This document shows, piece by piece, positions 1 to 64,000 of a DNA stretch of 64,000 nucleotides. A program made the position numbers and the translations under genes. The stretch is from Mycobacterium sp. 3519A (GTDB lineage: Bacteria > Actinomycetota > Actinomycetes > Mycobacteriales > Mycobacteriaceae). The notes below the pieces were generated by a model that was not told the origin of the DNA, ran no database searches, and was given only the letters and a program-made list of their open reading frames with translations. Numbering within the stretch: position 1 is the first letter of the stretch; each line of letters begins with the position of its first letter. The stretch is from the NCBI RefSeq assembly GCF_900240945.1, contig NZ_OESG01000013.1:2565622-2629621 (forward strand), given 5' to 3'.

Positions 1-2646
1 CTCGGCTTCATGGAGTCGGTGATCTGGGCGTTCAAGCAGCTGTGGGACAAAGGCCTTGCCTACGAAGGCAATCGGGTGCTGCCGTACTGCTGGAACGACG
101 AGACGCCGCTGTCCAACCACGAACTGCGGATGGACGACGACGTCTACCAGAGTCGTCAGGACCCGGCGATCACGGTCGGTTTCAAGGTCAGCGAGGGCCC
201 ACTCGAGGGCGCCTACCTGCTGATCTGGACGACGACGCCGTGGACGCTGCCGTCGAACCAGGCCGTCGCGGTGGGACCCGACGTCACCTACGTGTTGGTG
301 GCGGGCCCCGACGACCGGCGTTACGTGCTGGCGCAGGCACGGCTTGCGGCCTATGCCCGCGAACTGGGCGAGGAACCGGAAGTGCTGGCCACCTACACCG
401 GTCGTGATCTGCTGGAAACCCGGTACCTGCCGCCGTTCCCGTACTTCATGGACGCGCCGAACTCGTTCCGGGTGTTGGCCGCCGATTTCGTCAGCACCGA
501 GGACGGCACCGGGATCGTGCACATGTCGCCGGCGTACGGCGAGGACGACATGGCGACCACCCAGCCCGCGGGCATCACCGCGGTCACGCCGGTCGACGCC
601 AAGGGCCGCTTCGACAAGACCGTCCCGGACTACGCGGGCCAACACGTGTTCGACGCGAACCCGCAGATCATCCGGGACCTGAAGAACCAGGGTCGGGCGG
701 CGGCGGCCAACGGCGCGGTGCTGTTGCGCCACGAAACCTACGAACACTCCTACCCGCACTGCTGGCGGTGCCGAAACCCGTTGATCTATCGGGCGGTGTC
801 GTCGTGGTTCATCAAGGTCAGCGACTTCAAGGACCGGATGGTCGAACTGAACCAGGACATCACCTGGTATCCCGAGCACGTCAAGGACGGCCAGTTCGGT
901 AAGTGGCTGTCCAATGCGCGGGACTGGTCGATCTCGCGAAACCGCTACTGGGGCAGCCCGATTCCGGTGTGGAAGTCCGACAACCCGGACTACCCGCGGA
1001 TCGACGTCTACGGCAGCCTCGACGAACTGGAGCGCGACTTCGGGGTGCGGCCCGACAACCTGCACCGGCCGTACATCGATGAGCTGACCCGCCCGAATCC
1101 CGATGATCCGACCGGTCGCTCGACGATGCGGCGCATCGAGGACGTCTTCGACGTGTGGTTCGACTCGGGGTCCATGCCGTACGGGCAGGTGCACTACCCG
1201 TTCGAGAACCAGGACTGGTTCGACACGCACTTCCCCGGCGACTTCATCGTCGAGTACATCGGCCAGACCCGCGGCTGGTTCTACACACTGCACGTGCTCG
1301 CGACGGCGCTGTTCGACCGGCCCGCATTCAAAACCTGTGTGGCACACGGCATCGTGCTGGGCAACGACGGCCAGAAGATGAGCAAGTCGCTGCGCAACTA
1401 CCCCGACGTGACCGAGGTGTTCGACCGCGACGGCTCCGACGCGATGCGGTGGTTCTTGATGGCCTCGCCAATCCTGCGCGGCGGCAACCTGATCGTCACC
1501 GAGCAGGGCATCCGCGAGGGTGTGCGGCAGGTGCTGCTGCCGTTGTGGAACGCGTACACGTTCCTGGCGCTGTATGCGCCGAAGAAGGGCACCTGGCGCA
1601 CCGACTCGCCGCACGTGCTGGACCGCTACATCCTGGCCAAGCTCGCCGAGTTGCGCGACGACCTGACCGCGTCGCTGGACGTGTGCGACATCTTCGGCGC
1701 ATGCGATCAGTTGCGGCAGTTCACCGAGGCGTTGACGAATTGGTATGTGCGACGGTCGCGTCAGCGGTTCTGGGAGGAGGACGCCGACGCGATCGACACG
1801 CTGCACACGGTGCTCGAGGTGACCGGCAGGCTGGCGGCGCCGCTGCTGCCGCTGATCACCGAGGTGATCTGGCGCGGCGTCACCGGTGAGCGGTCGGTGC
1901 ACCTGACCGACTGGCCGGAGCCCGGTGTGGTGCCCGCCGACCCTGATCTGGTGGCCGATATGGACCTGGTCCGCGAGGTCGCGTCGGCGGCGTCGTCGCT
2001 GCGCAAGGCGAAGAAGCTGCGGGTACGCCTGCCGCTGCCGAAACTAACTGTGGCAGTGGACAATCCACAGCGGCTGGCACCGTTCGCGGACCTGCTTGCC
2101 GATGAGCTCAACGTCAAGGCGGTCGAGTTGACCGACGACATCGACACCTACGGGCGTTTCGAGCTGACCGTCAACGCCAAGGTGGCAGGGCCGCGGCTGG
2201 GCAAGGATGTGCAGGCCGCGATCAAGGCCGTCAAGGCGGGCGAAGCGGTGGTCAACGCCGACGGCACGTTGACGGCGGGGCCGGCCCTGCTGCAGCAACA
2301 GGAGTACAGCTCGCGGCTGGTGGCCGCCGACCCCGAGTACACCAGCGCACTGCCCGACGGCGCCGGCCTGGTGGTCCTCGACGGCACCGTGACCGAGGAG
2401 CTGGAGGCCGAAGGCTGGGCCCGCGACCTGATCCGGGAGCTGCAGGATCTGCGCAAATCGACCGGTCTCGACGTGTCGGACCGGATCCGGGTGACCATCG
2501 CGGTGCCCTCCGACCGCGAGCAGTGGGCGCGGACGCACGCCGACCTGATCGCAGGCGAGATCCTGGCGACCAGTTTCGAATTCGGCCAGCCCGCCGACGG
2601 CGCGGAGTTGGGCGGCGGCGTGCGGGTGGCGATCGCCAAGGCCTAG
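1..2646 (+). CDS. ileS: Isoleucyl-tRNA synthetase, 5'-truncated by the window edge
   Basis: Charges tRNA-Ile with isoleucine in the cytoplasm. The reading frame is open from base 1 and in frame with the ATG at 10, so the gene starts outside the window; about 880 residues are present of the roughly 1040 usual for actinobacterial IleS. The HIGH signature lies in the missing part. Visible are the CP1 editing-domain stretch ([12 protein letters not shown] near the start), the class I motif [13 protein letters not shown] (bases about 1371-1409), and the C-terminal anticodon-binding region. The frame ends in TAG at 2644-2646. Family assignment is secure; only the N-terminus is unknown. Confidence 0.97.
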
Positions 2647-2722
2647 CCCGCCGAGTGGGAAGTTGAGCCACGCTTCGCGCCGATTTGCGTGTCTTAAGTG
2701 GCCACTCGCCGTAGCGGACCGG

Positions 2723-2938
2723 TCAGCCGACCCGTGCACTGCGGCCGTCGAACGACACGGTGTCGCCGGAACGAAGCTGCCTGCCCCGGCGGCGCTCGAT
2801 CTCGTCGTTGACGATGACCAGCCCGTCGGCGATGACGGCCTTGGCGTCTGCCCCGCTGTCGATCAGCCCCGCCAGTTTCAGGAACTGACCCAGGCGGATC
2901 GTCTCGTCGCGAATCGGCACGTCGTGCATTCCCGTCAC
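2723..2938 (-). CDS. Small S4-domain RNA-binding protein
   Basis: A 71-residue protein consisting almost entirely of an S4 RNA-binding fold: [20 protein letters not shown], then [15 protein letters not shown], and a C-terminal VSFDG strand. It resembles the YaaA/YbcJ class of single-domain S4 proteins, which bind structured RNA and are often tied to ribosome function. The start is GTG at 2938; an ATG three codons further in (2929) would also work. It lies between convergent ileS and divergent dinX. The domain is confident; the specific RNA target cannot be read from sequence. Confidence 0.85.
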
Positions 2939-2948
2939 GCTAGCGCCC

Positions 2949-2963
2949 TAGCATCGGCGGTTG
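2949..2963 (+). promoter_or_regulatory. Predicted leaderless promoter of dinX
   Basis: TAGCAT at 2949-2954 fits the mycobacterial -10 pattern TANNNT and is followed 8 nt later by the GTG at 2963. No Shine-Dalgarno sequence precedes that GTG, so translation from a leaderless mRNA is inferred. Confidence 0.4.
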
Positions 2964-4327
2964 TGGATCGCTGGGTGCTGCACTTCGACATGGATGCGTT
3001 CTTCGCATCCGTCGAGCAGTTGACCCGGCCCACGCTGCGGGGCAGGCCGGTGCTCGTCGGCGGTCTCGGCGGGCGCGGTGTGGTGGCGGGCGCCAGCTAC
3101 GAGTCGCGGGTGTACGGCGCGCGCTCGGCCATGCCGATGCACCAGGCCCGCCGCCTGGTCGGCGCCACCGCCGTCGTGCTGCCGCCGCGCGGCGTGGTCT
3201 ACGGCGTGGCCAGCCGCCGCGTGTTCGAGACGGTCCGAACCCTGGTGCCGGTCCTCGAGCAGTTGTCGTTCGACGAGGCGTTCGGCGAACCCCCGGAACT
3301 TACGGGTGCGACCGCCGCCGACGTCGAGGCGTTCTGCCGACACCTGAAGACCAGAATCCGCGACGAGACCGGGCTGATCGCGTCCGTCGGCGCCGGCTCA
3401 GGCAAACAGATCGCCAAGATCGCGTCCGACCTGGCCAAGCCCGACGGCATCCGGGTGGTACGCCGCGACGAGGAAACCCTTCTGCTGCACGGCCTTCCGG
3501 TGCGCCGGCTGTGGGGTATCGGGCCGGTGGCCGAGGAGAAACTGCATCGGCTCGGCATCGAGACCATCGGCCAACTCGCCGCGCTGTCCGACGCCGAGGC
3601 CGCGAACATCCTCGGCACGGCCGTCGGTTCCGCGCTGCACCGGCTCGCGCAGGGCATCGACGACCGGCCCGTCGCCGAGAACGCCCCCGCCAAACAGATC
3701 AGTGCGGAATCCACCTTTCCCGAAGACCTGACCACGCTCGATCAGCTGCGGGAGGCGTTGGGGCCCATCGGCGAACACGCCCACGCCCGGTTGGAGAAGG
3801 ACGGTCGCGGCGCCCGCACCGTCACGGTCAAGCTGAAGAAATCCGATATGAGCATCCTGACGCGGTCCGCGACGCTTCCGTACGCCACCACCGATGCGTC
3901 GACGCTGACCGCGATGGCCCGGCGGCTGCTGCTCGACCCCCTCGAGATCGGCCCGATTCGTCTTGTCGGCGTTGGGTTTTCGGGGTTGTCCGACGTCCGC
4001 CAGGAATCGCTGTTCCCTGACCTGGAATTGGCGGCCGAGGACGTGTCGAACAGCACCAGCCTGCCGCCGACCGTCACCGAACTGGCGGCCACCCCGCCCG
4101 CATGGCGGATCGGCGACGACGTGGTGCACACCGACTACGGCCACGGCTGGATTCAAGGGGCGGGACACGGCGTGATGACCGTGCGGTTCGAAACGCGCGG
4201 CACGGGCCCAGGACCCGCGCGCACGCTTCCCGACGACGAGCCACGGATCGCGCGGGCCAACCCCGTCGACAGCCTCGACTGGCCGGACTACATCGAGGAG
4301 CTGAGCCGCTACCAGAGTTCGCCGTGA
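2963..4327 (+). CDS. dinB: Y-family DNA polymerase IV (DinX type)
   Basis: Translesion DNA polymerase of 454 residues. The N-terminus [13 protein letters not shown] holds the first catalytic Asp; SFDEAF holds the acidic pair of the second motif; [19 protein letters not shown] is the conserved palm/fingers segment, followed by helix-hairpin-helix residues [12 protein letters not shown] and the little finger. QESLF at about residues 347-351 matches a beta-clamp-binding motif. A C-terminal extension of about 90 residues follows, as in mycobacterial DinX. The frame continues upstream to 2663, but that part overlaps the S4 gene on the other strand and has no polymerase homology, so the GTG at 2963 is preferred. 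The 3' end overlaps the convergent secreted-protein gene by 19 bp. Confidence 0.92.
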
Positions 4328-4761
4328 GAAGGGGCCAGCAGGAAGCCGTGGCTGTTGTACGTCTCGCAGCGCACCGCGCCGTCGTCAACGACGGCGCAAC
4401 TCGCGCCCCAGTTCTCCAGCCGTTGTCCCGCAGGCAGGACGTCGACGTCACGGGTGAACGACCCGGTGTCCGAGTGGCGGTATTCCGCGGGCGCCCAGCT
4501 GTTGACGACGGTCTGGTTGGTGCCAGGCGGCGCATCAGTGGGCACGGCGTCGCAGCCCACCGGCCCGCCGTTCGGCCCGATGCCGCATGAGCGGCCGTCG
4601 GGTGTCCTGAAGAATACGTAGTAGAAGTCGTCAGGCGTGGTGTAGTGGCCCTGCGCGATCGGGTAGGCGCGAATGTCGTCGGCAGGCGGATCGGCGCCCG
4701 CAGGCGGTGCGGCGGCCAGCGCCAGACCGGCGATCGCGGCCGCGGTCCACCTCGACTCCAT
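4309..4761 (-). CDS. Secreted hypothetical protein with signal peptide
   Basis: A 150-residue protein. The N-terminus has one Arg, a hydrophobic core ([15 protein letters not shown]) and a likely AXA-type cleavage site near GADPPADD, so Sec export is inferred. The mature part has four Cys in two pairs ([13 protein letters not shown] and [12 protein letters not shown]), which suggests two disulfides. I do not recognise a characterised family; it looks like one of the small mycobacterial secreted proteins. It may share a transcript with the upstream ansA (12 bp gap, same strand). Confidence 0.75.
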
Positions 4762-4773
4762 CGTCTTGTTCTA

Positions 4774-5718
4774 TCAGCCCCAGCGGGCGACGACGTCGCC
4801 GACGGGCGAGCCCGCCGCCAGCGCGGCCATCACCAACACCCTCGCCTGCGCGGCGTGTAGTCGCGGCACCACGACCGCCCCGGCGTCCACCAGTTCGCGG
4901 CCGGGTCCGTAGCCGGCGCTGACGTGCCCGCCGGGCACCCGGGTCGACAGCGCCACCGTGACACCGTCGCGGCAGTGCCGCCGCGCCCCGTCGATCACGG
5001 CCGCGCCCGCATTGCCCGAACCGACGGTCTGCAGCACGATGCCGCGGGCGCCTGCGGCCACGCACGCATCCATCGCGACGGCGTCCGACCCGGCGTACAC
5101 CGCGACGGTGTCGACCCGAGGCGCCTGCGCCGCCGACAGCGGCCCCAGGTACGGCCGGGCTTTGTCACGCTGCGGCAGATACCGACCGTCGACGACGGTG
5201 CCGACCACGTGGCCGGTGAACCCGCGCAGGTCGCCAGTCGCGGTCTTCTGCAGGCCCAGCGGCTGCCACACCGTGCCCGCCAGGCTCACCAGCACGCCGA
5301 GGCCGCGGGCATCCGGGCTGCCTGCCAGCGCCAGCGCGTTGCGCAGGTTCGCAGGCCCGTCGGCGTCCGGCGCGTCGGCGCTGTGCAGCGCACCGGTCAT
5401 CACCACGGGCATCGCGCCGTCGTAGGTCAGTTCCAGCCAGAGCGCCGTTTCCTCCATGGTGTCGGTGCCGTGCGTGATCACGACGCCGTCGGCGCCCGCG
5501 TCCTTGCAGGCAGTCAGCACCGCATCGCGAATTCGAGCCCAATGCGCCGGTGTCAGCTGCGAGCTGTCGACCGACATCACATCGACCACGTCGACGTCGA
5601 GGCCTGCGGTCAGATCGGAGCCGCTGCGGGTCGGCCGCTTGATCCCGTGTTCGTCGCTGCTGGTGGCGATGGTGCCTCCGGTGGTGACGACGACCAGGCG
5701 ACCCATGGGGGAAATCAT
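4774..5718 (-). CDS. ansA: L-asparaginase
   Basis: Hydrolyses L-asparagine to aspartate and ammonia; in M. tuberculosis AnsA serves nitrogen supply and acid resistance. Both catalytic triad regions are visible: [12 protein letters not shown] near the N-terminus (first nucleophilic Thr) and [12 protein letters not shown] (second Thr-Asp). The length, 314 residues, is normal. The frame continues upstream to 5961 but that part overlaps lspA. ATG at 5718 is chosen because AGGAG lies about 12 nt upstream; ATG at 5706 (MGRLVVV) is a close alternative. It is divergent from lspA, with 31 bp between starts. Confidence 0.93.
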
Positions 5719-5749
5719 CGCAAAACGACTCTCCTGCGATGATGGGGGA

Positions 5750-6313
5750 GTGACCGATGAATCCCCGGGGACGGCCGAACCCGTGACTGACGAGGCGGCC
5801 CCGTCCGAGCCTGCACCGAAGAGGCTGCGCCTGCTGCTAGGCGTCGCCGCGGTGGTGCTCATCCTGGACATCGTCACCAAGGTGCTCGCGGTCCGGTTGT
5901 TGACCCCCGGCCAGCCGGTGTCCATCGTCGGCGACACCATCACCTGGACGTTGGTGCGCAACTCCGGTGCCGCGTTCTCGATGGCGACCGGCTACACCTG
6001 GGTGCTGACCCTGATCGCCACCGGCGTGGTGATCGGCATCATCTGGATGGGCAGGCGCCTGGTCTCGCCGTGGTGGGCGCTCGGCCTCGGCATGATCCTC
6101 GGCGGCGCGATGGGCAACCTGGTCGACAGGTTCTTCCGCTCACCGGGTCCGCTGCGCGGGCACGTGGTCGACTTCCTGTCGATCGGGTGGTGGCCGGTGT
6201 TCAACGTGGCGGACCCGTCGGTGGTCGGCGGGGCGATCCTGCTGGTTGCGTTGTCGCTGTTCGGTTTTGACTTCGACACGGTCGGCCGTCGCAAGGCCGA
6301 CTCGTCCGAGTGA
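5750..6313 (+). CDS. lspA: Lipoprotein signal peptidase (signal peptidase II)
   Basis: Inner-membrane aspartyl protease that cleaves the signal peptide of prolipoproteins after Lgt has lipidated the lipobox Cys; lgt itself is at the far end of this window. It has 187 residues with four hydrophobic segments. Diagnostic motifs are VRNSGAAFS (residues 69-77), GNLVDRFF with catalytic Asp126, and FNVADP with catalytic Asp155. The start is GTG at 5750; the N-terminal 24 residues are acidic and Pro-rich, as is common in actinobacteria. Upstream in-frame codons would run into ansA. It overlaps the next gene by 4 bp (GTGA). Confidence 0.95.
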
Positions 6314-7239
6314 CGACGCGGTCGATGCCGGTCCCCGAGGGGCTGGCGGGTATGCGTGTCGACGCCGGGTTGGCGCGGCTGCTCGGGTTGTCGCGGACCG
6401 CTGCGGCGGCGCTGGCCGAAGACGGCGGCGTCGAGGTGGACGGTGCGCCTGCGGGCAAGTCGGACAAGTTGACGGCGGGCGCCTGGTTGGAGGTGCGGCT
6501 GCCGGAAGCGCCTGCCCCGGTGGAGAACACGCCCGTCGACATCGAGGGCATGGCGATCCTGTACTCCGACGCCGACATCGTCGCCGTCGACAAGCCGCCG
6601 GGGGTGGCCGCGCATGCGACGGTCGGGTGGCACGGCCCGACGGTGCTCGGCGGACTTGCCGCCGCAGGCTTCCGCATCAGCACCTCGGGCATCCACGAGC
6701 GGCAGGGCATCGTGCATCGCCTCGACGTCGGCACCTCCGGCGTCATGGTGGTGGCGCTGTCCGAGCGTGCCTACACAGTGCTGAAGCGGGCGTTCAAGCA
6801 GCGGACCGTCGAAAAGCGTTACCACGCACTGGTTCAGGGGCACCCGGATCCGTCGAGCGGAACCATCGACGCCCCGATCGGCAGGCACCGCGGCCACGAC
6901 TGGAAGTTCGCGGTGACCGAACACGGCAGGCACAGTGTCACGCATTACGACACGCTGGAAGCGCACCAGGCGGCCAGTCTGCTCGACATCGAACTGGAGA
7001 CCGGACGCACGCACCAGATCCGGGTGCACTTCGCCGCACTGCACCACCCGTGCGCCGGGGACCTCACCTACGGCGCCGATCCGACCTTGGCGAAAAAGCT
7101 TGGCCTGGAACGGCAATGGCTGCATGCACGGTCGCTGGCGTTCGCTCATCCCGCCGACGGTCGTCGCGTCGAGATCACCAGCCCCTATCCTGACGATCTG
7201 CAACACGCGCTGGACGTGTTGCGTAACCACGAACTGTGA
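6310..7239 (+). CDS. RluA-family 23S rRNA pseudouridine synthase
   Basis: Isomerises specific uridines in large-subunit rRNA to pseudouridine. The 309 residues comprise an N-terminal S4-like RNA-binding part ([19 protein letters not shown]) and the catalytic domain with HRLDVGTSG, in which the Asp (about residue 139) is the nucleophile. [12 protein letters not shown] and CAGDLTYG are conserved C-terminal motifs. It is the positional counterpart of M. tuberculosis Rv1540. The GTG start overlaps the lspA stop, and the gene's own TGA overlaps the next GTG, so the three genes are translationally coupled. RluD-type specificity is likely but cannot be proven. Confidence 0.93.
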
Positions 7240-8138
7240 GCGAGCAGCGTAGAGCGGGGTTGTTGTTCGGGGTCGGCGCGTACGCGTCGTGGGGACTGTT
7301 TCCCGCGTTCTTCCCGCTGCTGGAACCCGCGGGCGCGTTCGAAATCCTGGCCCACCGCATCGTGTGGTGTTTCGCGTTGATGGTCGTGGTCGTCGCGGCG
7401 GTGCGCCGACTCTCCGATATTCGCGCGATGTCGGGGCGCACCTGGCTGTTGCTGACCTTCGCGTCGGCGCTGATCTCCGCCAACTGGCTGATCTACATCT
7501 ACGCCGTCAACAACGGTCACGTCGTCGACGCCGCCCTCGGCTACTTCATCAACCCGCTCGCCACCGTCGCGCTGGGCCTGCTGATCTTTCGTGAGCGGCT
7601 CAACCGAGCCCAGTTCGCGGCCCTGGCGGTCGCGGTCGTGGCAGTGGTGGTGCTGACGGTGGAGGTGGGTCAGCCACCGCTGATCGGGCTGGGGCTGGCG
7701 CTGTCGTTCAGCTCCTACGGCGCGGTGAAGAAGGTGGTCCCGGTCGATCCGCGGGTCAGCGTCGGCATCGAGGCGGCTATCGCGACGCCTTTTGCGCTGG
7801 CCTTCCTCGTCGTCATCGAGGTCACCGGCCACGCGACGTTCACCAGCCTCGGCGCGGGCCACATCGCGCTGATGGTGATGTCCGGCGTACTGACCGCGGT
7901 GCCGCTGCTGCTGTTCGCGGCCGCCGCACAGCGGCTGCCGCTGGTCACGCTGGGGCTGCTGTTCTACCTGACCCCGGCCATGCAGTTGACCTGGGGCGTG
8001 GTGGTCGGCCACGAGCCGATGCCGCCCGCGCGCTGGCTCGGCTTCGGGCTGATCTGGGTGGCGCTGGCCGTTTTCAGCGCCGACGCGCTGTGGCGGGCCC
8101 GTGTCGATCGGCGCGCACTCGAATCGTCATCCCTGTGA
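7236..8138 (+). CDS. rarD: RarD-type EamA family transporter
   Basis: A 300-residue integral membrane protein with about ten hydrophobic segments, of the drug/metabolite transporter superfamily. The N-terminal [19 protein letters not shown] and [12 protein letters not shown] are typical of RarD (chloramphenicol-sensitivity protein family). [20 protein letters not shown] and [12 protein letters not shown] are also characteristic. Substrate is not known for the family as a whole. It is coupled to the preceding pseudouridine synthase gene by a 4-bp overlap. AGGAGG after its stop belongs to the next gene. Confidence 0.9.
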
Positions 8139-8168
8139 TGACACCATCGAGTCAGGAGGAAACCAGTC

Positions 8169-8549
8169 ATGCGCTACGGCCTGTTGATGCACTACCAGGA
8201 GGGCTCTGAGATCGGGTTGACGGAGGAGGACATGGCGCCGGCCATGGCCGCCTTCCAGCGGTACGCCGACGACCTGTCGGCCGCAGGCGTGCTCGTCAGC
8301 ACCGACGTGTTCGAGTCCGTCGTCGCCACCACCACCGTCACCGCCAACAGCGGCACCCTCGAAATCCAGGACGGGCCGTTCGCCGACACCAAGGAGAAGC
8401 TCGGCGGCATCTTCGTCATCGAGGTCGACAATCTGGACGAGGCGCTGAAGTGGGCGCAGCGCAACCCCGCCAACAGTTGGGGCTGGATCGAGATCCGCCC
8501 GGTGGGACGGACCTACGCCGCGGACCGCGGGTGGTACACCCCTGAGTGA
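8169..8549 (+). CDS. YCII/DGPF-domain protein, partner of the ECF42 sigma factor
   Basis: A 126-residue protein with the YCII-related fold (MRYGLLMHYQEG at the N-terminus) and the DGPF signature in LEIQDGPFADTKEK (about residues 59-72), which defines the small proteins encoded beside ECF42 sigma factors. A strong AGGAGG lies 8 nt before the ATG. The sigma gene starts 22 bp downstream on the same strand. The enzymatic activity of DGPF proteins is not established; ligand binding or a YciI-like hydrolase role is possible. Confidence 0.88.
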   Translation: MRYGLLMHYQEGSEIGLTEEDMAPAMAAFQRYADDLSAAGVLVSTDVFESVVATTTVTANSGTLEIQDGPFADTKEKLGGIFVIEVDNLDEALKWAQRNPANSWGWIEIRPVGRTYAADRGWYTPE

Positions 8550-8571
8550 GCCTGCCGACGTAGGAGCCCGG

Positions 8572-9774
8572 GTGGCGGCACTCACCCGGGACTCCTACGG
8601 CAAGCTGCTCGCCGTCCTGGCGGCGCCGACCCGCGACATCGCCGCCGCCGAGGACGCGCTGGCCGACGCGCTGGAACGCGCGCTGGTCCGCTGGCCAGAC
8701 GACGGCGTCCCGGCCAACCCGGAAGGCTGGGTGCTGACGGTAGCGCGCAATCGACTGCGGGACCTGTGGAAGTCTGCGGGGCATCGGATGACCGAATCGC
8801 TGGGTGAAAGCGACTACGCTGCAACGGCTTTCGATGATCACACGCCCGCCGTCCGCGACCGGAGGCTGGAGCTCATGCTGGTCTGCGCGCATCCGGCGAT
8901 CGCGCCGAACATCCGGACGCCGCTGATGCTGCAGTGTGTGCTCGGCGTCGAGGCCGCCGCCATCGCCACCGCGTTCGCCGTTGCGCCTGCGACGATGGCG
9001 CAGCGACTGGTGCGCGCCAAGAAACGCATCCGCGACGCGGGCATCCCGTTCGTGCTGCCGGAGCCCGAGGATCTGGCACGGCGGCTACCGGCCGTGTTGG
9101 AGGCGGTCTACGGCGCCTATGCGATCGACTGGCAGTCCGCGCCGCAGGGCGCACCCGTCGAATCCCTGGCAGCCGAGGCGCTGCACCTGGCACTGGTGCT
9201 CGCCGAGTCACTGCCCGACGATCCGGAGGTGCTCGGCCTCGCGGCGCTGGTGTGCCTGTCGGAGGCGCGCAGACCGGCCAGGCGCACCGCCGACGGCTGC
9301 TTCGTCCCTCTCGACGAACAGGACAGCGGACTGTGGGATTCGGCGTTGATCACCCGCGGCGAGGCGTTGCTGCAGCGCGCCCATCGACACGGTGCCCCTG
9401 GCCGGTTTCAGTACGAGGCGGCGATCCAGTCGGCCCATTGCGCCAGGGCGGTGCACGGCACCGTCGACCTGGCCGCGCTGCGGAAACTGCACCGTGCCGT
9501 GCTGCGGGTGGCACCGTCGCTCGGCGCGGCCGTCGCGGCGGCGGCCGTCGACGGCCAGATCGACGGCGCGCCAGCAGGGCTGCGTGCGCTGGACGGCATC
9601 GACGACGCGGCCGTGGCGCGGTTCCAGCCGTACTGGACGACGCGGGCGCATCTGCTCGCCGAGGCGGCACGCCCCGCGGAGGCCGCGGGCGCCTTCCGCA
9701 GAGCGATTGCACTGACCGCCGACGCGGGGGTGGCCGAGTACCTTTTGCGGTGTTTGCGTACGATCACCGGTTGA
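8572..9774 (+). CDS. ECF42-type sigma factor with C-terminal extension
   Basis: A 400-residue RNA polymerase sigma factor of the SigJ/ECF42 type. Region 2 spans about residues 20-70 (AAEDALADALERAL, then NPEGWVLTVARNRLRDLW). Region 4 spans about 100-160 (LMLQCVLGVEAAAIATAF and MAQRLVRAKKRIRD). The remaining 240 residues are the helical DUF6596/TPR-like tail typical of ECF42 (RTADGCFVPLDEQDSGLWD, FQYEAAIQSAHCA), which replaces an anti-sigma factor in this group. The start is GTG at 8572, with GGAG 5 nt upstream. Its partner DGPF gene is immediately upstream and is the expected direct target. Confidence 0.92.
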   Translation: MAALTRDSYGKLLAVLAAPTRDIAAAEDALADALERALVRWPDDGVPANPEGWVLTVARNRLRDLWKSAGHRMTESLGESDYAATAFDDHTPAVRDRRLELMLVCAHPAIAPNIRTPLMLQCVLGVEAAAIATAFAVAPATMAQRLVRAKKRIRDAGIPFVLPEPEDLARRLPAVLEAVYGAYAIDWQSAPQGAPVESLAAEALHLALVLAESLPDDPEVLGLAALVCLSEARRPARRTADGCFVPLDEQDSGLWDSALITRGEALLQRAHRHGAPGRFQYEAAIQSAHCARAVHGTVDLAALRKLHRAVLRVAPSLGAAVAAAAVDGQIDGAPAGLRALDGIDDAAVARFQPYWTTRAHLLAEAARPAEAAGAFRRAIALTADAGVAEYLLRCLRTITG

Positions 9775-9784
9775 CCGGCCGATA

Positions 9785-9799
9785 GCTATGCCATAGCGT
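9785..9799 (+). promoter_or_regulatory. Leaderless promoter and candidate operator of the TetR gene at 9806
   Basis: A perfect palindrome with arms GCTAT and ATAGC (spacer GCC) occupies 9785-9797 and overlaps a TANNNT-type -10 (TAGCGT, 9794-9799). The GTG at 9806 follows 6 nt later, giving a leaderless geometry. A repressor bound to the palindrome would cover the -10, so autoregulation is inferred. Five-bp arms are short, so this is tentative. Confidence 0.35.
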
Positions 9800-9805
9800 T
9801 TGCTC

Positions 9806-10519
9806 GTGGAGTCTGACGCGGAGCCGCTACCTGCTGCCAGGGGGCGGGGCCGCCCCGTAGGTGCCGATTCGGCCGAGACACGTGCGCGCATCCTTCGCGC
9901 GGCCCGCGATGTGATCAACGAACGCGGCTTCGAAGGCGCCAATTTCCAGGCCATCGCCTCCCGCGCCGGACTCAGCAGGCCGACCATGCACTACTACTTC
10001 CACGCCCGCGAAGAGATCTTCGAGTGTTTGATCGCGGAGTCGTATTCGATTGTCGCCGACTGCATTGCGCGAGCGAAACGCGAAGACACCCTGTTGAATC
10101 AGCTGTCGAAGTTCGTCATCACAGCACACCGGTCGGGACTAGCGGACCGGTCGATGCTGCAGTTCACGATCACCGCCAGGTTGGAATCCCAGCGCAGCTC
10201 CAGCCTGCGCGAGCAGCGCAGTCCGGTGCTATCGGCGGTCCACGGCTTCTACACCACGATCGTCGAACAGGCCGTCGCCCGTGGTGAGATCGCCGCAGAC
10301 ACCGACGTCGGCGCCGTGGTGAACATGCTGCTCGCGCTGTTCCTCGGAATGGGGTTCTACGCCGGATTCATTGCCGATGAAAACGATATGCCGGCCGTTG
10401 CCAAGCAACTTCATCGGCTGATGACGCACGGATTGCTGGATCGCCGCAGGAACGGTCGTCCGCTCACCGTCGCGCCGCCGGTGTCCGCCGGGGCGGGTGT
10501 CGACGCACTGACGGGCTGA
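9806..10519 (+). CDS. TetR-family transcriptional regulator
   Basis: A 237-residue DNA-binding repressor. The N-terminal HTH lies at about residues 20-65 (ARILRAARDVINERGF, then FQAIASRAGLSRPTMHYYFH), followed by an all-helical ligand domain. The N-terminal 18 residues are Pro/Gly/Arg-rich. GTG at 9806 is chosen over a TTG two codons upstream because of the promoter geometry. It is followed by a tiny membrane ORF and is not obviously co-transcribed with a metabolic target, so the ligand and regulon are unknown. Confidence 0.88.
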   Translation: MESDAEPLPAARGRGRPVGADSAETRARILRAARDVINERGFEGANFQAIASRAGLSRPTMHYYFHAREEIFECLIAESYSIVADCIARAKREDTLLNQLSKFVITAHRSGLADRSMLQFTITARLESQRSSSLREQRSPVLSAVHGFYTTIVEQAVARGEIAADTDVGAVVNMLLALFLGMGFYAGFIADENDMPAVAKQLHRLMTHGLLDRRRNGRPLTVAPPVSAGAGVDALTG

Positions 10520-10591
10520 CGACTCGCGCGATCTTCTTTTCGAGGGAAACACCCGATTTCTTTCGGCGCCGGCCGCAATACCGTTCTGGGC

Positions 10592-10726
10592 ATGGTTGGC
10601 ATCTGGTTCGCAATCCTCGTCGCGGCATTCATCGCGGCCGGGATTCTCACCCAAGTCGGCTGGGAACTGCGTCCAATGCCCGCGGTGAAACGGATGCTGC
10701 GGCGCGGACGCTCACGCGTCGACTAA
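10592..10726 (+). CDS. Possible 44-residue single-pass membrane protein
   Basis: ATG at 10592 to TAA at 10724-10726. Residues 4-20 are strongly hydrophobic (IWFAILVAAFIAAGILT) and the C-terminus is very basic (VKRMLRRGRSR), which fits an inner-membrane micropeptide with a cytoplasmic basic tail. TACCGT at 10579-10584 fits a -10 placed 7 nt before the ATG, so a leaderless transcript is plausible. The last 4 bp overlap the convergent HxlR gene. No family is recognised; length alone makes this uncertain. Confidence 0.42.
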   Translation: MVGIWFAILVAAFIAAGILTQVGWELRPMPAVKRMLRRGRSRVD

Positions 10727-11061
10727 CTCGCGTCGCGGGGAACCGCCGCACCCGCCCAGCGGTCGGCCCAATCCTGTAGTGGCTCAAGGGCAGTCATCAA
10801 CGCCCGGCCTTGCGCGGTCAGACGGTAACCACCGGTGTCATGGTCGACTATGCCGAGGTCGCGAAGCTCGCGAAGCCGGGTGTTGAGGGACCCGGGGTTG
10901 GAGTCGCAGGCGTCCTGCAGGGCGCGGAAAGTCAGCGGCTCGCCGCGAAGCTCCCACAGCACCCGTAAGGCTCCACGCCGGCCCAACATGTCCAGTGCCG
11001 CCATGATCGGCCTGCCCGACGTCGACCCCCGCACCGGCGAACCGAATTTCGGTGAAGTCAT
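10723..11061 (-). CDS. HxlR-family transcriptional regulator
   Basis: A 112-residue winged-helix regulator: ALDMLGRRGALRVLWELRGE, then TFRALQDACDSNPGSLNTRL (recognition helix region) and the wing LGIVDHDTGGYRLTAQG. HxlR proteins act as dimeric repressors or activators of adjacent, divergently transcribed genes, often sensing electrophiles or quinones. It is divergent from the carboxymuconolactone decarboxylase-like gene at 11100, with 38 bp between the two start codons, and two matching palindromes cover those starts. This strongly suggests control of both genes. Confidence 0.9.
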   Translation of the reverse strand: MTSPKFGSPVRGSTSGRPIMAALDMLGRRGALRVLWELRGEPLTFRALQDACDSNPGSLNTRLRELRDLGIVDHDTGGYRLTAQGRALMTALEPLQDWADRWAGAAVPRDAS

Positions 11062-11079
11062 GCTTCACATTTTGTAGCA
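11061..11079. promoter_or_regulatory. HxlR operator, left site
   Basis: A 19-bp imperfect palindrome (outer arms TGCT/AGCA, inner CA/TG), beginning at the first base of the hxlR start codon. Its right half, TTTGTAGCA (11071-11079), is the exact reverse complement of the left half of the second site at 11106. Confidence 0.55.
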
Positions 11080-11087
11080 CGACCGCG

Positions 11088-11099
11088 TAGGGTGCCAGC
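11088..11099 (+). promoter_or_regulatory. Leaderless -10 of the CMD-like gene
   Basis: TAGGGT at 11088-11093 with a 6-nt gap to the ATG at 11100 is ideal geometry for a leaderless mycobacterial promoter. It lies between the two HxlR-type palindromes. Confidence 0.5.
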
Positions 11100-11720
11100 A
11101 TGACATGCTACAAATTTGATAGCGCCAGGATCGCTCCGCCGCCCGCGCCGCTCGACCCGGACATGCACGACGCGATCGATGCGGTCATGAAAGGCGCACC
11201 ACCGCTGCAGTTTTTCCTGGTCATGGCCCGTGATCGACGGCTGTTCTTCAAGTTCTTCAACGCCGGCCTGCTCGACCGCGGGCATCTGACCATCAGGCAG
11301 CGCGAGATCGTCATCGACCGGGTGACGGCGTCGTGTGGTGCCGAATACGAGTGGGGAGTGCACGTCACGGCGTTCGCGGCGAAGGCCGACCTCACCGAGG
11401 CCCAGATCCTCTCGCTGGTCACCGGCGGACCCGACGACGACTGCTGGGCCGACGACGACCGAGTGCTCATCAGGTTGTGTGACAGCCTCCAGCAGACGTG
11501 CGCGATCGACGACGACCTCTGGGCTGAATTGACCGCGCGCCACAGTGACGAGGCCATTCTGGAGTTGCTCATGCTGGCAGGCACCTACCGGACCGTGAGC
11601 TACTTGGTGAACGGTCTGCGGCTGCCGCGGGAACCCGGCGCCCGCCGGTTCCCGGAACAGCGAACCGCCGCAAAAGACACGCACCTCGACACGCCGGGAT
11701 CTGTCGGCGCTCGGTCATAG
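11100..11720 (+). CDS. Carboxymuconolactone decarboxylase family protein
   Basis: A 206-residue AhpD/CMD-like protein. The N-terminal SARIAPPPAPLDPDMH is the usual entry into this family, which supports the ATG at 11100. The core has LTIRQREIVIDRVTASCGAEYEW and VHVTAFAAKADLTEAQI. The Cys-X-X-Glu arrangement replaces the CXXC of true AhpD peroxidases, so a CMD-like or redox role is open. It is divergent from and probably controlled by the HxlR regulator. Its stop lies 12 bp before dnaE1. Confidence 0.88.
   Translation: MTCYKFDSARIAPPPAPLDPDMHDAIDAVMKGAPPLQFFLVMARDRRLFFKFFNAGLLDRGHLTIRQREIVIDRVTASCGAEYEWGVHVTAFAAKADLTEAQILSLVTGGPDDDCWADDDRVLIRLCDSLQQTCAIDDDLWAELTARHSDEAILELLMLAGTYRTVSYLVNGLRLPREPGARRFPEQRTAAKDTHLDTPGSVGARS
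11106..11124. promoter_or_regulatory. HxlR operator, right site
   Basis: A 19-bp imperfect palindrome beginning TGCTACAAA (11106-11114) and ending TAGCG. It lies just inside the coding start of the CMD-like gene. The centre-to-centre distance to the left site is 45 bp. Confidence 0.55.
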
Positions 11721-11732
11721 ACTGGCGTCCCT

Positions 11733-14700
11733 ATGAACTCCTTCGTGCACCTCCACAATCACACCGAGTACTCGATGTTGGACGGTGCGGCGAAGGTCAA
11801 GCCGATGCTCGCCGAGGCGCAGCGGCTGCAGATGCCCGCGATCGGGATGACCGACCACGGAAACATGTTCGGCGCCAGCGAGTTCTACAACGCCGCCACG
11901 GAAGTGGGCATCAAGCCGATCATCGGCATCGAGGCCTACATCGCGCCGGGTTCGCGCTTCGAGACCAAGCGCATCCTGTGGGGCGATCCGAGCCAGAAGG
12001 GTGACGACGTCTCCGGCAGCGGCTCGTACACCCACATGACCATGGTGGCCGAGAACGCCACGGGTCTGCGCAACCTTTTCAGGCTGTCGTCGATGGCGTC
12101 GTTCGAAGGCCAGCTCGGCAAGTGGGCGCGCATGGACGCCGAACTGATCGCCGAGCACGCCGAGGGCATCATCGCCACCACCGGCTGCCCGTCCGGCGAG
12201 GTGCAGACCCGGCTGCGGCTGGGCCACGACCGCGAAGCGTTGGAGTCGGCGGCGAAATGGCGCGAGATCTTCGGTGCCGATAACTATTTCCTCGAGCTGA
12301 TGGACCACGGCCTCGACATCGAGCGCCGGGTCCGCGAGGGGCTGCTGGAGATCGGCCGCAAGCTCGGCATCCCCCCGTTGGCCACCAACGACTGCCACTA
12401 CGTCACCCGCGACGCCGCGCACAACCACGAGGCGCTGCTGTGTGTGCAGACCGGCAAGACGCTGTCGGATCCCACCCGGTTCAAGTTCGACGGCGACGGC
12501 TACTACCTCAAGTCCGCCGCCGAGATGCGCCAGATCTGGGACAACGACATCCCCGGCGCGTGTGACTCCACCCTGCTGATCGCCGAGCGGGTGCAGTCCT
12601 ACGCCGACGTGTGGGAACTGCGCGACCGGATGCCGATCTTCCCGGTGCCGGAAGGACACGATCAGGCGTCGTGGCTGCGTCACGAGGTCGACGCCGGCCT
12701 CGCGCGTCGGTTTCCCGACGGTGTGCCGCAGGAGTACATCGACCGCGCCGCCTATGAGATCGAGGTCATCTGCGCCAAGGGCTACCCGTCCTACTTCCTG
12801 ATCGTGGCCGACCTGGTGAGCTACGCCAGGTCGGTCGACATCCGGGTCGGGCCCGGCCGCGGTTCGGCCGCCGGGTCACTGGTCGCCTACGCACTGCGGA
12901 TCACCGACATCGACCCCATCGAGCACGGGCTGCTGTTCGAGCGGTTCCTGAACCCCGAACGCGCATCGATGCCCGATATCGACATCGACTTCGACGACCG
13001 CCGTCGCGGTGAGATGGTGCGCTACGCCGCCGACAAGTGGGGCAGCGACCGGGTCGCCCAGGTCATCACCTTCGGCACCATCAAAACCAAAGCGGCGCTG
13101 AAGGATTCGGCCCGCATTCACTACGGCCAGCCCGGCTTCGCGATCGCTGACCGGATCACCAAGGCGCTGCCGCCGCCCATCATGGCCAAGGACATCCCGC
13201 TGTCCGGTATCACCGACGCCAACCATGAGCGGTACAAGGAGGCCGCCGAGGTCCGCGGGCTGATCGACACCGATCCCGACGTCCGCACCATCTACGAGAC
13301 CGCCCGCGGTCTCGAGGGTCTGATCCGCAACGCCGGCGTGCACGCCTGCGCAGTGATCATGAGCAGCGAGCCGCTGACCGAGGCCATCCCGCTGTGGAAA
13401 CGGCCGCAGGACGGCGCGATCATCACGGGCTGGGACTACCCGTCGTGTGAGGCCATCGGCCTGTTGAAGATGGACTTCCTCGGCCTGCGCAACCTGACGA
13501 TCATCGGTGACGCGCTGGAGAACATCAAGGCCAACAGGGGAATCGAGCTCGATCTGGAGTCGGTTCCGCTCGACGACCCCGCCACCTACCAACTGCTCGG
13601 CCGCGGTGACACGCTCGGCGTGTTCCAGCTCGACGGCGGGCCGATGCGTGACCTGCTGCGCCGCATGCAGCCCACCGGTTTCGAGGACGTCGTCGCCGTC
13701 ATCGCGCTGTATCGACCCGGCCCGATGGGCATGAACGCGCACAACGACTACGCCGACCGCAAGAACGGCAAGCAGGCCATCAAGCCGATCCATCCCGAAC
13801 TCGAGGAGCCGCTGCGCGAGATCCTGGCGGAGACGTACGGCCTGATCGTCTACCAAGAGCAGATCATGCGCATCGCGCAGAAGGTGGCCAGCTACTCGCT
13901 CGCTCGAGCAGACATTCTGCGAAAAGCCATGGGCAAGAAGAAGCGCGAGGTGCTCGACAAGGAGTACGAGGGCTTCTCCGAGGGCATGAAGGCCAACGGG
14001 TTCTCGGCGGCGGCCATCAAGGCGCTGTGGGACACGGTGCTACCGTTCGCCGACTACGCGTTCAACAAATCGCATGCCGCCGGGTACGGACTGGTGTCGT
14101 ACTGGACGGCGTATCTGAAGGCGAACTACCCGGCCGAGTACATGGCGGGCCTGCTGACGTCGGTCGGCGACGACAAGGACAAGGCCGCGGTGTACCTGGC
14201 CGACTGCCGCCGGTTGGGCATCACAGTGCTGCCGCCCGACGTCAACGAGTCGAGCCTGAACTTCACCTCGGTCGGGGAGGACATCCGCTACGGCCTCGGG
14301 GCGGTGCGCAACGTCGGCGCGAACGTCGTTTCCTCCCTTGTCGCTACCCGCACCGAGAAGGGTAAGTACATCGACTTCTCGGACTACCTCAACAAGATCG
14401 ACATCGGCCCCTGCAACAAGAAGGTGACCGAATCGCTGATCAAGGCGGGGGCGTTCGACTCGCTGGGGCATCCGCGCAAGGGGCTGTTCCTGATTCACAC
14501 CGACGCGGTCGACTCGGTGCTCGGCACCAAGAAGGCCGAGGCGATGGGCCAGTTCGACCTCTTCGGCGGCGCGGACACCGCGACCGACGCGGTGTTCACC
14601 ATCAAGGTGCCCGACGAGGAGTGGGAGGACAAGCACAAGCTGGCGCTCGAGCGCGAGATGCTGGGTCTCTACGTGTCGGGGCATCCGCTGAACGGCGTCG

Positions 14701-15260
14701 CGCACCTGCTGGCCATGCAGGTTGACACGCAGATCCCGGCCATCCTCGACGGGGACGTCGCCAACGACGCCCAGGTGGTGGTCGGCGGCATCCTCGCGTC
14801 GGTGAACCGCAGGGTCAACAAGAACGGTTTGCCTTGGGCGTCAGCGCAATTGGAAGACCTCACCGGCGGCATCGAGGTGTTGTTCTTCCCGCAGACCTAC
14901 TCGATGTACGGCGGCGAGATCACCGACGACGCGGTGGTGCTGGTCAAGGCGAAGGTGGCCGCGCGCGACGACCGGATCGCGTTGATCGCACACGAACTCG
15001 TGGTGCCGGACTTCTCCAGCGCGCAGGTGGACCGACCGCTGGCGGTCAGCCTGCCGACGCGGCAGTGCACCGTCGACAAGGTGTCGGCGCTCAAACAGGT
15101 GCTGGCGCGGCATCCCGGCACGTCGCAGGTGCATCTGCGACTCATCAGCGGTGAGCGGATCACCACGCTGGAACTGGATGCCTCGCTGCGGGTGACACCG
15201 TCGTCGGCGTTGATGGGCGACCTGAAGGCACTGTTGGGACCCGGCTGCCTCGGCGGCTAG
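11733..15260 (+). CDS. dnaE1: DNA polymerase III alpha subunit, replicative
   Basis: The 1175-residue essential replicative polymerase. The N-terminal PHP domain starts with [11 protein letters not shown]; in mycobacterial DnaE1 this domain is the proofreading exonuclease, and its metal-binding His residues are intact. The polymerase domain has [10 protein letters not shown] and the catalytic acidic motif PDIDIDFDD (Asp about 415 and 417). NKSHAAGYG, an OB-fold region, and the beta-clamp motif QFDLF (about 940-944) follow. Length and sequence match mycobacterial DnaE1 rather than the mutagenic DnaE2. The ATG at 11733 is preceded by TAGACT (11718-11723), a candidate -10. A long hairpin follows the stop. 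Confidence 0.98.
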
Positions 15261-15270
15261 CACGCATACG

Positions 15271-15337
15271 GACCCGAGACTACGGTTTCTGACGAGATTC
15301 GGCCCAGAATTCGTCAGAATCCGTAGTCTCGCGGGTC
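15271..15337. terminator. Long bidirectional hairpin between dnaE1 and the methyltransferase gene
   Basis: An inverted repeat with outer arms of about 20 bp: GAGACTACGG (from 15276) pairs with CCGTAGTCTC, and TTCTGACGA pairs with TCGTCAGAA with a single mismatch between these blocks. An inner ATTC/GAAT pair closes on a short loop near 15301-15306. It lies 10 bp after dnaE1 and 10 bp after the convergent methyltransferase stop, so it can terminate both. There is no clear U-tract, which is usual for mycobacteria. Confidence 0.75.
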
Positions 15338-15347
15338 ATAAGTGAAA

Positions 15348-16181
15348 TCAGAACGCGTAGCGCAGGATTCGGGCCTTACGCGCGCCGGCCTTGCTCGTGC
15401 CGGCCAGTTTGGTCGCCACCCGGATCCAGCCCGGGAACAGGTCGATCTCCGGTTGGTGGGTCAGACTGGCCTCCTCGACCAACGTCATCCGCGGGTTCCA
15501 CGTCTCGGGGTGGTGCGCGTCCTTGAATCCTGCGTAGCCCCACTGGCTTCCGACGTCTTTGAACATCTTCTGCGGTGCGACCCTGATGGCCAGCTTGCTG
15601 AACCAGCCGATGCGTCCGTAGTCGTTGAATGCCAACTCGCCGGTGCGGAAGTGCTCGGTGATCCGCAGGAACACGTCGACGATGACCGCTTCTGGAAGGA
15701 AGGCGAACAACCCGTCGGCGATCAGTATCGTCGGGCGATCCGCCGGAATCGTTTCCGGCCAACGCTTTTCGGTCAGCGACACCGGCACCGAATGCGAATG
15801 CGGGTCGGCGGGCAGCACCTCGTCGCGCAGCGCCATGACGCCGGGCAGATCGACGCTGTACCAATCCACTGAGGCCGGTGGCTGCACCCGGTAGAAGCCG
15901 CTGTCGAGGCCGGCGCCCAGGTCGACGACAACGGCATCCGGATGCCGACGGATGAACGCGCGCACTCGATCGTCGAGCATTCTTGCGCGCAGCGCGGTCT
16001 GGCAGATCACACTGGTCTGCACGCCCAACCCGGCGAAGTCGTAGTCGATCTTGCCGACGACGTCGTCGGCAAGCGTGTCGCCGAGGATCGGTCGCGCCCA
16101 GCGGCTGTCCAACGCTCTGGCGTATTCGGTGAGAAATGCGGTCTGTTCGACGGGTGTCAGTGCAGCGGTTGCGATTCCCAT
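15348..16181 (-). CDS. Class I SAM-dependent methyltransferase, LCM-like
   Basis: A 277-residue protein with the SAM-binding motif I VVVDLGAGLDSGFYR, followed by WYSVDLPGVMALRDEVLP and ILIADGLFAFLPEA, matching the leucine-carboxyl-methyltransferase/TIGR00027-like group common in mycobacteria. The substrate is unknown. The frame extends upstream to 16394 over the neighbouring membrane-protein gene, so ATG at 16181 (MGIATAAL) is preferred; AGGAG is 13 nt upstream, a long spacing. It is co-directional with the membrane protein gene at 16217. Confidence 0.82.
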   Translation of the reverse strand: MGIATAALTPVEQTAFLTEYARALDSRWARPILGDTLADDVVGKIDYDFAGLGVQTSVICQTALRARMLDDRVRAFIRRHPDAVVVDLGAGLDSGFYRVQPPASVDWYSVDLPGVMALRDEVLPADPHSHSVPVSLTEKRWPETIPADRPTILIADGLFAFLPEAVIVDVFLRITEHFRTGELAFNDYGRIGWFSKLAIRVAPQKMFKDVGSQWGYAGFKDAHHPETWNPRMTLVEEASLTHQPEIDLFPGWIRVATKLAGTSKAGARKARILRYAF

Positions 16182-16216
16182 GACCGTGAACGTACTCCTG
16201 TTTCTCGGCTGAACGA

Positions 16217-16963
16217 TCAGCCCAAAACGTTCACCGCCCTTGCGATTACGAGTCCGGCGGTGGTCAGTGCGACCATCGCCTGCACCGTCATCATCATCTT
16301 CGCCCACCGCGACAACGGCATGGTGTCGGTCGGCGAGAACGCCACCACGTTGGTGAAGCTGACGTAGAGGTAGTCGACGAACATCGGGCGCCACCCGGGC
16401 CTGGCCAGCTTCGCGGTGTCGGGATCCATCTGAGGGAACATGAAATCGGGGTACGGACGCGTGCCCGCGCGCCGCGCGAACGGCCCGCCGCGGTCCAATT
16501 CCCAGTACCAGATACCGAACACGATGATGTTGGTGACGAATATTGCCGAGCCGCTGCCAAGCAGCAGGGCGGCGTCATTGCTCACTTCGCCGGTGATGAT
16601 GCGGGCGTCCAACACGATGGCCGACAGCGTGTTGTCCAGCGTGATGGCGCCCAACAGCACCCACGTCGCGTACTTGCCGAGCAGCGTGGAACGGGTCAGT
16701 CGCAGCGGGTTGAGCACCACAAGGACGGCCAGCAGGAGCACCTCGGCGATGACCAGCGGCCAGCGCGGAACCAGCACATAACTCTTCGAGATCACCATTT
16801 GCAGCGTGATCGCGGCGATCAACGCGGCCAGCACCGGCAGCCGGCTTTCCGGATCGCCCGGCCGCAGCCACGACGGGATGTGGCGCTCGGTGTGCGAGGC
16901 AAGGAGTTCGGCGCGCTTCACGAACTCGTCGACGGCCTTCGACGGTTCCGGTGTGGTGTCCAT
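16217..16963 (-). CDS. Integral membrane protein with degenerate ion-channel-like C-terminus
   Basis: A 248-residue protein with about five hydrophobic segments (about residues 44-61, 67-86, 97-116, 131-153, 222-246). The C-terminal part VDYLYVSFTNVVAFSPTD and PLSRWAKMMMTVQAMVALTT lines up by eye with the pore helix, filter and inner helix of two-TM potassium channels (YFS-TTLGYGD-P-A--L-Q). The GYGD filter, however, is replaced by FSPTD. The family (DUF1345-like) has no settled function. The first 30 residues are polar and cytoplasmic. It is divergent from the SRPBCC gene. Confidence 0.78.
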   Translation of the reverse strand: MDTTPEPSKAVDEFVKRAELLASHTERHIPSWLRPGDPESRLPVLAALIAAITLQMVISKSYVLVPRWPLVIAEVLLLAVLVVLNPLRLTRSTLLGKYATWVLLGAITLDNTLSAIVLDARIITGEVSNDAALLLGSGSAIFVTNIIVFGIWYWELDRGGPFARRAGTRPYPDFMFPQMDPDTAKLARPGWRPMFVDYLYVSFTNVVAFSPTDTMPLSRWAKMMMTVQAMVALTTAGLVIARAVNVLG

Positions 16964-16992
16964 CAGGTCAGTGTGTGCGCCACGATGGACAG

Positions 16993-17394
16993 ATGGAGTC
17001 GCGACACGTCAGCAGATGGATCGAAGCCGGGCCAGGCACCGTCTACGAATTCGCCGCCGACCCGCACACCTGGCCGAGGTGGGCGGCCGGGTTGGCCGAG
17101 GGCGGCCTGCGGCAGACCGCCGACGGGTGGATGGCCAACTCGCCGATGGGACAGGTCACCGTCGAGTTCACGCCGGCCAACGCGTTCGGCGTGCTCGACC
17201 ATGTGGTGCGACTGCCGACCGGCGAAGCGGTCTACAACCCGATGCGGGTGATTCCGGGCGGCGTCGGCGAGGACCGCTGCGAGGTGCTGTTCACCGTGCG
17301 CCGACGCGACGGTATGACGGAGGAGCAGTTCGACGCCGACGTCGCGGCGGTGGCCGCGGACCTGGAGACGCTGCGGCGGCTGGTGGAGGCCTAG
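16993..17394 (+). CDS. SRPBCC (polyketide cyclase-like) family protein
   Basis: A 133-residue START-like fold protein: SRWIEAGPGTVYEFAADP and TWPRWAAGL near the N-terminus are typical of the family, with a C-terminal long helix (DADVAAVAADLETLRRLVEA) that lines the ligand pocket. Such proteins bind small hydrophobic ligands; nothing in the context names the ligand. ATG at 16993 is chosen; earlier in-frame codons would overlap the divergent membrane gene. The TAG overlaps the convergent small membrane gene by 4 bp. Confidence 0.82.
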   Translation: MESRHVSRWIEAGPGTVYEFAADPHTWPRWAAGLAEGGLRQTADGWMANSPMGQVTVEFTPANAFGVLDHVVRLPTGEAVYNPMRVIPGGVGEDRCEVLFTVRRRDGMTEEQFDADVAAVAADLETLRRLVEA

Positions 17395-17582
17395 CGGCGC
17401 TGGAACGCGCCCAGCGTCAACCAGACCATGGTGCCTGCGGCCGCGGCGGCCAGTACCGACGGCGCGGCGCTGCCGGTCGCGACGGCGACGATCACCAGGA
17501 CGACGAACGCGATGGCAAGCGCGAGCAGCTTGTACACCGGCCATGGCACGCCGGCGATGCTGACTTCGTCCCGCACGGTCAT
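17391..17582 (-). CDS. Small two-TM membrane protein
   Basis: A 63-residue protein starting MTVRDEVSIAGVPW with two hydrophobic stretches (LLALAIAFVVLVIVAVAT and PSVLAAAAAGTMVWLTLG) and a basic end (FQRR). The stop overlaps the SRPBCC stop. No characterised family is recognised. ATG at 17582 is preferred to the longer frame, which would run into the upstream region of the divergent Ddn-like gene. Confidence 0.6.
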   Translation of the reverse strand: MTVRDEVSIAGVPWPVYKLLALAIAFVVLVIVAVATGSAAPSVLAAAAAGTMVWLTLGAFQRR

Positions 17583-17668
17583 GTTTTGACGATATCTCGC
17601 AATTGAGTTTTCGGTCAACCGAAACACGGGTCGGTGGCCTGCTTTGCTAGCGGGTCTAAGCTGGCGGA

Positions 17669-18109
17669 ATGCCACTTTCCGGAGACTACGAACCGAGCCC
17701 ATCCGACTGGGTGCGCGACCACGCCGACAAGATCATGCAAGCCGGCACCACCGACGGTGTCGACATGAAGGGCAAGCCCCTGATTCTGCTGACCACGGTC
17801 GGCGCCAAGACCGGCAAGATCCGCAAGACGCCGCTGATGCGGGTCGAGCACGACGGCCAGTACGCGGTGGTGGCTTCGCTGGGTGGGGCTCCGAAGAACC
17901 CGGTCTGGTACTACAACATCAAGGCACACCCGCGCGTCGAACTGCAGGACGGCGAGGTCACCAAGGAATACGAGGCCCGCGAGGTGGTCGGCGACGAGAA
18001 GGCCGTCTGGTGGGAGCGCGCCGTCGAGGCCTGGCCGGACTACGCCGAGTACCAAAAGAAGACCGACCGGCAGATTCCGGTCTTCGTGCTCACTCCGATT
18101 TCCGGATAA
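17669..18109 (+). CDS. F420-dependent nitroreductase-family (Ddn-like) oxidoreductase
   Basis: A 146-residue split beta-barrel protein of the deazaflavin-dependent oxidoreductase family: [22 protein letters not shown] is the conserved F420-binding core, then [20 protein letters not shown] and the C-terminal [20 protein letters not shown]. It is the positional counterpart of M. tuberculosis Rv1558, next to ilvA. The family uses reduced F420 for quinone or nitroaromatic reduction; the natural substrate is uncertain. A second, more divergent member is at 45919. Confidence 0.9.
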
Positions 18110-18135
18110 CCGCTGGTTGGTGGCACCATTGATCG

Positions 18136-19416
18136 GTGTCCGCTGAACTGAGCCAGAGCCCCTTGACGTCACCGCTGTCCGCGGCCGACATCGACGAGGC
18201 CGCTCAGCGAATTTCCGGCGTGGTGCTGCGCAGCCCGCTGCAGTACAGCGAGCGGCTTTCGGAGGCCACCGGCGCGACGGTCTACCTGAAGCGCGAGGAC
18301 CTGCAGGCGGTCCGGTCGTACAAGCTGCGCGGTGCGCACAACCTGCTGATGCAGTTGTCCGACGAGGAGATCGCCGCTGGTGTGGTGTGTTCGTCGGCGG
18401 GCAACCACGCCCAGGGTTTCGCGATGGCGTGCCGCTCGATGGGCATCCACGGCCGGGTGTACGTGCCCGCCAAGACGCCGAAGCAGAAGCGTGACCGCAT
18501 CCGCTACCACGGCCGCGAATTCATCGAGCTGATCGCGGTCGGCAAAACCTACGACGAGGCCGCCGCGGCGGCGCTCGATGACGTCGCCAGGACCGGCGCG
18601 ACATTGGTGCCGCCGTACGACGACCTGCGCACGATGGCGGGTCAGGGCACCATCGCCGCCGAGATCCTCGACCAACTCGACGAGGAGCCGGACCTGGTGA
18701 TCGTGCCGGTCGGCGGCGGTGGCTGCATCTCGGGCATCACCACCTATCTGGCCGAGCGGACGACGAACACGTCGGTGCTCGGCGTGGAACCCGCGGGGGC
18801 GGCGGCGATGATCGCGGCGTTGGCCGCGGGGGAGCCGGTGACGCTGGAGCACGTCGACCAGTTCGTCGACGGTGCCGCGGTGAACAGGGCCGGGGCTCGG
18901 CCCTACGCGGCGTTAGCCGCGGCCGGGGACATGGTGTCGATCACCACGGTCGACGAGGGCGCGGTATGCACCGCGATGCTCGACCTGTACCAGAACGAGG
19001 GCATCATCGCCGAACCGGCGGGTGCGCTCTCGGTGGCCGCGTTGATGGAGGCCAACATCGAGCCGGAGTCGACTGTGGTGTGCCTGATTTCGGGTGGCAA
19101 CAACGACGTGTCGCGGTACAACGAGGTGCTCGAGCGCTCGCTGGTGCACCTCGGTCTCAAGCACTACTTCCTGGTGGACTTCCCCCAGGAGCCAGGGGCG
19201 CTGCGCCGGTTCCTGGACACCGTGCTCGGGCCGAACGACGACATCACGCTGTTCGAATACGTCAAGCGCAACAACCGCGACACCGGTGAGGCGCTCGTCG
19301 GCATCGAGTTGGGTTCGGCGGCCGACTTCGAGGGTCTGCTGGAGCGGATGAAGGCGTCCGACATCCACGTCGAGCCGCTGGAGCCGGGCTCGCCGGCGTA
19401 CCGCTACCTGCTCTGA
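18136..19416 (+). CDS. ilvA: Threonine dehydratase (biosynthetic)
   Basis: PLP enzyme converting threonine to 2-oxobutanoate, the committed step to isoleucine. It has 426 residues. The PLP Lys is in VRSYKLRGAHN (Lys63); the phosphate-binding loop is VGGGGCISG. The C-terminal 90 residues (YFLVDFPQEPGALRRFLDTV) form a single ACT-like regulatory domain, so this is the shorter IlvA form, consistent with feedback control. The start is GTG at 18136. The 3' end overlaps convergent treZ by 13 bp. Confidence 0.95.
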   Translation: MSAELSQSPLTSPLSAADIDEAAQRISGVVLRSPLQYSERLSEATGATVYLKREDLQAVRSYKLRGAHNLLMQLSDEEIAAGVVCSSAGNHAQGFAMACRSMGIHGRVYVPAKTPKQKRDRIRYHGREFIELIAVGKTYDEAAAAALDDVARTGATLVPPYDDLRTMAGQGTIAAEILDQLDEEPDLVIVPVGGGGCISGITTYLAERTTNTSVLGVEPAGAAAMIAALAAGEPVTLEHVDQFVDGAAVNRAGARPYAALAAAGDMVSITTVDEGAVCTAMLDLYQNEGIIAEPAGALSVAALMEANIEPESTVVCLISGGNNDVSRYNEVLERSLVHLGLKHYFLVDFPQEPGALRRFLDTVLGPNDDITLFEYVKRNNRDTGEALVGIELGSAADFEGLLERMKASDIHVEPLEPGSPAYRYLL

Positions 19417-21140
19417 TCGGCGCGGCGCAGGACCGCGAACGAATGTCCGCCCAACCGGGTGGCTTTTGCCTGTACCGCGGGCTCGCCCGACGCCAAAGCC
19501 ACTTCACCGGCGACGGGGACGTCGACGGGCTCGGTGCCGAGATTGCATGCGATGGCCAACGAACCGCGGTGCATCACGATCCATCGGGCGTCCTCGTCGT
19601 AGTCGACGGTCATGTCGTCCAGCCACGGATCGGCCATGTCGGGTTCGTTGTGCCGCAACGCGATCAGCTGTTGATAGAGCCTGCGCAGCCGACCGTGCTC
19701 GCCGTCGTCGATCTCGGACCAGTCGAGCTTGGACCGCTCATAGGTGGCGGGGTCCTGCGGATCGGGGATCTCGTCGGCGTTCCAGCCGTGTTCGGCGAAC
19801 TCCCGCTTGCGGCCCTCCGCGGTGGCCCTCGCCAGCTCGGGTTCGGGATGCGAGCTGAAGAACTGGAACGGGGATGACGAACCCCATTCCTCGCCCATGA
19901 AAAGCATTGCGGTGTAGGGGGATCCGATTGCCAGCGCGGCCTTGACGGCCAGCTGTCCGAAGGTGAGGTTCTGCGACGGCCGATCGCCGGTCGCGCGGTT
20001 GCCCACCTGGTCGTGGGTCATGGTGTATGCCAGCAGCCGGGTGGCGGGGATGCTCCCGGTGTCCAGCGGGCGGCCGTGGCGCCGGTGCCGGAACGACGAG
20101 TAGGTGCCCGCATGGAAGTAGCCGTGTTTCAACGTCTGCGCCAGCGTCTGCAACGATCCGAAATCGGCGTAATACCCCTGCTGTTCGCCCGAGACCGCCG
20201 CGTGGATCGCGTGGTGGATGTCGTCGTCCCATTGCGCCGTCATGCCGTAGCCGCCGCGGTCGCGCGTGGTGATCAACCGCGGATCGTTGAGATCGCTTTC
20301 GGCGATCAACGACAACGGCCTGCCGAGTTCCTCGGCGAGCGCGTCGGTTTCGGCGGACAGTTCCTCGAGGATGTGGATCGCCGTGGTGTCGACCAGTGCG
20401 TGCACCGCGTCCAGGCGCAATCCGTCGGCGTGGAAGTCGCGCATCCACCGCAGCGCGCAGTCGATGATGTAGCGGCGCACCTCGTCGGCGTCGGCATCGG
20501 AGATGTTGATCGATTCGCCCCACGGGTTGCTGCCCGTCGACAGGTACGGCCCGAACTTCGGAAGGTAGTTTCCCGACGGGCCGAGATGGTTGAACACCGC
20601 GTCGATCAGCACGCCGAGGCCGCGTCGGTGACAGGCGTCGATGAACCGGATCAGACCGTCGGGGCCGCCGTAGGGTTCGTGCACCGCGTACCAGAGCACG
20701 CCGTCGTAGCCCCACCCGTACGTCCCGCCGAATGCGTTGACGGGCATCAGCTCGACGAAGTCCACACCCAGATCGACCAGATAGTCCAGTTTCTCGATGG
20801 CCGAGTCGAAGGTGCCCTGCGGGGTGAAGGTGCCGACGTGTAGCTCGTAGATCACCCGGCCCTCGATCGAGCGGCCCGCCCAGTCGTCGTCGGTCCACGC
20901 ATCGGTGGCGGGCTGCCACAGCTGCGACCGTTCGTGTACACCGTCGGGTTGGCGGGCCGACCGTGGATCGGGCAGCACCTTCGGGTCGTCGTCCAGGACG
21001 AAGCCGTACCGCGCGTCGGGCGCCGTGTCGACCGAGGCTCGCCACCAGTCGTCGTCGGACCGGTTCATCGGATACAGGGTGCCGTCGACGTCGAGGCGTA
21101 CTTGCTGCGGCCGCGGCGCCCACACTGCGAAATCAGTCAT
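19404..21140 (-). CDS. treZ: Malto-oligosyltrehalose trehalohydrolase
   Basis: Releases trehalose from maltooligosyl-trehalose made by TreY. It has 578 residues of GH13: an N-terminal CBM48-like part (FAVWAPRPQQVRLDVDGTLY), then the barrel with DGLRLDAVHALVD (nucleophile Asp), LIAESDLNDPR (acid/base Glu) and MTHDQVGN. VDFVELMPVNAFGGTYGWGY is typical of TreZ. ATG at 21140 overlaps the treY stop by 8 bp; an in-frame extension to 21197 lies inside treY and is rejected. It is the last gene of the minus-strand trehalose operon. Confidence 0.96.
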   Translation of the reverse strand: MTDFAVWAPRPQQVRLDVDGTLYPMNRSDDDWWRASVDTAPDARYGFVLDDDPKVLPDPRSARQPDGVHERSQLWQPATDAWTDDDWAGRSIEGRVIYELHVGTFTPQGTFDSAIEKLDYLVDLGVDFVELMPVNAFGGTYGWGYDGVLWYAVHEPYGGPDGLIRFIDACHRRGLGVLIDAVFNHLGPSGNYLPKFGPYLSTGSNPWGESINISDADADEVRRYIIDCALRWMRDFHADGLRLDAVHALVDTTAIHILEELSAETDALAEELGRPLSLIAESDLNDPRLITTRDRGGYGMTAQWDDDIHHAIHAAVSGEQQGYYADFGSLQTLAQTLKHGYFHAGTYSSFRHRRHGRPLDTGSIPATRLLAYTMTHDQVGNRATGDRPSQNLTFGQLAVKAALAIGSPYTAMLFMGEEWGSSSPFQFFSSHPEPELARATAEGRKREFAEHGWNADEIPDPQDPATYERSKLDWSEIDDGEHGRLRRLYQQLIALRHNEPDMADPWLDDMTVDYDEDARWIVMHRGSLAIACNLGTEPVDVPVAGEVALASGEPAVQAKATRLGGHSFAVLRRADQSR

Positions 21141-23337
21141 CGGTTCGCTCCAACAACGCGACCGGAGCCGCTGCGAAGAGGTCGGGTGCCGCGACACGTC
21201 CTGACCACCGGTTGCCGCTGATGCGGTCGGTCCATTCGCCGTCGGGTAGCACCAATGTGGTATCGCCCCAGCCGGTTTCGGCCAGCCGGACAGAATGCCG
21301 GGTCACCGCGGTCACTACGTCGTCACCGCGAAGAAAGGCCACGAGGTGTTCGGCGCCCGCGCCCTGGGGCAGCAGCGGCGTGTAGCCGCCGTCGACGAAC
21401 GTGTCCGGACGGTCGCGACGCAGCCGCAGGGCGGCGCGCGTCACCGTCAGCTTCGGATGTTGCGAAGCCTGCTGTCGCGCAGCGTAATCCACCGGCCGCC
21501 GGTTGTCCGGGTCGACGAGGCTGTCCTCCCACAACTCGGTGCCCTGATACACGTCGGGCACCCCCGGCGCGGTCAGCGCCACCAGCTTCTGGCCGAGGCT
21601 GTCGTTGTGGGCGTGTTCGTCGAGTCGGCCGACCAACGACGTCAGGCCGGCCCCGATCGGACCGTCCAGCACCGCGTCCAGCCACTCGTGCACGGCTTTT
21701 TCGAACGCGATGTCGGGATCGTTCCACGACGTGTGCGTCGCGGCTTCCCGGATGGCCTTCTCGGCGTAACCGTGCAACCGGTCGCGCAGCTCGTCGGTCA
21801 CCACACCGTCGACCGGCCACACGCCGAACATGTTCTGCAACAGGAAAAGCCCGGTGGACGCGTCCGGCGGGGGTGTCTGTAGCGCCCACTTGCCGACCAG
21901 CTCCGCCCACAGCGACGGCACCTGCGACAGCAGCCCGATACGGGCCCGCACGTCTTCACCGCGTTTGGTGTCGTGGGTGGTCAACGCCACCATGGCATGC
22001 GGCCAGAGCCGGGCCCTTGTCGCGGCGCGCTCGTGGAACTCCGCGACGCTGACCCCGAACCGCTTGGGCTCTCCGCCCACCTCGTTCAGCGACACCAACC
22101 GGGCGTCCCGGTAGAACAGGCAGTCTTCCATCGACTTCGCGGTCGCCGCACCACACAGCTGCTGCAGTCGCACCGCCGACTCGGTGCTGGCCGACACGGC
22201 CGACGCCACGATGGTCAGCGGTTCTGCCAATTCCGGGACGGTCGTGACTGTTTCGGCCAGCGCCTCGGACAGCACCAGCGACAGCGACCGGTAGTCGCAG
22301 CGGTAGACCGGCACCCGGCTGATCAGTTCGGCGACCGCCCTTGGGATTTCCGGGTGGTCGGTGCCCGTCGCGGAGACGATCGTGCGGTGCAGCCGCGCCA
22401 ATTCGCTTCCCAGTGTGTCGGTGACCGCTTCGGCCTTCAGCCTGCGGGCCAACACCGGCATCTCGTCGTAGTCGGCGCCGGTCGAGTTGAACAGCGCGGT
22501 GAGCGGTTCGGCGCCCGCCGGATCGAGGAACAGCCCACCGATTTCGCGCAACGCGTCGTAACCGGTCGTTCCCGCCACGGGCAGCGTCGTCTCCAGTGGC
22601 TCGTCGACGGCCAGGATCTTCTCGATCACGATCCACGCCTGCGGCCCGACCAGTTCCCGCAACCATACGAGATAGCCTGCGGGATCTGACAATCCGTCGG
22701 GGTGGTCGATCCGGATGCCGTCGACGAGGCCGTCGGTGAACCAGCGCTTGACTTCGGTGTGGGTGGCGTCGAACACCGCGCGGTCTTCCTGGCGCAGCCC
22801 CGCAAGCGACGTGATGGAGAAGAACCGGCGATATCCGCAGATGCCGTTGCGCCACCCGATCGGGCGGTAGTGCGTCTGGTCGGCGGGATAGTTCGGCGGG
22901 GCGTCGTCGTCATCGGAACCCAGCACCGGCAGCACGATCCGGCCTTGCGGATCGAGGTCCCAGTCGATGTCGAAATACGAGGCGTAGGGCGAATTCCGGC
23001 CCTTCTCCAGCACGTCGCACCACCAGCGGTTCTGGGTCGGATCGTCGACGCCGACGTGGTTCGGCACGATGTCCACGACCAGGCCCATGCCGCGTTGTCT
23101 GGCCGCGGCCGAGAGCCGCGCCAATCCCTCCGCGCCGCCGAGGGCGGGGGAGACGGTGGTGGGGTCGGTGACGTCGTAGCCGTGTGTCGAACCGTCGGCG
23201 GCGGTGAGGATCGGCGACAGGTACAGGTGAGAGACGCCGAGGTCGTCGAGATAGTCCAGCACCGCGATGGCGTCGTCGAAGGTGAAGCAGTCACCCCGCA
23301 TCTGGAGGCGATACGTCGAAAGCACTCGAGAAGCCAT
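21133..23337 (-). CDS. treY: Malto-oligosyltrehalose synthase
   Basis: Converts the reducing end of linear malto-oligosaccharides to an alpha,alpha-1,1 linkage. It has 734 residues of GH13. STYRLQMRGDCFTFDDA and VSHLYLSPILTA are diagnostic; DGIRIDHPDGLSDP has the nucleophile Asp, VIEKILAVDE the Glu and TTHDTKRGEDVRAR the third acidic residue. It lies 3 bp after the treX stop and overlaps treZ, so the order treX-treY-treZ matches the pathway: debranching, isomerisation, release. Confidence 0.96.
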   Translation of the reverse strand: MASRVLSTYRLQMRGDCFTFDDAIAVLDYLDDLGVSHLYLSPILTAADGSTHGYDVTDPTTVSPALGGAEGLARLSAAARQRGMGLVVDIVPNHVGVDDPTQNRWWCDVLEKGRNSPYASYFDIDWDLDPQGRIVLPVLGSDDDDAPPNYPADQTHYRPIGWRNGICGYRRFFSITSLAGLRQEDRAVFDATHTEVKRWFTDGLVDGIRIDHPDGLSDPAGYLVWLRELVGPQAWIVIEKILAVDEPLETTLPVAGTTGYDALREIGGLFLDPAGAEPLTALFNSTGADYDEMPVLARRLKAEAVTDTLGSELARLHRTIVSATGTDHPEIPRAVAELISRVPVYRCDYRSLSLVLSEALAETVTTVPELAEPLTIVASAVSASTESAVRLQQLCGAATAKSMEDCLFYRDARLVSLNEVGGEPKRFGVSVAEFHERAATRARLWPHAMVALTTHDTKRGEDVRARIGLLSQVPSLWAELVGKWALQTPPPDASTGLFLLQNMFGVWPVDGVVTDELRDRLHGYAEKAIREAATHTSWNDPDIAFEKAVHEWLDAVLDGPIGAGLTSLVGRLDEHAHNDSLGQKLVALTAPGVPDVYQGTELWEDSLVDPDNRRPVDYAARQQASQHPKLTVTRAALRLRRDRPDTFVDGGYTPLLPQGAGAEHLVAFLRGDDVVTAVTRHSVRLAETGWGDTTLVLPDGEWTDRISGNRWSGRVAAPDLFAAAPVALLERTDD

Positions 23338-23340
23338 GTG

Positions 23341-25491
23341 TCAGGCGGTCTTACGCAGCACAAGCAGGGACCTCGAGTGCAGCGAGATCTTCTTGCCTGC
23401 CGTGACGACCAGTTCGGTGGATCCCGTCGCGTCGGCGGTGTCGAGCACGGCGGTCCACTCCTTGGCGTAGTTGCCCTTCGGGGTCACGAAGTCCTGCGGC
23501 TTGTCGTGTGCGTTGAAGCACAACAGAAATGAGTCGTCGACGACCCGCTCGCCGCGTGCATTGGGGGTGGGGATGGCCTCGCCGTTGAGGAACACCGCGA
23601 CGCACTTGCCCAACCCGGTGCCCCAGTCCTCGGGCGTCATCTCCTTGCCCGCCGGTGTCAGCCACGAGATGTCGCGGACCTGGCCGCCGGTGCGGATCGG
23701 TTTGCCCTCGAAGAAGCGCCGTCTGCGGAAGACGGGATGGTCGTGCCGCAGCTTGGTGACGCGACGGGTGAAGTCGAGCAGGTCGGCGTTGGTCTCGCAC
23801 AGTGACCAGTCCATCCAGGAGATCTCCGAGTCCTGGCAGTAGACGTTGTTGTTGCCGCCCTGGGTGCGCCCGATCTCGTCGCCGTGCGAGATCATCGGGG
23901 TGCCCTGCGAGATCATCAGCGTGCCCATGATGTTGCGCATCTGCTTGGCGCGCAACGCCAGGATCTCCGGATCGTCCGTCGGGCCTTCCACGCCGCAGTT
24001 CCACGACCGGTTGTGGCTCTCGCCGTCGCGGTTGTCCTCGCCGTTGGCCTCGTTGTGCTTCTCGTTGTAGGACACCAAGTCCGCCAACGTGAAGCCGTCG
24101 TGGCAGGTGACGAAGTTGATGCTCGCGCCAGGGCGGCGGCCGGTGGCCTCATAGAGGTCCGAGGAACCGGTCAGCCGCGAGGCGAACTCGCCGAGGGTTG
24201 CGGGCTCGCCCCGCCAGTAATCGCGCACAGTGTCGCGATACTTCCCGTTCCATTCGGTCCACAAACCTGGAAAATTGCCGACTTGGTAGCCGCCTTCGCC
24301 GACGTCCCACGGTTCTGCGATCAGCTTCACCTGGCTGACCACCGGATCCTGCTGCACCAGATCGAAGAACGCGCTCAATCGGTCGACCTCGTAGAACTCG
24401 CGGGCCAGCGCCGCTGCGAGATCGAACCGGAAGCCGTCGACGTGCATCTCCAGCACCCAGTACCGCAGCGAGTCCATGATCAACTGCAGCGTGTGCGGGT
24501 GGCGTGCGTTGAGGCTGTTGCCGGTGCCGGTGAAATCCCGGTAGAACCGCAGGTCACCGTCCTCCAACCGGTAGTAGGCGGCGTTGTCGATGCCGCGAAA
24601 GTTGATGGTGGGGCCGAGGTGATTGCCCTCGGCAGTGTGGTTGTAGACGACATCGAGAATCACCTCGATGCCCGCTTCGTGGAACGACCGCACCATGGTC
24701 TTGAACTCGGCCACCGCACCGCCGGCGTGCTTGTTGGCCGCGTACTGGTGGTGCGGCGCGAAGAAGCCGAAGGTGTTGTACCCCCAGTAATTTCGCAACC
24801 CCAGGTCGATCAGCCGGTGATCGTGCAGGAACTGGTGCACCGGCATCAGCTCGATCGCGGTGACGTTCAACGACTTGAGGTGGTCGATGATCGCCGGATG
24901 GCCCAGCCCGGCGTAGGTGCCGCGGAGTTCCTCCGGGATGCCCGGATGGGTCTGCGTCATGCCCTTGACGTGAGCCTCGTAGATGATCGTCTCGTGATAC
25001 GGCGTGCGCGGAGCGCGATCCGATCCCCACTGGAAGAACGGGTTGATCACCACGCTGGTCATCGTGTGGCCCAGCGAGTCGATCCGCGGCGGTGTGCCGC
25101 CCGACGCCAGGTCGTCGGCCTGCAGGTCGTAGGAGAACAGCGCCTGGCTGAAGTCGAAGTCGCCGTGGAATGACTTGCCGTACGGGTCGAGCAGCAGCTT
25201 GCTTGGATCACACCGGTGGCCGGCCGACGGATCCCACGGGCCGTAGACGCGGTAGCCGTAGCGCTGGCCGGGAGTGACCGTCGGCAAATAGCAGTGCCAG
25301 ACGTACCCGTCGACCTCGTCCAGGTTGATGCGCTGCTCGCTGCCGTCCTTGGCGAGCAGGCACAGCTCAACCCGCTCGGCCACCTCGGAGAACAGCGAGA
25401 AGTTGGTGCCTGCGCCGTCGTAGGTGGCCCCGAGTGGGTAGGCCTCACCAGGCCAGACGGTCGGCACCGATGCAGGCCCCGGGGATGACAT
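23341..25491 (-). CDS. treX: Glycogen debranching enzyme
   Basis: Isoamylase-type GH13 enzyme that removes branches from glycogen and supplies linear chains for TreY. It has 716 residues: an N-terminal CBM48 module (LGATYDGAGTNFSLFSEVAE), then the barrel with DGFRFDLAAALAREF, LIAEPWDVG and VTCHDGFTLADLVSYN holding the three acidic catalytic residues. ATG at 25491 shares one base with the TGA of the upstream acyltransferase (TGATG), so the longer frame into that gene is rejected. It is also called GlgX. Confidence 0.95.
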   Translation of the reverse strand: MSSPGPASVPTVWPGEAYPLGATYDGAGTNFSLFSEVAERVELCLLAKDGSEQRINLDEVDGYVWHCYLPTVTPGQRYGYRVYGPWDPSAGHRCDPSKLLLDPYGKSFHGDFDFSQALFSYDLQADDLASGGTPPRIDSLGHTMTSVVINPFFQWGSDRAPRTPYHETIIYEAHVKGMTQTHPGIPEELRGTYAGLGHPAIIDHLKSLNVTAIELMPVHQFLHDHRLIDLGLRNYWGYNTFGFFAPHHQYAANKHAGGAVAEFKTMVRSFHEAGIEVILDVVYNHTAEGNHLGPTINFRGIDNAAYYRLEDGDLRFYRDFTGTGNSLNARHPHTLQLIMDSLRYWVLEMHVDGFRFDLAAALAREFYEVDRLSAFFDLVQQDPVVSQVKLIAEPWDVGEGGYQVGNFPGLWTEWNGKYRDTVRDYWRGEPATLGEFASRLTGSSDLYEATGRRPGASINFVTCHDGFTLADLVSYNEKHNEANGEDNRDGESHNRSWNCGVEGPTDDPEILALRAKQMRNIMGTLMISQGTPMISHGDEIGRTQGGNNNVYCQDSEISWMDWSLCETNADLLDFTRRVTKLRHDHPVFRRRRFFEGKPIRTGGQVRDISWLTPAGKEMTPEDWGTGLGKCVAVFLNGEAIPTPNARGERVVDDSFLLCFNAHDKPQDFVTPKGNYAKEWTAVLDTADATGSTELVVTAGKKISLHSRSLLVLRKTA

Positions 25492-27668
25492 CAGGGCTGC
25501 CACCAGCCGGTGGCCAGGCCGATCTGGCGCCCCAGTTCGTTCGTCATGGTGCGCATGTAGGTGGTCGAGATGTGGTGGGAGTCGCGGTACAGCAACACAT
25601 TCCCCTCCACGGCGCGGCAGATGTCCTTCCGACACACCGCATCGCTCATGTCGAGCGGCTTCAGCAACGGAAACTGCCTGACGAAGTCCAATGTCTGGTT
25701 GTGCTCTGACAGTACGTCGGATCGCTTCATGCCGCAGGAGTTCGCGTTACCGCCGCGGGCCAGACAGTCGGCGGGGAAGAACGGTTTGTTGTTACGGACC
25801 ATCCACGGGGTGTCACGCATCGCGAGGATCGGAATGTTGTTGTCGGACAACGCTTGCCAGATGCCGATGTAGAACGACGGCATCACGTCACCGGGTTTGA
25901 TGTTCCACGGCCTTGTCGACGTCGTGAACACGAAATCGGGACGATCGGCGATCAACTTCGGCAGCACCCGGTTGTTCCACACCCGGCAGCCCGGGTACGG
26001 GCGGTTGTCGCCCATCACCAACGGCAACTGTTCGGTGGTCAACGGGCAACCCATCTTCAGGTAGGTGACGACCCTGAAGTGGTGCATCTGGCCGAGCAGG
26101 TCCAACGCGGTGATCCAGTGCTCAGCATGGGAACTGCCCGCCAGCGCGATGGTGCGGGTGGCTTCCTTGTCGCCGAACGTGCAGTCGACGACGTCGCTGT
26201 TGTCGAAGTCGCTGATGCAGCCGTCGAGCGTGGTTTCCGGCAGGTCGTCCTTGGCCTCGAGCACCGTCGGGCGCATCGGCAGCTTGGGCACCTTCGCGTG
26301 ATTGATCAACGCGGTGGCGCCGGGATAGTCGCGCAGCGAAAGGTTCGCCAGCTCTTTGCCGTTCGCGCGTTGCACGGTGACGTGTTCGCGCCATCCGAAC
26401 GCGGTCGCCGTCAACGCGACGCCCAGCAGTCCGACGATCGAACCCATCACGATCGTCGGGCGGCGCAACCGGGTCCACAACGGCACGGCGGGCGCAGGCT
26501 TGGCCGCCTTCGCCGAGGCGCGGTACCGCAGCGGTGTCTCCACGTACCGCAGCGTCAGCCAGGCCAGCAGACCGGAGACCAGTAGCACCGCGGCGCCCTC
26601 GACGAAGTTGACCTTCGGCTCACCGGTGTACGACAGCCAGAAGATCAGCAGCGGCCAGTGCCACAGGTACAGCGAGTACGCCATGCCGCCGAGCGTCACG
26701 AACGGGGCGGTGGCCAGTAACCGGTTCGGAGCGGGCAGGCGCTCCGCGGTCTTCGGATCGGTCTGCCGATTGGCCGCCGACAGGATGAACAGCATGGTGG
26801 CGCCAACGGGCACCAGGGCCAGCGGACCGGGGAACTCCTTGACCCCGTCGATCAGCGCGCCGCACGACAGAATCGCCGCCAACGACACCACGGCGACCGT
26901 CGTGCGCAACCACATCGGCCAGCGCACGTACGGCACCACGGCGCCAAGCAGCGCACCCAGCAGCAACTCCCACGCCCTGGCGAAACTGTTGTAATAAGCG
27001 GTCGCCTGATCGGCGTTGTGAGCAAATATCGCGTAGACGAACGACGCGATGGTCAACGCGCTCAGTAGGAGCACGAACGTAATCCGCATGTACTTGCCGA
27101 GTCTGCGACGCAACAGATAGGCGAACCCGAAGATCAGCGCCAGGAAGCCGATGTAGAACTGCCCCTGCACCGACATCGACCAGATGTGTTGCAGCGGGCT
27201 GACCGCCTCGCCCGCGCGAAGGTAGTCCGAAGCGGTGTTGGCAAGCTCCCAGTTCTGGAAGTAGCCGAGACTGGCCAGACTCTGGTCAGCAAACGTCTCC
27301 CAGCGCGTCTCCGGCTGCACCAGGATGGTGAGCACCGCGGCGGCGGCGAGCACCACGACGAGAGCGGGCAGCAGCCGACGAACAAGTCGGGTCACTTCGG
27401 GCACGGGGGACAGCGACGTGCCGGGCTTCAGCGCGGTGCGCAGCAGGCGGCCACCGAAGAAGAAGCCGGACAACGCCAAGAAGACGTCGACGCCGCCGGA
27501 AACCCGGCCAAACCACACGTGGAACACCGCGACCAGCGCGATGGCGATGCCACGCAGGCCGTCCAAATCGTGGCGGTAGAAACCCGATTCACGCGTCCCC
27601 ATGGCGACGCGCGAGTTGGCACCCGGATCGGTGACGGCCGCAGGCCGGGCAGGAGCGAGGGTCATCAT
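25491..27668 (-). CDS. sucT: Membrane acyltransferase with C-terminal SGNH domain (SucT-like)
   Basis: A 725-residue OafA/YrhL-type protein. Residues about 30-420 form an acyltransferase-3 domain with ten or so hydrophobic segments ([20 protein letters not shown] with the catalytic His, [12 protein letters not shown]). The remainder is an extracytoplasmic SGNH domain ([19 protein letters not shown]-terminal RDSHHIS). By position it matches M. tuberculosis Rv1565c, the family of the SucT succinyltransferase that decorates arabinogalactan and lipoarabinomannan; this equivalence is from memory, not a search. Start codons at 27668 and 27665 are both possible. It is first in the operon with treX-treY-treZ and divergent from bioA. 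Confidence 0.85.
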
Positions 27669-27678
27669 GGTCGACGGT

Positions 27679-27719
27679 TAATCTACCCAAGATCGGCTGC
27701 CGCCTCATGCCGCAGCCGA
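27679..27719 (+). promoter_or_regulatory. Predicted bioA promoter and 5'-UTR hairpin
   Basis: TAATCT (27679-27684) fits a -10. About 8 nt later a hairpin begins, with perfect 8-bp arms TCGGCTGC (27693-27700) and GCAGCCGA (27712-27719) and an 11-nt loop. The stem core TCGGCT/AGCCGA is the same as in the bioF leader repeats. There is no BioQ-type TGAAC palindrome here. Confidence 0.4.
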
Positions 27720-27749
27720 CCGGTCGCAGCCACCGAGCAAAGGATCAGG

Positions 27750-29051
27750 GTGGTTTTACAGAAGGCGTTGACCCCCGCGGAGATCAGCGCGATCGACGCC
27801 GCGCACGTCTGGCACCCGTACAGCACCATCGGTGCCGAGGCGCTGGCCCCGGTGGTGGCGGTCGGCGCCAAGGGCGCCTGGTTGACACTGATCGACGACG
27901 GTGAGCGGATCGAGGTGCTCGACGCGATGGCGTCCTGGTGGACCGCGATCCACGGCCACGGACATCCCGCGCTGGATGCGGCGATCACCCGCCAACTGGC
28001 GACGATGAACCACGTCATGTTCGGTGGGCTGACGCACGAACCGGCCGCCCGGCTGGCCGAGCTGCTGGTGCAGATCACGCCTGACGGGCTCGACACGGTG
28101 TTCTTCAGCGACTCCGGTTCGGTGTCGGTGGAAGTCGCGGTCAAGATGGCGCTGCAGTACTGGCGCAGCATCGGACGTGGCGACAGGCATCGGCTGATGA
28201 CGTGGCGCGGTGGCTACCACGGCGACACGTTCACACCGATGAGCGTGTGCGACCCGGACGGCGGCATGCACCAGTTGTGGACCGACGTCCTGGCCCGCCA
28301 GGAGTTCGCACCCCAGGTGCCCACCGACTACGACGACGGCTACGTCGCGGCGTTCGAGAAGCAGTTGGCCGAACACGCCGACGAACTCGCCGCGGTGATC
28401 GTCGAACCCGTCGTGCAGGGCGCGGGCGGGATGCGGTTTCACGACCCCCGGTATCTGGTCGATCTGCGCGCGATCTGCGACCGCCACGGTGTGCTGCTGA
28501 TCTTCGACGAGATCGCCACCGGCTTCGGCCGCACGGGTGAGCTGTTCGCGGCCGATCACGCGGGGGTGCGCCCCGACATCATGTGTGTCGGCAAGGCGAT
28601 CACCGGCGGTTACATCACGCTGGCCGCGACGCTGTGCACCCGCGACATCGCGGACACGATCAGCACGCATGAGCCCGGTGCGCTGATGCACGGTCCGACG
28701 TTCATGGCCAACGCGCTGGCGTGCGCTGTCGGTGTGGCCGCGGTCGAGCTGCTGGTCGAACAGGATTGGCGGGCAAGGGTTTCCACGATCGAGGCAGGGT
28801 TGCGGCAGGGGCTGGCCGGCGCGGCGGACCTGCCTGGGGTCGCCGATGTGCGGGTGCTCGGGGCGATCGGGGTGCTGGAGATGACCAAACCGGTCGACCT
28901 GCGCATCGCGACACCCGCGGCGCTGCGGCACGGCGTCTGGCTGCGCCCGTTCCGCAATCTGATCTACGTGATGCCGCCCTACATCTGCACCGATGCCGAG
29001 ATCGCGCAGATCACCTCGGCGATGTTGGGCGTCGCCGATGCGCTAACCTGA
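27750..29051 (+). CDS. bioA: Adenosylmethionine-8-amino-7-oxononanoate aminotransferase
   Basis: PLP enzyme that makes 7,8-diaminopelargonate from KAPA, using S-adenosylmethionine as amino donor. It has 433 residues: [10 protein letters not shown] (substrate-binding Trp/Tyr region), [29 protein letters not shown], and the PLP Lys in CVGKAITGG (Lys282). GTG at 27750 has AAAGGA about 6 nt upstream; the longer upstream frame overlaps the divergent acyltransferase gene and is rejected. It is separated from bioF by about 105 bp that hold the bioF promoter and repeats. Confidence 0.96.
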
Positions 29052-29061
29052 ACACCGTTCA
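29044..29061 (+). promoter_or_regulatory. bioF promoter -10 and BioQ-type operator
   Basis: TAACCT at 29044-29049 fits a -10. The perfect 13-bp palindrome TGAAC-ACC-GTTCA (29049-29061) overlaps its last base and the expected transcription start near 29056. TGAAC half-sites spaced by 3 bp are the published BioQ recognition pattern in actinobacteria, and the bioQ gene is at 34663 with the same box in front of bioB. Confidence 0.75.
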
Positions 29062-29130
29062 ATTGTCGGCTCAGCCGACGCGTTCAATTGTCGGCTCAGC
29101 CGACGCGTTCAATTGTCGGCTCGGCCGACG
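29056..29130 (+). repeat. Three tandem 25-bp repeats in the bioF leader
   Basis: Units at 29056-29080, 29081-29105 and 29106-29130. The first two are identical and the third differs by one base (A to G in the loop). Each begins CGTTCAATT (half of the BioQ box) and contains the perfect inverted repeat GTCGGC-N3-GCCGAC (29065-29079, 29090-29104, 29115-29129). The loops are TCA, TCA, TCG. A degenerate fourth start, CGTGCAAG, follows at 29131 before the SD GGAGG. Confidence 0.9.
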
Positions 29131-29157
29131 CGTGCAAGTCCGTCCGGAGGTGACCAG

Positions 29158-30303
29158 GTGACGCGTGTCGGTCTTTCCCCGCTGGCCTGGCTCGACGACG
29201 TCGAGCAGCAGCGCCGCGCGGCCGGGCTTCGTCGCTCCCTGCGCACGCGTCCGCCGGTCGGCGCCGACCTCGACCTGGCCTCCAACGACTACCTCGGGCT
29301 GTCGCAACACCCCGCCGTGATCGACGGCGGCGTCGACGCGCTGCGCACCTGGGGCGCCGGTTCGACCGGGTCGCGACTGGTCACCGGCAACACCGAACTG
29401 CACGAAGGCTTCGAGGCCGCGCTCGCGGAGTTCGTCGCCGCGGAATCGGCACTCGTGTTCTCGTCGGGCTACACCGCCAACCTCGGGGCGGTCGTGTCGC
29501 TGTCCGGGGCGGGGTCGCTGTTGGTGTCGGATGCGCTGACCCACGCGTCGCTGGTGGACGCCTGCCGGTTGTCGCGGGCCCGCGTCGTGGTGACGCCGCA
29601 TCGGGACCTCGCCGCTGTGGAGGCGGCACTGGCCGCCAGGGATGAAGAGCGCGCCGTCGTGGTGACGGACTCGGTGTTCTCCGCCGACGGTGTGCTGGCA
29701 CCGCTGCGCGCCCTGCACGACGTGTGCCGCAGGCACGGCGCACTGTTGATCGTCGACGAGGCGCATGGCCTCGGCGTGCGCGGCAGCGGAGGGCGGGGCC
29801 TGCTGCACGAGGTCGGCCTCGCCGGTGCGCCCGACGTGGTGATGACGACGACGCTGTCCAAAGCGTTGGGCAGCCAGGGTGGCGTGGTGCTCGGGCCCGC
29901 CGCGGTGCGGGCGCATCTGATCGACGCGGCGCGACCCTTCATCTTCGACACCGGCTTGGCGCCCGCCGCGGTCGGCGCCGCGTGGGCCGCGCTTCGCGTG
30001 CTGATCGACGAGCCATGGCGAGCCACGGCGGTGCTCGATCACGCGGCCGCGCTCGCCGAGATGTGTGGGGTGGCCGAGCGTCCGGATTCGGCGGTGGTGT
30101 CGGTGATCCTCGGCGAACCCGAGGTGGCCTTGGCGGCCGCCGCGGCCTGCCTGGAGCGCGGGGTGCGGGTCGGCTGCTTCCGCCCGCCGACCGTCCCCGC
30201 TGGGACATCACGGCTGCGGCTGACGGCGCGGGCGTCGCTGTCCGACGACGAAATGGCTTTGGCGCGCGAGGTTCTCACCGAAGTACTCGCAGATCTGCCG
30301 TGA
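29158..30303 (+). CDS. bioF: 8-amino-7-oxononanoate (KAPA) synthase
   Basis: PLP-dependent condensation of pimeloyl thioester with alanine, the first ring-assembly step of biotin. It has 381 residues: [32 protein letters not shown] (substrate and PLP site), [11 protein letters not shown], and [12 protein letters not shown] with the PLP Lys at about 235. GTG at 29158 is preceded by GGAGG with 7-nt spacing. It is coupled to bioD by a GTGA overlap. Expression probably starts at the BioQ-box promoter and passes through the hairpin repeats. Confidence 0.96.
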
Positions 30304-30971
30304 GCACGCTTGTCGTCACGGGCACCGACACCGGGGTGGGCAAGACGGTGGCCACCGCCGCGCTCGCATGTGCGGCCCGACAGGCCGGTGTCGACGTCGC
30401 CGTGTGCAAACCCGTGCAGACCGGTAGCCCCCGAGACGACGACCTCGCCGACGTCGCCCGACTTGCGGGCGTGACTGCGCTTTACGGCACGTGGCGGTAT
30501 CCCGAACCGCTGGCACCGGCCGCTGCCGCCGAGCGGGCGGGTATGGCACTGCCCACCCGCGACGAGCTGGTCCGGTCGGTGACCGCGGTCGATGCAAAGC
30601 TGACGTTGGTCGAGGGCGCGGGCGGTCTGCTGGTCGAACTCGGCCAGGGCGGGGTGACGTTGCGCGACATCGCACGCGACCTGGCCGCCCAGGTGCTGGT
30701 CGTCGTCTCACCCGGCCTCGGCACGCTCAACCACACCGCGCTCACGCTGGAAGCGCTTGCCGCGCAGCACATTCCATGCGCCGGCCTGGTGATCGGGGCG
30801 TGGCCGCGCGAACCTGGCGTCGCCGAGACAGGCAACCGTGACGCGCTGGAACGGATGGCTGCAGTGCGCGCGGTGCTGCCTGCGGGTGTCGGAGCCTCGA
30901 GCGCCAGCGACTTCGAATCGATGAGCGCCGCCGCCTTCGACACCCAGTGGGTCACGAGCCTGGCGGGCTGA
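30300..30971 (+). CDS. bioD: Dethiobiotin synthetase
   Basis: ATP-dependent closure of the ureido ring of dethiobiotin. It has 223 residues: P-loop [18 protein letters not shown] at the N-terminus, the substrate motif CKPVQTG, and [12 protein letters not shown]. The GTG start overlaps the bioF stop, and the TGA shares a base with the ATG of the next gene. It is normal in length and complete. Confidence 0.95.
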
Positions 30972-31480
30972 TGGTCCACTCCGTCGAGGTGGTCTTCGAT
31001 CCGGACACCGAAGAGGCCGTCCGGCACATCTGGGACGGGCTGCGGGAGGCGGGAATTCCCAGCCAGGCTCCCGCGAGCAGGCCGCATTCGACGTTGACCG
31101 TCGCCGAGCACATCGACAGCGACGTCGACGCGGTGCTGCAGTCGCTGACGACGCGGTTTCCCCTCCCGTGCCGGATCGGCGCGCCGTTGTTGTTCGGCCG
31201 GTCCCAGTTCATCCTGACCCGGCTGCTGGTACCGACGGCGGCGCTGCTGGACCTGCATGCCGAAGTCTGCCTGCGCTGTCTGCCGTTTCAGCGCCCCGAG
31301 CCGATGGCAAACTCGCTGCCAGGGCAATGGACCGCACACGTGACGATGGCCCGCCGACTGCACGCCAGCCAGCTGGGGCGCGCGCTGCGGATAGCCGGTC
31401 GACCGTCGGAGATCGTCGGTCAGGTGATCGGCATTCGTCGCTGGGACGGCAACGCCAAACGCGAATACCGGATCAGTTGA
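30971..31480 (+). CDS. 2'-5' RNA ligase / 2H phosphoesterase family protein
   Basis: A 169-residue protein with the two His-X-Ser/Thr motifs of the 2H phosphoesterase fold: HSTLTV (about residue 38) and HVTMA (about residue 123). Members act on 2',3'-cyclic phosphates or 2'-5' linkages. It is the positional equivalent of M. tuberculosis Rv1571, always next to bioD in mycobacteria, and is coupled to bioD (TGATG). A direct role in biotin synthesis is not established. It overlaps the convergent YjbR gene by 8 bp. Confidence 0.85.
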   Translation: MVHSVEVVFDPDTEEAVRHIWDGLREAGIPSQAPASRPHSTLTVAEHIDSDVDAVLQSLTTRFPLPCRIGAPLLFGRSQFILTRLLVPTAALLDLHAEVCLRCLPFQRPEPMANSLPGQWTAHVTMARRLHASQLGRALRIAGRPSEIVGQVIGIRRWDGNAKREYRIS

Positions 31481-31832
31481 CTTCTGCGGCAACCTTTTTG
31501 GGTACGCACATCCGCCATGCATCGACGACGAGTTCGCGTACCTCGTCGAGGTCGATGGCGTCGAGTCGGACGGCGATCCAGTTGTACCGCATATCCGATG
31601 GACGCGGCAGCATGAACTTGTCGGGCTCGGCGGCCGCCATCGCCGCCCGTTCTTCCTTGGGGAAGCCGACGCCCATCACCGTCTCATCGCGCGAAAACGC
31701 GACGAAAACGATCCGCCCCACCCGGAACTTGATCCGGTCGCGCACCACCACCTCGTAGGCCCGGGGCAATCCCGCGGCGATGCGCCGCACGTCGTCGACG
31801 GTGATCACATTTCGAGACGCTAGCCCAGCCAT
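31473..31832 (-). CDS. MmcQ/YjbR family protein
   Basis: A 119-residue protein with a CyaY-like fold: VDDVRRIAAGLPRAYE at the N-terminus, KFRVGRIVFVAFSRDE in the middle and YNWIAVRLDAIDLDEVRELV near the end are typical of YjbR. Some members bind DNA; function is otherwise unclear. The annotated start is ATG at 31832; a GTG nine codons in (VITVDDV) matches the usual family N-terminus better. It is divergent from the LuxR-family gene. Confidence 0.8.
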   Translation of the reverse strand: MAGLASRNVITVDDVRRIAAGLPRAYEVVVRDRIKFRVGRIVFVAFSRDETVMGVGFPKEERAAMAAAEPDKFMLPRPSDMRYNWIAVRLDAIDLDEVRELVVDAWRMCVPKKVAAEVN

Positions 31833-31867
31833 CCGACAACATCCGGGCTGACTGGGAAATTGGTTGC

Positions 31868-31892
31868 GCTGACAACCTCAGCAAAACCTGAG
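31868..31892 (+). promoter_or_regulatory. Overlapping inverted repeats upstream of the LuxR-family gene
   Basis: GCTGA-N5-TCAGC (31868-31882) and CTCAG-N6-CTGAG (31877-31892) share a CTCAG segment, so the two hairpins or protein sites are mutually exclusive. They lie 13-37 bp before the preferred GTG start. Operator or leader structure is possible; short arms make this weak. Confidence 0.25.
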
Positions 31893-31904
31893 ATTCTTCT
31901 GTAC

Positions 31905-34661
31905 GTGTCGGGGATTATTAGCCGACCTGATGAAGAACGGGCAGTTGACGACTTCTTGGGTTTGGCGAGTAAAAGCCCGGCGGCGTTGCTGGTCGAGGGT
32001 GCAGCCGGGATAGGCAAGACCACGTTGTGCCTGCACGCTCTCGATGCGGCGCGCGGGCGTTCGATGCAGGTGCTCACCACCCGACCCGCGCAGGCCGAAT
32101 CCGTCGTCGCGTACAGCGCGTTGGCCGACCTGCTCGGGGGAACCGAGGCACGGTTACTCGAGCATCTGCCGCAACCCCAGATGAAAGCCGTCGACCAGGT
32201 GCTCCTGCGAGCCGACGAAACCGACGGAGTCACCGAACCCCGCGCGGTCGCGGCGGCCTTCCTGGCCCTCGTCGAAGCGCTCGCCGCGGAGACCCCGGTG
32301 CTCGTCGCCATCGACGACGTGCAGTGGCTGGACCCTTCGTCGCTTTTTGCAGTGAGTTTCGCTGCGCGGCGGTTCATCGGCAGGGTCGGCGTGCTGGCCA
32401 CTCGTCGCACCGAGCCCGGTACGCGGGCGGCGACGGAACTGCTTCAGGTCAGGGACCCGACGGCGATGCGGCAGATCGCATTGTCTCCGTTCTCGATCGG
32501 TGAGTTGTCAGACCTGCTCACCGGTCGCCTGGGCAGGCACTTCACCCGCTCAGAGGTCAGGCGGATACACGAAATCTCGGGCGGCAACCCCTTCTACGCG
32601 CTCGAGTTGGGCCGTGTTTTTCACGGTGCGACATCCAGCGGAGAGGTATCGCTTCCTGATTCGCTTTCGGACGTGGTCGAGGCGCGCATCCACGGGCTGA
32701 ATCCGGACACTCGGCACATTCTGCTGGCGGCCGCATGTCTGTCCGCACCCTCGACCGAGGTCATCGCGAAGGCGATGGGGACCTCGACGGAACGCGTCGC
32801 GAAACTGCTCGAACCGGCTGAGGCGGACGGGATCGTTCGCCTCAACGGAGGTAGCCTGACTTTTTCTCATCCACTGCTGGCGCACGGCGTCTACGCCGGC
32901 TTCGCGCCGTCCGAACGCCGGGCGATGCACCGCGCCATCGCCGACGTGGTGGAGCAGCCGGAGCTGCGTGCGCGCCACCTCGCCCGCGGGGCGACGAGCG
33001 CCGACGCGACGACGCTCGCGGCTCTCGACGAGGCCGCCCAGATGGCGCGGAACCGCGGCGCACCTTCGGCCGCCGCGGAGCTGCTCGACCTCGCGATCGC
33101 GCTCGGTGGCGACGACCCCGATCGGCAAATACGCTCTGCGACACATCACTTCGAAAGTGGGGCTGCGGAGGCAGCGCGGTCGCTGCTCAACGTTGCGATC
33201 AAGCGGCTCAAACCGGGCCGGACCCGTGCCGCCGCGGCCAGCCTGCTCGCCACCATTGTCATGTATGCCGACGGATTCGGTTCGGCGGCAAGCCTTTTGG
33301 AAGGCTTCCTGCCGGAAGCCGCTGACGACGCGGGGTTGTCGGTTCAGATGCTGATGGCACTCGCATACGTGCTGATCAACATCGGGCGCAAGCGAGACTC
33401 GGCAAACCGCATCGACGAAGCCGTCCAGCGCGCAGAGGCGCTCGGTCAGCCCACGTTGCTGAGTCGCGCCCTCGGCCTGCAGGTCGTGTTGCGGTTCATG
33501 TGCGGCGCAGGGGTAGACGAGGCGAAGCTGCAGCGCGCGTTGGCGCTGGAGGACGACAAATCACCGGCGCAGGTCGCGTTTCAGCCCAGAGTGCAGAACG
33601 CGATCCTGCGGGCGTGGATCGGTGAACTCGCTGTCGCGCGCCGAGAGCTTCGGTCGATACACCAGCAGCGGATCGAGAACGGCGAGGAAAGCGAGTCGAT
33701 CTTCATCTCGTATCACCGCGCGATGGTCGAGATCTGGAGCGGCGAGTTCGACGAGGCCCGGCGCATCGCGGACGACGCCATGGACCGCGCGGCGCACCTC
33801 GACGGCGATGTCCATCTGTTCAGCGCGATCGCGATCCGCTCGTCACTCGCCGCATTCGCGGGCGAGGTGGAGGCGGCCCGCAGCGACGCGAGGGTCGCCC
33901 TCGATGCGTCTGATCGTAGCGAGGGCCGTGAATTGGGCGGCTGGATGGTGGCGAATCTCGGTTTCCTCGAGACGTCGCTGGGCCGTTATGCGGAGGCCGT
34001 TGCGGTCATGCAACCGGTCATCGACGGCCTGCTCGCGGATCCGGACTACTCCGAGATCATCGTGGCGTCCTGCGTCGGCGACGCGGTCGAGTCGATGGTC
34101 CAGTTGGAGCGACTCGGCGAAGCGCAACGCCTGACCGATCTGATGGGGCGCAACGGCACTCGACTGGATCGTGCGTGGATGCTTGCGGTGGCGGGGCGGT
34201 GCAGTGGAATGCTGCTCGCCGCCAGGGGTGACCTGGCCGGCGGGATACGCGCCGCCGAGGCGGCAATGACGCAGCACGACCGGGTCCCGATGCCGTTCGA
34301 GCGTGCCCGAACTCAGTTGCTGCTCGGGCAGTTACAGCGCCGGTTGCGAAAGAAACATGCGGCTTCGGCATCGCTGCGCGAGGCGCTGGACACGTTCGAG
34401 CGGCTGGGGACTCCGTTGTGGGCCGACCGCGCGCGTGCCGATCTGGCCAGGGTGACGGTCAACGCCGGTGTCGCGGTGCTGACGCCGTCCGAACGACAGG
34501 TCGCCGAACTCGTCGCGTCGGGCATGACCAATCGTGCCATTGCCGCCGAACTGTTCATCAGCCCGAAGACCGTCGACACCAATCTCTTTCGCATCTACCG
34601 CAAGCTGAGCATCCACTCGCGCGCCGAATTGGCCCGGTGGGTGTCCGAGCAACTGGGATGA
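31905..34661 (+). CDS. Large ATP-binding LuxR-family regulator (LAL/MalT type)
   Basis: A 918-residue signal-transduction ATPase. AAA/NACHT-like N-terminus: Walker A GAAGIGKTT (about 32-40), Walker B VLVAIDDVQWLD. The middle 500 residues are helical repeats of the TPR type. The C-terminal LuxR HTH is LTPSERQVAELVASGMTNRA with FISPKTVDTNLFRIYRKL. Such proteins sense a small ligand, oligomerise with ATP and activate transcription. GTG at 31905 puts the ATPase at the usual distance from the N-terminus; TTG at 31860 is an alternative. It sits inside the biotin neighbourhood with its stop 1 bp from convergent bioQ, and looks like an accessory insertion; its targets are unknown. Confidence 0.9.
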   Translation: MSGIISRPDEERAVDDFLGLASKSPAALLVEGAAGIGKTTLCLHALDAARGRSMQVLTTRPAQAESVVAYSALADLLGGTEARLLEHLPQPQMKAVDQVLLRADETDGVTEPRAVAAAFLALVEALAAETPVLVAIDDVQWLDPSSLFAVSFAARRFIGRVGVLATRRTEPGTRAATELLQVRDPTAMRQIALSPFSIGELSDLLTGRLGRHFTRSEVRRIHEISGGNPFYALELGRVFHGATSSGEVSLPDSLSDVVEARIHGLNPDTRHILLAAACLSAPSTEVIAKAMGTSTERVAKLLEPAEADGIVRLNGGSLTFSHPLLAHGVYAGFAPSERRAMHRAIADVVEQPELRARHLARGATSADATTLAALDEAAQMARNRGAPSAAAELLDLAIALGGDDPDRQIRSATHHFESGAAEAARSLLNVAIKRLKPGRTRAAAASLLATIVMYADGFGSAASLLEGFLPEAADDAGLSVQMLMALAYVLINIGRKRDSANRIDEAVQRAEALGQPTLLSRALGLQVVLRFMCGAGVDEAKLQRALALEDDKSPAQVAFQPRVQNAILRAWIGELAVARRELRSIHQQRIENGEESESIFISYHRAMVEIWSGEFDEARRIADDAMDRAAHLDGDVHLFSAIAIRSSLAAFAGEVEAARSDARVALDASDRSEGRELGGWMVANLGFLETSLGRYAEAVAVMQPVIDGLLADPDYSEIIVASCVGDAVESMVQLERLGEAQRLTDLMGRNGTRLDRAWMLAVAGRCSGMLLAARGDLAGGIRAAEAAMTQHDRVPMPFERARTQLLLGQLQRRLRKKHAASASLREALDTFERLGTPLWADRARADLARVTVNAGVAVLTPSERQVAELVASGMTNRAIAAELFISPKTVDTNLFRIYRKLSIHSRAELARWVSEQLG

Positions 34662-34662
34662 C

Positions 34663-35241
34663 CTACAGACGATGGCTTTGCCGCGCTTCGATTCCCGCGA
34701 GGAGCAGGCCGATCCCGAACGCGAAGCGACCGGTGTCGTCATCCGACCAGATCGACTGCGCTTCCGGTAGTTCGGCGCCCGCCGCGTCCCACTGAAGCCG
34801 CGACTGCTCGTCGGCAGTGAAGCCGAGGACGTAGTACAGGATGGTGCGGGCAGCAAGCCCGGCGTGCGCGGCTTCCACGCCGGCGTCGGTGACCGCATCG
34901 GTCAGCCGCAGCAGGATGTGCGCCATCGCGGTCGACTGTCCTGACGCGAAACTCGCCGACACCAACTCGGCACCGTCGGTGTGGGACAACAGCGCGTCAC
35001 GCAACCGGCCGCACGTCCCGGTCACCCGCTGCTGCCAAGCGCCGGGCTGGTCGTCGACCGACTCGAGGATCCGGTCCGCGACCGCACCCAACAACTGCTG
35101 CTTGTTGGCGAAATGCCAGTACAACGCGCCGGGGGAGACGGTGAGCTCCCGGGCCAGCCGCCGCATCGTCAGGTCCGCGATCCCGTAGGAGTCGAGCAGC
35201 GCGGTCGCCGCGTCGACCACGTCGCGTTTGTGGAGCTGCAC
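34663..35241 (-). CDS. bioQ: BioQ, TetR-family repressor of biotin genes
   Basis: A 192-residue TetR-family protein: HKRDVVDAATALLDSYG, then LTMRRLARELTVSPGALYWH as the HTH, and a helical C-terminal domain like TetR_C. Divergent orientation from bioB, and matching TGAAC-N3-GTTCA boxes in front of bioB and bioF, identify it as BioQ, which represses bio genes in mycobacteria and corynebacteria. GTG at 35241 is preceded, in its own direction, by TAGGGT 6 nt away, so it should be leaderless and share the bioB control region, which implies autoregulation. Confidence 0.85.
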   Translation of the reverse strand: MQLHKRDVVDAATALLDSYGIADLTMRRLARELTVSPGALYWHFANKQQLLGAVADRILESVDDQPGAWQQRVTGTCGRLRDALLSHTDGAELVSASFASGQSTAMAHILLRLTDAVTDAGVEAAHAGLAARTILYYVLGFTADEQSRLQWDAAGAELPEAQSIWSDDDTGRFAFGIGLLLAGIEARQSHRL

Positions 35242-35245
35242 ACCG

Positions 35246-36333
<1,088 letters not shown>

Positions 36334-36534
36334 ATGGCGGCCAAGTTCAACGTCTACACTGGCGAGCCCGCGGGCGGAGCCGTTCCCACGGCCGCCCAAC
36401 TCGGTTTGGAGCCACCCCGGTTCTGCGCGGAGTGCGGCAGGCGCATGGTGGTGCAGGTGCGTCCAGACGGCTGGCTGGCGAAGTGCTCGCGCCACGGTGA
36501 GCAGGATTCGAAGGACCTAGATGAGCGACGTTGA
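36334..36534 (+). CDS. bsaP: Biotin synthase auxiliary protein-like small Cys protein
   Basis: A 66-residue protein with [12 protein letters not shown] (CXXC) and KCSRHG, i.e. three Cys plus a His that could bind metal or an Fe-S cluster. It starts immediately after the bioB stop. It is the positional equivalent of M. tuberculosis Rv1590, the family recently named BsaP because actinobacterial BioB needs it; that link is from memory. Its end overlaps the next gene by 14 bp. Confidence 0.75.
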
Positions 36535-37153
36535 GGCACCCCGCATTTCGCGAGCCAGAGCCGCGCTGACCACGGTTGCGGCGCTGACTGCGACCGGCGC
36601 GGTGGTGGGTGCGCTGTGGGCGTGGCTGGCGCCGCCGATCCACGGCGTCGTGGCGCTGACCAAGAGCGGAAACCGGGTCACGGCGTATCTCGGCAACGAG
36701 GGCGATCACTTCTTCATCGCGGCGTTCATGGTGGTGGGGATGGCATCTGCGGTGGCCGTCGTCGCCGCGGTGCTGGTGTGGAAGTGGCGAGCCCACCGGG
36801 GTCCGGTGATGACCGCCGCGCTGACGCTCGGTTGCGCCGCAGCGGCTGGCGCCGCAGCGGGTGTCGGTGCGGCCCTTGCACATTGGCGCTACGGCTCGAT
36901 CGACGTCGCGGCCGCTCCGGTCACACCGGAACATCGGGTGCATTACGTCGTCGAGGCGCCAGCGGTGTTCTTCGGCCACGGGCCGCTGCAGATCGCCGCG
37001 ACGATCCTGTTTCCTGCCGCCGTCGCGGCGCTGGTTTACGCGCTGATGGCCGTATCCACCCAGCGCGACGATCTGGGGGCGTGGCCGCCGGTCGAGGAAC
37101 CCGTGCCGGCCCCGGCCGTCACAGCGGAGAACGCTCTACCGTCCGCCCAGTGA
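36521..37153 (+). CDS. DUF2567 membrane protein
   Basis: A 210-residue protein with four hydrophobic segments (about residues 16-42, 66-89, 98-120, 151-176), an extracytoplasmic loop after the first ([16 protein letters not shown]), and a Pro-rich cytoplasmic tail. It matches the DUF2567 family next to bioB in mycobacteria (Rv1591 position). Function is unknown; a link to biotin is only by context. It overlaps the convergent lipase gene by 35 bp. Confidence 0.82.
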
Positions 37154-38456
37154 CGACCTTCGCGGCGATCTTGAGCAGCCGCGCCATGCCGACATAGGTC
37201 ATCGGGTTCAGCAGCGTCGGCCAGGTGGTCCGCACCAGGTGCTCGTCGAGCGGCTTGCCGTTGAAGCGGTCGGTCAGCCAACGCAGCGTCATCGGCGCCG
37301 ACATCGGGTGCAGCAGCATGTGCTCGCTGAACATGTCGCGGTGGTAGGTCACCGACGCGCCGCCGGACTGGTAGGTGTGCGTCAGTTCGTCGATGTCGTC
37401 GACGGAGACGATTCTGTCGTGCACGGCCTGCACGATCAGCACCGGCGGCGTCGGCACCGCGGTGCCCAACTTGATGCTGTCGAACACGTGCTGGACTTCT
37501 GGTGTCTGCAGGATCTGCTCGAGCGGCTGATCGACCAGCTTGCCCATGTCCATACCGACGAAGCGCAGCACCGCGTGGGCGGTCGTCATCTTCTCGATCC
37601 GGGTCAGCATCGCCTTGCCCTGTTCGGTGGCGTGCTCCTGGATGACCTTGTCGAGTTCCGGATAGACATGGGTGAGCGCGGCCACCACCATGCCGGGCAG
37701 CCCGGAGTAGAAGCTTCCGTTCAGGCGCCGGAACGCGTGGCCGAGGTCGGCGACCGGCGACCCGAGCACCGCCCCGACGATGTTGAGCTCGGGCGCATAC
37801 GACCCGCTGACTTCGGCGGCCCATGCGGTGGCCAGGCCGCCGCCTGAGTAACCCCAGAGGCCGACCGGCCCGCCCGCGGACAATCCGAGACGGTCGTAGT
37901 TCAACGCGGCGCGGACACCGTCGAGCACGTGATAGCCGGGCTCATACGGCGCGCCCCACAGTCCGCCCGGTCCCTCGTGGTCGGGTACCGACACCGCCCA
38001 GCCTTCCGCCAGTGCAGCGGCCACCAGGAAGAACTCGATCTGCGCCAGCGCGCCCAGCGCCTTGGCGCCGCGCCGCATCGCGTACGACGGGAAACAGCGG
38101 CCCGCCACCGCGTCGATCGCGCACTGGTAGGAGATGAGCGGAATCGGACCCGCTGACGCGCGTTCCGCAGGCACGATCACCGTGGTAGCCGTGGCCTGCG
38201 GCAGGTCGTTGAGGTCGGTCGTGCGGTACAGCAACTGGGTGGCGGTGAACCGCTGGGGAACCAGGCCCATGAACGCCAGTTCGACGTCGCGCGAGCGCAG
38301 CACCGTGCCGGGCCGGGCGTGCTCGAAGCCGGCAGGCGGCTGGTAGAAGGGGTCTTTCGCGGGGACGACGGGCCGGGCCCTGCGCTCTAGCTCCTCGTGG
38401 AGTGGCTGGCCGATCCATTCGGCGCCGGTCGACCGCGCCGCGCTGCCCAAGTCCAT
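37119..38456 (-). CDS. Lipase (LIP family, alpha/beta hydrolase)
   Basis: A 445-residue secretory-lipase-type hydrolase. The nucleophile elbow is [18 protein letters not shown]; an acid and His are expected in [18 protein letters not shown] and [12 protein letters not shown]. No clear signal peptide is seen ([14 protein letters not shown]). It corresponds by position to M. tuberculosis Rv1592c. The substrate is probably a lipid or ester. It is co-directional with nrtR upstream (43 bp), with an inverted repeat between. Confidence 0.85.
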
Positions 38457-38462
38457 CCGGTC

Positions 38463-38490
38463 ATTCTTACCTTAAGAGGCCGTTAAGAAT
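38463..38490. repeat. Inverted repeat between nrtR and the lipase gene
   Basis: Perfect 7-bp arms ATTCTTA (38463-38469) and TAAGAAT (38484-38490), with an AT-rich CTTAAG in the loop, 6 bp before the lipase start. It could be an operator or a weak hairpin after nrtR. Confidence 0.3.
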
Positions 38491-38499
38491 CCAGCCGAC

Positions 38500-39201
38500 T
38501 CACCCGGGCGGGCGCAACGCGGCGAACTCGTCGGTCACCCGGTAGTGCGAGTCGGTGAAGCGGTACAGCGCGGCGGGCCGACCGCCGCTGCGGCCCGAGC
38601 GTGCAGTGGTTCCGGTCCGGGTGATGACGTGCCGACGCTCGAGGACGCGTTGCAGGTTCGTTGCGTCGACCTGGTAGCCCAACGCCGCGCTGTAGATGTC
38701 GCGCAGCGTGGACAGCGCGAATTCCGTTGGCGTCAAACCGAATCCGATGTTCGTATAGGACAGCTTGGCGACGAGGCGGGTGCGGGCGTGCTCCACCATC
38801 GGGGCGTGGTCGAACGCCATCGGCGGCAGGTCGCTGACCGGATGCCAGCGGGTGTCCGGCGGGAGTTCCGGCGTTGCGGCGGAGGGCACCAGACCGAGGA
38901 ACGTCGACGCGATCGTGCGCACGTCGGGCACGCGCTTCGGGTCGGAGAACACAGCCAACTGCTCCAGGTGAGCAAGTTCACGCAGGTCCACCTTCTCGGC
39001 GAGCTGCCTGCGAACCGAACTGGTCAGATCCTCGTCGACGCCGAGACGGCCACCAGGAAGCGACCACTTTCCGGCCTCCGGTTCCAGTGCACGCTGCCAC
39101 AACAGCACGTGAAGTGCGGGTTTCGGGGGCCTTGCGGAAGTCGGGCCCCGAACCTGAAACACGACGGCGAGCACCTCGTGGGCGGTGCTAGTATGTGACA
39201 T
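38500..39201 (-). CDS. nrtR: NrtR-type Nudix-related repressor of NAD synthesis
   Basis: A 233-residue protein with an N-terminal Nudix-like domain and a C-terminal winged helix ([29 protein letters not shown]). The Nudix box is degenerate ([20 protein letters not shown], with Gln and Lys where catalytic Glu residues belong), as expected for a sensor rather than a hydrolase. NrtR senses an NAD-related metabolite and represses nadABC in mycobacteria. It is divergent from nadA with a shared palindrome. ATG at 39201 is preceded by a perfect TATAAT (minus strand) 7 nt away, so it is leaderless. Confidence 0.9.
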
Positions 39202-39224
39202 GTTTTCGATTATAAGTCGAAAAC
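39189..39224. promoter_or_regulatory. nadA/nrtR promoters and NrtR operator
   Basis: Plus-strand extended -10 TGCTAGTAT (hexamer 39189-39194) predicts a nadA start near 39201. A 23-bp palindrome with arms GTTTTCGA (39202-39209) and TCGAAAAC (39217-39224) follows at once. On the minus strand the palindrome centre contains TATAAT for nrtR. A bound repressor would block both genes. Confidence 0.75.
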
Positions 39225-39247
39225 CTCGACGGATTGGAGAGTTGGCT

Positions 39248-40287
<1,040 letters not shown>

Positions 40288-40291
<4 letters not shown>

Positions 40292-41832
40292 CCGGCTGCG
40301 GAGGTCGCGGATACTGGCAGCAGCGTGCCGACGTCGTCGTCCTCGGCACCGGCGTCGCCGGTCTGGTCGCGGCATTGGCGGCGCACCGCAGCGGCCGAAA
40401 GGTCATGGTGCTGAGCAAGGCAGGCGACACCGCCACCTTCTACGCCCAGGGCGGCATCGCCGTGGTGCTGCCGGACGCACTGCGCGACGACGGCGATTCG
40501 ATCGACCGGCATGTGGCCGACACGCTGGCCGCGGGCGCCGGACTCTGCGATCCGGTGGCCGTGCGCTCGATCGTGGCCGACGGTCACCGTGCGGTCCGCG
40601 AATTGGTCGACGACGGAGCGCATTTCGACGAGGCGGCACCCGGACAGTGGGCGCTGACCCGCGAGGGTGGACATTCGCGGCGGCGGATCATTCACGCCGG
40701 CGGCGACGCGACCGGCGCCGAAGTCCAGCGCGCACTCGACAACGCGGCAGCGCGGTTGGACGTCCGGCGCAACCACGTGGCGCTCGAACTGCTGCACGCC
40801 GACGGCGCCGTGACCGGGGTGCTCGTCCTCAACGAGGACGGACTGGGCATCGTGCATGCGCCGTCGGTGATCCTGGCGACCGGGGGACTGGGCCACCTGT
40901 ACACCGCGACCACCAACCCCGAGGGGTCCACCGGTGACGGTGTCGCGCTGGCGATGTGGGCGGGCCTGCCCGTCAGCGACGTGGAGTTCATCCAGTTCCA
41001 CCCGACCATGCTGTACGACGGCGACGCCGGCGGCAGGCGGCCGTTGATCACCGAGGCGGTCCGCGGCGAGGGCGCGGTTCTCGTTGACGGCCAAGGACGT
41101 TCGGTGACCGCAGGCGTCCATCCGATGGGTGATCTGGCGCCGCGCGACGTGGTGGCCGCAGCCATCGACGCCCGCCTGGTTCAGACCGGCGACCCGTGTG
41201 TGTACCTCGATGCACGCGGCATCGACGGCTTCCCGGCCCGGTTCCCCACCGTGACCAAGGCCTGCCGCGCTGCCGGTATCGACCCCACCCGCGAACCGAT
41301 CCCCGTCGTTCCCGGGGCACACTACAGTTGCGGCGGCGTGGTGACCGATCTGCACGGGCGCACCGAACTCCCCGGATTGTTCGCCGCGGGCGAGGTGGCG
41401 CGCACCGGTCTGCACGGAGCAAATCGACTGGCGTCCAACAGCCTTCTCGAGGGGTTGGTCGTCGGTGGCCGTGCGGGTAGGGCCGCCGCCGACCATGCGC
41501 TGGCCGCCGGTCCAGGTCGCGCGGAGTACCCGGAACCGTCGAAGCGACGCGCGTTGCCGCGGGGCGACCTGCAGCGCGCGATGACCCGGTACGCATCCGT
41601 CGTGCGCGACGCAGACGGCCTGGAGCGGCTTGCCAAGGAGATCGACACCGCGCGGCCGCGAAACATCCTGTCCCGCAGTGACTTCGAAGATGTCACGCTG
41701 ACCACCGTGGCGGGCGCGGGCGCCCCCGCGGCGATGGCCCGCACCGAATCCCGCGGCTGCCACCACCGCGCCGACTTCCCGGACACCGATCCGGCGTTCG
41801 CCCACAGTCTGCTTCCGGCGGTGGCGTGCTGA
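40288..41832 (+). CDS. nadB: L-aspartate oxidase
   Basis: FAD enzyme that oxidises aspartate to iminoaspartate for NadA. It has 514 residues: Rossmann motif [44 protein letters not shown] (substrate Arg/His), [12 protein letters not shown], and the C-terminal helical domain. It starts at the ATGA overlap with nadA, and the TGA shares a base with the nadC ATG. Confidence 0.96.
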
Positions 41833-42689
41833 TGGAACTCAGCGCCGACGAGCTGACCGAAGCTCGAAGGGTGATCGCCCGCGCCCTCGAGGAGGACCTG
41901 CGCTACGGGCCGGATGTCACCACGTTGTCGACGGTGCCTGCGGACGCGACGACCACCGCGTCGATGGTGACGCGTGAACCCGGCGTCATCGCAGGCGTCG
42001 ACTTCGCGCTGCTGGTGCTCGACGAGGTGATCGGGCCCGACGGCTACCGCGTCAAGGAGCGGGTCGATGACGGGGCGCGGCTGGATGCCGGCGGGGTGCT
42101 GCTCGTCGTCGAGGCGCCGACCCAGGGTCTGCTCACCGCCGAGCGCACGATGCTGAACCTGGTGTGTCACCTGTCGGGCATCGCGACGACCACTGCGGCG
42201 TGGGTCGCCGCCGTCGAGGGCACCAAGGCGAAGATCCGCGACACCCGCAAGACCCTGCCCGGTCTTCGCGCGCTGCAGAAATACGCGGTGCGCGTCGGCG
42301 GCGGTGTCAACCACCGGATGGGGCTGGGCGACGCGGCGTTGATCAAAGACAACCATGTCGCGGCCGCCGGTTCGGTGGTGGCGGCGCTGCGTGCCGTTCG
42401 CGGTGCCGCACCTGAGCTGGAGTGCGAGGTGGAAGTCGACTCGCTCGAACAGCTGGACGAGGTGCTCACGGAGAACGTCGAGCTGGTTCTGTTGGACAAC
42501 TTCCCCGTCTGGCAGACCCAGATCGCCGTGCAGCGCCGCGATTCCCGTTCTCCCGCAACGAAACTCGAGTCCTCTGGGGGCCTGTCGCTGGAGACCGCGG
42601 CCGAGTACGCGGGTACGGGCGTCGACTATCTGGCGGTCGGTGCCCTCACCCACTCCGTGCGTGTGCTGGATGTCGGACTAGACGTCTAA
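41832..42689 (+). CDS. nadC: Nicotinate-nucleotide pyrophosphorylase (quinolinate PRTase)
   Basis: Converts quinolinate and PRPP to nicotinate mononucleotide. It has 285 residues: RTMLNLVCHLSGIAT, RDTRKTLPGLRALQKYAVR and GGGVNHRMGLGDAALIKDNH (quinolinate and PRPP binding), ECEVEVDSLEQ. ATG at 41832 shares a base with the nadB stop; a GTG two codons earlier is possible. It is the last gene of nadABC. Confidence 0.96.
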   Translation: MELSADELTEARRVIARALEEDLRYGPDVTTLSTVPADATTTASMVTREPGVIAGVDFALLVLDEVIGPDGYRVKERVDDGARLDAGGVLLVVEAPTQGLLTAERTMLNLVCHLSGIATTTAAWVAAVEGTKAKIRDTRKTLPGLRALQKYAVRVGGGVNHRMGLGDAALIKDNHVAAAGSVVAALRAVRGAAPELECEVEVDSLEQLDEVLTENVELVLLDNFPVWQTQIAVQRRDSRSPATKLESSGGLSLETAAEYAGTGVDYLAVGALTHSVRVLDVGLDV

Positions 42690-42737
42690 CCGGCCTTGCC
42701 GTCTGCGCCGTCGCCGCTTGCCGGGGTGGTGCCGGTT
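42688..42737 (+). terminator. Possible weak hairpin after nadC
   Basis: Arms AACCGGC (42688-42694) and GCCGGTT (42731-42737) are perfect but the loop is 36 nt and GC-rich, so this is only a candidate terminator. The rest of the gap to 42923 is unusually AT-rich for this chromosome; I see no gene in it. Confidence 0.25.
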
Positions 42738-42923
42738 CCCGTTCCGCTTTACCGGATGAATTGGCTAACCGCTAAACCAATCTGAGCAACGTATTTAGCA
42801 CTTTCTGGAGAGGGGAAAGGCAATTCATTGGTGTAATTGTAATTATTCTGCAAATGGGGCAGCGAAACCGTCCGCCGCGACTCGCAGGGCGCGACGCGAC
42901 GCCTGATCGGCTGCTCGCGCCGT

Positions 42924-42936
42924 TACTATCGCCTCA
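42924..42936 (+). promoter_or_regulatory. Leaderless promoter
   Basis: TACTAT (42924-42929), then 6 nt, then ATG at 42936: ideal leaderless geometry for the membrane-anchored protein gene. Confidence 0.5.
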
Positions 42937-43469
42937 TGCCGGAGTCATCATCGATCGAGTCCACCGCCGACTACCCCGAATCCGGCGGGTCGCGCTGGAC
43001 CCGAATTCTTCTTCCCATCACTCTTGTCGTGGCCGTCGCAGCGGTCGTTCTGGCCGGTTGGGCGTTGTACCGCCTGAGCCAGGAAGGCACTCCCGAGTCA
43101 CCGAATTACTCAGGGGCACAACGGACTGACGCCAAGACAAAGGTCTGCGCCGCCGCGGATGTGGTCCGCAAGGGCGTCTCGTTGAACACCAATCTGCAGC
43201 CCCCCGGCGGGCCAGAAGACGTGACAGGCACCCTGGCAGTGGCGGCCAACGCACGCGTCTCGCTGTACGACGGGGGCCAGTATCTGCTCGCCAGGATCGA
43301 CCCGGCCACGCCGCCGGAGCTCGCCGACGCGGCAAAGAAGTTCGCGAACCTGTTGATGGACATCGGCGCAAACGCCACCGCAGGATCGCAGAATTCGGAG
43401 CCCGAACAAGCCGCGCGGCTGAAGGAAGCGGACGCCAGCAATGCCTCAATTATGCAATTGTGTAAATGA
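42936..43469 (+). CDS. Membrane-anchored hypothetical protein
   Basis: A 177-residue protein: an acidic N-terminus of about 25 residues, one membrane segment (ILLPITLVVAVAAVVLAGWALY), then an extracytoplasmic domain of about 125 residues with two Cys (KVCAAADVVRK and MQLCK) that could form a disulfide. It looks like the mycobacterial single-TM proteins of the Mce-associated or DUF type, but no family is recognised with confidence. AT-rich DNA flanks it on both sides, unlike its neighbours. Confidence 0.7.
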   Translation: MPESSSIESTADYPESGGSRWTRILLPITLVVAVAAVVLAGWALYRLSQEGTPESPNYSGAQRTDAKTKVCAAADVVRKGVSLNTNLQPPGGPEDVTGTLAVAANARVSLYDGGQYLLARIDPATPPELADAAKKFANLLMDIGANATAGSQNSEPEQAARLKEADASNASIMQLCK

Positions 43470-43588
43470 CACTTCCGCAATTAACTGAATTCTGCATCGC
43501 AATTTAACGACAGCGGACGTCAATTTCAAGATCTCGCCGATACGCGATCGACGGCGTAGTCAGCTAACTTTGCTCGGGTGACCCGGCC

Positions 43589-44179
43589 TCAGCTCCCGTC
43601 GTGAGCTCCGCGCGCTGGGCTGAGCAGCGTGCGCGCCGCGGCTTTCGCCGCGGTCAGGGATCCGGTGTTGCCCGCGATACGGGACAGAATCAGCGCACCC
43701 TCGAGCAGGGCGATGACCGCGAGCGCGGTCTGTTGCGCGTCGTCGTCTGGCCACCCGTCGGCCGTCAGCCTGTCGGCGACAGCGGCGCACCAGCCCGCGA
43801 ACGCCCTGGCCGAGGCATCGCGCACTTGCCGGCTGGCGTTCACGGACTCGGTGGCTATGGGCTCGATGGGGCAGCCGTCGCGGTGATCGGACGACAGCCC
43901 GGCGCTCATCAGGTCGATCCACGCGTCGACGATGTCCGCGACCGGCAGGTCGCTGTCGAGGAACGACCGCAGCCGTCGCTCGATCCCGCTGCCGACGATG
44001 TCCACCACCGCCGCCGCGAGCTGCTGCTTGCCCTCGGGGAAGTGGTGATACAGCGAACCGGCCTTGACGTCGGCCGATTCCAGGATCTGGTTGACACCCG
44101 TGGCGGCGTAGCCCTGCCTGCGAAACAGCAGGGCGGCGCTGTCCAGCAGCGCGGCGCGGCTTCGATCCGGACGAGGCAT
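43589..44179 (-). CDS. TetR-family regulator divergent from an alcohol dehydrogenase
   Basis: A 196-residue repressor: RSRAALLDSAALLFRRQGYA, then TGVNQILESADVKAGSLYHH (HTH), with a C-terminal domain of the AcrR/YxaF-like type (CPIEPIATESV). The MPRPDRSR start at ATG 44179 is preceded in its own direction by TAAAGT 7 nt away, so it is leaderless. The intergenic region holds two near-identical 19-bp boxes. It probably controls itself and the dehydrogenase. Confidence 0.88.
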   Translation of the reverse strand: MPRPDRSRAALLDSAALLFRRQGYAATGVNQILESADVKAGSLYHHFPEGKQQLAAAVVDIVGSGIERRLRSFLDSDLPVADIVDAWIDLMSAGLSSDHRDGCPIEPIATESVNASRQVRDASARAFAGWCAAVADRLTADGWPDDDAQQTALAVIALLEGALILSRIAGNTGSLTAAKAAARTLLSPARGAHDGS

Positions 44180-44190
44180 GCCCTTGACTT

Positions 44191-44231
44191 TACTTGAATG
44201 GTCGCTCAACAATACTTGAAAGGTCGCTAAA
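44191..44231. promoter_or_regulatory. Duplicated operator boxes between TetR and dehydrogenase genes
   Basis: Two direct copies: TACTTGAATGGTCGCTCAA (44191-44209) and TACTTGAAAGGTCGCTAAA (44213-44231), 22 bp apart. The first contains the inverted pair TTGA-N8-TCAA. The first overlaps the TetR -10. Confidence 0.6.
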
Positions 44232-44243
44232 GAAAGGCCGGTC

Positions 44244-45269
44244 ATGCAGCAGTTGATGTTCGAGGCGGCGGGCGAATACGCGTGGCGAGACGCTCCTGAC
44301 CCGCAGCTAACCGCCGCTGAACAGGCGATCGTCCGACCGGTCGCGGTGGCGTGTTGCGACCTGGACGTGGCAGTCGCCGAGGGGCGGCTGCCGATGCCGC
44401 CCGGGCACGCCGTCGGCCACGAAGGGGTGGCGGAGGTGGTCGCGGTCGGCGACGCCGTGCGCGACGTGAGAGTCGGCGATCGGGTGATCGTGCCGTTCCA
44501 GATCAACTGCGGCACGTGCGCCGCCTGCCGGCGCGGCGTCACGGGGTCGTGCGCCTCGTTGCCGTTGATGGCGATGTACGGCATGGCGCCGCTGGCAGGT
44601 CTGGACGGCGGCGGCTTCATGGCCGACCTGCTGCTGGTGCCCTACGCCGACGCGATGCTGGTGCGGCTTCCCGACGACGTCGACCCAGTGGCCGTCGCGT
44701 CGTTGTCCGACAACATCCCCGACGGCTGGCGCGCCGTCGGGCCGTATCGGCGTGAGCTGGATGCGCTCGATCCCGCCGAGCGCCGGGTGCTGGTCGCGGG
44801 CAGGCTGTCGATCGGCCTGTACGCCGCGGCGTTCGCATCGGCCTACGGCGCACAGGTCGACTACCTGGACACCGACCCGCAGCGGCTGGCGATGGCCGAG
44901 AAGCTGGGCGCCACCGTGCACGACCGGGTCAAGCCCGACAAGTCCTGGGAGCCCTATCCGATCACCGTGCACACCACCGCCGACCCCGCCGTGCTGGCGG
45001 CGACGATGCGCGCCACCTGGCCCGACGGGGTGTGCACCGATACCGGCATCTACTACCAGGGTGGCGTCGAACTGCCGCTGCTGTCGATGTACACCAGGGG
45101 CCTGCGGTTCGTCACCGGCCGGGTGAACGCGCGCGCGGTCATTCCCGAGATCCTCGAATTGCTCACGGCGCGTTGTGATCTCGCCCCCGCAGTGGACCGC
45201 GTCGTCGCGTTCCAGGACGCCCCGTCGGCCTGGCCGGCGATGACGGGTAAGACGGTGTTCACGCGGTGA
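44244..45269 (+). CDS. Zinc-dependent alcohol dehydrogenase-like protein
   Basis: A 341-residue medium-chain dehydrogenase/reductase. GHEGVAEVVAVGD carries the catalytic zinc ligands; INCGTCAACRRGVTGSC has four Cys for the structural zinc. The nucleotide-binding part is less canonical (VLVAGRLSIGLYAAAFASAYG, with no GXGXXG), so activity and cofactor are uncertain. AAAGG lies 9 nt before the ATG. It overlaps convergent lysE-like gene by 11 bp. It is likely induced when the divergent TetR releases DNA. Confidence 0.82.
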   Translation: MQQLMFEAAGEYAWRDAPDPQLTAAEQAIVRPVAVACCDLDVAVAEGRLPMPPGHAVGHEGVAEVVAVGDAVRDVRVGDRVIVPFQINCGTCAACRRGVTGSCASLPLMAMYGMAPLAGLDGGGFMADLLLVPYADAMLVRLPDDVDPVAVASLSDNIPDGWRAVGPYRRELDALDPAERRVLVAGRLSIGLYAAAFASAYGAQVDYLDTDPQRLAMAEKLGATVHDRVKPDKSWEPYPITVHTTADPAVLAATMRATWPDGVCTDTGIYYQGGVELPLLSMYTRGLRFVTGRVNARAVIPEILELLTARCDLAPAVDRVVAFQDAPSAWPAMTGKTVFTR

Positions 45270-45897
45270 TCGGCCCGCGGCGCACCAGTGACAGCACGAC
45301 GGCCGCGCCCGCGAACAGCCCGGAGAACACGCGATTCATCACCGTTTGCTTGCGCGGCGTGTGCAGCCACTTCAGCAGGCGCACCGACAGCCCGGTGTAG
45401 AACCCCATCACCACGAGGTCGACCGCCACCATCGTCACGCCGACCGCGAGGTATTGCGGAAGCAGCGGTTGGGTGGGCACCACGAATTGCGGCAGCACCG
45501 CCAGGAAGAACACCAGGCCCTTGGGGTTGGTGGCGTTCACCAGGAAGCCACGCACCAGCAGCGCGAGGCGGCCGCCGTCCATCGCCTTGCCGACCTGCTC
45601 GCGCAGGTCGATGGTCGCGGTACGCCATTGGCGCACAGCCAGATACACCAGATACGCCACACCGATCCACTTGATGATGTTGAACGCCAGGATCGAGTTG
45701 GCCACCGCCGCACCCAGGCCGATCGCGACGAGAGCGAGTTGCAGCATCAACCCGATCTCGAGTCCGAGGATGCTCCAGTAGCCGCGCCGCACACCGTGTG
45801 TCAGGCCGGTCGCCATCGACTGGATGGCGCCTGCGCCCGGTGACACGCTGATCGCGATCGCCGCACCGAAGAACGTCAGCCAGACTTCCCACGCCAT
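45259..45897 (-). CDS. LysE-family amino acid exporter
   Basis: A 212-residue protein with about six membrane segments: FGAAIAISVSPGAGAI at the N-terminus is the LysE/RhtB signature, GFLVNATNPKGLVFFLAVLP the second conserved region. It probably exports an amino acid or derivative; substrate unknown. Single gene, convergent with the dehydrogenase. Confidence 0.9.
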   Translation of the reverse strand: MAWEVWLTFFGAAIAISVSPGAGAIQSMATGLTHGVRRGYWSILGLEIGLMLQLALVAIGLGAAVANSILAFNIIKWIGVAYLVYLAVRQWRTATIDLREQVGKAMDGGRLALLVRGFLVNATNPKGLVFFLAVLPQFVVPTQPLLPQYLAVGVTMVAVDLVVMGFYTGLSVRLLKWLHTPRKQTVMNRVFSGLFAGAAVVLSLVRRGPITA

Positions 45898-45918
45898 GAA
45901 GTCAGTCTGTCAGCGCGG

Positions 45919-46344
45919 TCAAGCGATATCGGCGACGAAGATGGCCATGTTCTTCACCTGCGCGCGGGCCATGAACGGCAACCCGTCGGCGCTGCCGCCC
46001 GCCGGCACGATGCGTGGATTGGTGAGGTGCACCTCGCGGCGAATGAACTTCAGGTCGGCCTCACCGGCCGCCAGCACGTTCTTCACCCAGTCGGTCTTGC
46101 CGTGGCCGAGCGCGATCGCGACGAGGTTTCCCTTGCGATACGCGGTGACGATGGTCTCGTACGGCTTACCCGACTTGCGGCCGCGGTGCTTGATGGTCGC
46201 CATTCCCGGCAGGAACCGCGCGATCGGCTTGAAGACCGGGTTGAAGTACTTGACCTGGAAGTTCTCCACCGCGACCGGAAACACCATCGGCACACCGGGC
46301 GCGTTATTGGGGTGGTCTTTACGAGATACGGCGGACATGGTCAT
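45919..46344 (-). CDS. Deazaflavin-dependent oxidoreductase family protein
   Basis: A 141-residue member of the Ddn-like split-barrel family: MATIKHRGRKSGKPYETIVT is the F420-binding region, followed by NLVAIALGHGKTDWVKNVLA. It is shorter and more divergent than the homolog at 17669, and matches the position of M. tuberculosis Rv1598c next to hisD. Start choice among ATG 46344, 46338 and a longer frame to 46386 is uncertain. It is divergent from hisD with about 50 bp between. Confidence 0.82.
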   Translation of the reverse strand: MTMSAVSRKDHPNNAPGVPMVFPVAVENFQVKYFNPVFKPIARFLPGMATIKHRGRKSGKPYETIVTAYRKGNLVAIALGHGKTDWVKNVLAAGEADLKFIRREVHLTNPRIVPAGGSADGLPFMARAQVKNMAIFVADIA

Positions 46345-46394
46345 GAAAGTAATGGATTTTTGTTCGCGCAGGCCGATCAGGGACAATTGAGCCG

Positions 46395-49433
<3,039 letters not shown>

Positions 49434-49437
<4 letters not shown>

Positions 49438-50078
49438 CAAGCAAAGTGCATTCGCGGCCCCGCCGCGGTGTCGTCATCCTCGATTACGGCTCGGGCAACC
49501 TCCGGTCTGCGCAGCGGGCATTGGCCAGGGTCGGCGCCGACGTCGAGGTGACGTCCGACCGCGACGCGGCGATGAACGCCGACGGCCTCGTGGTGCCCGG
49601 GGTCGGCGCATTCGAGGCCTGCATGACCGGCTTGCGAAAGATCAGCGGCGACAAGATCATCGCCGACCGCATCGCGGCGGGCAGGCACGTGCTCGGCGTG
49701 TGCGTCGGGATGCAGATCATGTTCGCCCGCGGTGTCGAGTTCGGTCAGCAGACCGCGGGCTGCGGGCAGTGGCCGGGCGCCGTGGTGCGGTTGGACGCGC
49801 CCGTGATCCCGCACATGGGCTGGAACGTCGTCGACGCACCCGCGGGCACGACGCTGTTCAAGGGCATCGAGCCCACCACCCGGTTCTACTTCGTGCACTC
49901 GTATGCCGCCCAGCAGTGGGAAGGCAACCCGGACGCGCTGCTGACCTGGGCCACGCACAACGTGCCGTTCCTGGCCGCTGTCGAGGACGGGCCGCTGTCG
50001 GCCACCCAGTTCCATCCCGAGAAAAGCGGTGACGCCGGTGCCGCATTGCTCAGCAATTGGGTGAAAGCACTAGGTTGA
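49434..50078 (+). CDS. hisH: Imidazole glycerol phosphate synthase, glutaminase subunit
   Basis: Glutamine amidotransferase of 214 residues that feeds ammonia to HisF. The nucleophile is Cys90 in [10 protein letters not shown]; His-Glu are in TQFHPEKS; the oxyanion strand region is VPGVGAFE. The GTG at 49434 overlaps the hisB stop. The N-terminus has about 10 extra residues before the first strand [10 protein letters not shown]. Confidence 0.96.
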
Positions 50079-50082
50079 GCCC

Positions 50083-50817
50083 GTGTCTTTGATTCTGTTA
50101 CCCGCTGTCGACGTCGTCGACGGCAAGGCTGTCCGGCTGGTGCAGGGCCAGGCGGGCAGTGAAACCGATTACGGCTCTGCGCTGGATGCCGCGATGACGT
50201 GGCAGCGCGATGGTGCCGAGTGGATCCACCTCGTCGACCTCGACGCCGCGTTCGGCCGCGGCTCCAACCGCGAACTGCTGGCCGAGGTGGTCGGCAAGCT
50301 CGACGTCGCGGTGGAATTGTCGGGAGGGATCCGCGACGACGAATCGCTGACCGCGGCGCTGGCCACCGGTTGCGCGCGGGTCAATCTCGGCACGGCGGCG
50401 CTGGAGAATCCGCAGTGGTGCGCGAAGGTGTGCGCCGAGCACGGCGACAAGATCGCCGTTGGCCTGGACGTGAAGATCGTCGACGGGGAGCACCGACTCC
50501 GCGGCCGCGGCTGGGAGACCGATGGCGGCGACCTGTGGGAGACACTCGATCGTCTTGACCGCGAAGGCTGTTCGCGGTTCGTCGTCACCGACGTCACCAA
50601 GGACGGCACGCTCAACGGGCCCAACCTCGAACTGCTCGGAAAGGTCGCCGAACGCACCGACGCCCCGGTGATCGCCTCCGGCGGGGTGTCCAGCCTGGAC
50701 GACCTGCGCGCCATCGCCACGCTGACCGGCAGCGGTGTCGAGGGTGCCATCGTCGGGAAAGCCTTGTACGCCGGGCGATTCACACTGCCGCAGGCGCTGG
50801 CCGCGGTGGCGCAGTAG
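50083..50817 (+). CDS. priA: Bifunctional HisA/TrpF isomerase (PriA)
   Basis: A 244-residue barrel enzyme. [16 protein letters not shown] has the first catalytic Asp (Asp10), [14 protein letters not shown] the second. In mycobacteria this protein catalyses both the ProFAR isomerase step of histidine synthesis and the phosphoribosylanthranilate isomerase step of tryptophan synthesis. There is no separate trpF in the trp cluster of this window, which fits. The start is GTG at 50083. Also named hisA. Confidence 0.95.
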
Positions 50818-50823
50818 GCCCCG

Positions 50824-51639
50824 ATGGCCCTCGACGAAAACGACCTCGACGCCCTGGTCACCGAGGCCGCGGCAATCCTCGACGCCGCCGCAGTGCCATT
50901 CGTCGACGGGCATCGCGCGGACTCCGCGGTGCAGAAGAAGGGCAACGATTTCGCCACCGAGGTCGACCTGGCGATCGAACGCCAGGTGGTTCAGGCGCTG
51001 AACGACAAGACCGGGATCGAGGTGCACGGCGAGGAATTCGGCGGAGCGGACGTCGATTCACCGCTGGTGTGGGTGCTCGACCCGATCGACGGCACCTTCA
51101 ATTACGCCGCGGGCTCGCCGATGGCGGCGATCCTGCTCGCCCTGGTGCGTGACGGTGAACCGGTCGCCGGGCTGACTTGGCTGCCGTTCACCGGCGAGCG
51201 GTTCACCGCTGTGGTCGGAAAACCGCTGCGCAGCAACGGCGTCGAACAACCGCGGCTGCAGCCCACCAGACTCTCCCAGACGATCGTGGGCGTCAGCACC
51301 TTCAACGTCGACTCACGCGGTCCGGTGCCGGGCCGGTACCGGCTTGCGGTGATCGCAAACCTGAGCCGCAAGTGCTCGCGGATGCGGATGCACGGCGCCA
51401 CCGGGGTCGACTTCGCCTACACCGCAGCCGGAATCCTGGGCGGCACAATCAGCTTCGGCGCCCACGTGTGGGACCATGCGGCGGGCGTCGCTCTGGTGCG
51501 GGCGGCAGGCGGCGTCGTCACCAACCTCGACGGCAGCGACTGGACGACGAAGTCGCGCTCCGCGGTGGCCGGTGCACCGGGTGTGCACGCCGAACTGCTG
51601 GAATTGCTGAACTCCGTCGGCGATCCGGAGACCTTCTGA
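50824..51639 (+). CDS. impA: Inositol monophosphatase family protein
   Basis: Mg-dependent phosphatase of 271 residues: VHGEEFGG (Glu70), [12 protein letters not shown] (Asp86, Asp89) and [15 protein letters not shown] are the metal-binding motifs. It lies between hisA and hisF, as impA does in M. tuberculosis (Rv1604). It may act on inositol phosphate, on histidinol phosphate, or both; the operon context suggests the second but does not prove it. Confidence 0.93.
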
Positions 51640-52421
51640 TGGACCCGAAAGATCTTGCGGTTCGGATCATTCCATGCCTCGATGTCGACGCAGGCCGAGT
51701 GGTCAAAGGTGTCAACTTCGAGAACCTCCGGGATGCAGGCGATCCGGTGGAGCTGGCGGCCCGCTACGACGCGGAGGGCGCCGACGAGCTGACGTTCCTC
51801 GACGTGACAGCGTCGTCGTCGGGCCGAGCCACCATGTTGGAAGTCGTCAAGCACACCGCCGAACAGGTGTTCATTCCGTTGACCGTCGGCGGCGGCGTGC
51901 GGTCGGTCGAGGACGTCGACGCACTGCTTCGGGCAGGCGCCGACAAGGTCTCGGTCAACACCGCGGCGATCGCGAGGCCGGAACTGCTGGCCGAGTTGTC
52001 GCGGCAATTCGGATCGCAGTGCATCGTGCTGTCGGTCGACGCGCGCACCGTGCCCGAGGGTGATCAGCCGACCGTGTCAGGCTGGGAGGTCACCACGCAC
52101 GGCGGCAGGCGCGGCACGGGCATCGACGCCATCGAATGGGCCAGTCGCGGAGCCGAACTCGGAGTGGGGGAGATCCTGCTCAACTCCATGGACTACGACG
52201 GCACCAAGGCCGGTTTCGACCTGAAGATGCTGCGCGCGGTGCGCGGCGCGGTGTCCGTTCCGGTGATCGCCAGCGGAGGCGCGGGCGCGGTGGAACATTT
52301 CGCGGCCGCCGTCGTTGCAGGAGCCGACGCCGTACTGGCGGCCAGCGTGTTCCACTTCGGCGAGCTGACCATCGGCCAGGTGAAGGCGGCGATGGCGGCT
52401 GAAGGGGTCGTGGTCAGGTGA
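51639..52421 (+). CDS. hisF: Imidazole glycerol phosphate synthase, cyclase subunit
   Basis: A 260-residue barrel that closes the imidazole ring and releases AICAR, using ammonia from HisH. Catalytic Asp15 is in [15 protein letters not shown] and the second Asp in [13 protein letters not shown]. It shares a base with the impA stop (TGATG) and overlaps hisI by 4 bp. Confidence 0.97.
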
Positions 52422-52765
52422 CGTTGGACGAGGGCATCGCGTCGCGGCTGAAACGCGACGCCAACGGGCTGTTCGCCGTGGTGGCGCAGGAACGCGGCAC
52501 CGGCAAGGTGCTGATGGTGGCGTGGATGGACGACGAAGCGCTGGCGCGCACGCTGGAGACCCGCAGGGCGACGTACTACTCGCGTTCGCGACAACAGCAG
52601 TGGGTCAAAGGGGAGACGTCGGGGCACACCCAGTACGTGCATTCGGTGCGGTTGGACTGCGACGGCGACACCGTACTGCTCGAGGTGGATCAGGTCGGTG
52701 CGGCCTGCCACACCGGTGAGCACACCTGCTTCGATGCGGACCAGTTGCTGGGGCCCGAAGCCTAG
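52418..52765 (+). CDS. hisI: Phosphoribosyl-AMP cyclohydrolase
   Basis: A 115-residue zinc enzyme. [34 protein letters not shown], the metal motif [10 protein letters not shown], and [10 protein letters not shown] with zinc Cys residues. It is monofunctional (no HisE domain). Last histidine gene of the operon; the SDR gene starts 5 bp later and may be co-transcribed. Confidence 0.96.
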
Positions 52766-52770
52766 CCCGC

Positions 52771-53544
52771 ATGGTGACTTCCGTTGTCCTGATCACCGGC
52801 GCCAGTTCCGGAATCGGCCGGGCCACCGCCCTTCGACTGGCCAGTGACGGCGCGGCCGTGGCGTTGGTCGCGCTGCCGGGTGACGACCTCCACGAGACCG
52901 CTCAGGAATGCCGGTCCTTCGGATCAGCGGCGCTGGCCATCCCGGCCGACGTCGCGGATCCCGGTCAGGTGGCCGCAGCGTTCGACCGCGCCGAGGCGCT
53001 GGGCGCCGTCTCGGCGGTGTTCAGCAATGCCGGTATCTCGATCGTCGGCCCCGCAATCGAATTGGCTGACGACGACTGGCTGCGCCAACTGCACGTCAAC
53101 CTGTCGGGCAGCTTCTATGTGGTGCGGGAAGCCGCCCGCCGGATGATTCCGCGCGGCGGTGGCGCGATCGTCGTCACCGGGTCAGAACTCGGATTGCTCG
53201 GCCAGGCGGGATATGTCGGCTACACCGCGACCAAGGGCGGCGTGCTGGCGATGACGCGCGCGTTCGCCGCGGAACTGGCGACACACGGCATCCGCGTCAA
53301 CAGCATCTCGCCCGGAACCACCGAAACCCCAATGCTGCTAGCGGAATTCGCCGCCGCACCCGATCCGGACAGAGAGCGCGCCGAGAACGAATCGACGATC
53401 CCGCTCGGCAGATTCGGTCAACCGGGCGACATCGCGGCGGCCGTCGCGTTCCTGCTGTCAGACGAGGCGCGTTACATCACCGGAGCGAACCTCGTCGTCG
53501 ACGGCGGGCGCACATCGTGTTTCACCGCGGGCACCCTCGGTTAA
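52771..53544 (+). CDS. Short-chain dehydrogenase/reductase
   Basis: A 257-residue classical SDR: cofactor motif ITGASSGIGRA, NAGIS, catalytic Tyr151-XXX-Lys155 in GYTATKGG, with Ser in TGSELG, and PGTTETPM. No residue combination names the substrate. It follows hisI by 5 bp and may ride on the his operon transcript, but this linkage is not part of the standard pathway. Confidence 0.9.
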   Translation: MVTSVVLITGASSGIGRATALRLASDGAAVALVALPGDDLHETAQECRSFGSAALAIPADVADPGQVAAAFDRAEALGAVSAVFSNAGISIVGPAIELADDDWLRQLHVNLSGSFYVVREAARRMIPRGGGAIVVTGSELGLLGQAGYVGYTATKGGVLAMTRAFAAELATHGIRVNSISPGTTETPMLLAEFAAAPDPDRERAENESTIPLGRFGQPGDIAAAVAFLLSDEARYITGANLVVDGGRTSCFTAGTLG

Positions 53545-53561
53545 CCCTGTGAGCCATGGTG

Positions 53562-53648
53562 ATGCTTCGCAACGTCCGGCCAGTGAGAGCGGACCTCGCC
53601 GACGAAGACTGGCTCTCGCTACTGGACTCCGAGCTAGGTCCGGATTAA
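53562..53648 (+). CDS. Very short ORF of 28 codons, doubtful
   Basis: ATG at 53562 to TAA at 53646-53648, encoding MLRNVRPVRADLADEDWLSL and 8 more residues. The acidic, amphipathic composition is protein-like, and the stop overlaps the convergent ABC gene stop. There is no SD or family match. It could be the remnant of a longer gene or chance. Confidence 0.2.
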   Translation: MLRNVRPVRADLADEDWLSLLDSELGPD

Positions 53649-54442
53649 ACGTCGATGCGGGTGGCCTTCGCGCGCGCCGACCAGCGGCCCTCGTCGTAGC
53701 GCACCTCGACGGGATGCGAGAAAGCGGCCGTGACGTTTTCGGTCGTCACGGTGTCACGAGCGGGCCCGGTGGCCACTGTGCGACCGTCCGCGATCAACAG
53801 CGCATGCGTGGTCGTCGTCGGCAGTTCCTCGAGATGATGCGTGACCAGAATGGAGGCCACTTCGGGATGCGTCTCGTCGAGTGTGTCGATGGTTTCCAGG
53901 AGTTGCTCGCGCGCGGCCACGTCCAGACCCGTTGTGGGTTCGTCGAGCAGCAGCAACCGCGGCTCCGAAATCAGTGCGCGTGCAATGAGACTGCGGCCTC
54001 GTTCGCCCTGCGACAGGGTGGGCCAGATGTCGTCGGCCTTCCGCGACAGGCCCACCGTCGCGATCATGTCCTCGGCGTGACGTAGTTCGTCGTCGCTTGG
54101 CGTCCACCGGTTCGGTATGTCGATGGTGGCGGTGATGCCGGTGAGCACCACGTCTCGAACCGTGAGCGGGTACTGCAGGCGGTGGCGTGGATTCACGTGG
54201 CCGATCGAATGCCGCAGCCGCGACAGGTCGACGCGGCCCATCTGCTCGCCGAGGATGCGCACGGTGCCCGACGTCGGGAAGGTGACTGCCGCGCAGAAGC
54301 CCAGCAGTGTGCTCTTGCCCGCGCCGTTGGGGCCGAGCAGCGCCCAGTGCTCGCCCTCTTGCACAGTCAACGAGATGCCGTCAATGATCTGCTTGCCGTC
54401 GCGGCGGAACGTCACATCGGCGAGTTCAAGGACCGCGGTCAC
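53645..54442 (-). CDS. ABC transporter ATP-binding protein
   Basis: A 265-residue ATPase: Walker A LLGPNGAGKSTLL, signature LSQGERGRSLIARAL, Walker B LLLLDEPTTGLD, and H-loop VTHHLEEL. The sequence is closest in style to iron/cobalamin-type or YlmA/ModF-like ATPases (GHVNPRHRLQYPLTVRDVV). No permease gene is adjacent. GTG at 54442 overlaps the bcp stop by 4 bp; the longer frame lies inside bcp. Confidence 0.9.
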   Translation of the reverse strand: MTAVLELADVTFRRDGKQIIDGISLTVQEGEHWALLGPNGAGKSTLLGFCAAVTFPTSGTVRILGEQMGRVDLSRLRHSIGHVNPRHRLQYPLTVRDVVLTGITATIDIPNRWTPSDDELRHAEDMIATVGLSRKADDIWPTLSQGERGRSLIARALISEPRLLLLDEPTTGLDVAAREQLLETIDTLDETHPEVASILVTHHLEELPTTTTHALLIADGRTVATGPARDTVTTENVTAAFSHPVEVRYDEGRWSARAKATRIDV

Positions 54443-54903
54443 GCTGATTGCCGTTGCCGCAAGGTTTCCAGCGCCTTGTCCGCGTGGGTGTCCATGCTGA
54501 ACTCGCTGGCGATCACGTCGAGCACGGTGCGGTCGGTGTCGATCACGAAGGTGGTGCGCTTGACCGGCATGAACTTGCCGAGCAGGCCGCGCTTGACGCC
54601 GAACTGCGTGGCGACCGTGCCGTCGGCGTCGGACAGCAGCGGGTAGTCGAACTTCTCCTTGTCGGCGAACTGGGCCTGCTTTTCGACCGCATCCGCGCTG
54701 ATGCCGACGCGGCTTGCGCCGACAGCGGCGAATTCCGAGGCGAGATCGCGGAAGTGGCAGGCTTCCTTGGTGCATCCCGGCGTCATCGCGGCAGGGTAGA
54801 AGAACAGCGCGATCGGGCCGTCGGAGAGCAACTCGGTGAGGCTTCGTACGGTGCCCGTCTGGTCCGGCAATTCGAACTCGGCAACCTGGTCACCACGTTT
54901 CAT
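54439..54903 (-). CDS. bcpB: Peroxiredoxin, bacterioferritin comigratory protein type
   Basis: Thiol peroxidase of 154 residues. The peroxidatic Cys is Cys44 in MTPGCTKEACHF, and Cys49 five residues later is the resolving Cys, as in atypical 2-Cys Bcp. FFYPAAMTPG is the family motif. ATG at 54903 (MKRGDQ) is preferred over a start at 54924. It is the position of M. tuberculosis Rv1608c. It is coupled to the ABC ATPase gene downstream. Confidence 0.92.
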   Translation of the reverse strand: MKRGDQVAEFELPDQTGTVRSLTELLSDGPIALFFYPAAMTPGCTKEACHFRDLASEFAAVGASRVGISADAVEKQAQFADKEKFDYPLLSDADGTVATQFGVKRGLLGKFMPVKRTTFVIDTDRTVLDVIASEFSMDTHADKALETLRQRQSA

Positions 54904-54962
54904 AGCCCCCCACGCTACGCCCACCGAAAATTGTTGGAGCTGCGCGTCGTTCCTGTGAAAGC

Positions 54963-55703
54963 GTGCAAGAGATGCTGTGTGTCCCCGACATCGACGCCTT
55001 CGCGGCCGACGGTTTCGTCAAGATCGAGCAGGCCGCTGCCCGTCGCGCCGCGGATGCGGCCCGAGCGGCGCTGTGGCGGCAGCTGGGTCTTTCACCGGAC
55101 GACCGCGACGGCTGGTCGCAACCGGTGCTCTGGGCCTCAGATGTGATGGGCCACGGTCCCTTCGGTGAACTCGTCGCCAGCTCCGCGTTGGCGACGGCGC
55201 TCGACACCGTCTGCGGCCGCGGCGGGTGGGTGCCGCGCGGCTCGCTGGGCAATGTTCCGGTCCGGTTCCCGGTGTCACCGCCCAACGACGACCGCGGGTG
55301 GCACATCGACGCCAACACGCCGCAGCCCGACGGGACGTGGGCGGTGACGGGGCGTCCGCACACGGTGCTGCTACTCACGCTGCTCTCGGAAGTCGGTCGC
55401 GACGATGCGCCGACCCGGATCCGGGTGGGGTCGCATCGCGACGTGGCCCGCGTGTTGGGACCGGATCCGCTGGAGTTGGCCGAGATGGGCCGCCTCGTCG
55501 ACGCCGTCAGCAGCGATCGCGCCGTGGCCTACGCCACCGGTGCACCCGGCGACATGTATCTGCTGCATCCGTTCACCGCACATGCCGCCGACGAACACCG
55601 CGGCACCAGTCCGCGGTTCATGGCGCAGGCGCCCGTCGTGCTGACCAGCCCGCTGACACCGGCGTCGTCGTCGCCGTTGGCGCGCGTCTGGGAGAATTGG
55701 TGA
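54963..55703 (+). CDS. Phytanoyl-CoA dioxygenase (PhyH) family protein
   Basis: A 246-residue Fe(II)/2-oxoglutarate oxygenase-like protein: IDAFAADGFVKIEQAAARRA at the N-terminus, HXD metal motif in GWHIDANTP (His114, Asp116), and the distal His in LLHPFTAHAADEHRG with Arg-Phe-Met for 2-oxoglutarate. GTG at 54963 and ATG at 54972 are both possible starts. Its TGA abuts the trpE GTG, so it may lead the trp operon transcript; the substrate is unknown. Confidence 0.88.
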   Translation: MQEMLCVPDIDAFAADGFVKIEQAAARRAADAARAALWRQLGLSPDDRDGWSQPVLWASDVMGHGPFGELVASSALATALDTVCGRGGWVPRGSLGNVPVRFPVSPPNDDRGWHIDANTPQPDGTWAVTGRPHTVLLLTLLSEVGRDDAPTRIRVGSHRDVARVLGPDPLELAEMGRLVDAVSSDRAVAYATGAPGDMYLLHPFTAHAADEHRGTSPRFMAQAPVVLTSPLTPASSSPLARVWENW

Positions 55704-57230
55704 GTGCAATCGACCGCCAACCTCGCCCTGACGACCTCACGCGAGGACTTCCGCGCGCTGGCCGCCGGGCACCGCGTGGTGCCGGTGACCCGCAAGGTGC
55801 TCGCCGACAGTGAGACCCCGCTGTCGGCGTACCGGAAGCTAGCTGCGAACCGGCCAGGAACATTCCTGCTGGAGTCGGCCGAGAACGGTCGGTCGTGGTC
55901 ACGATGGTCGTTCATCGGTGCAGGCGCGCCGTCGGCACTGACCGTGCGCGACGGCGAGGCGGTATGGCTGGGCACCACCCCGAAGGACGCGCCGAAGGAG
56001 GGCGATCCGATCCAGGCCCTGCGCGCGACGCTCGAATTGCTGAAAACCGAACCGGTGCCGGGTCTGCCGCCCTTGTCCAGCGGTCTTGTCGGGTTCTTCG
56101 CCTACGACATGGTGCGCCGCCTCGAGCGGCTGCCGTCGCTTGCGGTCGACGACCTCGGGCTGCCGGACATGCTGTTGCTGCTGGCCACCGACATCGCCGC
56201 AGTCGACCACCACGAGGGCACCATCACACTGATCGCCAACGCGGTGAACTGGAACGGCACCGACGAGCGGGTGGACTGGGCGTACGACGACGCGGTCGAG
56301 CGTCTCGACGTGATGACCGCGGCGCTGTCGGAGCCGCTGCCGTCGACCGTGGCGACCTTCAGCAGGCCGGAGCCGCTGCACCGCTCACAGCGCACGGTGG
56401 AGGAGTACACGGCCATCGTCGAGAAGCTCGTCGGCGACATCGAGGCGGGGGAGGCGTTCCAGGTGGTGCCGTCGCAGCGCTTCGAGATGGACACCGACGC
56501 CGATCCGCTCGACGTGTACCGGATGCTGCGCGTGACCAATCCCAGCCCGTACATGTATCTGCTGAATGTCCCGAATGACGTTGGCGGACTGGACTTTTCG
56601 ATCGTCGGATCCAGCCCCGAGGCGCTGGTGACCGTCAAGGACGGGAGGGCGTCGACGCATCCGATTGCGGGCACGCGGTGGCGGGGCGCCACTGAGGAAG
56701 AAGACGTGCTGCTCGAAAAGGAGTTGCTGCACGACGACAAGGAGCGCGCCGAGCACCTGATGCTGGTCGACCTCGGCCGCAATGACCTGGGCCGCGTGTG
56801 CCGGCCAGGCACGGTGCGGGTCGAGGACTACAGCCACATCGAGCGCTACAGCCACGTCATGCATATCGTATCGACGGTGCACGGCGAGCTGGCCGACGAC
56901 AAGACCGCGCTGGACGCGGTCACCGCGTGCTTTCCGGCGGGCACGTTGTCCGGAGCGCCGAAGGTGCGGGCGATGGAGCTGATCGAGGAGGTCGAGAAGA
57001 CGCGCCGCGGCCTCTACGGCGGTGTGCTCGGCTACCTGGACTTCGCGGGTAATGCCGATTTCGCGATCGCGATCCGCACCGCGCTGATGCGCAACGGCAC
57101 GGCGTATGTGCAGGCAGGCGGGGGAGTCGTGGCCGACTCCAACGGCCCGTACGAGTACAACGAGGCGTCGAACAAGGCCAAGGCCGTGCTGAACGCGATC
57201 GCGGCGGCGGAAACGCTGACCGGGCCGTGA
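55704..57230 (+). CDS. trpE: Anthranilate synthase component I
   Basis: Makes anthranilate from chorismate with a glutaminase partner encoded elsewhere. It has 508 residues. [18 protein letters not shown] holds the tryptophan feedback site, [18 protein letters not shown] and [19 protein letters not shown] the chorismate site, [13 protein letters not shown] the end. The start is GTG at 55704. No leader peptide or attenuator fits in the zero-length gap upstream. It overlaps the next gene by 4 bp. Confidence 0.97.
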
Positions 57231-57805
57231 TCCGCCTGGCTCAAGTGCTGCTCCTGGTGTCCGCGGGGGCGCTGTGGGCGGCGTCGCGGATGGTGTGGGT
57301 CGACGTGCAGTCGTTCGACGGGCTCGGCCAGCCCAAGACGACCGCGCTCAACGGCGCGGCATGGTCGACGGCGCTGGTGCCGCTCGCGGTGCTCCTGGTG
57401 GCCGCCGCGGTGGCGGCGCTGGCGGTGCGCGGCTGGCCGCTGCGGCTGTTCGCGGTGCTGGTCGCCGCGGCCAGCGCATTGATGGCCTACCTGGCGATCA
57501 GCTTGTGGGTGGTCCGCGACGTCGCGGTGCGGGCCGCACACATCGCGGACGTGCCGATCACGAACCTGGTCAACACGCAGCGGCATTACGGCGGTGCGAT
57601 CGTGGCTCTGGTGGCGGCGGTGGTGACGCTGGCCGGCGCCGTGCTGCTCGTCCGTTCGGCGGGCAGGGCCAAACCGGAAGCCGCACGCTACGAGCGTCGC
57701 GTCACGTCGTCGCCGCAGGAGGCCGCCGCACCGTCGGAGCGGGCGATCTGGGACGCCCTCGACGAGGGTCGCGACCCGACCGATCCGGACAACAAGGGTC
57801 GGTGA
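57227..57805 (+). CDS. Trp-operon-associated membrane protein (TIGR02234 family)
   Basis: A 192-residue protein with four hydrophobic segments (about residues 4-20, 49-68, 72-95, 122-146), an extracytoplasmic loop after the first ([16 protein letters not shown]), and a charged cytoplasmic tail ([19 protein letters not shown]). This family occurs between trpE and trpC across actinobacteria (Rv1610 position); its role is unknown. GTG at 57227 overlaps the trpE stop. Confidence 0.9.
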
Positions 57806-57827
57806 TCGATGGTGCTGCGGTGGCGAC

Positions 57828-57865
57828 TACCCTTCCCTGAAGATCAAACATGCTCCTAGGAAGGA
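57828..57865 (+). promoter_or_regulatory. Possible internal promoter and SD for trpC
   Basis: TACCCT (57828-57833) matches TANNNT, and AGGAAGGA (57858-57865) is a good SD about 11 nt before ATG 57877. The 71-bp gap is the only sizeable one inside trpE-trpC. Confidence 0.3.
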
Positions 57866-57876
57866 CCGCAGCGGGG

Positions 57877-58695
57877 ATGAGTTCGGCGACTGTGCTCGAC
57901 TCCATCATCGAGGGAGTTCGCGTCGACGTTGCCGCCCGCGAGGCCGCCGTTCCCCTCGTCGAGATCAAAGCGATGGCCAAGGATGCGCCGCCGCCGCTGG
58001 ATGTGCTCGCGGCGTTGCGTGAACCGGGCATCGGAGTGATCGCGGAGGTGAAGCGGGCGAGCCCGTCGCGCGGTGCGCTGGCGTCGATTTCGGATCCGGC
58101 AGAACTGGCCCGCGCATACGAGGACGGCGGGGCGCGCGTCATCAGCGTGCTGACCGAACAGCGCCGGTTCAACGGCTCGCTGGACGATCTCGACTCGGTC
58201 CGCGCGGCGGTGTCAATCCCGGTGTTGCGCAAGGATTTCATCGTCGGGCCCTACCAGATTCACGAGGCTCGCGCGCACGGCGCGGACATGCTGCTGCTGA
58301 TCGTCGCGGCGCTGGAGCAGTCAGTGTTGGAGCCGATGCTCGACCGCACGGAGTCGCTCGGCATGACGGCGCTTGTCGAGGTGCACACCGAGGAGGAGGC
58401 CGACCGCGCGCTGGAGGCAGGCGCGAAGGTGATCGGTGTCAACGCCCGCAACCTCAAGACGCTTGAGGTAGACCGTGATTGCTTTGCGCGCATCGCGCCC
58501 GGGTTGCCGAGCAATGTGATTCGCGTTGCCGAGTCGGGGATCCGTGGCACCGCCGATCTGCTCGCCTACGCAGGAGCGGGCGCCGATGCGGTGCTCGTCG
58601 GCGAGGGACTTGTCACCAGCGGCGACCCCCGCAGCGCCGTTGCCGATTTGGTCACTGCAGGCACCCACCCGTCCTGCCCGAAACCCGCACGCTGA
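57877..58695 (+). CDS. trpC: Indole-3-glycerol phosphate synthase
   Basis: A 272-residue barrel enzyme: [45 protein letters not shown] (catalytic Lys), [25 protein letters not shown] and AESGIRG. ATG at 57877 (MSSATVLDS) is preferred over ATG at 57850 because the SD lies between. It is monofunctional; the TrpF step is supplied by PriA. Confidence 0.96.
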
Positions 58696-58701
58696 CTGGC
58701 G

Positions 58702-58731
58702 ATGAGCCGCTTGCGCGAAGAGCATCACTGA
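58702..58731 (+). CDS. Nine-residue ORF coupled to trpB
   Basis: ATG at 58702, peptide [12 protein letters not shown] at 58729-58731 sharing a base with the trpB ATG (TGATG). It lies 6 bp after the trpC stop and has no strong SD of its own. It could couple trpB translation to trpC or act as a leader; chance is possible. Confidence 0.3.
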
Positions 58732-59990
58732 TGGCGGACATCACCGGCCCCGAGCTGCCGCGTTCCAGCGCGGCGGTGGCCGAACCCACCGCCCACGATC
58801 CCGACGAGCGTGGTCATTTCGGTGTGTACGGCGGGCGGTTCGTCGCCGAAGCGTTGATGGCCGTGATCGAGGAAGTCACCGCCGCATACGAAAAGGCCCG
58901 TGGCGACCAGGCTTTCCTCGACGAGTTGGACCGGTTGCAGCGCCACTACAGCGGCCGACCGTCACCGCTGTACGAGGCGGAGCGGTTGTCGGACCACGCC
59001 GGCGGGGCGCGGATCTTCTTGAAGCGAGAAGACCTCAACCACACCGGTTCTCACAAGATCAACAACGTGTTGGGACAGGCGTTGCTGGCGCGCCAGATGG
59101 GCAAGACCCGGGTGATCGCCGAGACCGGTGCCGGCCAGCACGGCGTGGCGACGGCGACGGCGTGCGCGCTGTTGGGTCTCGAGTGCGTGATCTACATGGG
59201 GGCCGTCGACACCGCGCGGCAGGCGCTGAATGTGGCGCGGATGCGCTTGCTCGGCGCGACGGTGGTGTCGGTCGAGGCCGGTTCGAAGACGCTGAAGGAC
59301 GCGATCAACGAGGCGTTCCGTGACTGGGTCACCAACGCGGACAACACGTATTACTGCTTCGGCACCGCGGCGGGTCCGCATCCGTTCCCGACCATGGTGC
59401 GCGATTTTCAGCGGGTGATCGGGCTGGAAGCGCGTGTGCAGATAGTGGAACAAGCGGGGCGCCTGCCGGATGCGGTGACCGCGTGTGTCGGTGGCGGGTC
59501 GAACGCGATCGGCATCTTCCACGCGTTCATCGACGATCCCGGCGTTCGGCTGGTCGGCTTCGAGGCTGCCGGCGACGGAGTCGAGACAGGGCGTCACGCC
59601 GCGACATTCACAGGTGGGTCACCTGGCGCGTTCCAGGGTTCGTTCTCTTATCTGTTACAGGACGAGGACGGCCAGACGATCGAATCGCATTCGATCTCAG
59701 CGGGATTGGATTACCCGGGCGTGGGCCCAGAACATGCTTATTTGAAGGACACCGGCCGGGCGGACTACCGGCCGATCACCGATACCGAGGCGATGGACGC
59801 GTTCTCGCTGCTGTGCCGCACCGAGGGCATCATCCCTGCGATCGAATCCGCACACGCGGTCGCTGGTGCGCTGAAGTTGGGCGCCGAGTTGGGCCGCGGG
59901 TCAATCGTGTTGGTGAACCTGTCGGGCCGCGGCGACAAGGATGTCGAGACCGCGGCGAAGTGGTTCGGGTTGTTGGACGGTGCGTCGTGA
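58731..59990 (+). CDS. trpB: Tryptophan synthase beta chain
   Basis: PLP enzyme joining indole and serine. It has 419 residues: the PLP Lys is Lys109 in [14 protein letters not shown], catalytic Glu in [13 protein letters not shown], phosphate loop [10 protein letters not shown]. The N-terminus is about 15 residues longer than in M. tuberculosis TrpB. It ends in GTGA overlapping trpA. Confidence 0.97.
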
Positions 59991-60775
59991 GCCGGCTTGG
60001 TCCGTTGTTCTCCGCGTGTCGGGAGGAAGGCCGATCCGCGCTGATCGGGTATCTGCCCACGGGCTTCCCCGATGTGCCGACGTCGATCTCGGCGATGACG
60101 GCAATGGTCGAATCTGGTTGCGACATCATCGAAGTGGGCATCGCTTATTCGGATCCCGGGATGGATGGCCCGGTGATCGCGGCCGCGACGGAGGTGGCGT
60201 TGCGTGGCGGGGTTCGGGTGCGCGACGCACTGGCCGCGGTGGAGGCGATCAGCAAGGCCGGCGGCCGGGCCGTGGTGATGACGTATTGGAATCCGGTGCT
60301 GCGGTGGGGCGTCGAGGCGTTCGCGCGTGACCTGGCGTCCGCGGGCGGCCTCGGGATGATCACGCCGGATCTGATTCCCGATGAAGCCTCGGAATGGCTT
60401 GAGGTTTCCGAAGCGCACGATTTGGACCGGATCTTCCTGGTGGCGCCGTCGTCGACGCCGGAACGGTTGGCGGCGACGATCGAGGCTTCACGTGGGTTCG
60501 TCTATGCCGCGTCGACGATGGGTGTCACGGGTGCGCGCGATGCGGTGTCGGTGGCGGCGCCGGAACTGGTGCGCCGGGTGAAAGCGTTGTCGGACATTCC
60601 CGTTGGGGTCGGCCTGGGTGTGCGATCGCGTGAACAGGCGGCGGAGATCGGCGCATACGCGGACGGCGTCATCGTGGGGTCGGCGTTGGTATCGGCGCTC
60701 GAGGACGGAGTTCCGGCGGTGCGTGCCTTGACCGAAGAACTCGCCGATGGAGTGCGGCAGAGGATCACTGCGTGA
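59987..60775 (+). CDS. trpA: Tryptophan synthase alpha chain
   Basis: Cleaves indole-3-glycerol phosphate to indole, which is channelled to TrpB. It has 262 residues; the catalytic residues fall at the canonical numbers Glu49 ([12 protein letters not shown]) and Asp60 (MDGP). [12 protein letters not shown] and [12 protein letters not shown] bind the phosphate. The GTG start overlaps trpB and the stop overlaps lgt. Confidence 0.97.
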
Positions 60776-62769
60776 CGACGACTTACCTGGCGTACATACC
60801 AAGTCCTTCGCAAGGGGTGTGGCACATCGGTCCAGTGCCGCTTCGCGCGTACGCGCTGTTCATCATCGTGGGGATCATCGCGGCGCTGGTGCTCGGTGAT
60901 CGGCGATGGGTGGCCCGCGGCGGCCAGCAGGGCGTCATCTACGACATCGCGTTGTGGGCAGTGCCGTTCGGACTGATCGGTGGCCGGCTGTATCACGTCA
61001 TGACCGACTGGCGGACGTACTTCGGTGAAGACGGCGCAGGGGTGGCGGGTGCCCTGCGGATCTGGGACGGCGGCCTCGGCATCTGGGGTGCGGTCGCACT
61101 GGGGGCGGTCGGTGCTTGGATCGGGTGCAGGCAGAAGGGGATTCCGCTATCCGCGTTCGGTGACGCGATCGCGCCCGGAATCATTCTGGCCCAGGCCATC
61201 GGCCGACTGGGTAACTACTTCAACCAGGAGTTGTACGGCAGGCCGACAACGCTGCCGTGGGGGCTGGAGATCTATGAGCGCCGCGATGCGAGTGGCGCGC
61301 TGGACACCTTGAATGGGGTGTCGACCGGTCAGCTGATCGAGGTCGTCCACCCGACGTTCTTGTACGAATTGTTGTGGAACCTTTTGGTTTTCGCGGCGCT
61401 GCTTTGGATCGACAAACGGTTCAAGATCGGCCACGGCCGGCTGTTCGCGATGTATGTGGCGGGCTACTGCGTCGGCCGGTTCTGGGTCGAGTTGATGCGC
61501 AGTGACGTGGCTACGCACATCGCCGGCATCCGGATCAATTCGTTCACATCGACGTTCGTGTTCGTCGGCGCGGTCGTGTACATCATGGTCGCGCCGAAGG
61601 GTAGAGAAGATCCGGCGTCCCTTGTGGGTAAACCGGAAGACGATCATGCGGTGCTGGCGAAAGAGCTGACGACTGTCGCGGCGACGACGGGTGTGGTGGC
61701 TGCCGCCAAGGCCGCGGGTGATGTCGAGGCCGAAGACGCGAAGGCCGTCGCTGAGCCCGAGACAGAAGACGCCGAAGCCCTCGGGGCCGACGTGGCGGGC
61801 GTCCCCGCGGACTCGGTCGAGGATGCAGAGAAGTTCGCAGCGGAGGGCGAGGAGGAGCCCGAGGCGGGCCTGGGTGCGGTCGAGGGCGAGGAAGTCGCAG
61901 ACGCGGTCGAGGCTGCGCCGGAGGTGCATGAGGCAGAGGTCGAAGCCGCCGAAGAAGCCGAGGCCGTCGCGGATGAGGCCGCTGCGAAAGCCAAAGACGA
62001 AGAGGCCGAGGCACCGAGCGACGACGCCGAGGTAGAGGCCGCTGACGAGGCTGAGGCTGTCGCTGACGAGCCTGCCACGGAAGCCGAGGCGGAGCCCGAA
62101 GCGGTTGAAGCCGACGCCGAGGCGGAGCCCGACGACGAGGCCGAGGCTGTCGCGGTTGAGGCTGCCGCAGAAGCCGAGGCGGAGCCTGAAGAGGTTGAAG
62201 CCGTGACCGAAGTGGCCGCCGCTGACGAGCCAGCTACAGGCCTCGGTGCGGTCGAGGGTGCGGAAGTCGCCGATGCGGTGGAGGCTGCGCCCGAGGTTCA
62301 CGACGCCGAGGCAGAAGCTGCTGATCAGGCAGAGACCGTCGCGGACGAGGAAGCCGAGGAAGCCGCGGAAGGCGAGGAGCCCGAAGAAGTCACTGCTGAA
62401 GTTGCGGCCGACGACGAGCCTCTGTCGGAGGCGGCGGCCGAAGCCGAGGAGCTCGCCGAGGAAGTTGTCGAGGCGCCTGACGAGGAAATTGAGGCGGCAG
62501 CCGAATTCGCCGCCGCGTTCTCCGAAGCCGATGCGGTCGAATCCGACGACTCCGAGCCGGACGAACCCGAGACCGAGGCCGCCGAGGCCGCAGTCGAAGA
62601 GGCAGAAACCGAGCCCTCCGAGGAGGAAGAGGAAGCGGTCGTCGACGAAGCCGCCTCCGCCGCGGACGACGAACCCAAGACCGGTGTCCTCGAGCAGGCG
62701 GAGCCCGAGCCTCCGAAACAGCCCGAGCCTGCCGGGCGACTGAGCCGCTTGTTCCGTCGCAATCGCTGA
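60772..62769 (+). CDS. lgt: Prolipoprotein diacylglyceryl transferase with very long acidic tail
   Basis: Transfers diacylglycerol to the lipobox Cys of prolipoproteins; LspA (5750) then cleaves. The core, residues 1 to about 283, has seven membrane segments and the Lgt signature [22 protein letters not shown] and FWVELMRSD are also conserved. Residues about 284-665 are a Glu/Ala/Asp/Val-rich, low-complexity cytoplasmic tail that ends in basic [11 protein letters not shown] block of about 39 residues beginning GLGAVEG is duplicated at 366 and 490. Mycobacterial Lgt often has some C-terminal extension, but this one exceeds the enzyme in length. Transcription follows trpA by a 4-bp overlap. Confidence 0.95.
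61867..62352 (+). repeat. Duplicated coding block in the lgt tail
   Basis: Two copies of about 117 bp starting at 61867 and 62239 (372 bp apart), encoding [20 protein letters not shown] and [20 protein letters not shown] followed by similar Glu/Ala-rich residues. Codon third positions differ between copies, so the duplication is not recent or the protein sequence is under selection. Confidence 0.8.
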
Positions 62770-62880
62770 CGGACGCCGTATACCAGAAGCTGCGGCTCAC
62801 TGACGAAGCTATCCCCAGGCCCGAACTCGTCCACAGCCTGCACGGATGTGGTGGCGGATTCGTCGGGTGGCTGAATATTG

Positions 62881-62896
62881 TCGAAAGTATGTTCGA
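62881..62896 (+). promoter_or_regulatory. LexA (SOS) box over the start of the DUF222 gene
   Basis: TCGAAAGTATGTTCGA matches the mycobacterial LexA consensus TCGAAC-N4-GTTCGA at 11 of 12 defined positions. It spans the ATG at 62889, and GAATATT, a possible -10, lies just upstream. Confidence 0.7.
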
Positions 62897-64000
62897 ATCG
62901 TTGGTTGCGGCGGCGGTGGGTGCCTCGGGTGCCGCCGCGGTGGGGGCGTGGGCGCGGGTGGAAAACGTCGCCTGCGCGCGACGCTTGGCGGCCAGCGCCG
63001 ACATGCTGGAGGCGCGGTTGTCGGCTGCCGGGTCTGCCGAGCGTGATCAGTGGTGTCTGGACAATTGGGATTCGGTTAGTGCCGAGGTGGCCGCCGAGCA
63101 GAACGTCTCCAATGGGGTGGCCTCGCATCAATTGTTGGTGGCGATATCGCTGCGTGAGCGGCTGCCGCGGGTGGAGGCGGTGTTCGCCACCGGGGCGCTG
63201 TCTTATCGGTTGGTGGCCGCGATCGTGTCACGTACCCGGTTGGTGCGCGATCGGCAGGCCCGCGCCGAGTTGGATGCCGCGATCGCCGCCGAGGCCGAGA
63301 GTTGGACCAGGTTGTCGGCGACCAAAACCGAGACCGCCATCGACGCGTTGATCGATCGGATCGATCCGGGTGCGTTGCGGCGCACCGAGCGCAGCGCCCG
63401 TGGCCGGCATCTGGACATTGTGGATGGCGATGACGGCAGCGGCCTGGACAGCATCGAGGGCAGCCTGCTGGCCCCGCACAGCGCCGCGCTCAAGGAGCGG
63501 CTGCGTGCGCTGATCGGCTCGGTGTGCGGCAAGGATCCGCGCACCGTCGATCAATTGCGCGCTGATGCGATGGGGGCGATGGCCACCTACGCCGAGAAGC
63601 TGGGCTGTGAGTGCGGTGATCCGCACTGCCCCGCCGCGGCGGCGGCGTCGTCGGGTGGGGCGGTGATTCATGTGATCGCCGAGCAGTCCAGCCTGGCCGA
63701 TGACACACCGGTGCAGCTTGACGGTGCAGCCCCGCCGTTGTTCGATTCGGATAAGCCGTTGCGGGAACGCACGATTGACGAGGTGAGCGCCCCGGAACCA
63801 TTGCCAGGGCCGGCGCACACCAACCCGGCGGCGATCATTGGCGGCGGGATCCTGCCCGCGCCGCTGCTGGCGGCCAAACTGGCCGCCACCGCGGTGATTC
63901 GGCCGCTGATTCACCCCGGGGACGCGCCGCCTGAACCGCGCTACACCCCCTCGCGGGCGCTGGCCGATTTCGTCCGGTGTCGCGATATGACGTGTCGTTT
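62889..64000 (+). CDS. DUF222/HNH endonuclease (13E12-repeat type), 3'-truncated by the window edge
   Basis: Open from ATG at 62889 to the last base, 370 residues so far, in a frame without stops. The N-terminal 330 residues are DUF222-like (VASHQLLVAISLRERLPRVE, TGALSYRLVAAIVSRTRLV, RLSATKTETAIDALIDRIDP). The end, SRALADFVRCRDMTCR, is the usual entry into the C-terminal HNH nuclease motif, which lies beyond the window. CGDPHCPAAA in the middle could bind metal. M. tuberculosis carries many of these, some LexA-controlled. Codon use (more TTG, GAT and CGT) differs from the trp genes, which suggests a mobile or transferred element. Confidence 0.88.
   Translation, partial: MFESLVAAAVGASGAAAVGAWARVENVACARRLAASADMLEARLSAAGSAERDQWCLDNWDSVSAEVAAEQNVSNGVASHQLLVAISLRERLPRVEAVFATGALSYRLVAAIVSRTRLVRDRQARAELDAAIAAEAESWTRLSATKTETAIDALIDRIDPGALRRTERSARGRHLDIVDGDDGSGLDSIEGSLLAPHSAALKERLRALIGSVCGKDPRTVDQLRADAMGAMATYAEKLGCECGDPHCPAAAAASSGGAVIHVIAEQSSLADDTPVQLDGAAPPLFDSDKPLRERTIDEVSAPEPLPGPAHTNPAAIIGGGILPAPLLAAKLAATAVIRPLIHPGDAPPEPRYTPSRALADFVRCRDMTCR

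Follow-up and report, generated by a model that had tools for sequence, protein, structure and literature searches.

What are tandem hairpin repeats doing directly behind the operator of a biotin gene? This question is raised by the leader of bioF in Mycobacterium sp. 3519A, which we analysed within a stretch of 64,000 nucleotides of that genome (the window). The leader carries a BioQ-type box, and the right half of this box is at the same time the start of three 25-bp units, each made up of GTTCAATT, the palindrome GTCGGC-N3-GCCGAC and a final GC; the stem is perfect in all three. The first-pass annotation of this DNA had described a BioQ box fused to three head-to-tail units of 25 bp, with identical stems and the loops TCA, TCA and TCG, lying downstream of the -10. 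The coordinates bear this out (Table 1): the -10-like TAACCT touches the box, and the units follow. With the -10-to-start distance that we assume, the array sits downstream of the predicted bioF transcription start. The -10, the box and the end of bioA overlap (29044-29051), the TGA of the box (29049-29051) being the bioA stop codon.

Table 1. Features of the bioF and bioB leaders and of the neighbouring genes in the window.
Feature	Position	Strand	Basis
bioA, upstream neighbour of bioF	27774..29051	+	TIGR00508, E 2.3e-166, above cut-off
-10-like hexamer TAACCT of the bioF promoter	29044..29049	+	sequence; its last T doubles as first base of the box
BioQ-type box TGAACACCGTTCA (TGAAC-N3-GTTCA), bioF	29049..29061	+	matches BioQ motif printed in PMC3398298 (excerpts)
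bioF repeat unit 1	29057..29081	+	stem 29065-29070 with 29074-29079, loop TCA
bioF repeat unit 2	29082..29106	+	stem 29090-29095 with 29099-29104, loop TCA
bioF repeat unit 3	29107..29131	+	stem 29115-29120 with 29124-29129, loop TCG
Degenerate start of a fourth unit, GTGCAAGTC, bioF leader	29132..29140	+	sequence
Shine-Dalgarno-like GGAGG of bioF	29146..29150	+	sequence
bioF, 8-amino-7-oxononanoate synthase, GTG start	29158..30303	+	TIGR00858, E 1.9e-121; 405 bits, slightly below the 426-bit cut-off
Putative bioQ, TetR family, divergent from bioB	34663..35241	-	TetR-type models, E 2.8e-26 and 2.3e-17, below cut-offs
-10-like TAACCT of bioB	35252..35257	+	sequence; spacing to box same as at bioF
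BioQ-type box TGAACGGTGTTCA, between bioQ and bioB	35257..35269	+	sequence
bioB repeat unit 1, GTCGGC-CCG-GCCGAC	35265..35289	+	sequence, pattern match
bioB repeat unit 2, GTCGGC-CTG-GCCGAC	35290..35314	+	sequence, pattern match
Truncated start of a third unit, GTTCAAGTC, bioB leader (box to here 35257-35323)	35315..35323	+	sequence
bioB, biotin synthase, GTG start	35338..36333	+	TIGR00433, E 5.6e-110, above cut-off

Beyond what had been annotated, the bioB leader, 6.2 kb from that of bioF, was found to hold two units of the same arrangement, with its elements in the same order: TAACCT, box, two units, a truncated third, GGAGG and GTG. A TetR-type gene adjoins bioB divergently; its designation as bioQ is based on its place and on the boxes, the NCBIfam matches including no BioQ model. 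With TGAAC-N3-GTTCA upstream of bio genes, both leaders have the box expected of promoters in a BioQ regulon. In mycobacteria, promoters of bioFD and bioB with a BioQ box have reportedly been described, by Tang in 2014 and by Wei in 2018. In the excerpts of PMC3398298 and PMC9302846, mycobacterial promoters of this type have the same box, the same genes and a TetR-type gene beside bioB.

The arrays stand out from the surrounding DNA. Tandem Repeats Finder gave the bioF array a score of 150 (period 25, 3.3 copies, 96% matches). This was exceeded in the window by a single tandem repeat, a probably coding one at 62022-62229 with about two copies of 90 bp. The pattern GTTCAAYTGTCGGC, with up to two mismatches, was matched 7 times in the window against 0.84 times expected, and its 5 exact matches were all within the bioF and bioB leaders. 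The entire 7.3-Mb genome contained 6 exact matches, 5 of which were those in the two leaders. When Rfam covariance models were run over positions 28000-36500 with E values up to 5, the arrays had no match; the sole hit was a sub-threshold one outside the arrays (31648-31706, E 3.3).

The distribution of the arrays was determined in related genomes. The sequence TANCCTRAACNNNGTTCA was present in 146 of 238 genomes of the genus, mostly at two sites each (reversed control, 0), and leaders were located with a pattern that includes the -10-like hexamer. An unselected set was formed by 67 genomes (L155-L221), taken in order among the matches listed and without regard to arrays, and by the window, giving 68; a genome was passed over if a single site was listed for it or if its sites fell on two contigs. 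Thirteen further genomes (L222-L234) were picked for having arrays. With one genome per species compared, this yielded 161 leaders from 81 genomes, window included, and 162 box matches (L180 has two boxes at bioB, L223 contributes one leader only).

By script, the number of complete units per leader ranged from 0 to 5 in the unselected genomes and reached 6 in one selected genome. A complete unit occurred in either leader in 30 of the 68 unselected genomes and in none in 38, a count that includes L181 (probably a chance hairpin) among the 30 and misses L199, where the array has a doubled box. At least one complete unit was present in 13 of 68 bioF leaders and in 24 of 68 bioB leaders (unselected, window included). 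Fifty of the 68 bioF leaders had no such hairpin at all and were short, their start codon lying 17-37 nt after GTTCA. For the expectation, set out in the annotation, that close relatives would have the stem in their bioF leaders, the outcome was mixed: 55 of the 68 unselected bioF leaders lacked a complete unit, and the stem was kept where units exist.

Between two GTTCA anchors, 81 of 85 distinct segments were hairpin-like, with periods of 23-29 bp, of which 24 and 25 were the commonest. Stems vary by species (GTCGG/CCGAC, GCCGG/CCGGC, GGCGG/CCGCC, CTCGG/CCGAG, ACCGG/CCGGT, GACGGT/ACCGTC and CCCCGGC/GCCGGGG), and the bioF and bioB arrays of one genome may have different stems (L173, L225, L234). 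Outside the genus, one of 80 named loci, from Skermania (L082), showed two units GCCGG-GTAA-CCGGC after the bioB box. A wider search covered 401 genomes of the family in 31 genera (52 genomes belonging to the genus of the window); many matches outside the genus were doubled boxes, and 20 stretches with other matches contained no clear leader array. One genome of another genus (L267:1015-1051, genus g30) has, ahead of bioF, a bio box and then one unit-like palindrome CCGGCCGGCCGG, which lies between two GTTCA spaced 24 bp apart and was left out of the counts. BioQ-type boxes doubled at close distance were also seen in the bioB leaders of L180, L199 and L210, as in many genomes outside the genus. 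In an uncultured actinobacterium (L080:11877-12001), four 30-bp copies with a perfect CGAGC-GTCC-GCTCG hairpin lie about 0.9 kb behind bioB.

The copy-number variation and the compensatory stem changes for which the annotation had proposed aligning related leaders were both found. For the stems, 79 distinct units were aligned; 2 of the 81 hairpin-like segments were omitted (one a chance hairpin, one a truncated end), and 3 of the 79 rows were misaligned in the stem. Paired stem cells amounted to 96.8%, against 88.5 after shuffling; cells changed on both sides numbered 36, against 5.8; and the covariation score was 0.283, against 0.116. None of 500 shuffles was as high in any of these three measures. 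When the partner was slid by 1-3 columns, pairing fell to 14-48%. Counted by stem pair, two-sided change affected 3 of 6, which did not exceed the shuffles: 261 of 500 were as high. The units thus have the conserved secondary structure with compensatory changes that a structured cis-regulatory RNA would show, with the caveat of template switching: this process alone can create and mend hairpins, according to the excerpted text of PMC8794818, and since it mends stems without selection, covariation is not proof of selection.

The loop carried a further signal. Its centre was C in 76 units and T in 3, a pyrimidine in 79 of 79, and the neighbouring loop bases varied freely; the reverse complement of any loop did not occur among the 79 units. 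A pyrimidine fixed on one strand points to RNA and not to the DNA site of a dimer, and common descent alone could also keep this base. G-U wobbles outnumbered A-C mismatches 6 to 2 when counted by hand with the misaligned rows set aside, which is not significant; the script gave 8 to 2 (one-sided p 0.055) and the pairing tables 9 to 2 (p 0.033).

As RNA, the two leaders of the window were predicted to fold better than their shuffles (z -2.3 and -3.1). In the unselected leaders, 105 hairpins with stems of at least 5 bp were counted against a mean of 47 in shuffles, which is a weak test because the shuffled leaders are GC-rich too and some leaders include coding sequence. The row of three small hairpins that had been proposed for the bioF leader did not emerge as the predicted minimum: a nested rod of -43.8 kcal/mol was preferred over three local hairpins (-29.4 kcal/mol), because each arm can pair with arms of other units. 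During transcription, the local hairpins should form first.

The arrays turn over rapidly. Concerted evolution is indicated by the differences between units: 0.054 within an array (82 pairs), but 0.225 when bioF units are compared with bioB units of their own genome (56 pairs from 18 genomes), and 0.215 at bioF and 0.168 at bioB when first units are compared across species. Among the array-bearing sister pairs, 13 of 15 differed in unit number, also at a 4-fold divergence of 0.08-0.20; one of these 13 pairs (L158/L181) rests on a chance hairpin, leaving 12 of 14 without it, and another (L231/L232) partly on scoring. The bioF tree comprised 79 of the 81 genomes, two having given no full bioF. 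As tandem direct repeats with copy number differing among related genomes, the arrays behave like minisatellites (VNTR).

Between species, the units differed by 0.17-0.23, 4-fold bioF sites by about 0.49 and leader tails by 0.47-0.55; this comparison of units and 4-fold sites covered only leaders with an intact unit. Units less diverged than 4-fold sites speak for selection, unless the hairpin is regenerated repeatedly. A purely mutational element should decay, so the conservation of the unit counts against its being a minisatellite and nothing else. Against selection stand the scattered presence, the fast turnover, the mixed orientation at other loci and the known mutational route. Selection and mutation are inseparable by sequence alone. 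In 1.515 Mb around 80 bioB genes, 181 of 4408 hairpins had flanking direct repeats, against 172 when partners were shuffled, bio arrays included. Given this lack of an excess, a genome-wide process making hairpins with direct repeats was ruled out; such arrays are rare and occur at particular places, and the bio leaders are a hot spot which a mutational model must explain.

When 41 genomes were searched with a covariance model of the unit, further arrays came to light. Of 21 sites with the end CTNTACTACGACGTNTAR, from 20 genomes, 5 had a clear array of 1-4 units at the glnA stop codon (L340, L341, L351, L352 and L354, of which L351 overlaps L293), one more had a doubtful unit (L359) and 15 had none. 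The glnA query covered 30 genomes, mostly picked for bio arrays, 10 of which lacked the exact end. In these arrays, the flank GACGTNTAR (the last two codons and the stop) is joined to a GTCGG..CCGAC hairpin in sense orientation. The identity as glutamine synthetase was confirmed for one glnA-type gene (L293). Repeats of 12 or 17 nt of the glnA stop region, free of the hairpin, were seen in L342, L349, L353 and L356. A GAF-domain gene that precedes an aldehyde dehydrogenase gene has two 25-bp hairpin units beginning at its stop codon (L361:1602-1642), and three such units occur at what looks by eye like the same place in another genome (L362:1763-1828). Palindromic repeats with a 27-bp period, which keeps the frame, lie within open reading frames (L292:1641-1692, L297:1982-2032 and L363:1784-1854). 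The arrays at the bio genes, glnA and the GAF gene are sense to their genes; those of L290 and L291 and the in-frame ones of L292 and L297 are antisense.

Three of these additional sites are in the genome of strain 3519A itself. Four 25-bp copies with a weak hairpin lie antisense behind a lysine-rich 202-aa gene, which we take to be HbhA-like (L290:2760-2859, contig C14, about 40.8 kb). Two GTCGGC-N3-GCCGAC hairpins with the repeated flank GAAGCCG are found at the end of a 328-aa open reading frame, antisense to it (L291:2044-2094, contig C14, about 23.5 kb). A single GTCGGC-TGA-GCCGAC hairpin stands between two copies of AAACCCTTA, apparently just past a gene stop (L366:1560-1595, contig C13, about 563.9 kb); the 9-bp direct repeat gives it the look of an insertion or duplication.

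All these places have a similar hairpin, joined to a flank that belongs to the host sequence; the BioQ half-site of the bio units is therefore most simply read as the local flank. An RNA role specific to biotin or BioQ is weakened by these copies, as the same hairpin recurs, next to unrelated flanks, at the ends of glnA and at further loci. Core matches per genome, in eight genomes, numbered 6-25 (bio arrays included) against 2-10 for the reversed pattern, two of the eight not being above the control; a loose tandem pattern, applied to 59 genomes, gave too much noise to be of use, with between 2 and 182 matches in each, many of them in GC-rich repeats. A mobile palindrome of the REP type would show numerous scattered copies sharing one flank; these were not found, the flanks differing by site, and a high-copy mobile palindrome was ruled out by the low copy numbers together with the site-specific flanks.

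On balance, and by a modest measure of confidence, we regard the arrays as palindromic minisatellites in the transcribed leaders of bioF and bioB; they would spread by slippage and form hairpins in the RNA, and their effect on the leader would be one of tuning at most. A unit would join a 15-nt palindrome to GTTCAA, a flank that the host supplies as the right-hand half of its BioQ box. The hairpin would bring two flanking copies of GTTCAA together, so that copies may be gained or lost by slippage, which may also homogenise the array. In the mRNA, each unit would fold while it is made into a stem of 5-6 bp with a loop of 3-4 nt, and the finished array could refold into the nested rod. For BioQ itself, the site of action would be the one complete box, which overlaps the -10; the array, located after the predicted start, would at most have an effect, scaling with copy number, on the stability of the leader, on promoter clearance or on translation.

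The array may instead be a selected cis-acting RNA element, a string of hairpins which sets the lifetime or translation of the mRNA or binds an RNA-binding factor; such a factor would see the N-Y-N loop or the single-stranded GUUCAA that separates the hairpins, and the 3' copies at glnA would belong to the same set. We consider this possible, though on the unlikely side. The two-sided stem changes, the invariably pyrimidine loop centre, units more conserved than 4-fold sites, the sense orientation at bioF, bioB and the ends of glnA and the GAF gene, and the better-than-shuffled folds all agree with it, as does the non-significant surplus of wobbles over A-C mismatches. Bacterial mRNA can be stabilised by stem-loops at its 5' end (PMC4843948), and in M. 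smegmatis the half-life of mRNA is influenced by the leader (PMC7148126). It accords poorly with the 38 unselected genomes that have no complete unit, with sister species that differ in copy number, with the four antisense arrays and with the lack of an Rfam match; template switching (PMC8794818, in part) would also explain the covariation, and the pairs with two-sided change were no more numerous than in shuffles. An extended form of this idea would make the arrays a widespread mycobacterial RNA element, in which strings of N-Y-N-looped hairpins on local flanks, mostly in sense, turn copy number into a dial by which evolution quickly adjusts biotin and nitrogen genes, a shared RNA-binding protein or RNase being the probable agent. 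This we think unlikely, and the antisense arrays at gene ends (L290, L291) lower its chances.

Less probable still is that the array acts as DNA, the GTTCA half-sites raising the local occupancy of BioQ and the palindromes serving as spacers or as a second operator. GTTCAA is indeed kept to the last copy, and position 6, free in the search pattern, is A in 53 of 61. The units nevertheless contain no TGAAC partner half-site; the sequence of the palindrome and the length of the spacer vary by species, unlike an operator; the C of the loop centre is on one strand only; and at the glnA ends the palindrome follows a flank other than GTTCAA. That the 25-bp period is not a whole number of DNA turns had already been noted, and the range of 23-29 bp (2.2-2.8 turns) among relatives likewise argues against helical phasing; a helically phased BioQ array was ruled out by this variation of period and sequence. 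The least credible candidate is a biotin-sensing riboswitch or attenuator, which the location in the leaders of two biotin operons would suit. Copy number runs from 0 to 6 with many relatives having none, a long conserved unpaired core is lacking, the hairpins are not followed by a T-run in the bioF leader, and copies occur at glnA; moreover, a 25-nt period shifts the reading frame with each unit, so there is no repeated leader peptide. For want of a conserved core, T-run, kept frame or Rfam match, this candidate was rejected. Our order of preference is a hairpin repeat made by slippage, tolerated and perhaps tuning the leader, then a dedicated regulatory RNA and, behind these two, a BioQ DNA array.

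The arrays resemble several known systems in part. MIRU/VNTR minisatellites of mycobacteria are tandem intergenic copies whose number varies between genomes, and MIRU units are longer. The present arrays share the variable tandem intergenic copies, whereas MIRU are not built of an operator half-site and a perfect 15-nt palindrome. REP and BIME are short extragenic palindromes, sometimes in tandem. So are other families of stem-loop repeats (PMC2267715, in excerpt); here, in contrast, there are few copies per genome, and the flank in the unit comes from the host site and not from an element. Stabilising stem-loops of 5' UTRs, as presented in the portions of PMC4843948 at hand, are likewise stem-loops of the 5' leader that could protect mRNA, whereas the present units are tandem, variable in copy number and known from their sequence. 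Template-switch hairpins (PMC8794818, partial text) also arise by a process yielding perfect stems and two-sided changes; here the process is coupled to tandem amplification, and loops were never found inverted. No hairpin array after the box was reported for BioQ-box promoters in the excerpts of PMC3398298 and PMC9302846, and the main text of the latter contains neither 'hairpin' nor 'palindrom'. Hairpin repeats in bio leaders were not described in the literature titles and abstracts searched; the primary BioQ papers (Tang 2014, Wei 2018, Brune 2012) and most subscription journals lay outside this search.

What is new is that a minisatellite, a 5' UTR hairpin and an operator half-site, each known in kind, are joined in one unit. 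Three things that usually occur apart thereby meet in one short stretch of DNA: half of a repressor site, a direct repeat prone to slippage and a hairpin in the RNA. The arrays also carry a warning: covariation in tandem palindromes need not imply a riboswitch. For the mycobacteria, they provide a natural copy-number series, from 0 to 6 units with matched sister species, in which the effects of 5'-end hairpins on mRNA may be studied.
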